A stretch of DNA of 64,000 nt, taken from Methanohalophilus sp. RSK (GTDB lineage: Archaea > Halobacteriota > Methanosarcinia > Methanosarcinales > Methanosarcinaceae). The DNA is taken from positions 62,001-126,000 of the forward strand of contig NZ_RDSK01000014.1 in the NCBI RefSeq assembly GCF_003722075.1, given 5' to 3'. This document shows, one piece after another, positions 1 to 64,000 of the stretch (position 1 is the stretch's first letter; every line of letters starts with the position of its first letter). Made by a program: the position numbers and the translations under genes. The notes under the pieces were generated by a model. That model saw only the letters and a list, made by a program, of their open reading frames with translations, was not told where the DNA came from and did no database searches.

Positions 1-1164
1 ATAACAGGCCGGGTCATCTGCCCAGATATTGCCATAAACAGCTTCTGCACGGACACGGAAATTCCCATTGCAGATGTCCAGCCACTTGCACTGGCCACAT
101 CTTTTTGCATTTTCCTTCAATAGAGGTTTGCGATCTTTCAGGCCTGCAAGTAAATCGTCACTGAGATCTGTCCAGATCTCGCTGAAAGGCCTTTTCCTGA
201 TATTCCCGATTGTGTAGTGGCGCCAGAACTGATCGGGGTGGACTGTTCCGTCCCAGGAAACACAACCAATTCCTACACCGGTGGAATTGCCTCCGTTCAT
301 TTTCATAAGATCGAGGACTTCGGCCGCACGTTCGGGTTCTTCGTCCTTTAATTTCATGTAGAGGTAGGGGGCATCACAATGATTGTCCACGGTGAGTACC
401 TCTGGTTTAATTCCCTTTTCATAAAGCTGTTTTGTACGATCCATAATCAAATCTACAGTTTCCCGGCTTTCTTCATGTATCAGGTCCTGTTTTATGAGGT
501 CGCTGCCTCTGCCTGCATACACAAGATGATAGAAACAAATCCGTGGAATTCCTTCTTCTTCCAGCAGGTCAAATATTGCAGGGATTTCCCGGAAATTACT
601 CTTATTAATTGTAAAACGCAGGCCAACCTTGATTCCTGCTTTCATACAGTTGTGGACACCTTCAAGTGCTTTTTTGAATGCCCCCTGTTGTCCCCGGAAC
701 CTGTCATTTGTCTCTTCTGTACCGTCAATGGATATTCCAACATAGGACAGACCGATTTCCTTTAGTTTTTTTGCCATGTCCATATCTATTAGTGTACCAT
801 TTGTGGAAATTACTGCTCTTAGGCCTTTTGAGACTGCATACTCGGCCAATTCAGGCAGGTCTTTCCTTACAAGAGGTTCCCCTCCGGAAAAAAGTATGAC
901 AGGCGTTTTGAATTCTGCCAGGTCATCAATGAGTCTTTTTCCTTCTTCTGTGGATAGTTCTCCCTCAAAATTCTTATCTTCTGCCCGGGCATAACAGTGA
1001 ATGCATTTGAGGTTACATTTGCGGGTGATATTCCATACTACAACAGGTTTCTTGTCCTTTGAGAACTGGAGGAGGTGGGAAGGCAATCTGGAGGAATGCC
1101 TTCCATATCTCAGGGCATCCGATGGTTCAACAGTTCCGCAATAAAGTTTTGAAATACCGATCAT
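1..1164 (-). CDS. ahbC: AhbC, 12,18-didecarboxysiroheme deacetylase (radical SAM), 3' end off window
   Basis: Radical SAM enzyme of the siroheme-dependent heme b route, predicted to convert 12,18-didecarboxysiroheme to Fe-coproporphyrin III. My translation of the minus strand gives 388 codons with no stop before the window edge. The radical SAM cluster motif CxxxCxxC is at Cys50, Cys54 and Cys57 (CNLKCIHC). A SPASM-like cysteine cluster follows near the C-terminus (GIGCVSWDG, then CKQCKWLDVC). The CIHCYA form of the motif fits AhbC better than AhbD, whose motif normally reads CVHCRA; that split rests on family knowledge. The ATG at 1162-1164 has AGAAGG upstream, overlapping the end of hemD, so the gene is translated with hemD and cobA. 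Only a few residues are probably missing. Confidence 0.85.
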   Translation of the reverse strand, partial: MIGISKLYCGTVEPSDALRYGRHSSRLPSHLLQFSKDKKPVVVWNITRKCNLKCIHCYARAEDKNFEGELSTEEGKRLIDDLAEFKTPVILFSGGEPLVRKDLPELAEYAVSKGLRAVISTNGTLIDMDMAKKLKEIGLSYVGISIDGTEETNDRFRGQQGAFKKALEGVHNCMKAGIKVGLRFTINKSNFREIPAIFDLLEEEGIPRICFYHLVYAGRGSDLIKQDLIHEESRETVDLIMDRTKQLYEKGIKPEVLTVDNHCDAPYLYMKLKDEEPERAAEVLDLMKMNGGNSTGVGIGCVSWDGTVHPDQFWRHYTIGNIRKRPFSEIWTDLSDDLLAGLKDRKPLLKENAKRCGQCKWLDICNGNFRVRAEAVYGNIWADDPACY

Positions 1165-1177
1165 TTCTAAACCTTCT

Positions 1178-1966
1178 TTAGTCAAAGTATTCGTCTTTAA
1201 TGGTCTTTAGCATTTCATCGAAGGTGTACTTGCAGGGTTTTATAGTTGTTTCCACACCATATTCCTGAATGGTATTTGCCGTAGGAGTACCAATTGCAGC
1301 AATGATAGACTTTTTCATTACTTCCTTTATGTCATTGGTTTTTCCCATCTCTTCTACCAGGCTGAAAAAATTGCGTACCATCATGGAACTTGTGAAGGCA
1401 AAAACAGCAATATCCCCGGCTGCCGCCCTTTTGATAAGTTCTCTCTGCTTGTCTCCTTCGGGCCTCACGAGTGTATATACCTGTGTTTCCAGAACCGATG
1501 CACCACACCTTTCAAGCCCTTCTATAAGCAATATTGAACCATAGGCACTGCGCGCGGTATCCACGATCTTCCCCTTTACATCAGGACACAGATATTCAAC
1601 CAATCCTTCTGAGCTGTAGACACCTGGTATACCAAGAACTCCAATATCAAGTTCTTCCAGCCTTTTTTTGGTATTTGGGCCGATGGCTATTACTTTTGTC
1701 CTGTTCAGGGCATTGATGAATTCATTCCTGTCATCTACCTTGTCCAGGGTATAGTCGATACCATTGGCACTGGTAAATATCACATAGTCACTTTTTCCAG
1801 AAAGAACATGGTTTTTGAATGTATCGAACATGTCGTCTTTCATATCAGTGAGTTCGATCATTGGTGCCTCGAACACCTCATATCCCATGGATTGTGCCAT
1901 CTCGCGGGATTTTGCAAGGTAATTGCGAGGCCTCATTATTGCTATGGTATTCTTTTTTTTATCCAT
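1178..1966 (-). CDS. hemD: HemD, uroporphyrinogen-III synthase
   Basis: Cyclises hydroxymethylbilane to uroporphyrinogen III in the cytoplasm, the common precursor of siroheme, heme, cobalamin and F430. The product is 262 residues, usual for the family, and has the two-lobed HemD pattern: MRPRNYLAKSREMAQSMGYE at the start, FTSANGIDYT near residue 80, FTSSMMVRNF near 190 and IGTPTANTIQEYG near 220. An upstream in-frame start would overlap cobA. I chose the ATG at 1964-1966 because GGGGAT lies 6 nt before it, inside the end of cobA, and the cobA stop is only 1 nt away. It sits between cobA and ahbC in one minus-strand operon. Confidence 0.9.
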   Translation of the reverse strand: MDKKKNTIAIMRPRNYLAKSREMAQSMGYEVFEAPMIELTDMKDDMFDTFKNHVLSGKSDYVIFTSANGIDYTLDKVDDRNEFINALNRTKVIAIGPNTKKRLEELDIGVLGIPGVYSSEGLVEYLCPDVKGKIVDTARSAYGSILLIEGLERCGASVLETQVYTLVRPEGDKQRELIKRAAAGDIAVFAFTSSMMVRNFFSLVEEMGKTNDIKEVMKKSIIAAIGTPTANTIQEYGVETTIKPCKYTFDEMLKTIKDEYFD

Positions 1967-1967
1967 A

Positions 1968-2732
1968 TTATCCCCATAAGACCTTTTGCATACCCAGGAT
2001 GTCATGTACGGAAACCACATCACCCACAACTGTTATTGCAGGGGCTTTTACACCGGCTTCCTTTGCTTTTTCTGCTATGTTCTCAATATTTCCTGTGGTG
2101 ATCCTCTGATCGGGGCGGGTTCCTTTTTCGATAATTGCTACCGGAGTTGTCGGATGTTTGCCATATTTTTTCAGTGCGTTCATATTCTGCTCCAGCCTTT
2201 TCACTCCCATAAATATGACCAGGGTCCCGGGGAATCGGGCCAGGCTTTCCCAATCAAGACCGGTTTTTGTTTTGTTCGGATCTTCATGGCCGGTTATGAA
2301 TGTAACCATCGATGCGTGGTCTCTGTGGGTTACAGGGATTCCGGCATAAGCAGGTACTGCAATTGCAGAGGTGATACCTGGTACAACCTCAAAATCGATT
2401 CCCGCCTGCACAAGTTTTTCAGCCTCTTCGCCGCCCCTGCCGAACATATAAGGGTCCCCTCCCTTTAATCGAACGACACTTTTTCCTTCTTCTGCCTTTT
2501 TCACTATCAGATCGTTGATTTCTGTCTGGGTCAGTTTGTGGTTGCCTGCATATTTTCCTGCATCTATTTTTTCTGCCTCTTCAGGCATGCTCTGCAGGAT
2601 TGCTTCTCCTGGCAACTGGTCATAGACGATGACCTCTGCGCTGTCTATCAACTTTCTTGCTTTTATTGTGAGCAGTTCCGGATCTCCGGGACCGGAACCA
2701 ACAAGATATACTTTCCCGTAGCCGCTATTCAT
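1968..2732 (-). CDS. cobA: Uroporphyrinogen-III C-methyltransferase (SUMT)
   Basis: Methylates uroporphyrinogen III at C2 and C7 with S-adenosylmethionine to make precorrin-2, the branch point to siroheme, heme (Ahb route), B12 and F430. The 254-residue product has only the methyltransferase domain. It carries the family signatures VGSGPGDPELLTIKA (about residues 11-25), VVRLKGGDPYMFGRGGEE (about 83-100) and the VPGITSAIAVPAYAGIPVTH stretch. There is no siroheme dehydrogenase/ferrochelatase (CysG) fusion, as usual in archaea. The ATG is preceded by GAGGAT. It is the first gene of the cobA-hemD-ahbC operon. Confidence 0.93.
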   Translation of the reverse strand: MNSGYGKVYLVGSGPGDPELLTIKARKLIDSAEVIVYDQLPGEAILQSMPEEAEKIDAGKYAGNHKLTQTEINDLIVKKAEEGKSVVRLKGGDPYMFGRGGEEAEKLVQAGIDFEVVPGITSAIAVPAYAGIPVTHRDHASMVTFITGHEDPNKTKTGLDWESLARFPGTLVIFMGVKRLEQNMNALKKYGKHPTTPVAIIEKGTRPDQRITTGNIENIAEKAKEAGVKAPAITVVGDVVSVHDILGMQKVLWG

Positions 2733-2837
2733 GGTATTTATCCTCGATTGACTTGTTTGAGGAACTAAGGAATTGATTGGTTAAAAAGGTTATATGTACT
2801 GGATAGAAGTTGGAGGAAGAAAAAGTGAAAAATATAC

Positions 2838-3236
2838 TCATTGTTTATCGAGTATATATAATAAAATGTCCTTGTTGAGTTTTCCTTCTCTTTCTATCTT
2901 TCGGGCAACTTCTTCGTCTGACATGCCCTCAGATTTCAATTCCTTTATCCTTTCATTAACAGAAGGTGAGATGCTGTAATATTCATTTATGTCTTTCCGG
3001 TGGCCCCACACATCTCCCTCTATAAGTCTGATTCCTTCCATCTCAAGGAACATCTCAATGGATTTTGATACAGTTTTCCTGTAAGATGACGGTATCTGAA
3101 TTACTTCCACATTCTTACATCTTTTAACGAGATCAAATATGTCCTTGTTGGACGGACGGAAAGCCAGATGAATCACCCTTTCCCCTTCATCGAGTGTTTC
3201 AATTTCATTCCTTTTGCTGACAACTCTGATTTTCAT
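2838..3236 (-). CDS. DUF1699 family protein
   Basis: A 132-residue cytoplasmic protein that I recognise as DUF1699, a family I know only from Methanosarcinales; its function is unknown. The sequence has an alternating beta/alpha N-terminal half (MKIRVVSKRNEIETLDEGER), a conserved central segment with EGDVWGHRKDINEYY, and a helical C-terminus with SDEEVARKIEREGKL, which resembles a small helix-turn-helix. It has no membrane segment or cysteine cluster. The start has a good ribosome site (GGAGTGAAATC before ATG). It is a single gene between cobA and hisD, with 80-100 bp gaps on both sides. Confidence 0.8.
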   Translation of the reverse strand: MKIRVVSKRNEIETLDEGERVIHLAFRPSNKDIFDLVKRCKNVEVIQIPSSYRKTVSKSIEMFLEMEGIRLIEGDVWGHRKDINEYYSISPSVNERIKELKSEGMSDEEVARKIEREGKLNKDILLYILDKQ

Positions 3237-3322
3237 GATTTCACTCCTGATATCAAGTTTGATGTATAACTCAATAAATTATTATTAAGTCTAACCTCTT
3301 AAATAATTATCGAGTGAGAGGA

Positions 3323-4609
3323 TCATTCACCTTTCTTCAAACGCAACCTTACAGCATCAGCATGAGCGTACAACCCTTCTTCTTCTGCAAGTGTGATTAT
3401 TGTATCACTCAGGGATTGCAAGCCTTTCCTGTCCAGCTGCTGTATCGTGGAATATTTCAGGAAATGATTGATGTTTAATCCCGAGTAGAGTCTTGTATAT
3501 CCTGCTGTAGGGAGAACATGATTTGTTCCTGAAGCATAGTCACCGGTTGAAACAGGAGCATATTTTCCTATGAAAATCGATCCGGCACTATCAATCCTGT
3601 CCAGGACTGTATCATCATCTGCTGTCACTATCTCAAGATGTTCGGGTCCGAAACGATTGGATAATTCAATACACTCATCAAGAGAATCACCTATAAGGAT
3701 GGCCGCATTTTGCAGGGCTTCTTTCACTATTTCTGATCTGGGTGTAGTATCTGCAAGTTCCCTTAAGTGTTGTTGTGTATTCACTGCAATTTCCTCAGAG
3801 GTAGTGGTTAATACACAGATTGCATTGGGGTCATGTTCGGCCTGTGCCAGCATGTCAGCTGTGATAAAATCCGGGTCTGCAGTTTCATCTGCAATTATCA
3901 GGATCTCACTGGGCCCTGCCGGGAAATCTATCTCTGCATGTGTGCGGATAAGCATCTTTGCCGTAGTCACAAAGACATTTCCCGGTCCCACGATCTTGTC
4001 TACGGGTTTAACGCTTTCAGTTCCATAGGCAAGAGCTGCGACAGCCTGCACACCACCTAGTCTGTATATCCTGTCAGCACCAGCGACCTTTGCAGCTGCA
4101 AGTGTCAGGGGATTAACCTTTCCATCGGGCCCGGGAGGAGTACACATGGCTACGTCCTTCACTCCTGCAACTTTGGCCGGGATTATTGTCATAAGGGCGG
4201 TTGAAGGGTATGATGCTCTTCCTCCGGGCACATATGCACCTACGGACCTTAAGGGTACTGTTTTCTGTCCGGCTTTAACTCCCGGGAAAATTTCTACAAA
4301 CCATTTGTCCCGAGGTAACTGTGCTTCATGGAATTTCCTGATGTTAGATGCAGCTTTATCCAGATGTTTCAGCAAAGATGGATCTATTTTTGTCATTGCT
4401 TCATTAATTTCGTCTTCAGTTACTTCGATGGCACCAATCCGGGCCTTGTCAAATTTTTCAGTATAATGACGCAGGGCATTATCCCCATCCTTTTTTACAT
4501 CCTCAAGGATTGTTTCAACTGCATCCCTTACAGCCATCAGGTCTGATGCCCTTTCCATAAGATTATCCAATTCACCATTGGTGAGGTCTTTAATTTTCTT
4601 ATAAAGCAT
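3323..4609 (-). CDS. hisD: HisD, histidinol dehydrogenase
   Basis: Carries out the last two steps of histidine synthesis, oxidising L-histidinol to L-histidine with two NAD+. The 428-residue product has full family length. Visible signatures are [17 protein letters not shown], the zinc ligand pair Gln/His in AQAEHDPNA, the catalytic Glu-His in FGPEHLEI, the Asp ligand in [15 protein letters not shown], and a C-terminal His in [11 protein letters not shown]. The ATG has GGAG nine bases upstream. No other his gene lies in the window, so the pathway is dispersed, as is common in archaea. Confidence 0.96.
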
Positions 4610-4651
4610 GGGGTAAGTCTCCGTCTTTGTATTATGTATTAGATAGTTATC

Positions 4652-6841
4652 TCAGATGAAGTCCTGAAATGTTTTCTGTTGTTTTTTATTTTCCAATGTT
4701 TTCGGCTCTACATAACCATTGCTGTCAGTTTCCCTGCCCAGATATGATAGGATTTTTTGGGCGATCTTTGGCCCGACGATCCCTGCAAGTTGCTTTTCAT
4801 TTGCGGTTGCAAGTTTCTGACGGCTGCGATATCCTTTCTTGAAAAGCTTGCGTGCTCTTGCCCTGCCTACATCGGGAATTTCCACCAATTCCATTAGTTC
4901 ACTGCCTGCACCATAATGTATCCTTTTTTCAAGTTTAGCACATTCTTTTTCAAGTAGTGGATTTATTCTGGATGCAATCCTAAAAGTGGCATGCATAAGC
5001 CACTCGGCAATATCAGAGCTGGCATAAATGTCGCCTTCTCCGACCCGATAGTTCTCAACAATTTTTTCCAGGCTCTTTTCATTGATCCATTCCAGGAGTA
5101 ACAGAGCGGTCTTGACCTCTGAAAGAAACCATTCATATTCTATCTGTTTGAAAGGGCTGGGCACTTCGATAAAATCTTCGGTATGATTCATCACATAATC
5201 ATTTATTATTTCATAATCCCTGTTGCGCAAGTAAAGCAGGCGCATATCCGGTGTACTGCAAATCAGTTGCAACAAAGTCATATCTGTGACATGTGTTGTC
5301 TTTTCCAGTCCACGGATGATTTTTGAAGCCGAAAGAGGATCAATATATAGCGAGGATATCATTTTTCCCAGTTCGGTTGCCCGGATGATCTCATTATCCT
5401 GTTCAAGCATCCCCTCATTTTTAAGGAATATCAGGCAGTCTTCCAGCAGTTCCTCGAAATTCCAGCTCTCTTGCTGGTGGGCAAAAAAAGTGGAACCGAG
5501 AAAGGTAAGTATCTCCTTGTGGCAATTTGCAAAACCGCTTGCAATAGTGGAAAGTATGTGGGTACGCAGTGCATTCTCGGTACCCAGTTTGGACCATATA
5601 TCTTCTGCGGAAGCGTTGATATATCTCTCCAGCACATCGGTGAGTTCTTCATAGGTTTTCACTATGACTACAGCCTCTCCATAGGGGTCCAGATGTGGTC
5701 TGCCTGCCCTGCCGGCCATCTGCTTGTAGTCAAGCACAGGAATGGGTTGCATCCCTGCATTGGGATCATAACGTTTGTAACTGCGGATGATCACACGTCG
5801 GGCAGGCAGGTTCAACCCGGCGGCCAGTGTTGGTGTGCTACAGATCATCTTTATTAAATTGTTCCGGAAAGCATCTTCTACGATCCTGCGATGAGCGGAA
5901 TTCAGTCCTGCATGATGAAAAGCAACACCTTTTTTTATGCAGTAGGCAAGGGTTTCAGTAAGTTTAGTCTCCCCGTTTTCCAGAACTTCTTTTGCAACTT
6001 CTTCCAATTTATTCCGATTTTGCCTGTCGAGAAGTTCTCCTGCCACAGGGGCACACTTCTTTGCAAACCCTACGCAATTGCGCCGGCTGCTGTCAAAGAC
6101 AAGACATTGCCCTCCCTCGATAACAGTGTCCAGCACAAGGTTTACAGTGTCTTCCTTGTGGCGTCTTTCGATAAACTTCTGGCTTTCATTGAAATTGATG
6201 GCATCCCCGAAAAAAATCCCCTCATGTAAGTCCGTAGGTCTCCACTCACTCAATACGAGTTTGGCTTCCAGCCACTGAGCAATTTCCATCGCATTACCAA
6301 CTGTAGCTGAAAGAGCAACTACCTGTGCCTCAGGATTGAGTCTTTTGAGTTTTGTCAGGGTTACTTCCAGTGTGGGTCCCCTGTTTGCTGAGTCCAGCAG
6401 ATGGACCTCATCAACGATTACAGCGGTGATATCTTTCATCCAGGGTGTGGAATTACGCAAAAGGGAATCAGTTTTCTCGGAGGTAGCAACGATTATATCA
6501 TTGGAACCGAGCCATTCATCCCTTGAATCAAAATCCCCTGTTGATATGGCAGTTTTTATTCCCAGGCTTTCAAATCGTTTAAAATCCCTATATTTTTCAG
6601 AAGCCAGCGCACGCAGTGGTACAATGTAGAGGGCCTTGCCTCCCTTTTTGATAGCTTTTAGCATAGCCATTTCCGCAAGCAGGGTTTTACCGGATGCTGT
6701 GGGAATTGCTGCCAAAAGGTTTCCTCCTTGCAGAAGTCCTTTTTCTACAGCTTCTGCCTGGGGTGGATAGAGTTCTTCTATACCGGCCTGAAGATATAGG
6801 TTAATGGCTTCTGAAGGTAGGTCCAGTTCTTCGATTTTCAT
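4652..6841 (-). CDS. hel308: Hel308 family DNA helicase
   Basis: Superfamily 2, Ski2-like 3'-5' DNA helicase acting on stalled replication forks and lagging-strand structures. The 729-residue product has motif I ([14 protein letters not shown], near residue 45), motif II (VDEVHLLD, near 144), motif III (ALSATVGN, near 176), and motif VI (QMAGRAGRP, near 370). These are followed by the winged helix and ratchet domain, and by a C-terminal helix-hairpin-helix region ([20 protein letters not shown]). The last residues (QQKTFQDFI) resemble a degenerate PCNA-interacting peptide, which is my inference. The gene is monocistronic and divergent from the mechanosensitive channel gene. Confidence 0.95.
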
Positions 6842-7034
6842 GAAATTTCACATCTAAAGGCGAGTTTGGATACCACTTTTGTTGATGAAAGTTACAAATA
6901 CAATTAATAGCATTTATTATTAAGGGAATAAAGCTTATTTTGAAAATAGATGTTCTGCTTCAAAGTAAAAGCATCGTCTAAATCTCGCTCTGGACATTTA
7001 ATAGTAAAAACTAAATTATAAGCACTATTATTTA

Positions 7035-8012
7035 TTGGATGTTTTAGTAAGAGTAAATATGGTAGGTCCAATGGCAAACACATCAGATATTTCCACAACG
7101 GTACTTTCTGACACTTCCTGGCACTTCTGGAATTCCTGGAATGGACTGGATGTTGTATTCGTAATTTCCGTTATTGTACTTACGCTTGTTGCATCAAAAT
7201 TAGTTGACAGGCTAATCCATCATCAATTTGAAATGGCCAGCCGTAGAATGGATGTCGATGAAACTGCTTATCGAATTATCAGGCATACATCCGTAGCTCT
7301 TGTTTATGTATTTGGCTTAGTTCTGATAATTATGCGTTTTCCGACGCTTCAAAACCTTTCTTTTGCTATCTTTGCAGGTGCAGGGTTTTTGGGTATAGTT
7401 GTTGGTCTTGCTGCACAGAGTACAATGTCAAATATAATTTCAGGTGTATCCCTTGCCATATTTCGTCCCTTTAGGGTAGGAGATCGTGTTAATGTCAGAG
7501 ATGATTACGGCAAGATTACAGACATCACTTTGCGTCATACGATCGTTAAGACATGGGATAACCGCAGGCTTATCATACCAAACCATGTAATCAGTGACGA
7601 AGCAATCATAAATTGGACTATAGAAGACCCAACGGTATGCTGGCCGATTGACATTGGTATAAGCTATGATTCAGATATTGATCTTGCCCGTAAGATAATG
7701 GTCGAAGAAGGGCGCAAACATAATAAGACGATGTCTTTCTCTGAACTACGTCAATATGATGAAAAGTTCAGTGATGATGATATTCTTGTCCTTCTAACAG
7801 AACTCGGAGACTTTGCAGTTAACCTAAAATTATTTGTGTGGGTGCGGGATAGAAGTTTTGCTTATCTTACAGGATGTGAGATAAGGGAAGCCATCAAGAA
7901 GCGTTTCGATCAAGAAGGTATAGAGATTCCATTCCCATACAGGACACTGGTCTACAAAAAAGACCTGATTGCAGAACAATCAAACAGTTATTTCGGGCAA
8001 AAAGAAGATTAA
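7035..8012 (+). CDS. MscS-type small-conductance mechanosensitive channel
   Basis: Membrane channel expected to release solutes on hypo-osmotic shock, useful to a halophile. The 325-residue product has three predicted membrane helices, near residues 38-60, 85-105 and 110-135. The third is the pore helix with the Gly/Ala-rich stretch GAGFLGIVVGLAAQSTMSN. It continues into the MscS beta domain (FRPFRVGDRVNVRDDYGKIT) with the typical IPNHVISDEAIINW segment, and then the alpha/beta C-terminal domain. The start is uncertain: ATGs at 7035, 7059 and 7071 are all in frame and none has a clear ribosome site. A terminator hairpin follows at 8011-8033. Confidence 0.92.
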   Translation: MDVLVRVNMVGPMANTSDISTTVLSDTSWHFWNSWNGLDVVFVISVIVLTLVASKLVDRLIHHQFEMASRRMDVDETAYRIIRHTSVALVYVFGLVLIIMRFPTLQNLSFAIFAGAGFLGIVVGLAAQSTMSNIISGVSLAIFRPFRVGDRVNVRDDYGKITDITLRHTIVKTWDNRRLIIPNHVISDEAIINWTIEDPTVCWPIDIGISYDSDIDLARKIMVEEGRKHNKTMSFSELRQYDEKFSDDDILVLLTELGDFAVNLKLFVWVRDRSFAYLTGCEIREAIKKRFDQEGIEIPFPYRTLVYKKDLIAEQSNSYFGQKED

Positions 8013-8041
8013 GAGGATCTTTTAAATCCTCTTCTTTTTTT
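8011..8041. terminator. Bidirectional terminator-like hairpin
   Basis: A perfect 8-bp stem, AAGAGGAT (8011-8018) with ATCCTCTT (8026-8033), has a 7-nt loop and is followed by a T tract (8035-8041). It lies between the convergent MscS and trpB2 genes and overlaps the ends of both. It could act on either strand; on the minus strand the preceding purine-rich sequence gives a weaker T tract. Confidence 0.6.
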
Positions 8042-9341
8042 ACTCGTTTCCAAGTTCCCCGTTGAAATACTTATCATAGGAACTCATATCGAAATGACCA
8101 TGGCCACTCAGATTGAACAGGATTGTCTTTTCTTCTCCTGTTTCCTTGCATTTCAGTGCCTCATCGATAGCACATTTGATTGCATGGGATGATTCGGGAG
8201 CTGGGGCAAATCCTTCTGTTCGGGCAAAGGTCACACCTGCTTCGAATACTTCGATCTGGTGGTAATTTGTGGCTTCCATGAGGCCTTCATTGACAAGCTG
8301 GCTGATTATGGGTGAGCAACCGTGATAGCGCAATCCTCCGGCATGGATTGCAGGCGGTATGAAATCGTAGCCCAGAGTATGCATTTTCAACAATGGTGTC
8401 ATTTTGGCAGTATCACCGTAATCATACCTGAATTCGCCGGCGCTTAATGTAGGACATGCGGATGGTTCTACACCGATTACTCTCAGATCATGACCATCCA
8501 TTTTATCTTTGATGAATGGAAGTCCGATTCCTGCAAGGTTACTACCGCCACCACAGCAGCCGATAACTACATCTGGGTAATCTTCGGCCATTTTCATCTG
8601 TTCCTGGGTTTCCAGTCCGATTATTGTCTGGTGATGCATCACATGGTTAAGCACACTTCCCAATGCATACCGTGTATTATCATTGAGGGCAGCATCTTCC
8701 ACAGCTTCACTGATAGCTATACCCAGACTTCCGCTTGTATCAGGGAAATCTTCCTGGATCTTCCTTCCGAACTGGGTCTCATTGCTCGGGGATGGAATCA
8801 CATTTGCTCCCCAGAGGTTGATTAGGGATTTCCTGTAAGGTTTCTGGTAGAAACTTGATTGTACCATGTATACTTTACATTCAATGTCAAAATAATTGCA
8901 TGCAAGAGAAAGAGCACTTCCCCACTGTCCTGCTCCGGTTTCAGTAGTGATCCTTTCGGTTCCCTCTTTCATGTTGTAGTAAGCCTGGGCAATTGAGGTG
9001 TTAGGTTTGTGGCTGCCTGCAGGGCTTACACCCTCGTGTTTGTAGTAGATCTTTGCAGGTGTGTCGAGTTCTTTTTCAAGTCTTGAGGCACGGTAAAGGG
9101 GTGATGGTCTCCAGAGCTTATAGATATCTTTTATTTCATCGGGAATGTCTATGTAACGCTTATCAGACATTTCCTGCTTAATAAGTTCCCTGGCAAAAAG
9201 AGGTTCCAGTTCCTCCGGTTTGATTGGTTCATTTGTTGCAGGATTCAATAGAGGCTCAAGGGGGGTGGGCATGTCAGGTAAAATATTATACCATTTCTTT
9301 GGCATATCATTTTCATCGAGTATATATTTTGTATATTCCAT
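8040..9341 (-). CDS. trpB: TrpB2, tryptophan synthase beta chain-like protein
   Basis: PLP enzyme of the TrpB2 type, which condenses serine (or phosphoserine in some archaea) with indole to tryptophan without a bound alpha subunit. The 433-residue product is longer than TrpB1, with the extended N-terminus of TrpB2 ([17 protein letters not shown]). The PLP-binding lysine lies in [14 protein letters not shown] and the phosphate-binding loop is [12 protein letters not shown] chose the ATG at 9339-9341, nine residues inside the longest open frame, because GAGG lies about 8 nt upstream. No trpA is adjacent, as expected for TrpB2. The promoter region carries three phased GTAC cores (9362-9387). Confidence 0.93.
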
Positions 9342-9361
9342 GATAAGTCCCTCATCTTTAG

Positions 9362-9405
9362 TGTACACTTTAGTACTATTTTGTACGGACAGTTGTTTAT
9401 TTAAG
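9362..9405 (-). promoter_or_regulatory. trpB2 promoter with three 10-bp-phased GTAC boxes
   Basis: On the minus strand a TATA-like CTTAAATAAA occupies 9396-9405. Downstream, GTAC cores start at 9363, 9373 and 9383, exactly 10 bp apart. Two of them sit in TGTAC contexts (TGTACA at 9362-9367 and TGTACG at 9382-9387). The middle core would coincide with the transcription start predicted from the TATA box. TGTACA is the TRP-box core bound by TrpY in Methanothermobacter. Assigning a TrpY-like repressor here is inference. Confidence 0.5.
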
Positions 9406-9462
9406 ACTATCGGATAATCATACCAGAAAAGGTTGCAATAGAAAAGATATATTTGTGAAGTT

Positions 9463-9996
9463 TTAGGGTTTGCAACCCAGTTCCACTCTTTCTTCTGGTG
9501 AGAGGGATAAATAAAAATCGATTATTTCAAGATCATCATAGTGTTTGCTATGCAACACTTCAAAAAAGCGGTCAAGTTTCTGGATAGTTTCCTTATGCAT
9601 GGGCTTTAAAGATAGGAATTCTTTTGATTCTTTTTCCAAACCCACTTTAGCAAGCTTGTCTGCCAGTATTTTCACTGTTTCTCGATCCTGTTTCAAAAAT
9701 TGTTGTCTTATGTAATCTATGTCATCCCTGGAATCATCAATTCCCTCTTTGTTTTCCCTGAATTCTTTTGCAGTAATATCATCATAAAGATGCATGTACC
9801 TTTGATGCAATTTTGCACTTTTTTCCATGTACCAATACCAGAAGCCATTGTCCATATCAGGATTACTTTCCCTTGTGCCATGGCTACTTCTTTCCTTTGC
9901 CTTTTTGACCAGCCATTCCCTTCTCCATTTATTGAATTCTGAATCGGGATTCTGGCTGGTCTCGGGGGCTTCGTTTGGACTATCCCCACTATTCAT
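9463..9996 (-). CDS. Hypothetical protein, charged and helical
   Basis: I do not recognise this 177-residue protein. It is very hydrophilic, with a disordered, Pro/Glu/Ser-rich N-terminus, a tryptophan/tyrosine-rich segment ([11 protein letters not shown], near residues 50-60), and long charged helices from about 60 to 150 that could form a coiled coil. There is no signal peptide, membrane segment or metal motif. It lies upstream of trpB2 on the same strand, about 120 bp away, but trpB2 has its own promoter. The reading frame is well formed and stops with TAA. Confidence 0.6.
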
Positions 9997-10275
9997 TAGC
10001 TCATACCACCACGTCTGCTATAAAGATAGAGAAGCACAACAGATAGCCTAACCTATCGCTATTAATGTAAGCTTTCTTGCTGTACCACCTGCTATACCAC
10101 TAGCAAGTTTAAATTATATTTATTCTTATTTAACGTTATCCGCATCGTTTTGTATAGTAATCATTAGTATGAGGAAGTATGTTTAAAGATTTTAATTTCT
10201 AAAGATTATTATGCGTGAAATACTTGTAACAATATGTGATAATTATACATATTCACAAAATCATTAGTGATCACA

Positions 10276-11520
10276 ATGAATACAGAAAATCAACTTTCTA
10301 TGGAAGAAAAGGAATTATTGGGCCAACTGGTAAGTGGCAACCTTTCAATGCATCGTCTGGACAAACATGTCGAAAAGGATAGGGCTGTGCTCCTTCGCAG
10401 AATGGCTCTGGAAAGAATCTGGGATGTACAATTGGAACATATTGGTAGTTTCAGTATAAATGCAAATGAAGCAAGTAAGAGCAATATTGAAAATATGATT
10501 GGAGCAGTGCAGGTTCCTGTGGGAATAGCAGGCCCCATAAAAATTGGAGGAGAATTTGCGCAAGGGGATTATTATCTTCCTCTTGCTACTACAGAAGGAG
10601 CTCTGGTTGCCAGTGTGAATCGTGGTTGTTCAGCGATTTCTGTTTCAGGTGGCACTGTAGTGAGGGTCTTCAATGAAGTGATGACCAGGGCGCCTGTGTT
10701 CAGGATGAATGATATTAATCATGCAAAAGAATTTGTTGACTGGATAAAAGATGGGGACGTTTTTGAACAACTTCAAAATAAAGCTTCTGAAACAACACGA
10801 TTTGGTGAACTTACCGGTGTTGAACCATATGTACTGGGTAACAATGTTTACCTGCGTTTTGAATTTGACACCAAGGATGCTATGGGGATGAATATGGTAA
10901 CGATTGCTACCCAGGCGATTGTGGATCTTATCAGTGACGAGTTCGGTGTGTACCCGGTGTCCCTTTCAGGAAACATGTGCTCCGACAAAAAACCCGCAGC
11001 TATCAATAACATCAAGGGCCGGGGTAAAACTGTGGTTGTTGAGGCTGAATTGCCTGCTGAAGTTGTAGAAAAGAAATTAAAGACCACTCCGCAAGCAATG
11101 GAAGAGGTGAATTACAGGAAAAATCTTCTGGGTTCTGCCCGTGCCCAGTCCCTGGGATTCAATGCCCATGCGGCCAATATAATCGCTGCCATGTATATTG
11201 CCTGTGGCCAGGATCCGGCTCATGTTGTTGAGGGTAGCAGTGCGATAACTACAATGGACGTCACAAAATATGGTTCCCTTTATTGTACTGTTACCCTGCC
11301 GGCATTACAGCTGGGTACTGTAGGAGGAGGCACTAAAATAGGTACGCAGGCAGAATGCCTGGCTTTGCTGGGAGTTGCCGGTGGAAGTGATGTGCCCGGT
11401 GCCAATTCAAAAAAACTGGCTGAAATAATAGCATCAGCGGTACTTGCAGGCGAAATCTCTCTTGTAGGTGCACAGGCAGCCGGTCATCTGTCACGCGCCC
11501 ATGCTGAACTGGGACGATAA
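10276..11520 (+). CDS. hmgA: HMG-CoA reductase (NADPH)
   Basis: Reduces 3-hydroxy-3-methylglutaryl-CoA to mevalonate, the committed step to the isoprenoid chains of archaeal lipids. The 414-residue product is a class I soluble catalytic domain. It shows the ENMIGAVQVPVGIAGP segment, TTEGALVASVNRG with the catalytic Glu, DAMGMNMV, the SDKKPAAIN lysine, GTVGGGTKIGTQ, and a C-terminal His in GHLSRAHAELGR. I start it at the ATG of 10276. The in-frame GTG nine bases earlier belongs to GTGATC, which matches the extended anti-Shine-Dalgarno sequence and lies 3 nt before the ATG. It is convergent with the DNA ligase with zero spacing between the stop codons. Confidence 0.96.
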   Translation: MNTENQLSMEEKELLGQLVSGNLSMHRLDKHVEKDRAVLLRRMALERIWDVQLEHIGSFSINANEASKSNIENMIGAVQVPVGIAGPIKIGGEFAQGDYYLPLATTEGALVASVNRGCSAISVSGGTVVRVFNEVMTRAPVFRMNDINHAKEFVDWIKDGDVFEQLQNKASETTRFGELTGVEPYVLGNNVYLRFEFDTKDAMGMNMVTIATQAIVDLISDEFGVYPVSLSGNMCSDKKPAAINNIKGRGKTVVVEAELPAEVVEKKLKTTPQAMEEVNYRKNLLGSARAQSLGFNAHAANIIAAMYIACGQDPAHVVEGSSAITTMDVTKYGSLYCTVTLPALQLGTVGGGTKIGTQAECLALLGVAGGSDVPGANSKKLAEIIASAVLAGEISLVGAQAAGHLSRAHAELGR

Positions 11521-13206
11521 TCAGGATCTCTGGGAGTGGTATATCTCCCCTATCCTTTCCAGGCTCTCTGCTTCTTCAGGGGACTTATCATCCCTCACAT
11601 TAACAAGCCTGGGAAAACGCAGGGCATATCCGGATTCATAATTGGGACTCTTTTGTATCTCTTCAAAAGCAATCTCAAAGACAATTTCGGGTTTTAATTC
11701 TATTTTTCTGCCAGCTTCATAAACAATCAAATCAGAAAAAAGAGTGGTAAGTTCTGCCAGTTTTTCGTCTGTAATTCCGGTGGCAACCTTCCCTATGGCA
11801 GGGAATTTCCCGGTGTCCGGATCATAACAACCAAGTGCATAGGAACCAATGAGGTTTGCCCGTCGTCCATATCCCCATTCGGCACCGATAACTACAAGGT
11901 CCAGGGTTTCCATAAGTGGTTTTTTCTTGAGCCAGTTCTTGCCTCTTTTACCGGGAGAATAAGGTGCATCGGGCTTTTTAATCATTATGCCTTCATGGCC
12001 TGCCCTGAGGGCATCTGCATAAATTTCCTGTATCTCTTCCTCATTATCAGTAATTATTTGCCTGTCTACGAGTATCCTGTTACTACTCTGTACATTCTGG
12101 AACAATAATTCTCTTCTTTTCCTGAGGGGGCTATCAATCAGGTTTTCCCCGTTAAAGTAGAGCATGTCAAAGAGGTTCAGTTTGAGAGGGATTGATTTGG
12201 CAATTGCTTCAACATCATATTTTCTTCTGAACCGCTTAAGTATATCCTGGAATGCCCGGGGTTTGCCATCTTCTCCGATTGCTACGGCTTCTCCTTCCAG
12301 AATAGCCGTGTCTGCATTCACATTTTCCTGTACTGCTTCTACTACATCGGGCAGGGAGGATGTTACATTTTCAAGCCTGCGGGAAAATATGTGTATGTTA
12401 TTTCCCTCTTTATGGATCTGGACCCTTGCCCCGTCAAACTTCCATTCCACGGCAACTTCTCCGAGGTCATTCAGGGCTGACTGGATACTGGGTGTTACCT
12501 GGGCCAGCATCATTTTGACAGGGCGATTCAGCTGAATGTCAAGTTTCTGTACTTCTTCATTGCCCCCATTGCAGGCTGCAACGGCTACAAGCCCCAGGTC
12601 GTTTGTCAGCATGAATGCCCGTTCGACTGCAGCCACATCAGTTTCAAAGGCTTTGGAAATCGCATCCCTGACGATTCCTTCTCCCACACCTATACGCAGC
12701 TGCTCGATAGCAAGCCGGGCCAGATAACGTGCCTCTGTCGGGGTTGCCGAATTGAAAAGGTATTGTAGATTTTTTATTTTGGTACCCTGGGAACGTTTCC
12801 CTGCAGTATCTGCAATATGGGTAAACCTCTCATAGACTTCTTTAATCTCCATGCCGGGGTTTTCTTCAGTAAATGCTGAGAATGTGGACTGTCCGGCAGG
12901 ATTTGAGGACAGGGCCTGTACTGCTGTTTCCCCTATATCCCCGGTTTTACGGATGATATTTTCTATTTCTTCTTCTGAAACCCCTGATGATTTTGAGAGG
13001 GCGGTATATAGGAGTCTGTTCCCGACACCCATCTGCCTGTCACTCCAGGCAGGGAAAACCGAACCCATTACAAAGTGGGTCACGACAGGGAGTTCATCAA
13101 TTGTGACCTCTTTTAGGAGTTTTGCAATCACATCGGTCATTTCCAGTGAACCGGGGATCTGTTCGATACTTGCACATGTATCTGCAAAATATTCAAAAGA
13201 GGTCAC
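11521..13206 (-). CDS. lig: ATP-dependent DNA ligase
   Basis: Replicative and repair DNA ligase that seals nicks using ATP. The 561-residue product has an N-terminal DNA-binding domain (about 1-220), the adenylation domain with the active lysine in VEWKFDGARVQIH (about Lys256), motif III in HIFSRRLENVT, motif IV LEGEAVA, motif V EGIMIKKPDAPY, and the OB domain with RFPRLVNVRDDK near the end. Translation begins at a GTG, with AGGTG seven bases upstream. Its stop codon directly abuts that of hmgA on the other strand. The next gene upstream on this strand is homoserine dehydrogenase, 16 bp away, so the two may be co-transcribed. Confidence 0.96.
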   Translation of the reverse strand: MTSFEYFADTCASIEQIPGSLEMTDVIAKLLKEVTIDELPVVTHFVMGSVFPAWSDRQMGVGNRLLYTALSKSSGVSEEEIENIIRKTGDIGETAVQALSSNPAGQSTFSAFTEENPGMEIKEVYERFTHIADTAGKRSQGTKIKNLQYLFNSATPTEARYLARLAIEQLRIGVGEGIVRDAISKAFETDVAAVERAFMLTNDLGLVAVAACNGGNEEVQKLDIQLNRPVKMMLAQVTPSIQSALNDLGEVAVEWKFDGARVQIHKEGNNIHIFSRRLENVTSSLPDVVEAVQENVNADTAILEGEAVAIGEDGKPRAFQDILKRFRRKYDVEAIAKSIPLKLNLFDMLYFNGENLIDSPLRKRRELLFQNVQSSNRILVDRQIITDNEEEIQEIYADALRAGHEGIMIKKPDAPYSPGKRGKNWLKKKPLMETLDLVVIGAEWGYGRRANLIGSYALGCYDPDTGKFPAIGKVATGITDEKLAELTTLFSDLIVYEAGRKIELKPEIVFEIAFEEIQKSPNYESGYALRFPRLVNVRDDKSPEEAESLERIGEIYHSQRS

Positions 13207-13222
13207 TTATGAACACCTGTTC

Positions 13223-14221
13223 TCAATCTTCCCTGTAAATGGATATAAGGTCGCTCAGGATTGCACTTGCGGTTTCGATAGAACCCGCACCCCTGCCAGT
13301 TGAAGTTACTGTGCCTGCAAGATCGGTCTGCACCGATACAACATTGAGGGTTCCTCCGACAGCAAGTGGATGGCTTTCCGGAACAAGACGTGGTGATGTT
13401 CGGATATATCCGTCCTTGACTTCTCCGATTTGCTTGATAACATATCCTTCGGATTGTGCCAGGGAGAGAGCTTCAGGAGTAATTTTGGTGATACCTTTTA
13501 CATCCACATCATGGTATGTTGCTTTCATTCCGAATACATAGTTTGCAAGAATTACAAGTTTACAGGCCGCATCGATTCCTTCCACATCATACGTTGGGTC
13601 GGTTTCAGCAATCCCCAACTCCTGGGATTCTGCAAGCATCTGTTCATATGAGGCGTGCTCTTCCCTCATCCTTGTTAAGATGTAATTGCAGGTTCCATTC
13701 AGGATTCCTTCAATACTGATAATTGAGTTGCCTGCGATAGTATCACGTATCAGGTTTATTGCCGGCATGGCACCACCGACGGTTGCCTCAAACCTGAATT
13801 TAGCATTGTTTTTCTGGGCAGCTTTTGCAAGTTCCCCGTATTTGAGGGCCAGGGGACCTTTGTTGGATGTGACCACATCCATTCCCTTCCCAAAGGCTGT
13901 CAACATGTTGTCAAGTCCCACTCCTCCGGTTTCAATGTCAGTAGGGGTGGTTTCAATGACAACTTCATGTTCTACATTCTTTATAACTTCCAGTCCGCTA
14001 AGTGTTTCGGTTCCCACCCGGCCATTTTCCTTTTTACTCTTGAGGATCTTTTCAAGATCAAGGCCATTTTCATCGATAGCAGCACTCTTGGAATCTGCCA
14101 CAGCAATAACTTTCAGGTCAAAACCCTTTTTTTGGATCTCCTCTTTTTTCTGGAGGAATACCTGAGCTACTCCCTGTCCTACAGAACCAAAACCGATTAT
14201 TGATGCACGAATAACTTTCAT
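13223..14221 (-). CDS. hom: Homoserine dehydrogenase
   Basis: Reduces aspartate semialdehyde to homoserine with NAD(P)H, feeding threonine, isoleucine and methionine synthesis. The 332-residue product has the Rossmann motif GFGSVGQGV at the N-terminus, the [17 protein letters not shown] catalytic region, the [14 protein letters not shown] signature, and [14 protein letters not shown]. It is the short form without a C-terminal ACT domain. The gene immediately upstream encodes a free-standing ACT protein, 12 bp away, that probably supplies the regulatory function. The ATG has GAGGAG nine bases before it. Confidence 0.95.
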
Positions 14222-14233
14222 GTGTATAACTCC

Positions 14234-14740
14234 TCAGGAAAATTCTGCCCTTATGGGCTCAACAACAAGCAGGTCTTTTTTCTCTGCAACATCTTTGAGT
14301 ATGCTGATTGCTTCATGCAGTTCTTTTATACCAACAGCACAGATCTTCAGGGAAGCAGATGAAGTGGTGTTTATGTGGGGCATGGAAAGGGAAATATCCA
14401 CAACTTCTGCATATCCGGTCCTGTCAATGCTGTCTATAGTGTCCTGGATATCGGTATGTACAATATGGCCTATCAGGATGACCGCTCCTTCCTCTATCAA
14501 TCTTTTTTCATCAACCCTGCTGATACCGATACCATTTTTTTCCAGTTTTTCTATAATTGCATCGAGATTATCAGGTTCGGCTTCAAAAACGAGCTGTACT
14601 GGAATGGTGCCTCTGGGTGTTCTTTCTTCATGATGATGGACAATTGATTTCAGGTTCCCGCGTAATTCTGATATGGGTGTCAGAGCGCAAAGGAGCTGAC
14701 CTGGCGTGTCTTTCAGTTCTATATCCATTGAAACTCTCAT
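14234..14740 (-). CDS. ACT domain protein, probable regulator of homoserine dehydrogenase
   Basis: A 168-residue cytoplasmic protein whose first 75 residues form an ACT domain (MDIELKDTPGQLLCALTPIS) for amino-acid binding. The C-terminal half is a second ACT-like fold of lower clarity. A strong ribosome site (AAAGGAGGTTACCT) precedes the ATG. It lies 12 bp upstream of hom in the same direction, a pairing I know from other methanogens, so it likely confers feedback control on the dehydrogenase or senses threonine or methionine. The ligand cannot be told from the sequence. Confidence 0.85.
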   Translation of the reverse strand: MRVSMDIELKDTPGQLLCALTPISELRGNLKSIVHHHEERTPRGTIPVQLVFEAEPDNLDAIIEKLEKNGIGISRVDEKRLIEEGAVILIGHIVHTDIQDTIDSIDRTGYAEVVDISLSMPHINTTSSASLKICAVGIKELHEAISILKDVAEKKDLLVVEPIRAEFS

Positions 14741-14830
14741 AGGTAACCTCCTTTTGGTATAATTCGGATTATCTGTTTTTCATTCCTAACGGGTAATAGG
14801 CAATTATAGGTTTTGGTGGTCGGGAACTTT

Positions 14831-15667
14831 TTAATTTTTCAATACCAGTATATTCCCTCTTCCCTTTTTGAACTTGTCAATGAGTCCTCTTCTCTGCAGA
14901 TCTGCGATCATCAGGCTTGCTTTTGCCTCTGAACAATTAAGTTTCTGCCTGAGGTCTTTCTGGGTGATTCTTCCTCCGGCTTTCTGTATTATTGCCAGGA
15001 TTTCCTTCAGGTCTGCAGGCAGTTCCTCTTCATTTTTGTCCTCTTCTTCTGGCTTTACTTCATGAGGTATTTCACCTGATGGTGCCACCTCAGGCGTCTG
15101 TTCAGCATCAGACAAATCTGGAATAGTTGTAACAGAATTTTTGCCATTTTCTTCCCTTTTGCGGCGATAAAAATAGATTGCAACGATAAGTAGTGGAATT
15201 ATGAGTATTAAGAAATAGGAGTAGTTATCCTGATCGTCAGATGTTTCTTCAACGATTTTTGTACCTTCCTCTACAGAGGCTGTCAGGTTGTTTAATTCGG
15301 TATCGTTGAGGTCTTCAATATCTTCTTCATATACCGGATAAAGCAGGATGTCGATTACGTAATCTCCTTGCTTTTTGATTGTAATTTCTTCTTCCGAGTA
15401 AGCTGTGAGTGTACTGTTTTCATACCCTCTGGCTTCTATAAGATATGATCCCGGCTCCAGGGTGAATGCATATATCCCATTATTTGCCACTACAGTTTGT
15501 GCAGGAGTTGTGTTTATTTCAAGTATCACATCTTCCTGTGGTTCCAAAGTGTACCAATTATATAGTGAGCCATGCACTGTTGCAGTTTCTTCGGCGGCTG
15601 CACAGCTGCTCAATATCAGAATGCACAGCAGGACAATTGTGGCTATTCGAAGTTGTTTGCTACTCAC
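14831..15667 (-). CDS. Membrane-anchored winged-helix regulator with extracellular beta domain (COG2512-like)
   Basis: Predicted one-pass membrane regulator of 278 residues. An N-terminal signal sequence (IATIVLLCILILSSCAAAEE) precedes an extracellular carboxypeptidase-regulatory-like beta domain (about 28-110). An acidic linker follows, then a membrane helix (about 150-168, YFLILIIPLLIVAIYFY) and an acidic tether. A C-terminal winged helix (about 220-278, GGRITQKDLRQKLNCSEAKA) lies in the cytoplasm. The architecture fits COG2512, predicted membrane-associated transcription regulators. Translation starts at GTG. It is divergent from the UAG-containing secreted-protein gene across 263 bp, so it may control that neighbour; this is inference. 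Confidence 0.8.
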   Translation of the reverse strand: MSSKQLRIATIVLLCILILSSCAAAEETATVHGSLYNWYTLEPQEDVILEINTTPAQTVVANNGIYAFTLEPGSYLIEARGYENSTLTAYSEEEITIKKQGDYVIDILLYPVYEEDIEDLNDTELNNLTASVEEGTKIVEETSDDQDNYSYFLILIIPLLIVAIYFYRRKREENGKNSVTTIPDLSDAEQTPEVAPSGEIPHEVKPEEEDKNEEELPADLKEILAIIQKAGGRITQKDLRQKLNCSEAKASLMIADLQRRGLIDKFKKGRGNILVLKN

Positions 15668-15865
15668 ATTCCTACTTTAATACTGTATTGCATATATTGT
15701 TTATTGAAAATATGATTCTTCCTTTTTTTGATAATTTTCGTTTATTAATCCGGTTTATTGGGTTTAATTGAGTTTTAAGCCTAATTAAATTCTTATTTAT
15801 AAAAATTAAACCATTATAAAGTTTTAAAATGCTTTATTTTTCTTTAATCTTTCCTGTTTTGAAAG

Positions 15866-15924
15866 TATATTTATATTCTCATCCGCCCAATATGCAATTG
15901 ATGACGATGCTAAATACAAGGAGG
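15866..15924 (+). promoter_or_regulatory. Promoter and ribosome site of the UAG-containing gene
   Basis: TATATTTATAT at 15866-15876 is preceded by the purine-rich GAAAG, giving a TATA/BRE arrangement with a transcription start expected near 15900. AAGGAGG at 15918-15924 is a near-perfect Shine-Dalgarno sequence 6 nt before the ATG at 15931. These elements sit before the signal peptide, so translation clearly begins upstream of the internal UAG. Confidence 0.6.
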
Positions 15925-15930
15925 ATTGAG

Positions 15931-17709
15931 ATGGATTTCAGAAAGATATTGATTTTTGTTCTGGTCATTGCAATGTGTGCAAGTATGTTTACAGCGGTTG
16001 CATTTGCAAAGCCAGATAATAATATGAACGGATAGGAAGGGGATTGTGCAGAATGCCACGATGATAACAGGGGCAATATGAACCCTGGCAATAATTCAAA
16101 CCCTCAAGCTTCTGCTCGTGACAAGGTCCCGGGACAAAGGGAGCGGATGAAGAATAATTATGAGAATTCCAGGCAAAATCTCCTGGATGTTAAGGACAGG
16201 GTCCATAATGGGCAAATTTCTGCTAATTCCGAAGAGGTATGCAATGTATCCAGTGTGTATCTCAATGACACGATCACCTACATGGTCACCCGCCTGTCCG
16301 ATACAAAGGAAGATTTCGAGGATAAAGGTGTACCAGAGGATTCCATTGAAAGAATTGATGAATACATCGGTCAACTTGAAGAGCAGCAGGAAAAACTCGA
16401 AGATGCCAATGACCGGGAAGAGCTTGCAGAAATTGCACAGGATGTACGTAAGGTCTGGCATGACGGTTCAAAGGACCTATACAAATTCAGGTCTCTCAAC
16501 GTCATGAACGGTATTGGAAATTACATTGATGAAGCCGATTCGATTTCAGAGCGTCTCGAGTCCGAAATAGAGCGTCTCAATGAAAGTGGAGTGGATACAA
16601 CCGATGTCGAACTAATGCTTGAGCGCTATAACACACTTATAGAAAATGCATCAGAATACCGTGAACTGGCCCTGGATGAGGAGCAAGGCAGCAGTGAATC
16701 CCTTGCCTACATGCAACAGGCAGTGGATGCTACACGTCAGGCCAACGATGTACTCCGTGACATACTGGAATTCCTGAAAGACCACAGACCGGGTTTTGCT
16801 AATCTTTCAGATGACACAAATGTCAGTGCCAATGGCAATGGTACAGCCGTGATTTCCGGGAATTTCGATATAAACCTCTCTGCAACAGATGCAAAGCTTG
16901 TTGTGAAGGATCTGGCAGGTGATGCAACCATAGAGATGGATGGGGAATATGAACGGATCACTCTCGAAGAATCCATGGGTAGAGGTACTCCTGCAGCAGT
17001 ATATCTTGACTTCACAGGAGATGCTCATATCAATGGCAGTCGTCTTACTATGATGGTTTCAGGGGGGAATATCTCCATTGATGCCACAGGTACAGGCAGC
17101 ACGGTGTTCACCGGGGAAGGAACCTATGCCACGGATTCTGAAACCATGGACTGGGCAGGAACCTATTCTACAGAGGATGAAGATTTTGATGATGAAGAAG
17201 AAATCGAGATTGAAGTAGCAATTGAAGGTGAGCAATCAGAAGTGAAAATAAAGTTCAATGAAACCGAGGATGAGTTTACTCTCAATACCACCGATCTGAA
17301 TGAAATCATATCTGAGATTGGTAACAGAACTTCATTGACAGATGAACAGATCGAACAGTATATGGAGATCGATGAGGGCGAAGATTTCGATGATGAAGAA
17401 GAGATCGAGGGCGAAGATTTCGATGATGGAGAAGAAATCGAGATTGGAGTAGCAATTGAAGGTGAGCAATCAGAAGTGAAAATAAAGTTCAATGAAACCG
17501 AGGATGAGTTTACTCTCAATACCACCGATCTGAATGAAATCATATCCGAGATCGGTAACAGAACTTCATTGACAGATGAACAGATCGAACAGTATATGGA
17601 AATCGATGTGGACGAACACTCCGTAAACAGTACAATGAATGTGGAAATCGATGAGGGCGAAGATTTCGATGGTGAAGAAGAAATCGAAAATGAGGCCCTG
17701 GAGGAATGA
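15931..17709 (+). CDS. Secreted acidic protein with in-frame UAG (pyrrolysine candidate) and CxxCH motif
   Basis: Read through UAG this is one 592-residue protein. Residues 1-26 are a signal peptide (MDFRKILIFVLVIAMC..., cleavage after AFA). Codon 35 (16033-16035) is UAG, and the frame then continues as EGDCAECHDDNRGN with a CxxCH heme-c motif at Cys39, Cys42 and His43. A Glu-rich coiled-coil region (about 55-290), a beta-rich region (about 300-410), and two near-identical acidic repeats follow. I do not recognise the family. An AGGGG four bases before the ATG at 16078 could permit internal initiation, but that product would lack the signal peptide. The alternatives are a pseudogene or a stop-codon error. 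The downstream lipoprotein gene overlaps its stop. Confidence 0.7.
17197..17608 (+). repeat. Intragenic direct repeat, 234-bp period
   Basis: Two 178-bp copies, 17197-17374 and 17431-17608, differ at only about four positions by my alignment. They encode the same 59-residue acidic unit (VAIEGEQSEVKIKFNETEDE and onward). The spacer between them and the tail after the second copy are variants of a shorter unit encoding EDFDDEEEIE. The near identity at silent sites points to a recent tandem duplication within the gene, or to gene conversion. Confidence 0.9.
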
Positions 17710-17714
17710 ATATC

Positions 17715-18008
17715 ATGAAAAAGTTCATGGCTTTGTTGTTTGTCTTGGTCATGTTTTCATTCCTGATGGTTTCGGGATGTACAGACCAGAGTGATTCGAA
17801 AGTGGAAAATGAAACTGCATCCGGACAGAGTGGCTCGGAAGTGGATAATGAAACTGCATCCGAAGATTCTGCGGAAGATATACTTGCACAGGAAGGTGCA
17901 GCTCTTACTGATGAGGAAATATCATCATTGGATGATGATCTCGCAGAACTTGAATCAATGCTAGAAAGTGTTGATAATGAATCCAATATTACTGTAGAGG
18001 ATATCTGA
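17715..18008 (+). CDS. Small acidic lipoprotein
   Basis: A 97-residue predicted lipoprotein. A hydrophobic leader ends in the lipobox LMVSGC, after which the mature chain is strongly acidic (Glu, Asp, Ser) with a repeated SEVDNETAS-like motif and a helical C-terminus. I chose the second in-frame ATG (17715) because GGAGG lies about 9 nt upstream. The first ATG (17706) overlaps the preceding stop as ATGA but has its ribosome site too close. It is translationally coupled to the UAG-containing gene, suggesting a shared surface role. Confidence 0.75.
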   Translation: MKKFMALLFVLVMFSFLMVSGCTDQSDSKVENETASGQSGSEVDNETASEDSAEDILAQEGAALTDEEISSLDDDLAELESMLESVDNESNITVEDI

Positions 18009-18050
18009 ATTTCCTCTTTCCTTTTTGAGGGCCATGTATTAATAGAATAG

Positions 18051-18082
18051 TTTATATATTAACATATGATTAACATCAGGAG
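18051..18082 (+). promoter_or_regulatory. Promoter and ribosome site of the 42-residue membrane peptide gene
   Basis: A TATA-like TTTATATATT at 18051-18060 and an AGGAG at 18078-18082 precede the small gene at 18089. They suggest a short leader and an independent transcript rather than read-through from the lipoprotein gene. Confidence 0.5.
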
Positions 18083-18088
18083 ATGATT

Positions 18089-18217
18089 ATGCAAAACACG
18101 AAAATTTATGGAGAGGAAGGTGCACAATACAATCCAGGTAATGTACTCCTTATCTTTGCTCTTGTAATCATGTTCCTGTTAGCCCTGCTTTTGGTAGGTA
18201 TTGTAGGAGTAACCTGA
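18089..18217 (+). CDS. Small single-pass membrane peptide (42 residues)
   Basis: ATG at 18089 with AGGAG six bases upstream opens a 42-residue frame ending in TGA. The first 18 residues are hydrophilic (MQNTKIYGEEGAQYNPGN). The rest is one membrane helix (VLLIFALVIMFLLALLLVGI). It has its own TATA-like box. I do not recognise it. Its position between the lipoprotein gene and htpX suggests a membrane or envelope role, and membrane peptides of this size are common substrates of quality-control proteases such as HtpX; the link is speculative. Confidence 0.55.
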   Translation: MQNTKIYGEEGAQYNPGNVLLIFALVIMFLLALLLVGIVGVT

Positions 18218-18310
18218 GTTGTCCGCAACGTTTTTATAGAATTACAAATCATCTTTATTTACTAATATGAGCTTATTTTGACATAATCCGAAGTATGCTC
18301 GAGGTATATC

Positions 18311-19165
18311 ATGAAGAACATGCTTAAAACTACAGTATTACTTGCAACACTTACAGGTCTGCTGGTAATGGTTGGTTCATACTGGGGTACAGGAGGAATG
18401 CTGGTTGCTTTTGCCTTTGCTATCCTCATGAATTTCGGTACCTACTGGTATAGTGACAAGATTGTGCTTAAAATGTACAAGGCAAAAGAAGTTACAGAAG
18501 CACAAGCTCCACAGCTGTACCGTATAGTGCATAACCTTGCTTACAATGCCGGCCTTCCAATGCCGCGGGTTTATATTGTGGAAACCTCAATGCCCAATGC
18601 GTTTGCTACAGGCAGGAATCCTGAGCATGCTGCAGTGGCAGTAACTACAGGTATTATGAATATCCTGGATTCAGAGGAGATCGAAGGTGTTCTGGCTCAT
18701 GAACTTGCCCATGTCAGAAACAGGGATACACTTATCAGTGCAATAGCCGCAACAATTGCAGGTGTAATCACCATGGTTGCCACATGGGCCCAGTGGGCAG
18801 CAATATTTGGTGGACTCGGCGGACGTGATGGCGAAGGCAACAATATCATAGGCTTCCTGGCCCTTGTAATCGTTGCTCCCCTTGCAGCCACTATTATACG
18901 CCTTGCAATTTCCCGCTCCCGCGAATTTGCAGCGGATTCAGACGGGGCTCGTATTTCCAAAAACCCCCGGGCTCTTGCAAGTGCTCTTTCTAAACTTGAG
19001 AAAGGTGCAAGCAATTACAGGCAGAATCCAAGGGATGTGAAAGCATCTGAAAGTACGGCTCATATGTTTATCGTAAATCCGATAAGGAAAAGTACGCTTG
19101 CAAACCTTTTCCGTACACATCCCACAACAGAAGAGCGTATCAAACGCCTGGAAAATATGCATTAA
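18311..19165 (+). CDS. htpX: HtpX-like membrane zinc metalloprotease (M48)
   Basis: Membrane protein quality-control protease. The 284-residue product has two N-terminal helices (about 7-45) and the zinc motif HELAH at residues 130-134 within [12 protein letters not shown]. Two further hydrophobic segments (about 142-165 and 178-198) come next, and the third zinc ligand Glu lies in [10 protein letters not shown]. The C-terminal [12 protein letters not shown] motif is typical of HtpX. GAGGT lies six bases before the ATG. Its stop overlaps the stop of the convergent DUF488 gene. Confidence 0.95.
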
Positions 19166-19605
19166 AAGGTGAGGGATGCCTGTCCGGGTTCGGTCAGGTG
19201 TATCACCTTTATCCTCTCTTTTTCAAGTCTTTCTGCAATATGTCTGCGATGGCAGTTGCGTGGATTCTTTTCTGCACACATAAGAGCGATCTTTGTATCG
19301 TTGTCTGCCTTACTGTTTATCTGGTATAATAGGTCTGCAAACCCTTTCCTGAAGTCTGCGCTTTTCATATATTCCATATAAGAACGTTTACCTATCCCGC
19401 CAAGTAAAGGGTAGTGGCAATAGATAATTTCATTCTCTGGCAGTTTAACTTTCAGGTTCTCTGCATTGAATTCCGGACGCTGTGATTGTGGATAACTACG
19501 TACATCCACAACTATTTTTATGGAATTATCCAGTAACCTATTCAGGAATTCATTAAAAATGCTATTTCCATAGCCAATAGTATAGCATATCCGCCGGTCT
19601 TCCAT
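19162..19605 (-). CDS. DUF488 family protein
   Basis: A 147-residue cytoplasmic protein of the DUF488 family, function not established. Conserved features are [10 protein letters not shown] at the start, [16 protein letters not shown] near residue 33, [13 protein letters not shown] near 62, and [19 protein letters not shown] with the family's cysteine-histidine cluster near 110. I took the ATG at 19605, two residues inside the open frame, because GAGTG lies just upstream. It converges on htpX with a 3-nt overlap of the two stop codons. Confidence 0.88.
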
Positions 19606-19726
19606 AAACACTCTATTTGATACCTGGTTTAATTAGGATTTCGATGGGTTGCTATATATGGGCCTATTCAGGTAAAGATTATATATTCAGGAAATTCTAT
19701 TCCCTTGCAGCTTGAGAGGATTTTAC

Positions 19727-20380
19727 ATGGTTCACAATACGCCCATAGGACGAATAATTAAGGCCGATACAATTAGCGATGCATGGTATCGCGGACTCAA
19801 TATAATATGGAATCACGGGGAAAATGTAACTGATGAAAGGGGCAGCAAAATCAAGGAATTCATGAATCTAATGGTTGTTATCGATGATCCTTATTCCAAT
19901 GAGATACCTGCTGATATTTCCTGGAATCAGGAACGTCTGGACGAATATGCAAAACAGCTAATTACGGGAGAAAATCCCCAGGACTTTGAATATACTTATG
20001 GGCAGCGATTACGCAACTGGGATGAGCGAGTGGACCAGATCTCCTATGTAATTGACAAACTCAAAAACAGTAAAAGTACCCGCAGAGCAACTGCGGTAAC
20101 ATGGATACCATACATTGATAATGAAGTTGATGAAGTGCCATGTATGATTCTCGATGATTTCAAAGTCCGGAACAATCGGGTTCATATGACCACCCTTTTC
20201 CGCAGTCATGATTTCGCAGGAGCCTATCCTGCAAATCTTTACGGTCTTTCACAGCTTCTAAAATATGTGGTACAGAATACCGGTTATGAAACAGGTACGA
20301 TTACAACTATCAGCGTATCTGCACATATTTATGAACATGACTGGGACCGCATTGAAAGGATTGTAACAGGTGTGTGCTAA
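19727..20380 (+). CDS. thyA: Archaeal thymidylate synthase (ThyA-like)
   Basis: Methylates dUMP to dTMP. The 217-residue protein is the shorter methanogen-type ThyA. The active-site cysteine is probably Cys139 in DEVPCMILDDF. The arginine pair of the phosphate site is in KSTRRATAVTW, and FRSHDFAGAYPANLYGLSQL matches the nucleotide-binding region. The carbon donor in methanogens is thought to be a tetrahydromethanopterin or tetrahydrosarcinapterin derivative. The ATG at 19727 has GAGAGG eight bases upstream; an earlier in-frame TTG lacks a site. The TAA stop is followed at once by the ATG of aroA, so the two are one operon. Confidence 0.88.
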   Translation: MVHNTPIGRIIKADTISDAWYRGLNIIWNHGENVTDERGSKIKEFMNLMVVIDDPYSNEIPADISWNQERLDEYAKQLITGENPQDFEYTYGQRLRNWDERVDQISYVIDKLKNSKSTRRATAVTWIPYIDNEVDEVPCMILDDFKVRNNRVHMTTLFRSHDFAGAYPANLYGLSQLLKYVVQNTGYETGTITTISVSAHIYEHDWDRIERIVTGVC

Positions 20381-21664
20381 ATGAGGGTAAAAATCAGTCG
20401 TACCAGTGTGGAGGGTGAAGTTTTTGCACCCCCATCAAAAAGTTACACGCACAGGGCAATCACTATTGGTTCCCTGTCTGAAAAATGTGTTGTTCGCAGG
20501 CCACTTATTTCGGAAGACACCAAGGCTACGATCCGTGCATGTAAAATGCTTGGCGCACATATTAATGAGGAGAAAGGGGACCTTTTTATAGAGGGAGTTA
20601 AGGGTAAACCTCACATTCCTGAAGATGTAATTGATGTGGGTAATTCGGGTACAACATTGCGTTTTATGACTGCTGTGGCATCCCTTGTGGACGGTGTATC
20701 AATTCTAACAGGTGACAATTCCCTGCGCACCAGGCCAAATGGTCCCCTTATTGAAGTTTTGCATGATCTGGGTGCGGAAGTACTATCCACTCTGAATAAC
20801 GGCTGTGCTCCTCTTGTAGTTAAAGGGGGGTTGAAAGGAGCAATAACCAAGATAGATGGCTCCATCAGTTCCCAGTTCATCTCCGCACTTTTGATAGCAT
20901 GTCCCCTCACAAGCCAGAGTACCACTCTTTCCATAAAGGGTGAGCTTCGTTCAAAACCCTATGTCAATGTCACTCTCGAAATACTGCGTGAGGCAGGAGC
21001 TGAAATATTTGAAGATAGTAGCCATAATATCAAATTCATAATTCCTCCCAACCAGCATTACAATTTAAGGGATTACCTGGTCCCGGGAGACTTTTCTTCT
21101 GCATCATATTTACTGGCCGCTGCCGCAATGACCGGTTCCAGGGTAGTTGTGAAGAACATGTTCCCTTCCCAACAGGGGGACATGGCTATAATTGACATAC
21201 TCAAGCAAATGGGTGCGGGAGTATCCTGGGATAAAGAAAACGGTGTGGTAACGGTTAATGGACGTGATCTTAAAGGTGTACGGGTGGATGCTGCAGCAAC
21301 GCCGGACCTTGTGCCAACCATAGCCGTCCTGGGTGCTGTTGCTGAAGGACAAACCGTGATAGAGAATGCCGAGCATGTCAGGTATAAGGAAACTGACAGG
21401 CTACATGCAATGGCTGTGGAACTCAAGAAGATGGGTGTTTCTGTGAAGGAGGATCAGGATCAACTGACAATAAAAGGGGGTAAACTTAAAGGAGGCGACC
21501 TGCACGGCTGGCATGATCATCGTATCGTAATGGCACTTACGATTGCCGGTATGGTTGCGGGCGATACAACCGTGGATACGGCAGAATCGATATTCATCTC
21601 CTATCCTAATTTCTTTGATGATGTCAGGTCTTTGGGTGCTGATGTTGTTGTGAATAAACAGTGA
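20381..21664 (+). CDS. aroA: 3-phosphoshikimate 1-carboxyvinyltransferase (EPSP synthase)
   Basis: Transfers the enolpyruvyl group of PEP to shikimate-3-phosphate, the sixth shikimate-pathway step. The 427-residue product has the N-terminal PPSKSYTHRAI substrate motif, NSGTTLRFM near residue 90, the GDFSSASYLLAAAAM segment near 235, the RYKETDR motif near 332, and HDHRIVMAL near 377, all full-length hallmarks. It starts directly after the thyA stop and is followed 9 nt later by a reductase gene, giving a three-gene operon. Confidence 0.97.
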   Translation: MRVKISRTSVEGEVFAPPSKSYTHRAITIGSLSEKCVVRRPLISEDTKATIRACKMLGAHINEEKGDLFIEGVKGKPHIPEDVIDVGNSGTTLRFMTAVASLVDGVSILTGDNSLRTRPNGPLIEVLHDLGAEVLSTLNNGCAPLVVKGGLKGAITKIDGSISSQFISALLIACPLTSQSTTLSIKGELRSKPYVNVTLEILREAGAEIFEDSSHNIKFIIPPNQHYNLRDYLVPGDFSSASYLLAAAAMTGSRVVVKNMFPSQQGDMAIIDILKQMGAGVSWDKENGVVTVNGRDLKGVRVDAAATPDLVPTIAVLGAVAEGQTVIENAEHVRYKETDRLHAMAVELKKMGVSVKEDQDQLTIKGGKLKGGDLHGWHDHRIVMALTIAGMVAGDTTVDTAESIFISYPNFFDDVRSLGADVVVNKQ

Positions 21665-21673
21665 TTGTGAACC

Positions 21674-22870
21674 ATGAGGTACGATGTTGCCGTGGTGGGA
21701 GCCGGGCCTGTGGGTTCGGTTGCTGCAAGGTATGCTGCGCTGTACGGGGCAAAGGTTGCTCTTTTTGAGGAACATGCAACTGTGGGAAGTCCGGTCCAGT
21801 GTGCAGGCCTTTTGAGTGTTCGGGCTATGGATGAATGTGGTATAAGTCCCAATGACCTTTCAGTTATTAACAGTGTCAGGGGTGCTTTCGTGTATTCCCC
21901 GGCTGGGACCTGTCTTCCGATAGATGGTGGAAGTACCCGTGCCTTTGTGGTCTCACGCAAGATTTTTGACAGGAAACTGGCATCTCTGGCAACTTCTGAA
22001 GGAGTGGATCTTTTCCTGAATTCAAAAGTTGTTGCAATAGATAAGAATTCAGGTTTTAGCAGGTTGCATGTCCAAAGATCAGACAAACATGATGTGATCG
22101 AAGCTTCTGTGGTCATAGGTGCAGATGGTGTACGTCATGGTGTGGCTTCCATGGTAGGCCTGCCGGCTCCTTCACGTATTATGTCCGGAATCCAGTTTGA
22201 AGTTCAAATGAAAACAACTCGCCAGGACTTTGTGGAGCTTTTCGTAGGTACCTGTGCACCTGGTTTTTTTGCATGGGCAATTCCTTTGTCAGATGGCACT
22301 GCCAGGCTGGGACTTGCAACCGATAATATGGGCAGTCGGGATTCTCTGTCATATCTCTGTGAACTTAAAGACAAGCTTTCAAAAAGAGGGTGTGCAGTAG
22401 AAGGTATGCTGGATTTTGTAGTGGGAGGCATTCCTATAGGTGTTGCAGCCAGGACGTTTTCAGATGGTGTATTGATTTGCGGTGACGCAGCAGGTCAGGT
22501 AAAACCAACATCAGGGGGTGGTGTTTATACAGGGGCTGTCTGTGCAAAGATAGCAGGTGAAGTTGCTGCAAAAGCAGCATTTGAAAATGATACTTCCAAA
22601 TCCCGGCTGGAAGAATATGAAAATCGCTGGAAGCAGGCACTGGGAAAGGAGTTAAATCTGGGGCTGAAAGCGCACGATTTTGTAGGTAGTCTGTCAGATG
22701 AGCAACTCGATGAATTATTTTCATCCCTGGCAGAACCGAATGTGCTTTCATTAATTGAAAAGTATGGGGATATGGACCATCCTTCCATATTATTGCGTAA
22801 ATTCCTGAATCCTTTAAACTCCAGGCATCTAAAAGGTTTTTTTGTAGCTTTTTTGAAGACCCTGCTGTGA
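21674..22870 (+). CDS. Geranylgeranyl reductase family flavoprotein
   Basis: FAD-dependent oxidoreductase of 398 residues, related to digeranylgeranylglycerophospholipid reductase, which saturates the isoprenoid chains of archaeal lipids. It has the N-terminal dinucleotide motif VVGAGPVGSVAARYA, the PVQCAGLLS segment around residue 40 with the cysteine seen in this family, VIGADGVRHGVA near 153, and the flavin motif CGDAAGQVKPTSGGGVYTG near 275. The last gene of the thyA-aroA operon. Archaea carry several paralogues, so the exact substrate (lipid, menaquinone-like or other) is not certain. Confidence 0.85.
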   Translation: MRYDVAVVGAGPVGSVAARYAALYGAKVALFEEHATVGSPVQCAGLLSVRAMDECGISPNDLSVINSVRGAFVYSPAGTCLPIDGGSTRAFVVSRKIFDRKLASLATSEGVDLFLNSKVVAIDKNSGFSRLHVQRSDKHDVIEASVVIGADGVRHGVASMVGLPAPSRIMSGIQFEVQMKTTRQDFVELFVGTCAPGFFAWAIPLSDGTARLGLATDNMGSRDSLSYLCELKDKLSKRGCAVEGMLDFVVGGIPIGVAARTFSDGVLICGDAAGQVKPTSGGGVYTGAVCAKIAGEVAAKAAFENDTSKSRLEEYENRWKQALGKELNLGLKAHDFVGSLSDEQLDELFSSLAEPNVLSLIEKYGDMDHPSILLRKFLNPLNSRHLKGFFVAFLKTLL

Positions 22871-22872
22871 AT

Positions 22873-23376
22873 TCAGTATATACTGACCCCTTTTACACTT
22901 TTTATGTTAAGGATTTCATTTACAGTATCTCCTGATATCTTTGAATCAGTGATAATAGTCATTTTTGCCTGATCGGTAAAATACGGATCATCTGAAACTG
23001 CCTGTCTGATACTAATACTGTGGGCGGCGATCACTCCTGATACTTCTGAAAGAATACCTACTGTAGCCGCATCTTCAGGTGTAATTATTATTACTCCAAG
23101 TCCCAGTGCAGGAGCCACATCCCTTAAGAAAGGAATTGAACGCACATTCTGGAATATGTTTCTAAGGGTTTCATCTTCAAGTATTGTGTCGGTAGTTGCA
23201 TCTACGACCCGGCGGTCCACGCCTGCCTCTTTTGCAAGCTGGGTATGTGCAATCTCTATCTTACCGGAGGTCACTTTCCCATCCTTACTTACCTGAAATC
23301 CCCTTTCGAATAAAATTTTCAGTACCTTCTGTTGGGCAGGATGTTTTTCAAACTTTTCAAGTAACATTTTCCACAT
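22873..23376 (-). CDS. Predicted regulator of amino-acid metabolism with ACT domain (COG2150-like)
   Basis: A 167-residue cytoplasmic protein. The N-terminal half (about 8-75) has a winged-helix appearance (HTQLAKEAGVDRRVVDATTD). The C-terminal half is an ACT domain (GILSEVSGVIAAHSISIRQA), as in COG2150. I start it at the ATG of 23376. The GTG nine bases upstream is part of GTGAT, a Shine-Dalgarno match. It converges on the geranylgeranyl reductase gene with 2 nt between the stops. The ligand and target are unknown. Confidence 0.8.
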   Translation of the reverse strand: MWKMLLEKFEKHPAQQKVLKILFERGFQVSKDGKVTSGKIEIAHTQLAKEAGVDRRVVDATTDTILEDETLRNIFQNVRSIPFLRDVAPALGLGVIIITPEDAATVGILSEVSGVIAAHSISIRQAVSDDPYFTDQAKMTIITDSKISGDTVNEILNIKSVKGVSIY

Positions 23377-23657
23377 ACAAATCACTATTCATTCAAATTA
23401 TAAATAGAATTAAGTTCTTTGGTATTTTATTACCTCTTGCAATTTCTAGGTGGGAACTTCTTATTTTGTTTTTACATGTAGGAAGAAAGACATTTTAAGG
23501 ATAAAGTCCATCATAATACAATCTGATTTGATTGGTTAAATGTGCTTTTTACGAATAAAAAAATCCCTTTCAGGGGTTATACACAAATCTTTTACAATGT
23601 GTTATTGTTAAAAATACGGGATTAGGATTATCATATTTGTGTGAAAGGAGGTATTTT

Positions 23658-24986
23658 GTGAAGGTATACAAAGATTATGAAGACCTGCCAAAAATCAAGC
23701 TTCCGCTTGATCAGGAGGTTTGTATCAGTGATAGTACCATCAGGGATGGAGCCCAAATGCCGGGGATTGTCTTAAAAAGCGGCCACAAGGTTCGAATTTA
23801 TGACTATCTGCACGAGATTGGCATTGAAAAACTGGAAACGTTCGTTTATAATGAACGAGATCGCAAAGCCATTGGTCTCATGCTTGACAGAGGATATGAA
23901 GTACCCGAGGTAACGGGCTGGGCACGTGCAAAAAAAGAAGATATAGATAAGGTACTGCAGATTGGTGGTCTCAATGAAACCGGTATATTGATGTCTGTCT
24001 CAGATGTCCACATTCTGGAAAAGATGGGATTGCCCAGCAGAGAAGCTGCCGAGGACAGGTACCTTGAAGCCCTTCAGTATGCGGTAGATCATGGTCTTGC
24101 TACCCGTGCTCATGTGGAAGACATGACCCGTGCTGATAATTATGGTTTTGTCTATCCAATGATTGAAAAGATAATGGAAATTGACCCGGAATGTACCATA
24201 AGGGTGTGCGACACCATCGGCTATGGAATACCTTTTGATGGAGTGGACGAACCCTATGGTATTCCCTCAATTACCAAATATCTCAAAGATGAGATTGGTG
24301 TTAGAAACATCGAAAGCCACTGCCATGATGATTTTGGTTTTGCTTTTACAAATTCGATGGCATCTTACTGGTATGGTGCCAACTGGTCCAATGTAACCTT
24401 TATGGGTATAGGTGAGAGGGCCGGAAATGCTGAAATGGAAAAATTGCTTTTGTTCCTGGGCCAGCGGGTGGAAGGTTTTGATAAATACAATCTTGATGTC
24501 ATAACTGAATTCTCTGAATTCATGCAAAAAGAAATCGGGATACGTGTACCTCGCAATAAAGCTGTGGTTGGTAAAAATGTATTCTCTCACGAATCAGGTA
24601 TACATGCTGCCGGTGCTATTAAGAATCCTTTCACATACGAACCATATCCCCCGGAGGTTGTGGGTGGGGAACGTATATTCCTTGTCGGCGATTCTTCAGG
24701 TACTGAGGTCTTAAGATATAAGATCCAGGAAACCCTGCGGGAATTGCTTGATGTACAGATCACCGTGGAGAAGAAGGATCCCAGACTTAAATCCATACAG
24801 AAGGATATCCAGGCACTCTATGACAACGAAAAGCGTGTATCCTGTATCTCTGATGAGGAAATCCAGGGTTATGTCGAGAAATACTTCCTGTTTGAGCCAG
24901 TTGTAGAAAAGAACATGAGCAGGGAAAGTGCCTACTCTGGTGAATTTGTACCAGATCCCCTTTCAAGAAAGAAGAAGGATGTATAA
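23658..24986 (+). CDS. Citrate (Re)-synthase / homocitrate synthase family enzyme
   Basis: A 442-residue HMGL-like TIM-barrel enzyme that joins acetyl-CoA to a 2-oxo acid. Barrel signatures are ISDSTIRDGAQMPG at the start, RVCDTIGYGIPF and SHCHDDFGFAFTNS with the metal His pair, and GIGERAGNAEMEKLL. The long insertion after CDTIGYG and the WYGANWSNVTF stretch differ from ordinary isopropylmalate or homocitrate synthases. They resemble the Re-citrate synthase group first defined in Clostridium kluyveri. The convergent neighbour is an isocitrate dehydrogenase, which supports citrate as product. Start is a GTG five bases after AAAGGAGGT. A homocitrate or citramalate role remains possible. Confidence 0.7.
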   Translation: MKVYKDYEDLPKIKLPLDQEVCISDSTIRDGAQMPGIVLKSGHKVRIYDYLHEIGIEKLETFVYNERDRKAIGLMLDRGYEVPEVTGWARAKKEDIDKVLQIGGLNETGILMSVSDVHILEKMGLPSREAAEDRYLEALQYAVDHGLATRAHVEDMTRADNYGFVYPMIEKIMEIDPECTIRVCDTIGYGIPFDGVDEPYGIPSITKYLKDEIGVRNIESHCHDDFGFAFTNSMASYWYGANWSNVTFMGIGERAGNAEMEKLLLFLGQRVEGFDKYNLDVITEFSEFMQKEIGIRVPRNKAVVGKNVFSHESGIHAAGAIKNPFTYEPYPPEVVGGERIFLVGDSSGTEVLRYKIQETLRELLDVQITVEKKDPRLKSIQKDIQALYDNEKRVSCISDEEIQGYVEKYFLFEPVVEKNMSRESAYSGEFVPDPLSRKKKDV

Positions 24987-25013
24987 GGTAATTATTCACC
25001 TTATACATTTTTA
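24979..25013. terminator. Bidirectional terminator-like hairpin
   Basis: A perfect 11-bp stem, ATGTATAAGGT (24979-24989) with ACCTTATACAT (24998-25008), has an 8-nt loop and is followed by a short T tract. It lies between two convergent genes and contains the stop codon of the synthase gene. Confidence 0.6.
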
Positions 25014-25019
25014 CTACTT

Positions 25020-26036
25020 TTACTGAAGTTTACTGATGATAGCGTCTGTCATTTCACTGAGTTTTGCACTGCCGCCCATATCGTAAGTTACATACTTACC
25101 TTCGGAAATGACTTCTTCGGTTGCTTTAAAAATAGCATTTGCATTGTCTTTTTCTCCGAGATAGTCAAGCATCCAGGCACCGGCAAGAATTGTTGCAACA
25201 GGATTTACTTTGTCTTCTCCTGCGTATTTAGGTGCTGAACCGTGGGCAGGTTCGAACATTGCATAATTGTCCCCGATGTTTGCGGAATATATCAGGCCGA
25301 TACTTCCTATAAGAGCGGAGCATTCCTCGCTGATAACATCCATGAACAGGTTAGTGGAAAGCAATACTTTCTTGTTGAAAAACTGCGGGTTCTTGATAAG
25401 TTGCTGGGCAATATTGTCAATGTGATATTCCCAGATGTCAATATCAGGATATTCTTTTCCTATATTCTCGACCTCTTCTAGGAAAGTTCCGCATGTCTGT
25501 TTGAGGATATTGCTCTTGTGGATTGGAACGACTGCATCATACCCACGTTTCTTTGCTTCTTCAAAGGCATACCTTGCAATGCTACGGCAGGCCGGTCGGG
25601 TAATCTTACGCAGTGCGATATATACATCATCCGTCAGTTTTACTTCTTCACCTATGTATATTCCTTCCGTTCCTTCACGTACGCAGATAAAGTCAACATC
25701 ACCAAGGGGTGTGTTCGTGTTGGGGAATGTTTTTGTAGGCCGGACATTTGCGTAAAGATTGTATTTCTGTCTGATTGATACTGCGACACTTTTTGGAGAA
25801 CCCGCGCCTCCGGGGGTGGTAGTTGGTCCTTTGAAACAGGCATCGGAGTTTTCCAGTATTTCCCATGTCTCATCGGGAATAAGGGTATTTCCTCCGTTTT
25901 CCTCCCACCAGGCGGCACCGGCTTCACAGGGTACAAACTCCACATCCGTACCTGCTGCCTCTGCTACTTTAAGCATGGCATCGACAAGTTCCGGCCCGAC
26001 TCCGTCTCCTTTAATAACTGCTGCAGTTTTACTCAT
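25020..26036 (-). CDS. Isocitrate/isopropylmalate dehydrogenase family, probable isocitrate dehydrogenase
   Basis: Beta-decarboxylating dehydrogenase of 338 residues. It has KGDGVGPELV at the N-terminus, the substrate loop GSPKSVAVSIRQKYNLYANV with the arginines of the family, the KSNILKQTCG lysine region, the metal-binding aspartates in NLFMDVISEE, and ANIGDNYAMFEPAHGSAPKYAG. The SVAVSIRQ loop favours isocitrate over isopropylmalate, but homoisocitrate cannot be excluded. Together with the convergent Re-citrate-synthase-like gene it fits the oxidative half TCA route to 2-oxoglutarate of Methanosarcinales. The ATG at 26036 follows GAAGTGATTAAA, whose GTG is in frame but acts as the ribosome site. 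Confidence 0.85.
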   Translation of the reverse strand: MSKTAAVIKGDGVGPELVDAMLKVAEAAGTDVEFVPCEAGAAWWEENGGNTLIPDETWEILENSDACFKGPTTTPGGAGSPKSVAVSIRQKYNLYANVRPTKTFPNTNTPLGDVDFICVREGTEGIYIGEEVKLTDDVYIALRKITRPACRSIARYAFEEAKKRGYDAVVPIHKSNILKQTCGTFLEEVENIGKEYPDIDIWEYHIDNIAQQLIKNPQFFNKKVLLSTNLFMDVISEECSALIGSIGLIYSANIGDNYAMFEPAHGSAPKYAGEDKVNPVATILAGAWMLDYLGEKDNANAIFKATEEVISEGKYVTYDMGGSAKLSEMTDAIISKLQ

Positions 26037-26235
26037 TTTAATCACTTCTATAATTAATTGTATTAATACGGCTATTGTGCCCCTTTAATGCCTCCATCAT
26101 ATATATGCTATCTGCCCAGTTGATCGCAACAACAATGTTCATCTATTTTTGATAATTTCCAGGTGTTTATTAGATTAATTGCGTTAATTTCATTTCCTGA
26201 GTATTTTTATATGGCAGGGAATCATACTTTCTTTC

Positions 26236-27078
26236 ATGTCCCCAAACATTCCTATTACAGATGAGCATATACATATTGACCCTCGGGCAAAGGGTATTGA
26301 TGCTGTAAAACAATTCCAGAATGCCGGGGGTACCCATATGATGGTGGTCTCCAAACCTACATGGACGCTTGGGGTCGAAGTTGTAAAACCAGATGACTAT
26401 CGTATTGTTTTTGATGAAACCGTGGATATAGTTCGTCAGATCAATGAAATAGGGGTTGGTGCTTTTCCTGTCCTTGGTGTACACCCGGCTGAAATAACCA
26501 AACTGTGTGAAAGGATGGAACTTGAAAATGCCATCTCTCTTATGAAGTCAGGTCTGGAAATTGCATCTGAATATGTAAACGAGGGTCTTGCCGTGGGGTT
26601 GAAAAGCGGACGTCCTCATTATCCTGTTTCGGATGAGGTATGGGAAGCCTCCAACTCAATAATGTCTCATGCTTTTTCCCTGGGCAAGGATCTGGGATGT
26701 GCTGTCCAGCTGCATACTGAAAGTGTAGGAGAAGCTGAGCTGGAGGACATTGCCAGCAGGGCAAAGAGTGTTGGTATCTCCCTGGATAAAGTTGTAAAAC
26801 ATTATGCACCTCCCCTTGTGGATGTCTGTGAAAGGATAGGCTTGTATCCTGGTGTACTTGCCGGCAAAGGAGCAATTGAACAAGCCCTTAAGCAGGGTAG
26901 TCGTTTCATGATGGAGACGGATTATATTGATGATCCGCAACGTCCCGGTGCAGTACTGGGGCCAAAAACCATTCCCCGGCGAACCCTGAAACTTGTTGAA
27001 ACCTATGGGGAAGAAGTTTTTTGGAAGGTTCATAAGGAGAATATCGAATCTGTTTATGAAGTGGCCATTGAACTTTAA
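26236..27078 (+). CDS. TatD-like metal-dependent hydrolase (COG1831)
   Basis: A 280-residue amidohydrolase-fold protein of the archaeal TatD-like group. Metal ligands are seen in ITDEHIHIDP (His-x-His near residue 11), VLGVHPAEI, QLHTESVGEAE, KHYAPPLV, and METDYIDDPQRPG with the catalytic Asp. The group is annotated as predicted hydrolases, and nuclease activity is known only for true TatD, so the substrate is open. No clear ribosome site precedes the ATG, so a leaderless transcript is possible. It is an isolated gene. Confidence 0.85.
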   Translation: MSPNIPITDEHIHIDPRAKGIDAVKQFQNAGGTHMMVVSKPTWTLGVEVVKPDDYRIVFDETVDIVRQINEIGVGAFPVLGVHPAEITKLCERMELENAISLMKSGLEIASEYVNEGLAVGLKSGRPHYPVSDEVWEASNSIMSHAFSLGKDLGCAVQLHTESVGEAELEDIASRAKSVGISLDKVVKHYAPPLVDVCERIGLYPGVLAGKGAIEQALKQGSRFMMETDYIDDPQRPGAVLGPKTIPRRTLKLVETYGEEVFWKVHKENIESVYEVAIEL

Positions 27079-27139
27079 ATATCAAATAACAACAATTATC
27101 TATATTTTTGTTCGTTATTATCCTATCAGGAGATAATTC

Positions 27140-27436
27140 ATGAAATTCCTTGTTGATAAACTACCGGAAACTGCAAATGCTTTTGCAGATATGCGTGCAT
27201 CCCTTTTCAAGGACAGCGCCCTGGACATAAAGACAAAAGAATTGATCGCTGTTTCCTCATCTGTCCTGATGAGGTGTGAAAAATGTGTAGAAATACATTC
27301 AAAACGTGCAAAAGAGAATGGTGCAACAGAGGAGGAGATTGCGGAAGCAATTGCAGTCTCGATGTTTATTGCCGGGGGTTCGCAGTTACACTGGACCCGG
27401 AAATATGATCAGATTTTTGAAAATGCAAATGAATGA
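27140..27436 (+). CDS. Carboxymuconolactone decarboxylase family protein (AhpD-like)
   Basis: A 98-residue single-domain protein with the AhpD-type redox motif CEKCVEIH (Cys46, Cys49, His53). Such small members are thought to be peroxidase or disulfide-exchange proteins rather than decarboxylases. The start is secure, with GGAGATAATTC before the ATG. It sits convergent with a superoxide reductase gene, 24 bp apart, making a small oxidative-stress locus, though the two are not co-transcribed. Confidence 0.9.
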   Translation: MKFLVDKLPETANAFADMRASLFKDSALDIKTKELIAVSSSVLMRCEKCVEIHSKRAKENGATEEEIAEAIAVSMFIAGGSQLHWTRKYDQIFENANE

Positions 27437-27460
27437 AACTGATGCTGGCATTATTAAAAT

Positions 27461-27889
27461 TTAGACTCCGAATCCTTCCTGCAAACATTTTTCTCTGCGG
27501 CATCCGGCAGTTAAACGGAGTTCTTCTCTTATTTCAATACAATTTTGCCATAATCCGTGAACATTGCAGTATGCAAGGGCGCAGAACTCTCTGTATTTGC
27601 CAAAATGTACCAGTCTGAATAATGCATCAGGTGAAGTTCCCGGGGCGAAGTTGACTCGTCCGATCTTGATAGTATTCAGCATTTTAGTGCGTGCATACAA
27701 TTCAATCCATTGAATTTGATGCTGCAGCGAATTCGGATGTTTCACATTTACCCCGGCTGCAACATGGATGTAATCCTTGCCGCTGTTGCCATAATTTTTT
27801 AGAACTTCAATAGAAGGTATGTGTCTTTCTTTTGATTGGTCGTCATATTTGTGTGACCTGTCATTTTTCATAATTTCTGATGGATCCAT
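27461..27889 (-). CDS. Superoxide reductase (neelaredoxin type)
   Basis: Reduces superoxide to peroxide at a mononuclear Fe centre in the cytoplasm. The 142-residue protein has only the centre-II domain, without the desulforedoxin module. Likely ligands are His23 (ERHIPSIEV), His51 and His57 (HPNSLQHQIQW), Cys108 and His111 (YCNVHGLW). The usual catalytic Glu-Lys-His triplet reads Glu-Arg-His here. The C-terminus runs about 28 residues beyond the usual end after GLW, and carries three more cysteines (117, 130, 135). There is no strong ribosome site. Confidence 0.87.
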   Translation of the reverse strand: MDPSEIMKNDRSHKYDDQSKERHIPSIEVLKNYGNSGKDYIHVAAGVNVKHPNSLQHQIQWIELYARTKMLNTIKIGRVNFAPGTSPDALFRLVHFGKYREFCALAYCNVHGLWQNCIEIREELRLTAGCRREKCLQEGFGV

Positions 27890-27928
27890 AATTTAGCCTG
27901 CCTGTTATCTTTAAAAGTGGGTAGTTTC

Positions 27929-28951
27929 TCAGAATGTTGTCTCCACTCTTCTTACAACTCCTCTGAGCAGTCTGGCAAGAATATCCGACCCCGTCATTAT
28001 TCTTTTTTCATCATCTCCCCAATAGATTATGACATCCAGATCAATTACTTCCCCTTTATCCTGGTCAGGATACAGCCGGAGTTTCGGGATAACCTCTTCA
28101 AGTCTGGTTTTTGGTGACGTGACAATAACAGGTCTGTGGCAATAGTCTTCGGGATAGATGGTGTTACCGTAGGCTAGATCTCTGAAAAGATCATCACTGT
28201 TAAGGGTTCGTATGGGTTCCCCTTCCAGATTGGTGATAATAATCCATTTTCTGCCCGCTTCACTGACTTTCTTAAGAAACGGATCTTCAAGGGTCTGTTT
28301 AACTTCCGGAAAAACCGGTTTCCTGTTTTTTGTAGGAAGTGCAATTATACTCTTTGGGTCGATTGGGTTACCTTCCTTTGTTATTTTGGTATCATCCAGA
28401 GTCAAGAAATTAAGAGCCCCCTGTCCTTCCACACTTCCGATATCGGACCTTTCCGACTGTATATGCCTCTGGAGAACTTTTTTCAACGAGCGTTCCCTGA
28501 AAAATGTTAGCTCCTCTTTCCCAAGCCACCAGTCAAGCATTATTGCCGAAGATTTTGCAACCGGGAACAGGAGCAACTGATATACTCTGACAATTGGTAC
28601 AAGGGATGCGCCGGCTTTCAGGGCTTTCCTTGTAAAATATGCCTGAGGCATAATTTCCCCAAAACATGTAGTAATTACTGTAGAGAAAAGGAAGGCAGCC
28701 ATTCCGCCCATTAGAGAATTTGTTAACAGGGCTATAAGGACATTTGCAGCTACATTCCCCCACAGTAAAGTTGTTAAAAGATAGTTCGAATCGTGCCTGA
28801 TGTCCAGCACTTTTCTTGCATCCAAATTGCCTGATTCGGCTTCAGTTTCCAGACCCATTCTGCTCAGTCCGAAAAGTCCAATTGTAAGGCCGGAAAACAT
28901 TGCCGATTGACTGACAAAAAATAAAAGTAGAATCCAGGTTATGATTTCCAT
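27929..28951 (-). CDS. DUF21 (CNNM) domain membrane protein
   Basis: A 340-residue membrane protein. The first 150 residues hold the DUF21 domain with four hydrophobic segments and typical features: SAMFSGLTIGLFGLSR, LLTTLLWGNVAANVL, and FGEIMPQAYFTRKAL. The second half is a cytoplasmic region related in position to CBS pairs, but the CBS motifs are weak. Relatives include CNNM/CorC magnesium transporters and proteins called hemolysins. Ion transport is likely, the ion unknown. It is a single gene with its own upstream region. Confidence 0.85.
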   Translation of the reverse strand: MEIITWILLLFFVSQSAMFSGLTIGLFGLSRMGLETEAESGNLDARKVLDIRHDSNYLLTTLLWGNVAANVLIALLTNSLMGGMAAFLFSTVITTCFGEIMPQAYFTRKALKAGASLVPIVRVYQLLLFPVAKSSAIMLDWWLGKEELTFFRERSLKKVLQRHIQSERSDIGSVEGQGALNFLTLDDTKITKEGNPIDPKSIIALPTKNRKPVFPEVKQTLEDPFLKKVSEAGRKWIIITNLEGEPIRTLNSDDLFRDLAYGNTIYPEDYCHRPVIVTSPKTRLEEVIPKLRLYPDQDKGEVIDLDVIIYWGDDEKRIMTGSDILARLLRGVVRRVETTF

Positions 28952-29094
28952 ATTTTGCTTCCACTATAGTTGTGCGCCAATATATTTATACCTACTTAAA
29001 ACTTTGACTGTTGGAAGATTATACTTATTGCTACCAATTTGTATTATCGAAGTTTTTGGTGTTATTTTCCTGTCAGCACAAATGCCATTAATTA

Positions 29095-29523
29095 TTATAG
29101 AAGAGAGGTTGTTTCAATTTTAATGGGGATATGTTTGCCTGACTGGTAATCTTTGCTATATAGCCTTATATTTACTTTTGTTTGCGGGTTTGGTATTTTT
29201 ACTTCATGGGTATCTGTGATATTATCATCCAGGGTTACCTTGAATATAACCTTGCCTTTAGATCTCGGCAGTTTAAGCTACCAAGACCTTTCCTTTGAGA
29301 TATCCGTTTTACCTTCTAATTTGTATGTTTCCTTTATTATAGATATATTATTTGAGTCAAAAACTTCGATTACTGCAATGTGCTTCATCTCATCTTGATT
29401 ATGAACTGTGAATAAAAATTGGGATACGCCTGTATATATAAAAGGGATTAGGACAAAGAATGATATTAACAGAAAAACTGCTGCAAATCCTGTGGCAACA
29501 ATTAATTTTTTAGATTTTCTCAG
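29095..29523 (-). CDS. Membrane-anchored small protein with in-frame UAG (pyrrolysine candidate or pseudogene)
   Basis: Reading from a CTG at 29521-29523, which has GGAGG six bases upstream, gives a 142-codon frame ending in TAA with one UAG at codon 82 (29278-29280, minus strand). Residues 1-6 are basic, about 7-35 form a membrane helix (LIVATGFAAVFLLISFFVLI), and the rest is an extracytoplasmic beta-rich domain (HIAVIEVFDSNNISIIK before UAG, GKVIFKVTLDDNITD after it). Both sides look equally protein-like. The codon before UAG is Trp, and a TGG-to-TAG change would also explain the stop. The lack of ATG, GTG or TTG at the proper place is a second oddity. I do not know the family. Confidence 0.55.
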
Positions 29524-29802
29524 GTAATCCCTCCATTAGAAACAAGTGTTTCATCTTTTATTATAATTAATATATTCAAAATTTATATTTGTTCAGATAT
29601 CATTTATTTTATATATTAATTATACCTGGTTTTTCATCTAAATGTTTATTTTTTGTTTATTGGTTGGGTTAATATACTATTGACATTTTTGATTTGAGAA
29701 TTATATTATAACTTCTATTGGTTATAAGGGTAAAAGTCATAATAGTTTTCAATGTAATATTCATGTGTCTATACGAAATAGGCTTTTGAGTGAGGGTAGA
29801 AT

Positions 29803-30006
29803 ATGACCGAGAAAACAGCATTAGACTGGATAGCAATTGCTCTTGTAGTAATTGGAGGTTTGAATTGGGGATTGTTTGGTATATCACAGGACTATAACCT
29901 GGTAGAACTTATCTTTGGATATAGTGCAATCGCACGGGTAGTCTACATTCTTGTAGGACTGGCAGCCCTGTATATGATATACTTTGCAAGCAAAGACCAC
30001 CAATAA
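29803..30006 (+). CDS. DUF378 family membrane protein
   Basis: A 67-residue protein with two membrane helices (about 8-30 and 40-60) separated by a short loop. The sequence LDWIAIALVVIGGLNWGLFG is the signature of DUF378, whose function is unknown. The ATG has GAGGGTAGAAT upstream. A strong terminator hairpin overlaps the stop codon, so this is a compact single-gene transcript. Confidence 0.9.
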   Translation: MTEKTALDWIAIALVVIGGLNWGLFGISQDYNLVELIFGYSAIARVVYILVGLAALYMIYFASKDHQ

Positions 30007-30026
30007 TTTGGTGGCCTTATTTTTTA
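29997..30026 (+). terminator. Terminator hairpin after the DUF378 gene
   Basis: CCACCAA (29997-30003) pairs with TTGGTGG (30008-30014) around a 4-nt loop and is followed by a T-rich run (30017-30025). It includes the stop codon of the upstream gene and abuts the stop of the convergent beta-propeller gene. Confidence 0.65.
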
Positions 30027-31225
30027 TGCATGATGAAAAGTGCAGACAGCATAATTATGCTTTCCAAAAGCCCGAATGAAGGCGATTTTTCCGGCATCTT
30101 TGTACTATCTGGAAGGCTTTTATCACCCAGTTCTATCACTGAAATGGAATGTCTCTTTTTTTTTGTGGATGTATACGCAATTTTATTTCCTTCCGGTGAC
30201 CACTGTTGCATAAACCCTTTCCCGATTTGCAGTTTTTCATTTCCTTTGTGGTCAGTTATCCACATTCCATATTCTCCGATATCTCCATAATTAAATACAA
30301 TTTTATCTGCATCAGGCGACCATGCAGGAAATGAATATGCCTTGAAGTATCCCGAATCGTTGGTTATTTTTCTTTGATTGCTACCATCAGTGTTCATAAC
30401 CCACAGGCTTGTAGTGTGATTATTATTCGTTTTAACATATGCAATTTCATCCCCCTCCGGTGACCAGGCAATGTCATATGCTTTTCCTTCGAAAATCCGG
30501 GATTTTTCTGAACCGTCACTTTCCATAATCCAGATGCCTTCAGTTTCCGGATTATTCGAAACGTAAGCAATGAGGTCCCCTTCGGGTTGCCATTGTGGTT
30601 CAAGATAGGGGCCATTGCTATCAGTGAGTCTAATATTTTCGCTACCATCGGAATTAATTATCCATATATCTGAGTCCTTGCAGATATTTGAGTTATTTAA
30701 CATTCTTTGTTTTGTCCCATCTTCTTTTTCTACCATACCCCATATATCACCGTTTTCAGAAGCTGCAGATACATAAACAATTTTAGAGCCGTCAGGATTC
30801 CAGTCGGCTTCCCAACCCCTCAAGCCCAGCAGGTAGTTTTCCAGAAAGGCTCCTTCAGTTAGTTTCTTTTTGCCAGAACCGTCTGGATGCATCGTCCATA
30901 ATTCATGATTTCCTGTCAGATTTGATATATAGAGTAACAAATTTCCTTCAGGAGACCAAGGGTCAAAGAAAAAACCACCGCTTTCATTTCCAGAAGTTAA
31001 TTTTTCTTTATCCATTCCACCTTCTCTTGATAAGCAGGCACTTAGATTTTCCAGTGAATTACCTGTGCTTGAAGAATAGGCGATATATGTTCCGTCGGGT
31101 GACCAGTACGGAGCAAAAGTGTGTGTGGAATTTTCAATTGCAAATGTATTCTCGTCTGCACTAGAGGGGGTTACAATAAAAAATAATACCAGACAGAAAA
31201 AACAAAGAATTATTTTTAAATTCAT
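30017..31225 (-). CDS. Secreted TolB-like beta-propeller protein
   Basis: A 402-residue exported protein. The signal peptide (MNLKIILCFFCLVLFFIV, about 1-24) is followed by at least six PD40-type repeats of the form WSPDGxxIAY (WSPDGTYIAY, WNPDGSKIVY, WQPEGDLIAY, WSPEGDEIAY, WSPDADKIVF, WSPEGNKIAY), forming a propeller. The C-terminus (SPSFGLLESIIMLSALFIMHKK-like) resembles an archaeosortase sorting tail with PSF in place of PGF. I start at the ATG of 31225, where GGATG lies eight bases upstream; the ATG two codons earlier overlaps the previous stop as ATGA. It is coupled to the Cys-rich gene upstream. Confidence 0.8.
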   Translation of the reverse strand: MNLKIILCFFCLVLFFIVTPSSADENTFAIENSTHTFAPYWSPDGTYIAYSSSTGNSLENLSACLSREGGMDKEKLTSGNESGGFFFDPWSPEGNLLLYISNLTGNHELWTMHPDGSGKKKLTEGAFLENYLLGLRGWEADWNPDGSKIVYVSAASENGDIWGMVEKEDGTKQRMLNNSNICKDSDIWIINSDGSENIRLTDSNGPYLEPQWQPEGDLIAYVSNNPETEGIWIMESDGSEKSRIFEGKAYDIAWSPEGDEIAYVKTNNNHTTSLWVMNTDGSNQRKITNDSGYFKAYSFPAWSPDADKIVFNYGDIGEYGMWITDHKGNEKLQIGKGFMQQWSPEGNKIAYTSTKKKRHSISVIELGDKSLPDSTKMPEKSPSFGLLESIIMLSALFIMHKK

Positions 31226-31227
31226 TT

Positions 31228-31632
31228 TCATACATCCAATACACAGTAACAAAATGTACTGCCCGATCCCAGCACAATCCCAGATATAGGGGCTACGCAC
31301 CAAACATCATAATTCAGCTTGATTTTATATGTATCTGAGTTGGAAGGTACATCAAAATTGATTGTACGTGATTTGGAGCATCCATCATATTCATACTCAT
31401 CCCCAAGCATATTAATGGGTTCTATAAGTTTGACTGTTACTTTTGCCTCATTACAATTTACTGGAGTAGGATTTGAAGGATCATCATAATATATTCCTGC
31501 ACAGCCATATGCACTCCATGTTGCTTCGATGTAACGGCTTCCGTCTTCTCTTTCATATAATGATGCTGTTACTTCCAAATCTGCATTTGTACTGTTAGAA
31601 CCAGACGTACATGTAGTTATTTTTGTTGTCAT
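31228..31632 (-). CDS. Cys-rich hypothetical protein
   Basis: A 134-residue protein that I do not recognise. It has no signal peptide or membrane helix, is probably all-beta (VTASLYEREDGSRYIEATWS), and contains seven cysteines spread over the chain (CTSG, GCAG, NCNE, GCSK, WCV, FCYC). Its stop codon overlaps the start region of the propeller gene, so the two are translated together. A leaderless cytoplasmic product beside an exported one is odd; a missed leader or an unusual export route is possible. Confidence 0.6.
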   Translation of the reverse strand: MTTKITTCTSGSNSTNADLEVTASLYEREDGSRYIEATWSAYGCAGIYYDDPSNPTPVNCNEAKVTVKLIEPINMLGDEYEYDGCSKSRTINFDVPSNSDTYKIKLNYDVWCVAPISGIVLGSGSTFCYCVLDV

Positions 31633-31826
31633 TCATGAAACTCCTTTGTCTTATGTGGGTATAACTTACTAAGTGCACACTATATAAATTAATTGGGCAT
31701 ATATTTTATTTTACTTCAAGGTTGCCACATTGATTCACAATGTCTGATAGCAAACCTTTAATCCTCCCAGACAATATTCTCTTCCCCAAACCAACCTAAA
31801 ACAATCCTTTTAATTTTTCAGTACCC

Positions 31827-34655
31827 ATGTCTCTCAAAAATATAATGATAAAAGGTGCCAAAGAGCACAACTTAAAGAATATTGATGTAGTGTTGCCCAG
31901 GGATAAATTAATCGTGATCACGGGTTTAAGTGGCTCGGGCAAGTCATCTCTTGCGTTTGATACGATCTATGCTGAAGGCCAGCGTCGCTATGTTGAATCC
32001 CTTTCATCATATGCCCGGCAATTCCTGGGCCAGATGGAAAAACCCGATGTGGAATACATTGAAGGTCTCTCTCCTGCTATTTCCATCGAACAGAAAACCA
32101 CCAGTAAGAACCCTCGCTCTACTGTGGGCACAGTTACCGAGATATACGATTACCTGAGATTGCTGTTTGCTCGGATAGGGGTTCGCCACTGCCCGGATTG
32201 TGGGCGTGCCATCGAACCCCAGAGTGTTGACCAGATTGTGGACAACATAATGAAGTTCCCTGCAAAAAGCAAACTTCATATCCTGGCGCCTGTTGTTCGG
32301 GAGCGTAAAGGTGAATACAGGAAGCTGCTTTCTGATATCCGGTCTGATGGTTATTCCCGTGCACGTGTGGATGGGGAGATAATCCGGCTCGATGAAGCTG
32401 ATTCCCTGGAACTGGGGCGCTACAATAAACATAACATTGAAATTGTGGTAGACAGGCTTTCCATCAAAGAAGGAATAGAAGAACGTCTTTCTGATTCTGT
32501 GGAGCAGGCCCTTGCCAGGAGTGGCGGGACTGTTATAGCTGATGTTGTCGATGGCGATGAATTCGTATTCAGCGAAAAACTTGCCTGTCCACACTGTGGA
32601 ACCGGATTTGAAGAACTGGAACCTGCCATGTTTTCCTTTAACAGCCCCCAGGGAGCATGTGATGTCTGTCATGGCCTGGGTACTTCCATGGAATTCGATC
32701 CGGACCTGATAATTCCTGGCAGATCCCTGTCTCTCAATGAAGGAGCAGTTGAACCTTGGGGTACGAGAAAAGATGGCTACTACATGCAGTCTCTCCAGTC
32801 CCTTGCTGATCATTTCGGATTTTCTATGGATGCACCGTTTGAAGATCTGGAGCCACAGTACCAGAATATGATTCTCTATGGCACGGCCACCAAAGTCCCG
32901 ATGGTCCATACCGGTAAAGGTGGAGGTATCTGGAAACGTAACAGTAGGTTTAAAGGTGTTATTGCTGCCATTTCCAAGATATACAATCGTACAGATTCAG
33001 AAAATACCAAGGACCGGCTCAAACGGTATATAAGCACCAAACCATGTCCGGCATGTGAAGGTGAAAGACTCAAGCCAGCCAGTCTGTCTGTTTTCATAGA
33101 AAAGTTCAACATAATCCAGACAACTCATATGCCTATTGAGGATTGTCTCCACTTCTTCGAGAAACTGGAACTTCATTTGGACCAGCGGGAATTTTCCATA
33201 GCCCGCCTGATATTGAAGGAAATTAAATCCAGGCTGGGCTTTTTGGTTGATGTGGGTCTTGATTATCTAACTTTGAGTCGTTCAGCATCCACTCTTTCCG
33301 GAGGGGAGGCCCAGCGTATCCGTCTTGCCACCCAGATAGGCTCCAGTTTGATGGGTGTACTGTACATTCTGGATGAACCGAGTATTGGTTTGCATCAGCG
33401 GGATAATCTCAGGCTTATCAACACTCTCAAACACTTACGTGATATCGGTAACACTGTGATTGTTGTGGAGCATGATGAAGAAACAATAATGAGTGCCGAT
33501 CATGTCGTGGATATGGGTCCAGGTGCCGGTATTCATGGGGGTGACCTGGTAGCGGAGGGTACCCCTGTGGAAATTATGCAAAATCCGGATTCTCTCACGG
33601 GGAAATACCTTGAGAGGAAACTGGAAATCCCGGTACCATTGGAAAGGCGTACTCCTGAGGGTTTCATTAAACTGATTGGTGCTGCTGAAAACAATCTCAA
33701 GGAAATTGACGTGGAATTCCCTCTCTCAGTAATGATATGCGTAACCGGGGTTTCAGGGTCAGGTAAAAGTACACTTATCAATGAAACCCTGAATAAGGTG
33801 TTAGCCCGCAAACTCAATCGTGCCAGGGAGAGAACCGGAAAATATTCCGGTATAGAAGGTCTTGAAAATGTTGACAAGGTAATTACAATAGACCAGTCTC
33901 CGATTGGCAGGACTCCCAGATCCAATCCGGCTACCTATACCAATCTCTTCACACCCATACGTGAATTATTTGCCCAGACAAAACTTTCCAAATCCCGTGG
34001 CTATAGACCGGGACGTTTCAGTTTCAATGTACGTGGAGGCCGTTGTGAGACATGTGGCGGGGAGGGAATAATCACTATTGAAATGCACTTTTTGCCCGAT
34101 GTTTATGTGCCCTGTGAAGTCTGTCATGGTAAACGGTATAACAGGGAAACCCTTGAGGTCACTTACAAAGATAAAAGCATAGCCGATGTACTGGATATGA
34201 CAGTGGAAGAGGCTCTTGGTTTTTTTGAGAATGTGCCAAAAATAAAACGTAAGTTACAGACACTTTTTGATGTTGGTCTGGGCTACATCAAACTCGGCCA
34301 GTCTTCAACCACGCTTTCTGGGGGAGAAGCCCAGCGCGTCAAACTTGCTACTGAACTGAGTAAACGCTCTACCGGTAAAACTGTCTATATTCTTGATGAA
34401 CCAACTACTGGATTGCATTTTGATGATGTCAGGAAGTTACTTGAAGTGCTCCAGCGCCTCGTTGAGGGGGGAAATACAGTAATTGTCATAGAGCACAATC
34501 TGGATGTTATCAAGGTTGCAGATTGGATTATTGATCTTGGTCCTGAAGGTGGAGAAGGTGGAGGACGTGTCATTGCAGAAGGGGTCCCCGAAAATGTGGC
34601 AAAGGTCGAAGGTTCCTATACCGGTGAATTTTTGAAAAATATTCTCTCCCGATAA
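31827..34655 (+). CDS. uvrA: UvrA, excinuclease ABC subunit A
   Basis: DNA damage recognition ATPase of bacterial-type nucleotide excision repair, present in many mesophilic archaea by transfer. The 942-residue product has Walker A motifs [12 protein letters not shown] (about residue 31) and [12 protein letters not shown] (about 640), two ABC signatures [10 protein letters not shown], and zinc modules [12 protein letters not shown]...CDVCHGLG and CETCGGEG...[10 protein letters not shown]. All are intact. uvrB and uvrC are not in the window. No clear ribosome site precedes the ATG, suggesting a short leader. Confidence 0.98.
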
Positions 34656-34736
34656 TTCGGCCACAAGGTTTATTTTCTTTCAGGAAAAAATTTACATAAC
34701 CAAAATACTGGTTACCGGTTTTCCGGGGGTGTATGT

Positions 34737-34922
34737 ATGGTAAGAAAAATCCGTTGCAAGAATATCAAGAATGACCTCGAATATCTTGGGGACATTATGT
34801 CGCATCAGGAATGCAGGGAGCCCACTCCTGATGTGGCCAGGTTCAAGACCCAGGTAGAATATAAGAAGACATTATGCAAAATACTAAGGGATGAAAAAGA
34901 GAAGGAAGAGCTTGATCGCTGA
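34737..34922 (+). CDS. Small basic hypothetical protein
   Basis: A 61-residue charged protein starting at ATG 34737, with GGGGGTG about 5 nt upstream. It contains three cysteines (RCKN, QECRE, LCKI) and a helical Lys/Glu-rich C-terminus (KTLCKILRDEKEKEELDR). No membrane segment. The clear ribosome site and tight fit between uvrA and the fmdE-like gene make it probable. I do not recognise a family. Confidence 0.55.
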   Translation: MVRKIRCKNIKNDLEYLGDIMSHQECREPTPDVARFKTQVEYKKTLCKILRDEKEKEELDR

Positions 34923-34927
34923 TTCCT

Positions 34928-35515
34928 TCAGATATCATATTTTTCAAAACAGGGAAGGCAGTAATAGTTCCCGTTCATAACTCTTGCCCGGCTTTCCATC
35001 ATTCCTTCGCCACATTCGTGGCAGATGAGGGTCTGGAAAATAACTGCCTTTTCAGGCGGCTTTATTTCGATTTCCTCAATTTTGAACAGCTCTTCAAGAG
35101 GCATGTTCAGGACATCGTGGGATTTTTCTTCATGTTTTTCCTTAAACCGTTTCTTTTCCTCTTCTGTAGCACTGCCTTCCCTTATTTTTGGAAACAGGTT
35201 CTGATGTTCTTCATCATTTTTCATCCCATCAGGTTTCAACACAAGCCTGAGGGCTTTATCGTCTCCCCGATTGAAGAAAGTGTATACATGTTTGCCGAAA
35301 TCACGGTATATCAGATTACCTTTACCGAAGGTGCATCCATTGACCACCTGTATGGCATCCACAGAGCATGACTTGTTTTCAACTATGCACACGAGCTCTT
35401 CATCTTCTGCCCTTATATTTTTGAAATGTTCTTCAGCTGCTTTTGCAGCCCTGAATCCCAGGGATAATCCGGGACAAAGATGGCCGTGGAACTTTATTGC
35501 GTCTTCAATTTCCAT
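34928..35515 (-). CDS. FmdE-like protein with C-terminal zinc ribbon
   Basis: A 195-residue protein of the FmdE family, named for a protein co-purifying with formylmethanofuran dehydrogenase. The FmdE core (about 1-140) has KFHGHLCPGLSLGFRAA, with the conserved His and Cys, and VNGCTFGKGN. The C-terminus has a treble-clef or zinc-ribbon pair CHECGEGMM...YYCLPCF. A metal-binding role is likely but its function is not proven. I chose the ATG at 35515 with GAGGG before it; the ATG at 35527 overlaps the purB stop as ATGA and is also possible. Operon with purB. Confidence 0.85.
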   Translation of the reverse strand: MEIEDAIKFHGHLCPGLSLGFRAAKAAEEHFKNIRAEDEELVCIVENKSCSVDAIQVVNGCTFGKGNLIYRDFGKHVYTFFNRGDDKALRLVLKPDGMKNDEEHQNLFPKIREGSATEEEKKRFKEKHEEKSHDVLNMPLEELFKIEEIEIKPPEKAVIFQTLICHECGEGMMESRARVMNGNYYCLPCFEKYDI

Positions 35516-35523
35516 TAAATCCC

Positions 35524-36867
35524 TCATAGGTATTGTTTTCTTAATTTTTCAACTGTAATTTCAACTTGCTTAACTGCGGTACCGGTATATCGGTAAGGAT
35601 CAACAAGTTTTTCGACATCCTCTTCATTAAGATAGCCGGATACTTCTTTATTTGCGAGTAAAGTTTCACGCAGGTGTTTTCCGCTTTCGTGGGCCTGCAT
35701 GGCAGCTGTACGTACTATCTCATGGGCTTCCTGCCTGCCGACACCTCTTTTTGCAAGTTCTATCATGACCGCTTCGCCCATATTGAGTCCTTTGAGCAAT
35801 TCGAGGTTACGCTTTATGTTTTCCGGGTAGAAGCGCAGGTTATCGGTCACACGGATACCGAGTTTCAGGATGTGATCGGTCAGTACACATGTTTCCGGGA
35901 AAACAACCCTTTCACAGGAAGAGTTTGTAAGGTCCCTCTCATCCCATAATGTGTTATTCATAAGTTCAGGTTCAATCATGGAACGTACAATTCTTGCAAG
36001 CCCGCAGATCTGTTCGGATTTGATGGGGTTGCGTTTATGGGGCATTGTAGAGGAGCCTACCTGTTTTTTGCCGAAACTTTCCTCTACTTCGGCAAGTTCA
36101 CTTCTCTGCAGTGTTCGCAATTCAACGCCAATCTTATCCAGTGTTGTTACGACATTTGCCATCCACATGACAAATTCCGCATGACGGTCCCTCTGGATAA
36201 TCTGGTTGGAAACATCCACACCTGTGATCCCAAGATATTCCATCGCTTTTTTCTGGATTTTAATACCCTTCTCGCCAAAAGCAGCCTGGGTACCTACAGC
36301 TCCGGTCATCTGGCCGACCTCTACCCTGGGCTTGAGCTGTTCGAGTCTCTCGATATGCCTGCCAATCTCGGATGCCCAGATTGCAAAACGCAGGCCGTAG
36401 GTTGTTGGCACACCGATCTGTCCGTGGGTTCTGCCTGCACATACAGTTTCTTTGTGTTCCTCAGCCTGATGCAGGAGTACTTCCAGTAATTGTCTGATTT
36501 TTGGTTCCATTACTTCAATGGCGTCTTTCATCTGGAGGCCTGTAGCCGTATCCAGCATATCGTTTGATGTTGCACCGAAATGTACCCATTTACTTGCCTC
36601 CTCTTCACATTTTTCGGAGATAGCAAGCACAACTGCCATCATGTCATGATGGATCTCATCTTCGATTTCCTTGACCCTTTTGAGTTCCACATTTTCAATG
36701 CTTTGTTCTATTATCCTGGCAGCATCTTCAGGGATTAATCCTACATCAGCTTCTGCTTTTGCAAGGGCTGCTTCTGCTTTCATGATGCATGCCAGGCGGT
36801 TTTCCTCACTCCAGACATGTTTCATTTCCTCGGTTCCGTATCGGTATTCTATGGGATGGATGGCCAT
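35524..36867 (-). CDS. purB: Adenylosuccinate lyase
   Basis: Cleaves SAICAR and adenylosuccinate with release of fumarate in purine synthesis. The 447-residue product is helical with the three conserved lyase regions: HFGATSNDMLDTA (region 1), GRTHGQIGVPTTYG (region 2, catalytic His), and the signature GSSTMPHKRNPIKSE (region 3, flexible catalytic loop). The C-terminal domain is complete. The stop overlaps the following fmdE-like gene. Confidence 0.97.
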   Translation of the reverse strand: MAIHPIEYRYGTEEMKHVWSEENRLACIMKAEAALAKAEADVGLIPEDAARIIEQSIENVELKRVKEIEDEIHHDMMAVVLAISEKCEEEASKWVHFGATSNDMLDTATGLQMKDAIEVMEPKIRQLLEVLLHQAEEHKETVCAGRTHGQIGVPTTYGLRFAIWASEIGRHIERLEQLKPRVEVGQMTGAVGTQAAFGEKGIKIQKKAMEYLGITGVDVSNQIIQRDRHAEFVMWMANVVTTLDKIGVELRTLQRSELAEVEESFGKKQVGSSTMPHKRNPIKSEQICGLARIVRSMIEPELMNNTLWDERDLTNSSCERVVFPETCVLTDHILKLGIRVTDNLRFYPENIKRNLELLKGLNMGEAVMIELAKRGVGRQEAHEIVRTAAMQAHESGKHLRETLLANKEVSGYLNEEDVEKLVDPYRYTGTAVKQVEITVEKLRKQYL

Positions 36868-37057
36868 TGATATTCTCCTTTTGTGAATTGGATCAGTGCG
36901 TTAATTACAATGGCATACAGATTGTTTTTAATTATAATTATGTTTGGGTTTGTAACATTACTTCTTTGATATTGATCTGAAGTTTAAAGGGCTGAATTTA
37001 TGGTCTGCATTTCTAAGTTTCTATTTTGATATCGGCTATATTTACGGAAACCCTAAC

Positions 37058-37106
37058 TTTTATATAGTTCACAACGTTAATTAGGAGTACCTAAAAATTA
37101 CAGGAG
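37058..37106 (+). promoter_or_regulatory. Iron permease promoter with DtxR-like palindrome
   Basis: TATA-like TTTTATATA at 37058-37066 is followed by the inverted repeat TTAGG-AGTA-CCTAA (37081-37094), centred about 25 bp downstream of the TATA centre, that is, over the expected transcription start. AGGAG (37102-37106) is the ribosome site for the ATG at 37114. TTAGG/CCTAA arms are the core of DtxR/IdeR-type iron boxes, and the downstream gene is an iron permease, so iron repression is the natural reading. Confidence 0.55.
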
Positions 37107-37113
37107 AACAAAC

Positions 37114-37929
37114 ATGTTGGAAAGCTTTATGATTACATTCAGGGAAGGCCTGGAAGCCCTTTTGATTGTGGGAGTTATTCTGGGTTACCTGGTACAAACA
37201 AACAGAGTTTATGTGAATAAGTATGTATATGCCGGTGTGGGTCTTGGTATTCTTGGCAGTTTGCTGGCGGCAGTGACCCTCAACATTCTTGCAATTGAAT
37301 TTGAAGGCAGGAATGAGGCACTTTTTGAAGGAGTAGTGATGTTGCTTGCAGCTCTTGTGCTCACGTCAATGATCATATGGATGCTCAAAGAAAGCAGCAA
37401 TATATCCGCAAATATACGCAAGAATGTAGATTCCAAAACGGAATATGGCTTGATGGGTCTGGCTTTTGTTTCTGTATTCAGAGAAGGTATTGAAACGGTA
37501 CTCTTTATGGGTGCTGCGGCAATGAACACAGAAACAAGTACCGTTCTTTACGGCGGTTTGCTGGGACTGGCCGCTTCTGTGGTCATAGCGTATCTGGTAT
37601 TCAAATCCTCATATCACCTGGATCTGGGTATGTTTTTCAATCTTACCAGTGTTTTCCTGATACTCTTTGCTGCAGGACTCACTGCCCATGGTATACATGA
37701 ACTTCAGGAAGCGGCTCTCATTCCGGTATTCAATGAACATCTGTGGGACATTAACCACATATTGAGCGAAGATGGTATTGCAGGATCATTGCTGAAGTCC
37801 TTGTTCGGGTACAATGGGAACCCTTCATTGCTGGAAGTAGTTTCATACATTGGTTACTATGTAGCACTTGGTATTGGCATAAAAGGTTTGAATTCAAAGA
37901 GTAAAACCGGTACGGTGCAGACTACATAA
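37114..37929 (+). CDS. FTR1 family iron permease
   Basis: Membrane iron permease of 271 residues with seven predicted helices. The two REGLE-type iron-binding motifs are present: REGLE at residues 10-14 (helix 1) and REGIE at 123-127 (helix 4). They are the hallmark of the FTR1/EfeU family. No partner oxidase (EfeO/EfeB or multicopper oxidase) lies nearby, and an anaerobe could take up ferrous iron directly. A DtxR-like palindrome overlaps its promoter. Confidence 0.92.
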   Translation: MLESFMITFREGLEALLIVGVILGYLVQTNRVYVNKYVYAGVGLGILGSLLAAVTLNILAIEFEGRNEALFEGVVMLLAALVLTSMIIWMLKESSNISANIRKNVDSKTEYGLMGLAFVSVFREGIETVLFMGAAAMNTETSTVLYGGLLGLAASVVIAYLVFKSSYHLDLGMFFNLTSVFLILFAAGLTAHGIHELQEAALIPVFNEHLWDINHILSEDGIAGSLLKSLFGYNGNPSLLEVVSYIGYYVALGIGIKGLNSKSKTGTVQTT

Positions 37930-37964
37930 TACTGTAAACATATATTCCGTCTGGAATATATTTT

Positions 37965-40103
37965 TTATTTAAGGGAAATATCCTGTTGTGGAATTGTAAA
38001 CATAAACGTGCTGCCTTTTCCTTCTTCACTTTCAACATACACGTTCCCTCCATGCATTTCCACATAATTTTTTACAAGAGCCAAACCCAGGCCTGTACCT
38101 TCATATCTTCTGTTTTTTGCAGAATCAATTTGCTTGAATGGTTCAAAGATCATTTCTTTTTTGTCTTCAGATATGCCTATTCCATTGTCTTTTACCGATA
38201 TACTTGCCTCTTTTTCTTCGGATTTGGCTGTGACAGATATTTTTCCTTTTTCTGCAGTGAATTTGATTGCATTGTTGAGAAGATTGTACATGACTTGTTT
38301 GAACATAATTATGTCCGCGTAGAGTAAATTATTTGCATTTTCACAATCAATAATGACTTCTATGTTTTTCTTTGAGGCGAGGGGGTGTATTAGCATATTC
38401 ACGTCATCAAGTGCTTTCTGAATGTCAAAATATTCCGCTTCAACTTCTTTTTTACCTGCTTCAACTCTCGAAATATCCAATATGTCATTGATGAGTTGTA
38501 GTAGATTTTCTCCACTTTTTAAGATGTTCGATGCATATTTGTTTTGGGCATTGGTAAGTTCACTGCCGGGAACTTCAAGAAGCATCTGAGAAAAACCGAT
38601 AATTGAATTCAGGGGAGTTCTGAGTTCATGGCTCATGGTAGTCATAAACTCAGATTTAGTTCGGTCTGCTTCTTCTGCTTTCATTTTTGCCTGTACGAGG
38701 ACATTTTCGTTTTCTTTCCTTTCAGTAATATCCCTGGCTGAGCCAAGTGCTGCACACTGGCCTTCATATTTGATACTGCTTATTGCAATTTCTACCTGTC
38801 TTTTTTCCCCGTTTTTAGTAACTATACAGGTTTCAAGAGTTGCAGGTGCATCCTTGCAGTCAGCTCTTCTTTGCATGATTTCCCTGATTTTTTCCTTTTC
38901 CTCGGGGTGCACCAGGTCAAGCACTTTCATACTGTCGATTTCCTCTCTTGTATAACCTGTAATTTCGCAGATTCTATCATTGACAAACAGAAATCGTTCT
39001 CCGCAATAGATGTAGACCATCTCATGAGTATTGTTTACAATTGCACGATATTTTTCTTCACTTTCACGCAGTATTTCTTCAGTTTTCTTCAGTTCCGAAA
39101 TATTATGTAAAAGAATAAGTTTCCCGAAAGGATTTCCTTGTTTATCATCAAGTAGGGTAATATTGATATTATAGGTGTTTTTCAATCCATTTTTCCATAT
39201 CTCCTGTTCCCCGGATACATTCCCGCACAGATTATTTCTTTTGATTGTGTTATTCAGTTCAGGAAACAATTGTCTTATATTTTTGCCGAGCAATTTTTCG
39301 GTTTTGTTGCTGAATATCTCTTGTGCTGCAGGGTTTATATCCACGATACGTTCTTTATTATCAATAACTATAATTCCGTCATTCATCTTTTCCATTAAAA
39401 GGTCACGAGCCATGGGGACCAGGTCAAGGAATTTGAATTGGTGAAGGTTGAATGAAAGAATAAGTCCTGTCAGGGTAAATCCTACGATTGTAAGGTCCTG
39501 GCCAGGAAAAGGTCCAATATCTAATAGGTATAATATATTTCCTGCCCATGGAAAGACAAGAGCAACAATAATCAATTCTAACTGTTGACGATATATTTTT
39601 CTGGAAGATTTCCCTGAAAGCAATAATATCAGTGTAGCAACCAGTAATATCAGATAGTTATATGCTATCATTATCCAGAATCCCGGTCCATGGCCGTAAA
39701 TAATGGTATTGAGCGCATCTGGTGCAGGTGTATAACTTGTCCAGATCAGGTTATGCCATTCGTTGGTTAACGTAAGGATGAATATGATAGCTGGTATCGT
39801 GCAAAGCGAGGTAAGGTTTTTTCGGGTAAGCCATTTTTCCATTTTTGTATATTGGATTGCAAAAATAAAAAGTAACAAAGGTGTAGCCAGTGATCCGATG
39901 TAACAAACCTTTGACCAGAAAATTTTTGCAGGTATCCCTGTAACCATAGATTCAAAGGCTCCGCATAGTTGCCATTCTATAATTGCAAGCATCAGAAGAA
40001 AAAGGGTGGTCCCTCCGGTAGAGGTACGTCTGTGCCACACTGCCAATGCTACAAAAGCGGATATAATCGTTGATACCAATAATATTAGAGCGTAGGGAGT
40101 CAT
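37965..40103 (-). CDS. 7TM-PAS-PAS sensor histidine kinase
   Basis: Membrane sensor kinase of 712 residues. Seven hydrophobic helices fill about residues 1-230 (the 7TM histidine kinase N-terminal type). Two PAS domains follow (about 240-350, IVDINPAAQEIFSNKTE, and about 355-475, ERFLFVNDRICEITGYTRE). HisKA holds an intact H-box, EFMTTMSHELRTPLNS, and HATPase_c has NNAIKFTAEKG, DNGIGISED and YEGTGLGLALV. No response regulator is adjacent, as is common in methanogen kinases. The ligand is unknown. Confidence 0.93.
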   Translation of the reverse strand: MTPYALILLVSTIISAFVALAVWHRRTSTGGTTLFLLMLAIIEWQLCGAFESMVTGIPAKIFWSKVCYIGSLATPLLLFIFAIQYTKMEKWLTRKNLTSLCTIPAIIFILTLTNEWHNLIWTSYTPAPDALNTIIYGHGPGFWIMIAYNYLILLVATLILLLSGKSSRKIYRQQLELIIVALVFPWAGNILYLLDIGPFPGQDLTIVGFTLTGLILSFNLHQFKFLDLVPMARDLLMEKMNDGIIVIDNKERIVDINPAAQEIFSNKTEKLLGKNIRQLFPELNNTIKRNNLCGNVSGEQEIWKNGLKNTYNINITLLDDKQGNPFGKLILLHNISELKKTEEILRESEEKYRAIVNNTHEMVYIYCGERFLFVNDRICEITGYTREEIDSMKVLDLVHPEEKEKIREIMQRRADCKDAPATLETCIVTKNGEKRQVEIAISSIKYEGQCAALGSARDITERKENENVLVQAKMKAEEADRTKSEFMTTMSHELRTPLNSIIGFSQMLLEVPGSELTNAQNKYASNILKSGENLLQLINDILDISRVEAGKKEVEAEYFDIQKALDDVNMLIHPLASKKNIEVIIDCENANNLLYADIIMFKQVMYNLLNNAIKFTAEKGKISVTAKSEEKEASISVKDNGIGISEDKKEMIFEPFKQIDSAKNRRYEGTGLGLALVKNYVEMHGGNVYVESEEGKGSTFMFTIPQQDISLK

Positions 40104-40247
40104 TTGTAAAGTGATAGCTACACCTCATTGAAGGGATAATATAAGCACTGTGATGTATCGACCACTGAAAAAGAATCATTCATTTTACTTATATATTGTT
40201 ACTATTATATATAGAACTTACATAGTAGACAGGAACAGATGTGAATC

Positions 40248-40583
40248 TTACTCAACAGGCACAATTATCCTGTAGCCATCGACTTCTCCAATAGTCACTT
40301 TGACCCCATACACCGCTTCGATATTTTCAGGTGTGATTACTTCTTCCTTTCCGTGTGCAAAAACTTCCCCATCTTTAATAAGGACATAACGATCGGAATA
40401 TCTAATTGCCATATTAATATCATGCATGGTTATTACTGCTGAAACGTGTTCTTTCCTGGCAACCTCTACAACAGTATTCAGGATACTCAGCTGGTTTTTC
40501 AGGTCCAGGCTGCTTGTGGGTTCATCCAGCAGGAGTATTCGGGGTTGTTGCACCAATGCACGGGCAAGGCTTACTTGTTGCAA
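40248..40583 (-). pseudogene. Truncated ABC transporter ATPase (metal/cobalamin/siderophore type)
   Basis: Only the last 111 residues of an iron-siderophore/cobalamin-type ABC ATPase remain: the end of the signature region (QQVSLARALVQQPRILLLDE), Walker B, the D-loop with SSLDL, the switch His in ITMHDINMA, and a C-terminal tail. Walker A and about 140 N-terminal residues are missing. Reading further upstream, the expected LSGGE is replaced by unrelated codons and a stop (TAG) two codons before the TTG at 40583. No permease or binding protein is nearby. A deletion or rearrangement breakpoint must lie near 40584. Confidence 0.85.
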
Positions 40584-40727
40584 TTTCTATGTGGGGGAAG
40601 TTCCAGATCATTTTTCCCTTCTGCAATTGAAAATGAAACACAGGTTTTGTATGGTATGCCCAAAACCATTATATACCATGTTCACTTTATATAGTATTTA
40701 GTTCATAATTATCAATGGAGGGTATTT

Positions 40728-43700
40728 ATGTCACAACAAATCTTTGAGTTTTCAGAACAGCAGAAAAAAGAACTTTCCGATCTTTTCGGGGAACGGGTCA
40801 ATTTAAGTCGCAGGGAACGTCATTTCTATAACCATGATGTAGGAGCTTTGCCTTCCATGGCAAAGAAACTCCTCGGAAAAGCGGAACCCGCTGCTATTGT
40901 TAAACTCAGGGATGAGGATGATGTTGTTAAACTGATGGATTTTGCTTCCCGTTATTCAGTGCCTGTGGTTCCCAGGGCCGGAGCTACATCCGGCTATGGA
41001 GGCGTGATTCCTACAAAGGGGGGAATTATTGCTGATGTCGGCCGGTTAAACCATGTATATGATATTGACAGGGAACAGCTGACAGCAACAGTCGGTGCGG
41101 GAATCGTCTGGGAAAAACTGGAATCCAAACTGAATCATGTTGATCTTTCTGTCTGTGCCCTGCCTTCAAGTGCACCGGCAGCTACAGTTGGAGGCTGGCT
41201 TGGGCAGAACGGTCTGGGTTACGGAAGTTATGAGTACGGCTGGTCCCAGGATACAATGGTTTCCGCACGACTGGTAACTCCCGAGGGTAAGGTGCGTGAG
41301 TTTGAAGGAACTGATCTGCAAAAAATTGCAGGCAATCTGGGTGCGCTTGGTATTATTACGCAGGTCACGCTCAAGATCAGACCGCACAGGCAAACAAAAG
41401 CAGTTTCTGCAAGCTTTGAGAGTCCTGGTGCTCTACAAAAGGCTCTGCAGTTGATTGATGAGCGCAACATTGCGCTCTGGTCCATATCATTTATTAATCC
41501 GGGTTTTGCTGACATGAAAAATCGTGCTCCTCAAAAATTGCACCACGGTGAACCCATCATACTGGAGGATACTGATCTACCTGAAGCTTACATCTGCAAT
41601 TTTTTCTATCCGGATGACAGGGATGTAGGTGGTCTTGAAGATGCCATCAAAGAAGCCGGTGGTTCCATCCTTCCTGAGCAAATTTCAAAACATGAAACAG
41701 GTGAATGGTTCAGGACAATGAAAGTCAAAAGGCTTGGTCCTTCTTTCATTCCAGCAGAAATTGTAGTGCCCCAGGACAAGGTCAGTAAGGTAATCGATGA
41801 GATAAACGAAAAAATATCTCTGCCTGTATTGATTGAAGGGATGGTTTCCCGGGATGGCGAAGTAGTCCTCCTCTGTTTCATTCCTCATTCGGAGAGGTCC
41901 TTCAAGTTCAATATGGCATTCTCCCTGGGTCTTAGTATAATCAAGATTGCTGAAGATAATGGAGGCAGGATGTATGCTTCCGGTCTTTACTTTGCCGACC
42001 AGGCGGAGAAAGTTTACGGGGCAAGGCTCAAGCAATTGATGGATATCAAAAAGGAGCTTGATCCCTCCGATATCATGAATCCCGAGACATTTACCGGCAG
42101 GGGCTTATTCACTTCTGCGCTTTCCATGGCAGGTAAAATGGAACCTATGATGCGCTTTGTGGGTAACATGTCAGGAGTGGATAAGGCTGAATTCAAAGAT
42201 CAGAAAAACATTCCTGGTGACATAATTTCCCATGCATACACATGTGCACAGTGTGGCTATTGTGTAAATGAATGTGATCAGTATTACGGGCGTGGATGGG
42301 AATCCCAGTCCCCCAGGGGTAAATGGTTCTTTATCAAGGAATACCTGGCCGGAAGGGATGAGATAAATCAGGAACAAACTGATACTTTCCTTGCATGTAC
42401 TACCTGTGAATTGTGTGATGTACGGTGCCAGCTGGATCTTCCCATTGAGAATTCCTGGTTGCGCCTGAGGGAGAATCTTGTGCAGCAGCGTGGTAAGATG
42501 ACCTTCCCGCCATTTGAGATTATGGCTCAGAGTCTTAACAAAGAACGCAATATCTGGGCGGAATACCGCAAAGGCAGGGATGAATGGGTTCCGGAGGACC
42601 TCAAACCCAAGATCAAGGAAAAGGCCGATTATGCCTATTTTGCTGGGTGTACAGCTTCTTTTGTGGAAAAGGATATCGCAGAAGCATCTGCTCGCATGCT
42701 TTCTGATGCCGGAATTGATTTTACTATTCTGGGCAAGGAAGAATCCTGCTGTGGTATTCCAATGCTCGCAGCCGGAAAGTGGGATGTTTTCGAAAAAATC
42801 ATGAAAATGAATGTAGGCAACATGAAGAAAAAAGGTGTCAAAACCGTAATTACTTCCTGTCCTGCATGCTGGTTCGTGTGGCATACCTATTACCGACAGT
42901 GGGCTGAAAAACTGGGAATTGATTATGATTTTGAAGTCAAGCACTATTCCGAAGTACTTGCTGAAAGGATGGACGTACTTGAACCCAAACTCAAGGTTCC
43001 ACTTGAAAAGACCGTTACTATCCATGATGCCTGTCACATGGGGCGTGCCGGAGGTATCTATGAGCCACCCAGAAAACTTGCAAAAGCGATTCCCGGTGTT
43101 GACTTCCGTGAAATGGAACACAACAGGGAAAACGGACACTGCTGTGGTTCAGTATTGACCCTGGTGGACGAGCCTGACGTTGCCAATGTAATTGGTGGTA
43201 TGCGCCTGAAAGAAGCTGAAGCCGTGGGTGCGGATATTATGCTTGCTGCCTGTCCATGTTGTCAGGTGCAGTTGCGTGTGTCTGCACAGAAGAGCAATAT
43301 TCCAGTGGATGTGCAGGATCTGGGTGCAACCGTGGCCCGTAGTATGGGATATGATATTGCGGATACCACAAATGATGCTCTGGCGGGATGGGCTGTCTTT
43401 GAACAGATGATCTATCTTATGAAACCTGAGAACATGACCAATCTGATGATGGAACTGATGCCACAGATGATGGCCGCCATGCCTTCGTATATGAGGGGAA
43501 TGATGAAAACGGTCAAATATGTACCGGGTATGGATAAGCTAATGGCACCGATGATGCCCAAAATGATGCCGATGCTCCTGCCGTCCCTGATGCCGAAGGT
43601 CATGCCGGATATGCTTGAAGCAGTTACCCGTCATGTCCAGATGCCTGACTACATGGAAGAACAGCTCCCGGACCTGATGCCAAAAGCAATGGAGAATCTG

Positions 43701-43772
43701 ATGCCCAACATGCTCCCACAGATTGCACCGCTTTTGACACCCCGGATGATAGAATACATCAAGCAGAACTAA
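40728..43772 (+). CDS. FAD-linked oxidase / Fe-S oxidoreductase fusion (D-lactate dehydrogenase-like)
   Basis: A 1014-residue fusion. Residues about 50-460 are a GlcD-type FAD domain (PRAGATSGYGGVIPTKGG). About 505-580 carry two [4Fe-4S] motifs (CAQCGYCVNEC and CTTCELCDVRC). About 630-870 have two CCG domains as in GlpC and HdrD (CCGIPMLAAGK, HDACHMGRAGG, HCCGSV, ACPCCQVQL). A D-2-hydroxyacid such as lactate is the likely electron donor. The last ~110 residues are a Met/Pro-rich tail with many MPxMMP units. The first Fe-S motif has Tyr where the fourth Cys-Pro is usual. Strong ribosome site GGAGGGTATTT. Confidence 0.85.
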   Translation: MSQQIFEFSEQQKKELSDLFGERVNLSRRERHFYNHDVGALPSMAKKLLGKAEPAAIVKLRDEDDVVKLMDFASRYSVPVVPRAGATSGYGGVIPTKGGIIADVGRLNHVYDIDREQLTATVGAGIVWEKLESKLNHVDLSVCALPSSAPAATVGGWLGQNGLGYGSYEYGWSQDTMVSARLVTPEGKVREFEGTDLQKIAGNLGALGIITQVTLKIRPHRQTKAVSASFESPGALQKALQLIDERNIALWSISFINPGFADMKNRAPQKLHHGEPIILEDTDLPEAYICNFFYPDDRDVGGLEDAIKEAGGSILPEQISKHETGEWFRTMKVKRLGPSFIPAEIVVPQDKVSKVIDEINEKISLPVLIEGMVSRDGEVVLLCFIPHSERSFKFNMAFSLGLSIIKIAEDNGGRMYASGLYFADQAEKVYGARLKQLMDIKKELDPSDIMNPETFTGRGLFTSALSMAGKMEPMMRFVGNMSGVDKAEFKDQKNIPGDIISHAYTCAQCGYCVNECDQYYGRGWESQSPRGKWFFIKEYLAGRDEINQEQTDTFLACTTCELCDVRCQLDLPIENSWLRLRENLVQQRGKMTFPPFEIMAQSLNKERNIWAEYRKGRDEWVPEDLKPKIKEKADYAYFAGCTASFVEKDIAEASARMLSDAGIDFTILGKEESCCGIPMLAAGKWDVFEKIMKMNVGNMKKKGVKTVITSCPACWFVWHTYYRQWAEKLGIDYDFEVKHYSEVLAERMDVLEPKLKVPLEKTVTIHDACHMGRAGGIYEPPRKLAKAIPGVDFREMEHNRENGHCCGSVLTLVDEPDVANVIGGMRLKEAEAVGADIMLAACPCCQVQLRVSAQKSNIPVDVQDLGATVARSMGYDIADTTNDALAGWAVFEQMIYLMKPENMTNLMMELMPQMMAAMPSYMRGMMKTVKYVPGMDKLMAPMMPKMMPMLLPSLMPKVMPDMLEAVTRHVQMPDYMEEQLPDLMPKAMENLMPNMLPQIAPLLTPRMIEYIKQN

Positions 43773-43780
43773 GATTCGAT

Positions 43781-43808
43781 ACACCCCCTTATAGGGGGTG
43801 TCATTTTT
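43781..43808 (+). terminator. Terminator hairpin after the FAD/Fe-S oxidoreductase gene
   Basis: A perfect 9-bp stem, ACACCCCCT (43781-43789) with AGGGGGTGT (43793-43801), has a 3-nt loop and is followed by CATTTTTC. It begins nine bases after the stop codon and touches the end of the convergent ACT gene. Confidence 0.75.
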
Positions 43809-44198
43809 CTATTTTCATACCTGCCGCTTCCAGTGCAGAAAACGCTACCTCGCAATTTATTTGTTTTACAAAAATGTAATCCGTATCATAGGTTGACATT
43901 ACAAAAATACTGATTCCATTTTCAGAAAGTGTATTGCTGATCCTTGCAAGGATGCCTATCTGGCCAAAGTCCAGCGGCCCCTTTACTTTGAAACAGTTCC
44001 AATTTTTTCACATTTAATATTTTCCGGAATGATATTTAGCGGGCAGATGACGGAAAGTTCTTCTGTGATTCTGGTTATGGAAAAGATGCTGGAAGATAAT
44101 ACCCATTCAGGCAGTTTTTCAGTTGCTTTTAGTCTGCATATCCCAAATTTCTCGCTTATCAATACAAGGCTTATTGAATTTTGTGTTATGCTTTCCAT
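43801..44198 (-). pseudogene. Frameshifted ACT-domain protein (COG3603-like)
   Basis: A gene for a protein of about 132 residues is split by a one-base loss. The 5' part (44198 down to about 44003) encodes MESITQNSISLVLISEKFGI and onward to IKCEK. The 3' part, in another frame, gives NWNCFKVKGPLDFGQIGILA to the C-terminus at a TGA at 43801-43803. The break lies at an A6 run on the coding strand (44003-44008); one more A would restore a continuous frame. The pattern fits small tandem-ACT proteins (COG3603). It may be a real mutation or an error in a homopolymer. Confidence 0.8.
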
Positions 44199-44280
44199 TT
44201 TCCTGCTTCCGTTGTGCTGTTACCTATGTTTCCCTGTATTATTTATAAAATGAACACTTCTCTTTAATGGGGGTTGTAAG

Positions 44281-44550
44281 TTGCTATCGCAAATTCCTGC
44301 AATACTTGAGGAACTAGATCCTGAAAATATCGATAAAGAGGTATTAAGGGCTGCTATTATCGCAGAATTCGATGCGGTTAATATCTATGAGCAGATGGCA
44401 GGCTTGACAAAAGATGAAAATCTTCGTGCAATCCTTCTGGATATTGCCAGGGAAGAAAAACTTCATATTGTAATGTTCCAATCTGTTTTACTTGAATATG
44501 ATCAGGAGTATCTGGAAATAATGGCGGATTATTCCCTTGCCCGCAAATGA
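44281..44550 (+). CDS. Small ferritin-like di-iron protein (EncFtn-like)
   Basis: An 89-residue helical protein with a Glu...Tyr...EExxH pattern: AEFDAVNIYEQMAG, then DIAREEKLHIVMF. The length and the AL/TKDENLRAIL spacing resemble encapsulated ferritins, which are half-ferritins that dimerise around di-iron sites, though a rubrerythrin fragment is another possibility. It starts at TTG with GGGGGT six bases upstream. No encapsulin shell gene is adjacent. The next gene encodes an exported protein of unknown function. Confidence 0.65.
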   Translation: MLSQIPAILEELDPENIDKEVLRAAIIAEFDAVNIYEQMAGLTKDENLRAILLDIAREEKLHIVMFQSVLLEYDQEYLEIMADYSLARK

Positions 44551-44617
44551 TTCTTTGTCAGATTAAATTTATATATTTGCAGCTGTTTATTTTGATGTGA
44601 AAGGTGGGTAGGGGACC

Positions 44618-45238
44618 TTGCGATCAATAATGAATTTAAAAAATAATCGTATTCTGATAGTTTCAATTGTCGTTTTTGTGACATTTGCATTATTTCTGGC
44701 ATTTGTGGATGCAAGTGCTTCCACTTCAACTACAGGTGTTGAACAAAAGATAAGTGGCTATTCATTCTCCCAGCCCAATTCATCCGCTGCGGCTTCATCA
44801 AGTGTTGTTTACCTTGATTTAAAAGGTGAGAATGGGGTTTCTGTAATTCTTGAAGATGAGATTGCAGACCTTCTTGAAGAAAAAGGATTTAAAGTGGAAA
44901 CCGTTTCAATGGAACCAGTCATTTATGACAGTACTGCACTTGCTGTTGTTGTTAATAAATCAGATATTTTCTACAATCCGTTTTACTCAACTGCAGCTAT
45001 GGATGTGGAATTTGTTTATTCCCACACAGGCAACATGGAATACCTGGATATGCTGATTGATGATTTTGATAAGCCGGTTGTCTTTTCTTCTATGGATGGT
45101 TATCAGCTATTGCGACATGGGCAACTCACCATAAATGATACTACAAAAGGTCTTGTAACCTATCCCTACTATAGACGTCATATTGCTGAAAATATAGCAT
45201 CAGGGGTAGTTGAAAAAGCATTCAGTGATGATTTATGA
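44618..45238 (+). CDS. Exported hypothetical protein
   Basis: A 206-residue protein with an N-terminal hydrophobic segment (ILIVSIVVFVTFALFLAFVD, about 12-31) that is a signal peptide or anchor, a Ser/Ala-rich linker, then an alpha/beta domain. I do not recognise a family. Two starts are possible: TTG at 44618, with GGTGG nine bases upstream, and ATG at 44630, which has no good site. A TATA-like stretch precedes it at about 44567-44575. Confidence 0.65.
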   Translation: MRSIMNLKNNRILIVSIVVFVTFALFLAFVDASASTSTTGVEQKISGYSFSQPNSSAAASSSVVYLDLKGENGVSVILEDEIADLLEEKGFKVETVSMEPVIYDSTALAVVVNKSDIFYNPFYSTAAMDVEFVYSHTGNMEYLDMLIDDFDKPVVFSSMDGYQLLRHGQLTINDTTKGLVTYPYYRRHIAENIASGVVEKAFSDDL

Positions 45239-45259
45239 GTTTATAATGGAGGGAATTGT

Positions 45260-45661
45260 ATGCAATTGTCCACCAGCAAGCATGTTGAAATTCTGGATAT
45301 TACCGATAAGGTGTCCGGTGCGGTGAGAAGCAGTAATATCGATGAAGGAATGTGTGCGATTAGTACTTCCCACACAACGTGTGCGATAATTGTCAATGAA
45401 CACGAATCGGGCTTGGTTTCTGATATTATAGAATTGCTGGAAAAACTGGTTCCTTCAAGTGCAGGTTACTATCATGACCGGATAGATAACAATGCAGATG
45501 CCCATTTAAGAGCTGTTCTTCTGGGAAACAGTGAAACGATGCCTGTGAGAAAAGGCAATCTTGAACTTGGTACATGGCAGAGTATATTTTTTGTGGAATT
45601 GGATGGGCCGCGTAAGAGGAACGTAGATATAGTGGTATCATCATCTGATTTTAGGGGATGA
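45260..45661 (+). CDS. YjbQ/UPF0047 family protein
   Basis: A 133-residue protein of the YjbQ (UPF0047) family, linked to a secondary thiamine-phosphate synthase activity in bacteria. Hallmarks are TSHTTCAIIVNEHESGLVSDI and AHLRAVLLGNSETMPV, and the closing GTWQSIFFVELDGPRKR, which includes the conserved His, Glu and Trp residues of the proposed metal site. The ribosome site GGAGGGAATTGT is clear. The gap after the preceding gene is 21 bp, and a small Lys-rich gene follows. Confidence 0.93.
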   Translation: MQLSTSKHVEILDITDKVSGAVRSSNIDEGMCAISTSHTTCAIIVNEHESGLVSDIIELLEKLVPSSAGYYHDRIDNNADAHLRAVLLGNSETMPVRKGNLELGTWQSIFFVELDGPRKRNVDIVVSSSDFRG

Positions 45662-45715
45662 ATTCTCAACTCCTACTATTTTTATTCAGTGCTAATTGTT
45701 TATAGGTGGCCTATT

Positions 45716-45847
45716 ATGGTGGAAAAAGATAAAAAGAAAGAAACTGAAGGCAAAGATAAGAAAAAGAAAGTGGCACATGTGGAGCCGGTGCATCCGGGAG
45801 ATGAACGGGTAGGAAAAAGCCGGCATCTGCTTGATACCTGTGAATGA
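45716..45847 (+). CDS. Small Lys-rich protein (43 residues)
   Basis: ATG at 45716, with AGGTGG seven bases upstream, opens a 43-residue frame ending in TGA. The N-terminal half is almost wholly Lys/Glu/Asp (VEKDKKKETEGKDKKKKV). The C-terminal half is HVEPVHPGDERVGKSRHLLD, a defined sequence with a Cys near the end. It is likely a nucleic-acid-binding or partly disordered protein. I do not recognise it. It lies 54 bp after yjbQ. Confidence 0.6.
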   Translation: MVEKDKKKETEGKDKKKKVAHVEPVHPGDERVGKSRHLLDTCE

Positions 45848-45855
45848 TATTTATG

Positions 45856-46230
45856 TCAGGGCCAGTGCGGTTGATCCCGGCGATAAATTTGTCTCTTGCT
45901 AACGGTAACAGAAACGGTTCTTATAACGGGATTATTCCTTTTTACAAAAGTCATTTTAAGGTTGAGGGTGAGTGTTCCTTCTTCCCCTGTTTCAAAATTA
46001 ACATTTAATTCAACAGGTTCACGCATCTCACATTTACTTATATTGAATTTCTTGGATGCGTCAAGTATCTCAATCCCGACAAACTTGTTGTTTTCGTCCA
46101 CGTCAAGGATGATATCATCTAACATCAATGAGGATTTGTATTTGCGGTCCTGAGGATAGATGTACATGCTGTCATTTAGCCAATCGTAATCGAAATGACT
46201 ATGTTCATAATGAACTACATCGCCGCTCAT
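45856..46230 (-). CDS. DUF2283 domain protein
   Basis: A 124-residue protein. The first 70 residues match DUF2283 (DYDWLNDSMYIYPQDRKYKS, then ILDVDENNKFVGIEILDASK), a small beta domain of unknown function. The rest is a second beta-rich segment (VELNVNFETGEEGTLTLNLK) not part of the usual domain. The ribosome site AGGAGGATTAAGTAA precedes the ATG. Its end lies 8 bp from the end of the Lys-rich small gene on the other strand. Confidence 0.85.
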   Translation of the reverse strand: MSGDVVHYEHSHFDYDWLNDSMYIYPQDRKYKSSLMLDDIILDVDENNKFVGIEILDASKKFNISKCEMREPVELNVNFETGEEGTLTLNLKMTFVKRNNPVIRTVSVTVSKRQIYRRDQPHWP

Positions 46231-46396
46231 TTACTTAATCCTCCTTTTTATTTTCTGATCCATAATCCCTACAGATTTTCATGGATTTGCCTTAAGGAGG
46301 TAGGATGATAATTGTTAGGACGGCACATATCTGTTTCGTCTTCAACTGTTAGTCTATCTGAAAACCCGTCTCTCCCATTTCATTTTGGCCTTAAGT

Positions 46397-47590
46397 TTAC
46401 CTTCTTATCAATAAAGCTATTATCATTAGTACTCCAACAGTTAACAATATTCCAAATCCAGATGCTACAGTTGATTCATTCTCTGCACGATTTTCAACTT
46501 CTTCTTTCAACCTATCTTCTAATGACTCATTCAATGTTGTGGTGGAATCTGCAGAAGTTTCCTCCTCTTCATAAATTGCAGATATCGCAAACGGTGAAAA
46601 TCCGGGTGTTTCGGATTCATAAATGAAGTAATTCTCATTTTCATCTATAACTTCGGTTGGAAGCTGAGTCCATTCTCCATCATTATACCGGCAAAGTACA
46701 ACTGAAGAAGGTTCTACATCATTATCAGAAATCCATTCTTTACTTACCCTAAATCCAACTACAGGATCCTCCATATCATCTTCATTAAAGGCGACATTGC
46801 CAACCCAGATATTCAGATTCTGATAGACTTTTCCTGGTGCAGAAGAATCCACCAACGCTGATGTATCCTTGAGGACTTCAACTGATGTTTTGCTTTGACC
46901 TTCATTGGAGAGGCTTGTAAACTGGATGGTCATTAAATCGATATCATCTTCACTGAACTCATATCTTACATCTTCACCTGCAGCCACCTTACTCACCTGT
47001 GCATGCTTGGAGGCGATATTTTCAAACTCTTCACCTGTGGCCCCACCACCTCCTCCCCCACTTCCACCATTCCCTGAAGAATCGTCTTCTGAAGGAACAG
47101 TAGTTTCGTTATTGATATCAACAGTTTTGTTTGTAGATAATACACTTCCATGCAAATTTGCAGTATTTGCCATATCAATATTTTCTGGATAAATTGCAGT
47201 AGTATCACCTGCATTTCCGGTCACATTAAAGTGTAAATTAAATATATTTCCTGAAGATTCGTTTTTTATGGAAATGCTACTATCCGTTGTAGTCAAAGTT
47301 ACAGAATGAACATTATCTCCTGTAAGAATAGTCCATCCGTTTGTGAGGTTACCGACTTCTACAGATTCAAGGAACAGAACTGACTCATTGTATTGTATAT
47401 CACATTTAATGGTCTGGATTGGACCATTGGAAACATTTTGAATAATGATTGGAATTGATAGTGTATCGTTCTCATTTGCTTCATAATCTTCCTTTAATCC
47501 GATTGAATCCGCCATAACAAGACTTTCACTTTTTTTAGAGTCATATATTCTCCTGTATTTATAAGAATTATTTAGATTCTTGAGTGTCAC
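46397..47590 (-). CDS. Cohesin domain / PGF-pre-PGF surface protein, membrane-anchored C-terminus
   Basis: A 397-residue protein. Residues about 25-165 form a cohesin-like domain (ADSIGLKEDYEANENDTLSI, ...NGPIQTIKCDIQYNES), then a Gly-rich linker (GGSGGGGGG). A PGF-pre-PGF-type domain (about 190-350, VAFNEDDMEDPVVGFRVSKE) and an acidic stalk follow, then a C-terminal membrane helix (ASGFGILLTVGVLMIIALL) ending in Arg-Arg. It starts at GTG, overlapping the stop of the preceding gene (GAGTGA). It has no signal peptide, although every domain is of extracellular type. Either it is joined to the upstream protein by a -1 frameshift, or the leader has been lost. Confidence 0.75.
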   Translation of the reverse strand: MTLKNLNNSYKYRRIYDSKKSESLVMADSIGLKEDYEANENDTLSIPIIIQNVSNGPIQTIKCDIQYNESVLFLESVEVGNLTNGWTILTGDNVHSVTLTTTDSSISIKNESSGNIFNLHFNVTGNAGDTTAIYPENIDMANTANLHGSVLSTNKTVDINNETTVPSEDDSSGNGGSGGGGGGATGEEFENIASKHAQVSKVAAGEDVRYEFSEDDIDLMTIQFTSLSNEGQSKTSVEVLKDTSALVDSSAPGKVYQNLNIWVGNVAFNEDDMEDPVVGFRVSKEWISDNDVEPSSVVLCRYNDGEWTQLPTEVIDENENYFIYESETPGFSPFAISAIYEEEETSADSTTTLNESLEDRLKEEVENRAENESTVASGFGILLTVGVLMIIALLIRR

Positions 47591-49953
47591 TCCAATACTA
47601 TATCTCCGACACTGGCTTGTATCATCATATTGACGTCTACTGCATCTGCAAATTCTTCATTTTTATCAAGATCAAAATAACGATTTGATGCTAAGTTTCC
47701 TACACTGGCTTGCATCATCATGTTAACGTCTACTGCATCTGCAGAAATTCCATTCCCATCAAGATCGCCAGTAATTATCATATTGGAATCTCTATAGATA
47801 TCGGAGCCGGCGGATGTTTGTACAGATATTTCTTCAGAGTAGAAACCGGCTTTGTCGAATATGATATTATATGTCCCAGGTTCAATATTTGTAAATATAT
47901 AATATCCTGAAGTGTTAGTAGTGTTTTTATCAATCAGATTTCCAGACTGCATAAAAGATACATCAACATTTTCAATACTTGTGCCATTGAAGTTGTAGCT
48001 AACATTACCAGACAATCTTCCTGGAGTTTCCACTGTGAAAATACCATTTTTGGAAGAAGCATAACCATGTAAATTTGCAGTATTTGCTAAATCAACATTC
48101 CATGGGGTTAGTTCAGTACTTTCACCAGACTTTCCAATTACGGAAAATGTTAAATTACAGATATCTCCAGATGATTCATTTTGGATAGTAAGTTCACTAT
48201 CAGAAGTAGTTAGAGTGATTGAATATCCATTGATACCTTTGGATACTGTCCATCCTGATGTGAGATTGCCTGAGCCTATAGATTCAAGAGACAGAATTGA
48301 TTCATTGTATTGTATATCACATTTAATGGTCTGGATTGGACCATTTGAAACATTGAGAAGTTCTAATGGAATAGTTAAAGTACTGTCTTCTACTGCACTT
48401 GAATCATTAAAACCGATCGATTTAGCCATGCATATAATGTTCTCATCGATAGCAATATAGTCAATTTTTGTTTCAGTATCATCAGCTACATCGTTAATTG
48501 CAGTAAGACTGACATTATAGTTTCCGTAATTTGTGTACGTATGCGTTGGATTTTGTTCTGTTGAAGTATTACCGTCACCAAAATCCCAAAGCCATTGTGT
48601 AGGTTCTTTTGATGACAAATCTGTAAATTTCACAGACAGTGGCGGAACAACTCCTGAAGTAACATTGGATGTAAAGTCAGAAACCGGAGGATATGCAGAT
48701 ATGAAATTATGCAATTGAGGGTACCCATCATTTATGGATGCATGAATAAACCATGCATTATCAAAATCCCAATTTGTGTATGTTGATTGCTGTTTCATTT
48801 CGATAGTAGTTTTTGGTATACCTTTTCCTGTATCACTTTGTCCTGATGTTTCTTTGTTGTAGTAACTACTAATAACACTTCCAAAATTGCCACCAATGAG
48901 ACCGCCATAATAATCATTGCCATTCAAATTCCCAATTGAATAGCTGTTTTTGATTGTACTACCAGAATCACTAGAACCGATTAAACCACCTATGTACCAG
49001 TGACCAGTCACATTTCCTGCCGCATAGCTATTATAAATTTCACCTTGCGAATTTTCACCAACAAGTCCACCTACATAGTCGGCATTGCCAATCACATTTC
49101 CTGTTGCATAACTTTGATTGGTAATGGATTCATAATTGTAACCAACAAGTCCACCCACATAGTCTGAATTGCCAGTTACATTTCCTGCTGCATAACTTTG
49201 ATTGATAATAGATACATAGTTGTAACCAATAAGTCCACCCACACGTATGTAACTGCCAGTTACATTTCCTGTTGCATAGCTATTATAAATTACACCGTTT
49301 AAATTCCTACCAATCAGTCCTCCAACCTCGGAGTCATAACCAGTCACATTTCCTGCCGCATAGCTATTATAAATTTCACCTTGCGAATTTTCACCAACAA
49401 GTCCGCCTACATAGTCGGCATTGCCAATCACATTTCCTGTTGTATGACTTTGATAGATAATAGATTCACGATTGCAACCAACAAGTCCGCCCACATATGT
49501 ATTTCCACTTACATTGATATTGTTAAGCCCTAAGTAAGATATTATTATTTTATTATTTTTGCGAGTACAACCGAAGAGGCCCACGTATTCGGAAAATGGT
49601 CTATTAATGAATAAATCAAATATTGTGTAATTATTGCCGTCAAGAGAACCAGTAAATCTGTAATCATAATCACCGATTGGTTCAAAACCTGCACCATCAT
49701 TCCATTCAGATGTTACAGATGCATCAATATTATTAATCAGTATATAGTTTGCATCTAAGTCATTCTGTATATTTTGAAGTTCATTTACATTCGATATCTG
49801 ATATGGACTCTCAACAGAACCATCTCCACCTGCAAATGCAGCAGCAGAGCCAGTAATTAATATTATACAAAATAGAAATGAAATAATGGGATATTTTACA
49901 ATTGATATATCGGTTACTGTTTTTCTGATAATACTGTATTCATCTTTTGGCAT
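47587..49953 (-). CDS. Secreted GLUG-PKD-cohesin-dockerin surface protein
   Basis: A 788-residue exported protein when started at the ATG of 49953; longer N-terminal forms up to 50031 are open. In order: a signal peptide with long n-region (hydrophobic core ISFLFCIILITGSAAAFA), and about seven GLUG repeats (GGLVGENSQGEIYNSYAAGN). Then come a PKD domain (WLWDFGDGNTSTEQNPTHTY), a cohesin-like domain (NGPIQTIKCDIQYNES), a carboxypeptidase-regulatory-like domain (TNTSGYYIFTNIEPGTYNI), and a two-repeat dockerin (GDLDGNGISADAVDVNMM, FDLDKNEEFADAVDVNMM). The cohesin is about 70% alike to that of the next gene. The role is probably adhesion or surface assembly. Confidence 0.8.
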   Translation of the reverse strand: MPKDEYSIIRKTVTDISIVKYPIISFLFCIILITGSAAAFAGGDGSVESPYQISNVNELQNIQNDLDANYILINNIDASVTSEWNDGAGFEPIGDYDYRFTGSLDGNNYTIFDLFINRPFSEYVGLFGCTRKNNKIIISYLGLNNINVSGNTYVGGLVGCNRESIIYQSHTTGNVIGNADYVGGLVGENSQGEIYNSYAAGNVTGYDSEVGGLIGRNLNGVIYNSYATGNVTGSYIRVGGLIGYNYVSIINQSYAAGNVTGNSDYVGGLVGYNYESITNQSYATGNVIGNADYVGGLVGENSQGEIYNSYAAGNVTGHWYIGGLIGSSDSGSTIKNSYSIGNLNGNDYYGGLIGGNFGSVISSYYNKETSGQSDTGKGIPKTTIEMKQQSTYTNWDFDNAWFIHASINDGYPQLHNFISAYPPVSDFTSNVTSGVVPPLSVKFTDLSSKEPTQWLWDFGDGNTSTEQNPTHTYTNYGNYNVSLTAINDVADDTETKIDYIAIDENIICMAKSIGFNDSSAVEDSTLTIPLELLNVSNGPIQTIKCDIQYNESILSLESIGSGNLTSGWTVSKGINGYSITLTTSDSELTIQNESSGDICNLTFSVIGKSGESTELTPWNVDLANTANLHGYASSKNGIFTVETPGRLSGNVSYNFNGTSIENVDVSFMQSGNLIDKNTTNTSGYYIFTNIEPGTYNIIFDKAGFYSEEISVQTSAGSDIYRDSNMIITGDLDGNGISADAVDVNMMMQASVGNLASNRYFDLDKNEEFADAVDVNMMIQASVGDIVLE
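49003..49453. repeat. GLUG-coding direct repeat, 336-bp offset
   Basis: About 115 bp at 49003-49117 recurs at 49339-49453 with only a few changes. It encodes two successive GLUG units of the surface protein on the minus strand. The offset of 336 bp equals 112 codons. Other GLUG units in between are more diverged. Recent internal duplication or gene conversion explains the near identity. Confidence 0.85.
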
Positions 49954-50139
49954 AGTTTTAGATGTGAATTGACAACACTTAAATTTTCCTATATGAATCG
50001 AATATGAATTTGAAGTTCTTTTATATTCCAAAACATTTGATAGCTGTTAAAGGTAAAAACTACAAATTTCTTCAATCTTTATTATTAACATTAATTTACT
50101 TTATTTCACTAATCGGGAAAATTATACATCACAACCAAT

Positions 50140-50553
50140 TCAAAAATAACAAGACAAAACACCAATTTTCGGGCTATGTTTTCTAATTTTCCCACCTCCA
50201 AGATGTCCTACATTATCTCTTTTATAATCCGGTTTCATTTCTGATTTAAACCATTTGGAATCAATTTTATAAATTGAATATTTGTGAATACCATTATCCG
50301 GGCTTGTTTTGTCCTCAAGTATCGCAATCACATTGTCAACTCTGTCTAAGACATTATGTGGGATACCTATCCTATTATTACTTTTATGGGCACTCTTTAT
50401 GACAACTTTTTGGCCATCAAGTATAGTTTCATTGCTATTATTTCCGTTATCGAGTAATTTCACACCAAAGTGCTTTGCTGCATGCTTAGCCATAAGATGA
50501 CCAAAATTATTACCGGCTCTCCCGGAGTCCTCATCTTGTACCATGTATCTCAC
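50140..50553 (-). CDS. Hypothetical protein, possible nuclease-like fold
   Basis: A 137-residue protein that I do not recognise. It contains a beta strand with a charged core (GQKVVIKSAHKSNNRIGIP), a short helix (NVLDRVDNVIAILEDK), and a basic C-terminus (PDYKRDNVGHLGGGKIRKHS). The arrangement vaguely recalls small restriction-like folds, but no catalytic triad can be assigned. The start may be at 50553 or the ATG at 50544, which has GGTGAG upstream. It lies upstream of the surface-protein operon on the same strand but about 190 bp away. Confidence 0.5.
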   Translation of the reverse strand: MRYMVQDEDSGRAGNNFGHLMAKHAAKHFGVKLLDNGNNSNETILDGQKVVIKSAHKSNNRIGIPHNVLDRVDNVIAILEDKTSPDNGIHKYSIYKIDSKWFKSEMKPDYKRDNVGHLGGGKIRKHSPKIGVLSCYF

Positions 50554-50555
50554 CT

Positions 50556-50666
50556 TTATAAATAATTTTTATTTGTTGTGAAAAGTTCAAAACCAACTGA
50601 GGAACATTCCACTTCTCCGAAGTGCTTCTTATAATTCGTGTGGCCAGTGATCAAGAATTTAGCCAT
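50556..50666 (-). CDS. Possible 36-residue small protein
   Basis: A short frame from ATG 50664-50666 to TAA encodes MAKFLITGHTNYKKHFGEVE and 16 further residues. Its composition is protein-like and it lies just upstream of the gene at 50140-50553 in the same direction, whose ribosome site overlaps its end. There is no ribosome site before its own ATG. It is listed as tentative; it could equally be a remnant of a larger gene. Confidence 0.25.
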   Translation of the reverse strand: MAKFLITGHTNYKKHFGEVECSSVGFELFTTNKNYL

Positions 50667-50804
50667 GTATGAATATTTGAAATTCTATTATATAAAATAT
50701 TTGAAGTTGCAATGTTGATCATCTAATACAAAATCGGCATTTAAAACAAATTTGCAGATTTCTGTTTATCAGTATTAATTATAACACCGCAAAAAAGATT
50801 GTGA

Positions 50805-50889
50805 TGCGAGGGAAGGGATTCGAACCCTCGAACTCCTACGAGAATAGGCCCTGAACCTATCGCCTTTGGCCTGGCTGGGCAACCCTCGC
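50805..50889 (-). tRNA. tRNA-Leu (anticodon CAG)
   Basis: A class II tRNA on the minus strand. The acceptor stem pairs GCGAGGG with CCCTCGC, and the discriminator base is A. The anticodon stem ATAGG/CCTAT encloses the 7-nt loop TTCAGGG, giving anticodon CAG, which reads leucine CUG codons. A long variable arm is present, and the T arm contains GGTTCGAATCC. The CCA end is not encoded. Confidence 0.95.
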
Positions 50890-51191
50890 ACACGATTTCT
50901 GGCTATAGATAGGGCTTTTGATTCTTAAGGGTTTTGGTCTTGGATAAAAAGTAGGTCAGGGATGTTTCACCCTGACATCTAAATATAGGAGTTTGTTTTT
51001 GGAGGTTGTAAGCCGGAAGTTTTTAACCCCCGGCATGGGTTAGAATTTGTATTTCTCCCCTATAAACAGAATGCATGGCCGGTATATAGCCTCTTTTGCC
51101 TGTTTTTTCCAACGAGGGGTGACTCTGAGCATGGCATTAAAAAATATAAAGGGTCATTAAATGAAAAAGGAACAAACGGATGAGTTCCTTC
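50890..51191. other. Intergenic region between tRNA-Leu and argF
   Basis: About 300 bp without a gene. It holds a 7-bp hairpin, GTCAGGG (50955-50961) with CCCTGAC (50970-50976), of unknown meaning upstream of the tRNA. The terminator of argF lies at its right end. I saw no small frame with a ribosome site. Confidence 0.6.
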
Positions 51192-51198
51192 TCATCCG
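51165..51198 (-). terminator. argF terminator hairpin
   Basis: On the minus strand CGGATGAG (51191-51198) pairs with CTCATCCG (51177-51184) across a 6-nt loop. A T-rich tract follows (TTTGTTCCTTTTTC). The argF stop codon lies inside the stem. Confidence 0.65.
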
Positions 51199-52097
51199 AT
51201 AAGTTTCAATATCAGGGCTTTCTGTGCATGCAACCGGTTTTCTGCCTGATCGAAAACCACTGAATGGGTTCCGTCCATGACCTCTGCAGATATCTCTTCT
51301 CCCCTGTGGGCCGGCAGACAATGCATAACGATTACATCATTCTTTGCTACATCAAGCAACTTACTGTTTATCTGGTAATCCGCCAGGTCACTCAGTCTTT
51401 TATCCCTTTCCTCTTCGTCTCCCATGGATATCCAGACATCGGTATAGAGAACGTCGGCATCAGTAGAAGCCTTTATTGGATCCTTTAGGATCTCAACCTT
51501 GCCATCCATTTCACGTGCCATGCTTACGATATCATCGTCCGGATCATAACCATCAGGACAGGCCACAGCAATCTCCATTCCTACCAGGGCACAACCCAGT
51601 ATCATTGAATTGCACACATTGTTGCCATCGCCTACCCAGGTAAGCTTCAGTCCTTCCAGATTATTCTTGTACTCCTGGATTGTCAGCAGGTCTGCCAGGA
51701 TTTGGCAGGGGTGTTCCTTATCGGAGAGGGCATTGATCACAGGCACGGTAGCATGTTCTGCGAGTTCTTCCACGGTTGAGTGGCTGTTCACCCTGGCAGT
51801 AATAGCTGCTACATACCTGGAAAGGACCTTTGCGGTGTCTGCAACCGTTTCACCCCTTCCTATCTGCATGTCCCTCTGGTTCAGGTACAGGGAATGGCCG
51901 CCCATATCACTCATGGCCACCTCAAAGGAGACCCGGGTTCTGGTAGATGATTTTTCAAAGATCATCGCAAGGCTTTTGTTTTTCAGCAGATCAGTGACCT
52001 TGCCCTTAATTCTCTTTTCTTTCAGATCCTCTCCTGTCTCCAATATAGCCAGTATATCTTCTTTGGAAAGGTCCGTCATTGACAGAACATTTTTCAT
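51192..52097 (-). CDS. argF: Ornithine carbamoyltransferase
   Basis: Makes citrulline from ornithine and carbamoyl phosphate in arginine synthesis. The 301-residue product is complete, with the carbamoyl-phosphate motif [29 protein letters not shown], and the ornithine-side [11 protein letters not shown], which together distinguish it from aspartate carbamoyltransferase. It begins 4 nt after the purD stop, with GAGCTGAT as a ribosome site. It is thus co-transcribed with purD. Confidence 0.97.
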
Positions 52098-52101
52098 TAT
52101 A

Positions 52102-53415
52102 TCAGCTCTGTTTTAACTCTCTTATCTTATTCATATGTGTGATTTTCTTTCGTACAAGAGCCCGGGTGCCGATATCCCGGCGTGAATGCAAATCGCCGAT
52201 GATATTTTCAAGTGCATCCTGTGCTATTCTTTCAGCCTTGCTTATAGAATTAGCGATACCGACAACAGCTGCGGCGCGAGATGTGCTGGTATAGATTTTA
52301 CCATCTTTTTCATATACACTGGAATAGAACAAAATTGCATCGCCCATATCCCCGAAAACAATCTCTTTGTCTGAATCGGGGTTATCCGGATACCCTGCCG
52401 GAACAACATACTTACACACAGTTGCCCTCTTGCTAAACACCACATCGAGGTCTTCCAGACGCTCTTCCACGATAGCTTCCATGACATCAAGCATATCGGT
52501 CTCAAGCAGAGGCATTACGTTCATAGCTTCGGGGTCTCCGAAACGTGCATTGAACTCTATTACCTTGGGTCCTTTCCTGGTAAGGATGAACTGGCCGTAA
52601 AGGATGCCCTGGTACGGGATTCCTGTAACTTCACAGAGCTTTTCTACTACCTTTTGCATGATTGCTTTTGCCTTCTCCAGATCATCTACCATCATGAAAG
52701 GCAGGATTACATCAGTGTCGGAATAGGCTCCCATTCCGCCGGTGTTGGGTCCCAGATCATTTTCGAATGCTCTCTTGTGGTCCTGTACGCAGGGAGCAAA
52801 AGCAAGGGTGCTCCCGTCAACAAATGCCTGCAGGGTGAATTCTTCTCCTTTCAGGTTCTCTTCAACAACCACACTATCTTTTTCGAGGATACTAAGTGCA
52901 TATTCATAGGCATCTGTGGTATCTGGCAGCTGATCGCCCATAACCCTGACGCCTTTGCCTCCGGTAAGTCCGGCGGGTTTTATCGCGACATCTCCCAGTT
53001 CCTCGATATATTCTTTCAACCCTTTTTCGTCGTTGAATACTTTAAAAGCAGGACATCCTTCGATATTTTCTTCCTTCATGAAAGTCCTGGCCCATGATTT
53101 ATCAAATTCAATCTGGGCAACATCCTTTTTCGGACCCACTGAAGGAATTTTGGCTTTTTCAAGAGCATCTACAAGACCGACTGCTAGAGGTGCTTCCGGA
53201 CCTATGAATGCAATGTCTATTTTTTGTGAAGTGGCATATTCAACCACTTTTTCCACATCTGTTTCTTTTTCAAGTAAGAAATCCCTGCAAAGCTTTGCTA
53301 TACCGGGATTTTTTTTGCTCATTACTGCATACAGTTGCGGCTCTCTCTTACTTCTGGAGATGGCTTCAGCAATGGCATGCTCTCTGCCGCTTCCACCGAT
53401 AAGCAAAACATTCAT
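52102..53415 (-). CDS. purD: Phosphoribosylamine-glycine ligase
   Basis: ATP-grasp enzyme that joins glycine to phosphoribosylamine, the second purine step. The 437-residue product has the N-terminal [14 protein letters not shown] motif, [13 protein letters not shown], the ATP-grasp glycine loop [14 protein letters not shown], the [12 protein letters not shown] signature, and the metal-binding [15 protein letters not shown] start at the ATG of 53415, with AGAGGT upstream; the open frame extends 12 codons farther without support. It is followed by argF. Confidence 0.97.
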
Positions 53416-53553
53416 CTGTAGACCTCTCTGATTAAAAATCCTATAAAACACGTTGCCATATATTCATTATATTATGCAAATATGTGTTGTAAACAGTTAT
53501 TATTAGAATAGAGCATTTCGGATAATTAGATAAATACTTTCCGCTTTGGCCGG

Positions 53554-54096
53554 TTATTCTTCTTTGAGCAGATCGGATGCTCTCACAAGCGGATTCAATG
53601 TCACATTTTCATTCCACAAATTCGCTTCTGCTCCTTCCTCCCTGTCAACAACGGTAATCACTTCATCAACATTGGCACCGAAGTCCCTGAGAAGATTGAC
53701 CGCTTCAAGAACAGATCCGCCACTTGTGGTAACGTCTTCTATCAGTATGACTTTATCTCCTTCTTCCAGATCACCTACAAACCTTCCCCCGGTTCCATAA
53801 GCCTTTGCATCCTTGCGTATGAGTAAAAGGGGAATCTCTGTTTTCAGGGAAACGGCCGTTGCAAGAGGAACTCCGCCAAGGGCCACTCCGCCAATACGAC
53901 TTGTTGTAGTAAGATCAATCCTGGCTGAGGCGATGTCCGATATTTTTTTGAGGGTTACAGGATCTGAAATTGCCTTTTTTATGTCAACGTAATATTTGCT
54001 GGTTTTTCCCGAGGCAAGGGTAAACTGGCCGAACTTGACGGCTTCGCACTTCTTGAGAGCTTCTATGAGTTCATCTTTCTCATTGTTTTCCTGCAT
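53554..54096 (-). CDS. pyrE: Orotate phosphoribosyltransferase
   Basis: Adds phosphoribose from PRPP to orotate to give OMP in pyrimidine synthesis. The 180-residue protein has the FTLASGKTSKYYVDIKKA substrate segment, the VALGGVPLATA loop, and the PRPP motif VILIEDVTTSGGSVLEA near residue 120. The ribosome site GGAGACAAATGCC precedes the ATG. It lies 18 bp downstream of carS, so the two are probably one transcript. Confidence 0.96.
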   Translation of the reverse strand: MQENNEKDELIEALKKCEAVKFGQFTLASGKTSKYYVDIKKAISDPVTLKKISDIASARIDLTTTSRIGGVALGGVPLATAVSLKTEIPLLLIRKDAKAYGTGGRFVGDLEEGDKVILIEDVTTSGGSVLEAVNLLRDFGANVDEVITVVDREEGAEANLWNENVTLNPLVRASDLLKEE

Positions 54097-54114
54097 GGCA
54101 TTTGTCTCCTGAGG

Positions 54115-54684
54115 TTACCAGGGTTCCTTCTTGATTCCAAGTACGTAACCTATTATATTGGTCCCTATGTGTAAAAGGGGTGTTAGTATAAGTAACACTA
54201 TAATGATATTCAGTGTGAAATTTGCAACAAACCATTGTGGGGCTACCAGGTAGGTCAATATCCAGGCACCTGCTACAAAATCAAGCTGATCTGCAACTGG
54301 CAAAGGAGCTCCTCTTTTCAGATCAATCCTCCTTTTAACAAAACTCATTGTCATATCACCAAGGAGCGAGCCAATCGAAAGAGCAGCAATCGGAATTATT
54401 GCATCCGGGATTGTAAACCCAAAAGGAGGTAATCTAATCCCCATAAACTCTATTTGGGTAAAGGCAATCCACGTTTGTAGGATCCCGGCAACGATTCCAA
54501 ACAAACTTCCGGCGACAAATCCCCTTATCGTTTTTCCGTCACCAAGTATCCTTCTTCCGTCACCCAGGGTTCTTTTGCCATCAATGGGTCTTCCTCCTCC
54601 CAAAAGAGCTGCAAAAGGACTTGGAAGGTAGGCAGGTACCATTAACCACACAGCGAGAATAATTGTATCAAGCGTCTTGATCAG
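54115..54684 (-). CDS. carS: CDP-archaeol synthase
   Basis: Integral membrane enzyme that activates unsaturated archaetidic acid with CTP, a step of archaeal phospholipid synthesis. Family marks are AALLGGGRPIDG, RILGDGKTIRGFVAG, and the C-terminal DQLDFVAGAWILTYL. The start is unclear. A GTG at 54651 would cut the first membrane helix in half. A CTG at 54682-54684 gives the full helix (TLDTIILAVWLMVPAYLP) and has GAGGT nine bases upstream, so I extended to it (189 residues). There is no ATG or TTG in between. Confidence 0.8.
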   Translation of the reverse strand: MIKTLDTIILAVWLMVPAYLPSPFAALLGGGRPIDGKRTLGDGRRILGDGKTIRGFVAGSLFGIVAGILQTWIAFTQIEFMGIRLPPFGFTIPDAIIPIAALSIGSLLGDMTMSFVKRRIDLKRGAPLPVADQLDFVAGAWILTYLVAPQWFVANFTLNIIIVLLILTPLLHIGTNIIGYVLGIKKEPW

Positions 54685-54902
54685 CCCCTTTTGACCTCAG
54701 TTATTTTCGTTTTTATATAAGGGTTTGCTGTTTTATTCCTGTATGGAGGGGTGAAATTTGAACAAATCCCTGTATATTATTCCTTTAAGGGAATCACTAT
54801 CAGTTTAAATAATTAACAGCGTGAACTAAACTAGGCAAATCCCTTTATACCCGAAAAACTTTCCTTTTGATAATATAATTCTTACAGGACAGGCTTGTTT
54901 AC

Positions 54903-55832
54903 ATGGATCTCCAAAACCTCATTTCCAGAAAAAACCTTATTTTCGTAACAGTGACAGCATTCGGGATACTTGCAGTTTTGATAACTATTGGAATGCTGAC
55001 GCCCCTTGTGGTTCAATTTTTAACTGGTATGCAAATAAGTATGGATGCAACATATTTCAATAACAGGGCAGCACCGATTGCCGGTTTACTTGTAATCCTG
55101 CTCTGTGCCTGCCTGCTTGTCACCCATATATCCGGCAGGTATATTGGTATGCTGCTTGGAGGTATAGTTCTCTTGTCTGCACTTATGGCAATGTTTTCTC
55201 CTACCGGAGAACTGCTTGTAGACATTTCTATAATTCCCATGCTTGCCGTTTTTGCGGCATCTCTGTACCGGCTGGTTCATGTTACCAGAAAACGCCGTGG
55301 CAAATCCCATTTCAAGGGAATAGGTGCCCACATTATCCATATTGGAATTTTGCTGGTGATATTCGGTACCATTTTCAGTTCAGCAATGAAAGTAGAAGAT
55401 TCAGCTGTAGTTAGCATTGGTGAGGAAACATCATTTGAGAAGATTCCTTATTCTGTAAGTGTGATGGGTATGGATTCAAGTTTTGAAGGTACACCCTATG
55501 ACAATTATCCTGGTTCATCCTATACAACGGATGTTGGCCTTATAATTTCCAAAAACGGGAATGAGTTTGACAGGGGTACAGTTCGGTATATAACCGATAT
55601 AAAATGGAGGCAGACCTATACTTCTACTTACATTAACCGGGGGATCATGGAGGAAGTTTTTATTGCTCCCAAAGCCCTCGATGAAAAATCCGGGGAAGTT
55701 GACCTGTATCTGCGGGTAGTTCCATTTATCAGCTTTCTCTGGGCTGGTATTTACATAATGCTTGGAGGTATGTTAATACTGCTCCTTGGAAGTACAGTGC
55801 TACCAGATAATGAAAATGAGGTGGCCACATGA
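54903..55832 (+). CDS. CcmF C-terminal-half protein (cytochrome c maturation)
   Basis: A 309-residue membrane protein corresponding to the C-terminal part of CcmF. It has an N-terminal helix pair with the LTPLVVQFLTGMQISMDATY segment, equivalent to TLYPL...ISVGPPYFN in bacterial CcmF, three further helices, the GAHIIHIGILLVIFGTIF segment with likely heme-related histidines, and a periplasmic-type beta domain. A last helix closes it. Its stop overlaps the next gene as ATGA. The order is reversed compared with the intact bacterial protein: the C-half gene comes first. Confidence 0.8.
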   Translation: MDLQNLISRKNLIFVTVTAFGILAVLITIGMLTPLVVQFLTGMQISMDATYFNNRAAPIAGLLVILLCACLLVTHISGRYIGMLLGGIVLLSALMAMFSPTGELLVDISIIPMLAVFAASLYRLVHVTRKRRGKSHFKGIGAHIIHIGILLVIFGTIFSSAMKVEDSAVVSIGEETSFEKIPYSVSVMGMDSSFEGTPYDNYPGSSYTTDVGLIISKNGNEFDRGTVRYITDIKWRQTYTSTYINRGIMEEVFIAPKALDEKSGEVDLYLRVVPFISFLWAGIYIMLGGMLILLLGSTVLPDNENEVAT

Positions 55833-56878
55833 ATTTTGGAATGATTATTATCTGGCTGGCATTTCTGTTTGGTTTGCTTGCTACGGTCTATTCATACCTG
55901 GGTTTTCGCAGGAAAGATGAGAATTACCGGATACTTTCATTAAGGCTTGAAATTGCCTGTGCTGTTTTGGTCACAGTTGCTTCTGTCATGCTGATGTATT
56001 ATCTTTATGATGTAGCCGCGTTCTTTGAGTATGTTTATGCTCATTCCAGTCTTGATCTTTCCACTTACTATCGTCTTTCAGCTTTCTGGGCAGGTCAGGA
56101 AGGTTCTCTTTTGTTGTGGGCCTGGGCCATTTCGGTTATGCTTCTGGTTCTCAGGTATTCTTTCCGTTTTACCGAAGGCAATGTATTCATGATCACAAGG
56201 ATAGTGTCCCTGGGTATTCTTTCGGTATTCCTCATGCTGCTTGTACTTGACAACCCGTTTGCGGTATATTATTCAAAAGCCGGCTCTGTTCTGGTAAGCA
56301 ACTGGAATCCGTTTGTCCATCCCTATCACCTAACAGATGGGCAGGGCATGAATCCGCTGCTTCGCAATCCCTGGATGGCTATCCATCCTCCCATCCTTTT
56401 TTTGGGCTATGCAGCTTTTACTATTCCTTTTGCATCTACTATTGCTGGTTTGCTCCTTAATGACAGCAGCTGGCGCAAAATAGCCAATAATTGGATGCGT
56501 GTTTCCTGGTTACTCCTGACTGCAGGGATAGGTCTGGGTGGTTTCTGGGCCTATGAGGTACTTGGCTGGGGTGCATGGTACTGGAGCTGGGATCCGGTTG
56601 AGACCTCGTCGTTGATTCCCTGGATAACCGCGACAGCTTATCTGCATACAATATACGGCAGACAGGGACAGTTCAGGTTCCTGGCGCCAGCAATGGCTAT
56701 TTTATCATTTATACTTGTAATTTTTGCAACTTTTGTTACGAGAAGTGGTATGTGGGCCTCAGTCCATTCCTGGCAAGATTTCAATGCAGAAAGCCTCTTA
56801 ATAGGTATATTCCTGGCAGGAATTACGCTTGCGGGGACATCGCTGCTTGCAAAAAGGTATTTTGAAGAGCAGGACTGA
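55829..56878 (+). CDS. ccmF: CcmF N-terminal-half protein, heme lyase with WWD motif
   Basis: A 349-residue membrane protein matching the N-terminal part of CcmF/CcsA-type heme handling proteins. About eight helices are seen. The FWAGQEGSLLLWAWAIS segment and the Trp-rich WWD motif (WGAWYWSWDPVETSSLIPW) are intact, and a His in MAIHPPILFLGY and one in TAYLHTIYG are candidates for heme ligands. It ligates heme to apocytochrome c outside the membrane together with its C-half partner. Start ATG overlaps the stop of that gene. Confidence 0.9.
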   Translation: MNFGMIIIWLAFLFGLLATVYSYLGFRRKDENYRILSLRLEIACAVLVTVASVMLMYYLYDVAAFFEYVYAHSSLDLSTYYRLSAFWAGQEGSLLLWAWAISVMLLVLRYSFRFTEGNVFMITRIVSLGILSVFLMLLVLDNPFAVYYSKAGSVLVSNWNPFVHPYHLTDGQGMNPLLRNPWMAIHPPILFLGYAAFTIPFASTIAGLLLNDSSWRKIANNWMRVSWLLLTAGIGLGGFWAYEVLGWGAWYWSWDPVETSSLIPWITATAYLHTIYGRQGQFRFLAPAMAILSFILVIFATFVTRSGMWASVHSWQDFNAESLLIGIFLAGITLAGTSLLAKRYFEEQD

Positions 56879-56900
56879 AACTGTTCTTTGCTTTTTATTT

Positions 56901-58430
56901 TTAAGGGGCAACAGCCAGGTTTTCAGTAGTGTTATAGTTCGGTTGGGTGCGAATCGGGAGTTGAATTGTGAACTCACTACCTTTTCCTTCTACGCTTTCC
57001 ACCAGGATTTGACCGTTGTGACCTTCAATGATTTTCTTGCAGATGTAGAGGCCAATGCCAGTTCCTCCATATTTTCTTCTGGTAGAGCCATCTACCTGAT
57101 AAAAGCTTTTAAAAATGTTTTCTAATTTGTCTTTGGCTATCCCAATTCCGGAATCTCTTATTTTTATCTCGACATATTTGCCTGTTCTGCTGGTGGAAAC
57201 TTTTATTTTACCATTTACAGGAGTGAATTTGATTGCATTATCGAGTATATGGAATATAGCATTTTTCAGATATCTTTCATCAACATTTATATGTGGAATA
57301 TTTTCCAGGCTTCTTTCAAGTGTCAGGTTATATTTTGTAAAATTAATTGGCAGGTCATTCAGGACCTTGTCGAGAAGGGAATTTATATCTGTATCTTCAA
57401 AATTGTATGTCACATTCTGACTACTGTCCTCACTGGCATAGAGAAGAGCATTGACATGTTGCTGTAGCCTATCACAATTCCTGATTATTGTAACCAGGGC
57501 GTCATTTTGCTTGTTATTAATTACACCTAACTCGCCTTTAACGAGCAAATCGCTGAAACCTTTGATGGATGCAAGAGGTATTTGCAACTCCCTGCTTATA
57601 TTGGCAAGAAATTCATTTCTCATGCCGTCCAGTTCCTGAAGTTCTTTATTTGCCTCTACAAGGGCCATTTCTGCCTGTTTTTTTTCGGTAATATCTTCAC
57701 CGGAACTGATGGTACCCATGATGCCTCCCTGATCGTCTTTGAGTACAACATCATGCCAGAAAACCAATCGTTCTTCACCTGTACGTGTAAGAATAGGTTT
57801 TTCCGAGAATTCGGGAGGTTCAATTTCCCCCTCCAGGACCATTTTATAGCCGGTTTTTATCATATCCCTTATTCTTTCCGGCAAAAAGACATCGAACCAT
57901 TTCTGTCCTATAATTTCTTCCTGGGAATACCCCAGAATTTCAGAAGCTTTCTTATTGGCAAGTACTACTTTCAGGTCCCTGTCAACGACGCCTATTATTG
58001 TTTGGGCAACGTCGATGTAAGTCTGTGCCTGGTCTCTTTCTTTTGCAAGTTTATCATAGAGGTTCTTTATTTGTAACAGGGGATTGATTCTTGTTAGAAT
58101 TTCCAGGTCATCGGACTGGTCGGTTATGAAATCATCTGCCCCATTTTTCAGAGCTGCCCTTATCTCTTCTTTGTCTGTTTTGGTGACCATAATTATGGGA
58201 AGATACTGATTACCTGTATTTTCCTTAAGCTCCCTGCAAATGCGGTAGTTAACCTCTTCAGGCATAGTATTGTCAATTATAACTATAGTCGGTGTACTTT
58301 TTTTGATAAAAGAAATAGTATCTTTTTTGGGTTCTGCTTGTAGCACCCTGTATGCTGACAGATACCCCAGCAATTTATCATTATTTTTGCTGCTTATAAG
58401 GGCAATTGAGGCTATTTTATCATTGAGCAT
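56901..58430 (-). CDS. REC-PAS histidine-kinase-like protein lacking the phosphoacceptor His
   Basis: A 509-residue soluble protein. Residues about 1-120 form a receiver domain with the likely Asp in VIIDNTMPEE, followed by a short coiled coil and a PAS domain (about 140-255, LKVVLANKKASEILGYSQEE). A dimerisation helix pair and HATPase_c come next (about 395-495) with LDNAIKFTPVNG, DSGIGIAKDK, and YGGTGIGLYICKK intact. The H-box reads EFLANISRELQIPLASI, with Arg where the phosphorylated His belongs; the codon is AGG. It probably cannot autophosphorylate in the normal way. The last 13 residues are an unrelated tail. Confidence 0.88.
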   Translation of the reverse strand: MLNDKIASIALISSKNNDKLLGYLSAYRVLQAEPKKDTISFIKKSTPTIVIIDNTMPEEVNYRICRELKENTGNQYLPIIMVTKTDKEEIRAALKNGADDFITDQSDDLEILTRINPLLQIKNLYDKLAKERDQAQTYIDVAQTIIGVVDRDLKVVLANKKASEILGYSQEEIIGQKWFDVFLPERIRDMIKTGYKMVLEGEIEPPEFSEKPILTRTGEERLVFWHDVVLKDDQGGIMGTISSGEDITEKKQAEMALVEANKELQELDGMRNEFLANISRELQIPLASIKGFSDLLVKGELGVINNKQNDALVTIIRNCDRLQQHVNALLYASEDSSQNVTYNFEDTDINSLLDKVLNDLPINFTKYNLTLERSLENIPHINVDERYLKNAIFHILDNAIKFTPVNGKIKVSTSRTGKYVEIKIRDSGIGIAKDKLENIFKSFYQVDGSTRRKYGGTGIGLYICKKIIEGHNGQILVESVEGKGSEFTIQLPIRTQPNYNTTENLAVAP

Positions 58431-58472
58431 GTCACCGCATCCAGATACTATTAATATATTGTATACCCATAC

Positions 58473-59615
58473 TTATATATTAATCCATTCTTTAAAAAAC
58501 CCTATGTTATCCTTGTTTAAAACATTGTCATAATTTTTATATCCCAGGATATTTGCTATCATATTGGTATGTTTTCCCTTTATTTTCTGCAATTCATCTG
58601 AGGTATAATCCGTAATTCCTTTCCCGAATACCTGCCCGTTGCACTCGAGTTTTACTATATCTCCACGATCAAAATCACCCTCTAAACCAATTACACCCGA
58701 AGGCAGGAGACTCATGCGGTTTCTTACCGCATCTCTGGCTCCTTCATCTACCACGATTGTGCCTGAGGAATGGGCAAGTAAAATCCATCGAATGCGGTTC
58801 TTATGGACTTCTCCTTCAGCTAAAAACAGGGTGCCGATTTCTTCACCCTCCATTATTTTGAGGATTGCGTTTTGGATAGAGCTGTTTGCAATTACCATGT
58901 GGCAGCCTGCCATATTGCATATCTTGGCAGCATCGATCTTTGTTCTCATGCCACCGGTTCCTTTAGTACTTGAAGGGCTCCCGCCATAACTTTCTATAGT
59001 TGGTGTAATCTCAGGAACAGTTTTCAGTAATACAGCATCCTTGTGCCTTTTAGGATTTTTATCATATAAGCCATCAATATCCGATAGGAGTATCAGCAGA
59101 TCGGCTTCCATTTTGCTGGCAACCATTGCGGAAAGCCTGTCATTATCTCCAAGGGTAGCTTCTATCTCGTGCACGCAGGTACTGTCATTTTCATTGATAA
59201 TCGGGATTACCCCATATTCCAGTAACGTGGATATGCTGTTTCTCAGGTTGAGATAGGTTAACCTGTTGGTAAAGGAGTCATAGGTCAAAAGAATCTGGGC
59301 AACATTAAGATCGTAAGTACTAAAAGCCTCCATCCATTTTTGCATCAAAATATTTTGACCAACAGCTGCTGCTGCCTGTCGGACCGGAATTTCCCGCGGC
59401 TTACAGCCAAGTTGCATCAGGTCAATTCCCACTCCTATGGAGCCAGAGCTGACAAGAATGACTTCTTTTTCCAGACTGTGGAGGTATGCGACCTGGGAGG
59501 CCACATGTTTCATGAATTCCTCATTCAATCCCCCACAATCATTACTTATTGAAGTTGTTCCTATTTTGATAATAACTTTTTTTGCGTTGTCAAGGATGAC
59601 TTTTCTCTTGCTCAA
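58473..59615 (-). CDS. proB: Glutamate 5-kinase
   Basis: Phosphorylates glutamate in proline synthesis. The product (380 residues) has the amino-acid kinase domain (IIKIGTTSISND, LVSSGSIGVGIDL, INENDSTCVHEIEATLGDND, GTGGMRTKIDAAKI) and a C-terminal PUA domain (VDEGARDAVRNRMSLLPSGV). The start is either the TTG at 59615, with GGGGATTGTGAT before it, or the GTG two codons earlier, which overlaps that ribosome site; I prefer TTG. It follows proA by about 20 bp. Confidence 0.94.
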   Translation of the reverse strand: MSKRKVILDNAKKVIIKIGTTSISNDCGGLNEEFMKHVASQVAYLHSLEKEVILVSSGSIGVGIDLMQLGCKPREIPVRQAAAAVGQNILMQKWMEAFSTYDLNVAQILLTYDSFTNRLTYLNLRNSISTLLEYGVIPIINENDSTCVHEIEATLGDNDRLSAMVASKMEADLLILLSDIDGLYDKNPKRHKDAVLLKTVPEITPTIESYGGSPSSTKGTGGMRTKIDAAKICNMAGCHMVIANSSIQNAILKIMEGEEIGTLFLAEGEVHKNRIRWILLAHSSGTIVVDEGARDAVRNRMSLLPSGVIGLEGDFDRGDIVKLECNGQVFGKGITDYTSDELQKIKGKHTNMIANILGYKNYDNVLNKDNIGFFKEWINI

Positions 59616-59638
59616 AATCACAATCCCCGGATATTATT

Positions 59639-60982
59639 TCAAATGATGTCGCTTATCTGTTTATCCAGTTTCCTGTGGGTAAATTGTTTTGCATTATCTC
59701 CTGCATAATCGGATACCCTGTCACCGTTACCCAGAAGAATATACTTGTATATCAAAAGACCTTCCATTCCTACGGGTCCACGTGCGTGTATTTTGTTTGT
59801 GCTGATGCCAACCTCTGCGCCTTTACCATACCTGAAACCGTCGGCAAATCTTGTAGAGGCATTTACCATGACGCTTGAGGAATCCACAAGTTCGGTAAAT
59901 GTGCGGCGCTTATCTTCGTTTTTGGTGACAATACAATCAGTATGATGCGAACCGTACCTGTTAATATGATCGATTGCTTCATTTATTGAATCAACCGTTT
60001 TCACAGACAGTATCAAATCATTATATTCAGTGCTCCAGTCTTCATCGGATGCTTTTTTCACACCTAGGATACCGGTATTTTCTGCAATAGTGTATGATTT
60101 TTCATCCAGGCGGACCTCTACACCTGCTTCCAGGAATCTTCCTATCATTCCGGGCAGGAAATTGCTTGCAATATCACTGTTTACAAGCAATGTTTCCATT
60201 GCGTTGCACACTGCCGGATACTGTACTTTTGAATCATAGCAGACATCAATCGCTTTTTCCATATCTGCTTCATTGTCCACGTAGACATGGCATATTCCGT
60301 CTGCATGACCCAGTACGGGTATCCTGGTATTATCCTGTATGAACTTCACAAAAGCGTTCGACCCACGGGGTATAAGCAGGTCTATATAGGAATCAAGTGC
60401 CAGGATGTCCATTACCTCTTCCCGGGTTTCCATCAGTTGAAAGGCCTTTGCAGGAATATCCCCGATTTCTTCTAGGCATTCTTTAAGTATGTTGAAAATA
60501 GTACGATTTGAATTAAAGGCCTCACTTCCGCCCTTAAAGATCGTTGCATTACCGCTTTTCAGGCAGAGGGACATGATCTGCGGAACAACATCAGGACGTG
60601 ACTCGAAAATAACCCCTATAAGGCCGATCGGACAACTTACCTGATACAATTCCAGTCCTTCATCAAGTTCCAGGCAGCTGAGAGTTTTGCCTGTTTGGTC
60701 TTCAAGTTCCATGACATCTCTTATACCTGCGATCATTCCATCGATTTTGCTATCATTTACTTTCAGCCTATCCACAAGAGCCTGTGAGATTTTCCCTTGC
60801 TCTTTTAACTGCTCAGCAGCTTCGAGGTCTTTGCGGTTTGCCTTAAGTATTGAGTCTCTATTTTGATCAAGGGCTTGTGCCATTGCTTCAAGCCCTTTAT
60901 TTTTTAGGGTTGTATTTATGCTGGCAAGTTTGATGGAGGCATCTTTTGCTGGTATGACTTTTTTCTCTGTATTATCGGTCAT
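59639..60982 (-). CDS. proA: Glutamate-5-semialdehyde dehydrogenase (gamma-glutamyl phosphate reductase)
   Basis: NADPH-dependent reduction of gamma-glutamyl phosphate, second step of proline synthesis. The 447-residue product has VIFESRPDVVPQIMSLCLKS, the GSEAFNSNRTIF region, VLGHADGICHVYVD, the catalytic Cys in VQYPAVCNAMETLLV (near 260), and the closing ARGPVGMEGLLIYKY. It is the first gene of proA-proB. Proline may also serve as a compatible solute in a halophile, an inference. Confidence 0.97.
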   Translation of the reverse strand: MTDNTEKKVIPAKDASIKLASINTTLKNKGLEAMAQALDQNRDSILKANRKDLEAAEQLKEQGKISQALVDRLKVNDSKIDGMIAGIRDVMELEDQTGKTLSCLELDEGLELYQVSCPIGLIGVIFESRPDVVPQIMSLCLKSGNATIFKGGSEAFNSNRTIFNILKECLEEIGDIPAKAFQLMETREEVMDILALDSYIDLLIPRGSNAFVKFIQDNTRIPVLGHADGICHVYVDNEADMEKAIDVCYDSKVQYPAVCNAMETLLVNSDIASNFLPGMIGRFLEAGVEVRLDEKSYTIAENTGILGVKKASDEDWSTEYNDLILSVKTVDSINEAIDHINRYGSHHTDCIVTKNEDKRRTFTELVDSSSVMVNASTRFADGFRYGKGAEVGISTNKIHARGPVGMEGLLIYKYILLGNGDRVSDYAGDNAKQFTHRKLDKQISDII

Positions 60983-61064
60983 GGGAACACCTGATTATAT
61001 GGTTGTAACTATGGCAAGAGCAAATAAGATCATCATATAAAAAAAGCTTTTAGCTATTTAATTG

Positions 61065-61107
61065 GGGTTTTAAAAATAGTAGGTGAAGTAGGCATGGCGC
61101 CTACTTC
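61065..61107 (-). terminator. mcr operon terminator
   Basis: On the minus strand GAAGTAGGC (revcomp of 61099-61107) pairs with GCCTACTTC (revcomp of 61085-61093) across a 5-nt loop. The T-rich stretch ACTATTTTTAAAA follows. It begins 10 bp after the mcrA stop codon, as expected for the end of a highly expressed operon. Confidence 0.7.
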
Positions 61108-61116
61108 GTATTGTGC

Positions 61117-62838
61117 TTATTTGGCCGGGATGATGAGGGATCTCTCACCAGCAGGCTCAAACTCACGAAGCGCACCGCGTCCGAACTCCTTCCTTGGCTG
61201 GGAGAAGTCGAATGGGAGCATTTCGTCGGCGAAACATACCTTGATCAGTGGATTGAGTGCATATGCATCTCCACGACCGGCGTGTGCTCCGGCTGCGATT
61301 GCAGCGTAGCCACCCTGGTGACCAACGTTCATTGCGTAGTTCGGATAGTTTGGACCACGGAGTTCATGGGGCAGACCTTCGTCGGACTGGTAGGAGAAGG
61401 TGTTGGTTGCACCACACTGGTCCTGCAGATCGTATCCGAAGAATCCGAGACGTCCGTGACCTTCCTTGTGCAGGTACATACAGAGATACCATGCGGAGAG
61501 ACCGGCGTTTGCGTTACCGGTTGCAAGGGATCCTGCGCTACCGGCAGCTGCGGACAGGACGGTTGCTCTCTGGGATCCACCGAAGTGGTCTTCAAGGGCA
61601 ACGGGGTATTTCTCGTAGTTCTCGAGACCGTAGAGTGTGGACTCTGTTGCGATATCCTTGATAACATCCATACTTGGGGCGACCTTGTTGTCGATACCCT
61701 TGTCAGCTGCACCGTCATACTTGTCGTTGATGTATTCAACGTCATAGTACAGGTTGTCATCCAGAATGTTGTTGGTGTATGCAGCAGTGGAGTACTGGGT
61801 GAAACCGACACCACCGGACATGTAGGATCCGAGCCAGATCTGGTCATAAAGCATACATCCTGCACCGACTACCTCCAGGGTTACGTTTGCAGGATCATCT
61901 GGATTTACACGGCTGGTCTGGACGATATCTGAGAGGTTACCAAAGGTGACACCACCAGGTTCGTTTGGTGCACGTGCACGTCTTGCCGGGAGCATGTCTC
62001 CCATGTTGACAACACCTGCGTGCTTTGCTGCATAGGAAAGGTCTGCTACAGCTGCTTCACCGGCACACATTCCGTATGCTGCGATGTAAGACATACCGAT
62101 CTGCATTGCAGTCCATCTTGTGGTCTGACCACCGTCTGTTGTCCTGGATACGATGGTTGGGATGTGAGCTGCCTGCCAGGTAGTGTTACCGATAGAGGAT
62201 TTGAGCTGTTCTGCCTGTTCTGCAGGGAACTGTTTGTCAATATCGATGAGGAATTGGTCATCGATCTCGTCTGCAAGTTCATCGTCACCTGTGAATATTT
62301 TCACGTAACAGTCATCGACGAGTGCAGGGTGGGTCTCTACCATGTGTTCCTGGACAATTGCACCGCCAGGGAGTGCGTGGTTGAGCACTTCGAGGTAGTG
62401 GTTGATAGTTTCAGGGGTAACCTCAATACCCAGTCTTTTTTCGAGGGTTTCGTGGGCCATATCCATACCGACAATACAGGTTCTGCGTATGTCGTCCCAC
62501 ATCTGCTGCATTGCAGCATTGTTGACATAGTGAAGGTCATCATTTTCGACCATCATGTCATCATTACCGGAGATGAAGGATGGTGTAAGAGCTCTCTGAC
62601 CGAGTGGAATACCACCGCAGTGCATCATTGGGTTGTAGCCTGCAAGACCTCTCTTTTCTGCAATTTCCTTACCGACTTTCTTCATTTCCAGTTTCCTGGG
62701 GTTCTGGTCGACACCGAGGCGGTAATATGGAATTCTCATATCTGTAATGTCGCCGCCTTCCATCTTGTTGGTGCCGTGCTCCTTTGTGAATTTAGTTTCT
62801 AAATCTTTCTGGAACATTCTCTTTCTGTCGTTTGCCAT
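61117..62838 (-). CDS. mcrA: Methyl-coenzyme M reductase alpha subunit
   Basis: Catalytic subunit of the F430 enzyme that releases methane from methyl-CoM and CoB. The 573-residue protein is complete. Sites known to be modified in Methanothermobacter are conserved: methyl-His in YAAKHAGV, methyl-Arg in LPARRARAP, Gln in GGSQRATV, thioglycine and methyl-Cys in [15 protein letters not shown]. The F430-binding [17 protein letters not shown] is intact. The ATG at 62838 has AGGAG eight bases upstream; the GTG at 62847 overlaps the mcrG stop and is part of that site. It is the last gene of the mcr operon. Confidence 0.99.
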
Positions 62839-62843
62839 TTTAC

Positions 62844-63599
62844 TCACTCCTGTACAGCTGGCTTGTATCCATACATGGTTCTCTGTTCAAAGACCCTGTG
62901 TACCCATTCGAGGACTTCCTTGTCCTCCCTGTATGGGACGTTATCTACACGATAGATTGTGGTCCTTTTTGCAGCTTCTTCGTCGGACATTGGTTTTCCG
63001 AGGTCGACCTTATTGTCGATTGGTCTTCCTACCTGGTCCTTGTCCATGATGATTGTACCGTTCTCGAGCCTACGTCTGTCGAGCATGTCAAACATTACAC
63101 CATCTTCCTGAAGACGGAGGGAGTGACCGTGCACTGTTGCACCTCTTAGTCCAGACAGAGCCGGGCAGGTCATTTCGGTTTCAAGCTGGAATTTTGCAAT
63201 TTCTTCCATGTCCCTTTCACGGGCTTCAACGACCTGGCGGCCGGAAAGTGTGCCCGGGTCTACGCCTCTGAAATTAATTGCAGTGTTGTAGGACCTGAAA
63301 TATGGGGTGGAAGGTGCATTGTACATTGAATCTACAAACTGTACGTATCTGACCCTGTCACCTGCTTTTGCACCATCTGTAGGTTCGACCAGTTCACGGA
63401 TGGAACATTCTGGTTCGCCCATTTCTGCCAGTGGTGGGTGGGTGCTTGGGTAATCTGTACCGGGAACACGGTGTCCGAGAATAATGGTTAAGTCGTCATC
63501 AGAGATTTCCCTGAGTTTTTCGACTTTACCGGACATGTGTTTCCTTCTATTTTCCGCAACACTTGTTGCTCCGGGATAAAACTGTGCTTCATATGCCAT
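62844..63599 (-). CDS. mcrG: Methyl-coenzyme M reductase gamma subunit
   Basis: Gamma subunit of MCR, 251 residues from the ATG at 63599. It opens with [20 protein letters not shown] and shows [40 protein letters not shown] and the F430-contacting [18 protein letters not shown]. The ribosome site GGAGTG lies within the end of mcrC, and the mcrC stop is 4 nt upstream. The stop overlaps the ribosome-site region of mcrA, so translation is coupled. Confidence 0.98.
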
Positions 63600-63603
63600 A
63601 TGA

Positions 63604-64000
63604 TTACACTCCTTTGTTATCAATTGATTTCATTGTGGATTTCACTGCTTTAACGAGTTCGTTTAACTTGTCTCTTGGACAAGTTTCTCCTCGTGTCACT
63701 CCAGTCACAATCTCCATCACTTTTCCCTTTGTCTGGATGTTTTTATCTTGAGGTTTTACCAATCTAGTATGGATACCGGCCTTTGCAAAATCTTCAAAGT
63801 CCACGATTGTCTGACAGACAACCACTGCCGGTACTTCTGCATGGACCAATATTTCCCTTACTTTCCTGACAACGTGATCACGAATGTTCCCTGTATGAAT
63901 GACGGCCATCTTGTGCCTGTTTATCTGTTTGATCTCCTCCGGGTTGATACCAAAGGAACCGGATCTCATTTGTTCATCTGGAACGCCTGATCCCGAATTG
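63604..64000 (-). CDS. mcrC: McrC, methyl-coenzyme M reductase operon protein, 5' end off window
   Basis: C-terminal 131 residues of McrC, a protein reported in the ATP-dependent activation complex of MCR. The frame is open to the window edge (NSGSGVPDEQMRSGSFGINP, then INRHKMAVIHTGNIRDHV), and the full protein is usually about 200 residues. Conserved VVCQTIVDFEDFAKAG and the closing VTGVTRGETCPRDKLNELV identify it. The apparent start at 63969 is an internal Met. It precedes mcrG, as in the standard mcrBDCGA order. Confidence 0.95.
   Translation of the reverse strand, partial: NSGSGVPDEQMRSGSFGINPEEIKQINRHKMAVIHTGNIRDHVVRKVREILVHAEVPAVVVCQTIVDFEDFAKAGIHTRLVKPQDKNIQTKGKVMEIVTGVTRGETCPRDKLNELVKAVKSTMKSIDNKGV

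Follow-up and report, generated by a model that had tools for sequence, protein, structure and literature searches.

An in-frame UAG codon that separates signal peptide from body in a conserved, predicted secreted protein of Methanohalophilus sp. RSK: a candidate site of pyrrolysine read-through

A long reading frame of Methanohalophilus sp. RSK opens with a signal peptide, meets a UAG codon shortly behind it and then continues for several hundred sense codons. This raises the question of whether the UAG ends translation or is read as pyrrolysine and, if it is read, whether it has a role of its own. The locus lies in a stretch of 64,000 nucleotides, analysed at its full length and called the window below.

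One gene with a conserved body

The original prediction described an ATG at 15931, with AAGGAGG upstream of it, opening a signal peptide, a UAG at codon 35 (16033-16035) followed by 557 sense codons, and EGDCAECHDDNRGN as the first 14 residues past the UAG. All of this agrees with the sequence, in which the stop that closes the long frame is TGA (17707-17709). The features of the locus are listed here by their positions in the window; they were read directly from the sequence where no other basis is given.

15861-15884, + strand: TATA-like AT-rich block, AAAGTATATTTATATTCT and its neighbours, near-invariant in a six-species Methanohalophilus alignment; putative promoter
15918-15924, + strand: Shine-Dalgarno sequence AAGGAGG, kept in six Methanohalophilus species
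15931-16008, + strand: signal peptide MDFRKILIFVLVIAMCASMFTAVAFA, codons 1-26, with an N-terminus shared by five close relatives (L004-L008)
16009-16107, + strand: hypervariable linker containing the UAG and a CxxCH motif (alignments with close relatives)
16033-16035, + strand: in-frame UAG, codon 35, at about residue 9 of the mature protein; proposed pyrrolysine
16045-16059, + strand: CAECH, a motif of the CxxCH type and candidate site for one heme c
16108-17709, + strand: conserved body, with a helical bundle, a beta domain and an acidic C-terminal part (homology, AlphaFold, dN/dS)
17179-17616, + strand: C-terminal tandem duplication with a period of 234 bp, 1.9 copies and 96% match (repeat analysis)
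17706-18008, + strand: small lipoprotein-like downstream gene, whose start overlaps the stop of the UAG gene (ATGA)

The signal peptide would be cleaved after AFA. At the other end of the gene, the ATGA overlap is identical in all six Methanohalophilus species, and translation of the lipoprotein-like gene is presumably coupled to that of the UAG gene. The 234-bp tandem duplication in the acidic C-terminus is recent; its copy number varies among Methanohalophilus species.

In the five close Methanohalophilus relatives (L004-L008), promoter region, Shine-Dalgarno sequence, signal peptide and body form a single uninterrupted ORF. Because this ORF is unbroken, we consider the frame in RSK to be one gene and no chance junction of two frames, and two neighbouring genes that happen to share a frame were rejected on the same ground. 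A homology search with the part behind the UAG showed that 90 of the 101 Methanosarcinaceae genomes contain a homologue. Homologues that all end at this place, with nothing conserved downstream, would have spoken against the original prediction; what we found is a conserved body and relatives that have no stop there.

Since synonymous changes dominate in the body, it is maintained by purifying selection, with no marked excess of amino-acid changes in the UAG lineage, though a very recent loss would escape detection. Its dN/dS is 0.15-0.20 in pairs that include the UAG gene and 0.13-0.20 over all pairs, and the changes unique to one lineage number 13 synonymous and 9 nonsynonymous in the UAG lineage and 9 and 5, respectively, in its neighbour L004. 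Across the 557 codons that follow the UAG there is no second stop or frameshift.

No Pfam or NCBIfam family scored above cut-off for the body. A PDB sequence search returned helical-bundle-like matches only, and Foldseek gave no match with E < 0.001 against the PDB. For the fragment encoded by 16096-17184, AlphaFold predicted a bundle of long helices and, behind it, a beta domain, with a pTM of 0.63 and a mean pLDDT of 87. Judging by signal peptide and composition, the product would be an acidic protein that is secreted or located at the cell surface.

UAG as stop and as probable sense codon in the RSK genome

Absence of pyl genes, which would have undone the original prediction, is ruled out: profile searches of the RSK genome gave pylS and pylB above cut-off, a tRNA-Pyl with anticodon CUA is present, and our call of the machinery is based on these three hits (PylS, PylB and tRNA-Pyl(CUA)). 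The genome also encodes two mtmB genes with one in-frame TAG each, and one release factor gene, aRF1, above cut-off. UAG serves as a true stop as well, at the end of pylB, and a UAG-terminated pylB has also been described in other Methanosarcinaceae (PMC2933860, review). In RSK, the 39-codon extension past the UAG of pylB (L154:903-1964, minus strand) looks unlike PylB and, by eye, seems to run into the beginning of pylC, which is read in a different frame. As in-frame sense candidates and true UAG stops coexist, UAG is ambiguous in this genome. In M. acetivorans, an amber codon introduced into a reporter gene was read through at 20-30% although no element dedicated to this was present (PMC2933860), which makes it unnecessary to assume a special device here, and in M. 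portucalensis the pyrrolysine of MttB was confirmed by mass spectrometry (PMC4928046).

Further interruptions were sought in contig 1 and the window (377 kb, about 19% of the genome). For comparison we used genome G008, which we take to be that of M. mahii. Clean UAG interruptions occur in two of 201 ortholog pairs, namely in the codon-35 gene and in a gene for a Trm-G10-like tRNA methyltransferase; a few UGA interruptions are also present, and a sample this small allows no claim of an excess of UAG over UGA or UAA interruptions. Among 209 ORFs closely matched in M. mahii, UAG was counted as the terminator of six, the Trm-G10-like gene being one of the six.

In this second gene (contig 1, 71888-72940; L042:11888-12940; minus strand), the UAG is codon 254 and precedes the catalytic DPPYG motif. 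The M. mahii protein, 94% identical overall, has Gln there, and the residue is variable across the family; the UAG was absent at this site in the 20 other family genomes searched, all of which contain the gene. Obligatory read-through may be better supported by this gene than by the codon-35 gene. A glycosyltransferase-like gene (contig 1, 110213-111349; L044:10213-11349; minus strand) has a UAG followed by a 47-codon tail, and this tail aligns with other glycosyltransferases. In the window, a small frame at 29280 on the minus strand, MKHIAVIEVFDSNN, reaches a UAG after 36 codons and has 60 open codons behind it, possibly a further in-frame UAG.

Given the pyl machinery, a conserved gene under selection and a second conserved gene interrupted by UAG, the likeliest reading of codon 35 is that it is decoded in part as pyrrolysine. 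The broader claim of the original prediction, that pyrrolysine occurs outside the methylamine methyltransferases, is likely on the same evidence, together with the mtmB UAGs and the family-wide presence of the codon-35 gene.

The UAG site and the adjacent CxxCH motif

None of the approximately 50 homologues inspected in the alignment suggested with the original prediction has a UAG at the codon-35 site, which among them is exclusive to the RSK genome; we therefore rejected a conserved pyrrolysine site of the methyltransferase type. The linkers of the close relatives consist of MDRGNMxPNNTxxP-type repeats and cannot be aligned with the linker of the UAG gene. Around the UAG, Rfam gave no credible match to PYLIS or another known RNA element, and a 108-base segment starting at the UAG folds no better than shuffled sequences (z-score 0.38); neither test found an insertion element for pyrrolysine nearby. 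Because the UAG is absent from homologues, lies in a hypervariable linker and is accompanied by neither an RNA element nor a stable fold, it is probably neutral or nearly so. No conserved or programmed role was borne out for it, with no relative sharing the codon, a variable linker and no PYLIS-type element. A special significance of this UAG fails, and it looks like a chance mutation tolerated since the cell already decodes UAG. It has been argued that such codons evolve neutrally (PMC3639795).

The motif CAECH begins four residues past the UAG and is the only CxxCH of the protein. A secreted, possibly heme-bearing product, as originally proposed, is compatible with the signal peptide and this motif if the UAG is read through, but the "first heme Cys" of that proposal belongs to a single motif, which could hold at most one heme c. 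Among the approximately 50 homologues, CxxCH is found at the corresponding place only in the UAG gene and in L009, a homologue from a divergent congener (G041) that has YPDSSEDCSNCH there, including DCSNCH. CxxCH is thus, by these alignments, not a family feature. One alignment places the serine codon TCG of L009 opposite the UAG, and otherwise there is a gap; a single C-to-A change from TCG to TAG is conceivable. Common DNA ancestry with the CxxCH of L009 was considered and is only suggestive, the similarity being weak (shuffle P 0.04). We also asked whether the CxxCH segment derives from the repeat of the relatives, and no convincing DNA match was found beyond the flanking RGNM repeat.

Genes for c-cytochrome maturation are represented in the RSK genome by CcmF/CcmC-type matches, and the window itself includes the following:

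54903-56878: split heme lyase of the CcmF type, encoded by two genes that overlap (profile matches)

In this pair, the gene that matches the C-terminal half comes first, and the one that matches the N-terminal half follows downstream. The genome also encodes multi-CxxCH proteins, including an MmcA-like protein with six CxxCH motifs adjoining rnfC, and can probably make c-type cytochromes. Since such assembly genes exist, covalent attachment of heme c to CAECH is possible.

Read-through, its alternatives and known systems

We propose, with reasonable though far from complete confidence in the explanation as a whole, that a single gene encodes a secreted acidic protein widespread in Methanosarcinaceae, and that a recent change in the RSK lineage put a UAG into the unconstrained linker just behind its signal peptide. 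Supplied with pyrrolysyl-tRNA(CUA), the ribosome would read this UAG partly as pyrrolysine and partly terminate, yielding a discarded leader peptide of 34 residues and an exported protein of full length, whose mature form would have pyrrolysine near residue 9. The codon would be neutral or near-neutral, as in M. acetivorans Thg1. Insertion of pyrrolysine at codon 35 with partial efficiency is, taken by itself, probably the right reading; read-through, its efficiency and neutrality are what we infer from the evidence above.

A recent nonsense mutation, with a UAG that mostly terminates, read-through that is incidental and a gene heading to a pseudogene, would fit the confinement of the UAG to RSK, the presence of a release factor gene and single UGA interruptions that are about as frequent as UAG ones between RSK and M. 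mahii. We nevertheless regard it as unlikely, as the 557 codons hold no other stop or frameshift, the dN/dS of the body indicates no marked relaxation, promoter, Shine-Dalgarno sequence and coupled downstream gene are intact, and a cell with tRNA-Pyl suppresses UAG at least partly (PMC2933860). The UAG of the codon-35 gene is seen in one assembly, a draft of 18 contigs, and close relatives lack it, so that an error hiding a sense codon, such as CAG or the TCG that L009 has in the alignment, has to be weighed. A search of genome contigs for other strains yielded M. euhalobius and M. profundi only, and one of viral contigs yielded none. Such an error is quite improbable in an assembly that is 99.6% complete with 0.2% contamination and in a sequence otherwise intact around the UAG; this assembly also has in-frame UAGs in the Trm-G10-like and glycosyltransferase genes, which suggests that the pattern is biological.

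The original prediction suggested that UAG suppression could tie the export of a possibly heme-bearing protein to methylamine growth or pyrrolysine supply. The UAG would then be a programmed switch, and surface display of a monoheme protein would follow the supply of pyrrolysine while the cell grows on methylamines. The placement of the UAG between leader and body, the adjoining CxxCH, the split CcmF and the MmcA-like six-CxxCH protein beside RnfC would suit this reading, yet we find it very doubtful: no relative conserves the UAG, the site is hypervariable and lacks a PYLIS-like element, and the sole CxxCH is common only to L009, with the weak DNA match already described. Least credible to us is that the UAG is a real stop and that the body arises by internal initiation as a protein that is not exported. 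In-frame ATGs are available downstream at 16078 and 16147, but the former is without a good Shine-Dalgarno sequence (AACAGGGGCAAT), the latter has a badly spaced one, and homologues throughout the family keep the signal peptide within one ORF.

Partial read-through as pyrrolysine, which we prefer, makes the codon-35 gene a suitable place to test how liberally Methanohalophilus uses UAG as a sense codon: because the UAG lies between leader and body, export of the full-length protein directly reports read-through. Standard annotation would probably drop or truncate this gene. Together with the Trm-G10-like gene, in which read-through is needed for the catalytic motif, it suggests pyrrolysine decoding beyond methylamine metabolism. 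In the literature searched, we found no proteomic survey that covers archaeal UAG decoding across a whole genome, though such work may exist in other journals.

Among known systems, MtmB, MtbB and MttB share with our gene an in-frame UAG, and their decoding machinery is also that of the RSK genome; their UAG is conserved and its residue functional, whereas that of codon 35 is unconserved and lies in a linker. L009 has the same order of signal peptide, PD..., DCxxCH and body, but has no UAG, with serine TCG or a gap opposite it. In "Ca. Methanomethylophilus alvus", 16 non-methyltransferase proteins are predicted to contain pyrrolysine (PMC4153887). As in RSK, its in-frame UAGs are scattered, half of them in genes with UAG-less homologues, and UAG is rare as a stop (PMC4153887); it belongs to another archaeal order, and the share of UAG stops is slightly larger in our RSK sample. 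Likewise, the conserved gene for Thg1 (tRNA-His guanylyltransferase), which is no methyltransferase, has in M. acetivorans an in-frame amber codon peculiar to that species; this codon can be translated as pyrrolysine, which is dispensable for activity (PMC2933860). The RSK protein differs from it in being a predicted secreted protein and a candidate case, with its UAG in a linker near the N-terminus.

Follow-up and report, generated by a model that had tools for sequence, protein, structure and literature searches.

The 64,000-nucleotide stretch analysed here (the window), from the genome of a salt-loving, methane-producing archaeon of the genus Methanohalophilus, carries on its minus strand two adjacent genes for cohesin-containing proteins (Table 1). 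The protein encoded by the upstream gene (gene 1) begins with a signal sequence, which is followed by GLUG repeats (Pfam, E 7e-30), a PKD domain, a cohesin (cohesin A), a CarboxypepD_reg domain and a C-terminal dockerin-like module; the orthologous genes of M. mahii and M. profundi have their ATG at the position matching 49953 (MSKDKYSIIRKK and MTKDRYSIIRKK, respectively). The frame of the downstream gene (gene 2), if read from a GTG at the junction, extends over 46397-47590 and encodes a second cohesin (cohesin B), a PGF-pre-PGF domain and a terminal membrane segment. In these respects the domain content given in the initial annotation is confirmed, i.e. the upstream protein has an export signal, the cohesins of the two proteins are related (58% identical, both above the PF00963 cut-off), and the downstream protein combines its three modules with no signal peptide in frame. 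Pfam detects no hydrolase domain in either protein, and the dockerin-bearing glycoside hydrolases by which a cellulosome is recognised are thus absent from the pair.

Table 1. Features of the cohesin gene pair and its surroundings, in the order in which the minus strand is read (positions are those of the window).
Feature	Position	Strand	Evidence
137-aa ORF travelling with the pair	50140..50553	-	upstream of the pair in M. mahii too; partly alignable in M. profundi
Upstream gene, exported protein, 788 aa	47587..49953	-	ATG 49953; ORF and Pfam
PKD domain, residues 449-527 of the 814-aa ORF	48451..48687	-	PF18911, E 2.8e-17
Cohesin A	48097..48399	-	PF00963, 27.1 bits (cut-off 24.1)
CarboxypepD_reg beta-sandwich, directly before the dockerin-like module	47800..48015	-	PF13620, 39.4 bits
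Two-repeat dockerin-like module, GDLDGNGISADAVDVNMMMQASVG... / FDLDKNEEFADAVDVNMMIQASVG	47590..47769	-	no PF00404 match; both repeats align weakly with archaeal dockerins (hhalign)
Shine-Dalgarno AGGAG of the original downstream gene	47550..47554	-	sequence; conserved in both orthologues
Original downstream ATG, opening a 16-codon dead-end ORF (MTLKKVKVLLWRIQSD, then stop)	47542..47544	-	orthologue alignment
Surviving 13-bp direct repeat TGAAAGTCTTGTT, probable deletion scar	47516..47528	-	alignment with M. mahii and M. profundi
Downstream gene body, no in-frame start or signal peptide	46397..47515	-	ORF, Pfam, orthologues
Cohesin B	47162..47482	-	PF00963, 30.3 bits (cut-off 24.1)
PGF-pre-PGF domain	46580..47032	-	TIGR04213, 185 bits (cut-off 28)
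C-terminal membrane segment SGFGILLTVGVLMIIALLIRR, PGFG in M. mahii	46400..46462	-	sequence

The C terminus of the upstream protein had been described as a two-repeat dockerin. Two repeats are present there, but the module is not recognised by PF00404 (no match at E values up to 10; cut-off 22.9 bits), and a direct search of the window genome with this model likewise gave no match. The corresponding modules of two relatives reach sub-threshold Dockerin_1 scores (12.1 and 16.9 against 22.9 bits), and a comparison of profiles with hhalign aligns both repeats with archaeal dockerins, albeit as a weak match (E 6e-5, probability 65%). When CarboxypepD_reg and the module were searched together against the PDB, the best matches were the scaffoldin chains 4wi0 and 4u3s, again weak (E 0.017 and 0.05); the module alone, as sequence or as profile, gave nothing meaningful in the PDB sequence search. 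Across 25 modules the pattern D(L/F)(N/D)xNGxxADxxD occurs twice per module, with loop residues D1, D10 and D13 present without exception in the first repeat and almost without exception in the second, N or D at loop position 3, mostly N at position 5, and a loop spacing that differs from the canonical one. The combined profile and pattern evidence weakly suggests a divergent dockerin-like module. Published counts fit a family that standard repeat models miss: in a domain table whose columns we read in legend order, two ANME-1 genomes have 149 and 112 dockerin domains (IPR016134) with 1 and 0 type I repeats (IPR002105), and M. mahii is apparently credited with three cohesins and no dockerins (PMC5244752).

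Gene order provides a second line of evidence. The module occurs in few archaea. It is present in 10 of the 186 genomes of the order Methanosarcinales, strongly in 8, and a cohesin gene adjoins it at every locus read in that order, lying immediately downstream and with its own signal peptide in genomes G038, G080 (at two loci) and G072, downstream in G059, and divergently in G092. In the phylum sample the module is concentrated in one further family (f10), possibly ANME-1, where a separate cohesin ORF lies within 1.5 kb on either side at 22 of the 28 listed loci, in genomes whose cohesin domains number just 0-19 per genome. Outside the pair, Pfam detects no cohesin in M. mahii or M. profundi.

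It is conceivable that the two-repeat module is an unrelated calcium-binding tail, its position beside a cohesin gene reflecting a cluster of surface-protein genes of the type common in many such genomes; the lack of a PF00404 match for the window sequence and the altered loop spacing are as expected on that reading. The profile match to dockerins, however, spans both repeats, two relatives give sub-threshold matches to Dockerin_1 itself, the PDB match at E 0.017, though weak, is to scaffoldins, and the module adjoins cohesins far more often than expected, and we thus consider an unrelated tail unlikely and retain the assignment as a divergent dockerin-like module.

Other dockerin and cohesin arrangements were observed alongside. 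A second, unrelated pair lies on the minus strand of contig 17 of the window genome (L075, 5694-7553 and 7558-9765), in which an exported protein (735-codon open frame) ends in a canonical-looking dockerin, also missed by PF00404, and is directly followed by a protein with two cohesins of 65 bits each. In G072 (L092 4404-6662) a protein with three cohesins and a C-terminal canonical dockerin is encoded after two genes that carry the variant dockerin, which gives a small scaffoldin-like arrangement.

The junction of the two genes was compared with the orthologous pair in two congeners, M. mahii (G007) and M. profundi (G004, L035). In both, the pair consists of two genes 42 nt apart with a signal peptide on each, the arrangement that the initial annotation had itself named as contrary to its reading; gene 1 terminates in the same GAGTGA, and gene 2 has an AGGAG Shine-Dalgarno sequence, an ATG start and a signal peptide of typical form (MTLKKVKVLFGILSILIITLLLPIGANS-TESLVMADLIG in M. 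mahii). In the DNA alignment the window follows the orthologues through the spacer, the Shine-Dalgarno sequence, the ATG and a run of seven A, then has a gap of 70 nt relative to M. mahii and 73 nt relative to M. profundi, and then matches again, the flanking DNA being near-identical. The missing stretch is bounded exactly by two copies of the 13-bp direct repeat, which are exactly 70 nt apart in M. mahii and 73 nt apart, with one mismatch in the first, in M. profundi. Its absence removes the core of the signal peptide and shifts the frame: since 70 is not a multiple of three, the old ATG now leads only into the dead-end ORF, and the frame of the body happens to stay open across the former spacer as far as the stop of gene 1.

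The initial annotation placed the start of gene 2 at the GTG that overlaps the upstream TGA. The overlap exists, but not as a meaningful start, since in both orthologues the frame of the same GTG closes (at SQFN, then a stop) before the downstream protein begins. In all probability the gap between the 13-bp repeats is a deletion by slippage or recombination and the origin of the apparent overlap; judged by the alignments, the GTG-TGA overlap arose fortuitously through that deletion and holds no frameshift site. The suggestion of a split by a recent indel holds as far as a recent 70/73-nt deletion is concerned, but what the deletion destroyed is the start and signal peptide belonging to the second gene, and no single gene was split. 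A -1 slip on the run of seven A at the old start would regain the frame of the body; it was set aside, the signal peptide still being missing.

The downstream body shows dN/dS values of 0.13-0.30, which do not indicate long relaxation, and the lesion is therefore either recent or an error of assembly. The latter would mean that the strain carries an intact pair, and the 18-contig draft state of the genome, the repeats flanking the gap and the lack of relaxed selection are all compatible with an assembly or sequencing artefact. On the other hand, reads are much longer than a 13-bp repeat at a distance of 70 nt, which makes collapse in assembly unlikely, repeat-flanked deletion is a standard type of mutation, and the window copy has a further change, SGF for PGF, at its anchor motif. 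An artefact is, on balance, improbable. Given the loss of the export signal, gene 2 is very probably inactive in this genome, where it is probably a recent pseudogene. A little less probable still is that the shortened gene continues to be translated, beginning either at the GTG, with coupling to the end of gene 1, or at an ATG at 47515, its product working intracellularly or inserting by its C-terminal helix alone. The body frame is open and undecayed, as this would require, but the cohesin and PGF-pre-PGF domains here belong to exported proteins, ATG 47515 has no Shine-Dalgarno sequence, and the ATG that is preceded by one is out of frame. The single giant protein of about 1180 residues proposed in the initial annotation, which would depend on programmed -1 frameshifting close to the end of gene 1, is hardly credible and is rejected. 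The downstream frame is open for some 66 nt upstream of that stop, such that ribosomes slipping by -1 in this zone would join the two products. In M. mahii and M. profundi, however, the -1 frame is closed ahead of the downstream body; both species lack the overlap and have two separate genes, the second with its own Shine-Dalgarno sequence, ATG and signal peptide. A search of the 70-nt zone open in both frames found no slippery heptamer (X XXY YYZ), as the initial annotation had also noted.

The anchor region of gene 2 differs between the species. No match to the PGF-CTERM sorting signal (TIGR04126) was found in the window copy, where SGF replaces the PGF of M. mahii; the M. mahii copy, with PGF present, itself scores only 10.7 bits against a cut-off of 24.5. 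The window genome encodes archaeosortase A (TIGR04125, 302 bits). In M. profundi the downstream copy has lost one T near the anchor, and with it the anchor. We first read this as an independent loss of the gene, a view we dropped because argF is also split by a frameshift in the same assembly (L073 713-1617), which points to indel errors in this draft; the one-T lesion may accordingly be a sequencing error. AlphaFold models of the cohesin-CarboxypepD_reg-dockerin region and of the downstream body, built on two-sequence alignments, had pLDDT values of 45 and 35 and were too poor to use. Separately, in M. mahii (L038 1880-3169 and L036 5298-6524) the PGF-pre-PGF half of an unrelated surface protein is 80% identical over 235 aa to that of the downstream protein of the window; the N-terminal halves differ, which suggests domain exchange or gene conversion.

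The pair occupies different chromosomal sites in the three species, together with the neighbouring 137-aa ORF, for which profile searches found no family. In the window the three genes fill a variable stretch (46235-50803) on the 3' side of tRNA-Leu(CAG). The same flank of this tRNA gene holds a 237-aa ORF of phospholipase-D-like appearance in M. profundi and a 103-aa ORF in M. mahii. On the upstream side of the 137-aa ORF, the final part of a SIR2-like gene seems to persist as a short remnant (window positions 50554-50650); the gene is intact at the same place in M. mahii (L036 880-1968; PADLOC SIR2 models, best E about 2e-13).

The ancestral locus was most probably a two-gene surface module. 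The product of gene 1 would be a secreted GLUG/PKD protein with a cohesin, ending in CarboxypepD_reg and the divergent dockerin, and that of gene 2 would carry a cohesin, have a signal peptide of its own for export, and be anchored in the membrane through the PGF-pre-PGF domain and C-terminal helix. We infer that the gene 1 dockerin plugs into the gene 2 cohesin and so tethers the gene 1 protein to the cell; the gene order, together with the pair's possession of the sole Pfam cohesins, leads to this prediction, and pairing of the dockerin with the cohesin of the neighbouring gene is somewhat favoured by the evidence. In the genome studied here, deletion between the 13-bp direct repeats then most probably deprived gene 2 of its signal-peptide core and frame. 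The self-assembling surface complex suggested in the initial annotation therefore survives for the putative ancestral pair, for which the gene order in several genera and the status of its cohesins as the only Pfam cohesins of M. mahii and M. profundi speak, but not for the window strain, where the anchoring half has lost its export signal. With a cohesin on the gene 1 product as well, chains might form, and since many proteins, that of the window included, carry both a cohesin and the module, head-to-tail fibres are conceivable. More speculatively, the module may represent a dockerin family that escapes Pfam, in which the loop spacing is altered and the partner is the cohesin encoded next door, building head-to-tail surface fibres capped by the anchored cohesin, in which case the window strain might shed its fibres; we advance this only tentatively.

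Dockerin and cohesin genes are adjacent in Archaeoglobus fulgidus. Archaeal cohesin-dockerin proteins outside cellulosomes are known and are most abundant in ANME (PMC9012536, PMC5244752). With such systems (A. fulgidus, ANME-1, ANME-2) the present pair shares the presence of cohesin and dockerin-type modules on exported proteins, the lack of cellulose degradation and the side-by-side position of the genes. It differs in that the module is missed by PF00404, has an altered spacing of the conserved aspartates and follows a CarboxypepD_reg domain, and in that the anchor is of the PGF-pre-PGF type, with the anchor gene broken in this genome. The order of a beta-sandwich and then a C-terminal two-repeat dockerin recalls the X-dockerin of cellulosomal scaffoldins (4wi0, 4u3s), although the similarity is very weak and neither enzymes nor a cellulose context are found here. 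As in other Methanosarcinales PGF-pre-PGF surface proteins, the TIGR04213 domain is accompanied by a C-terminal membrane segment and by archaeosortase A in the genome, whereas in the window copy the signal peptide is missing and PGF is replaced by SGF.

Overall, the frameshifted giant protein was a false lead, in place of which stands a small, testable system: in a cultured methanogen, M. mahii, the only two Pfam cohesins sit beside a dockerin-like module that Pfam misses. If the predicted pairing is true, the locus would provide a clean archaeal cohesin-dockerin pair, as well as a search profile with which partners could be counted in cohesin-rich genomes.
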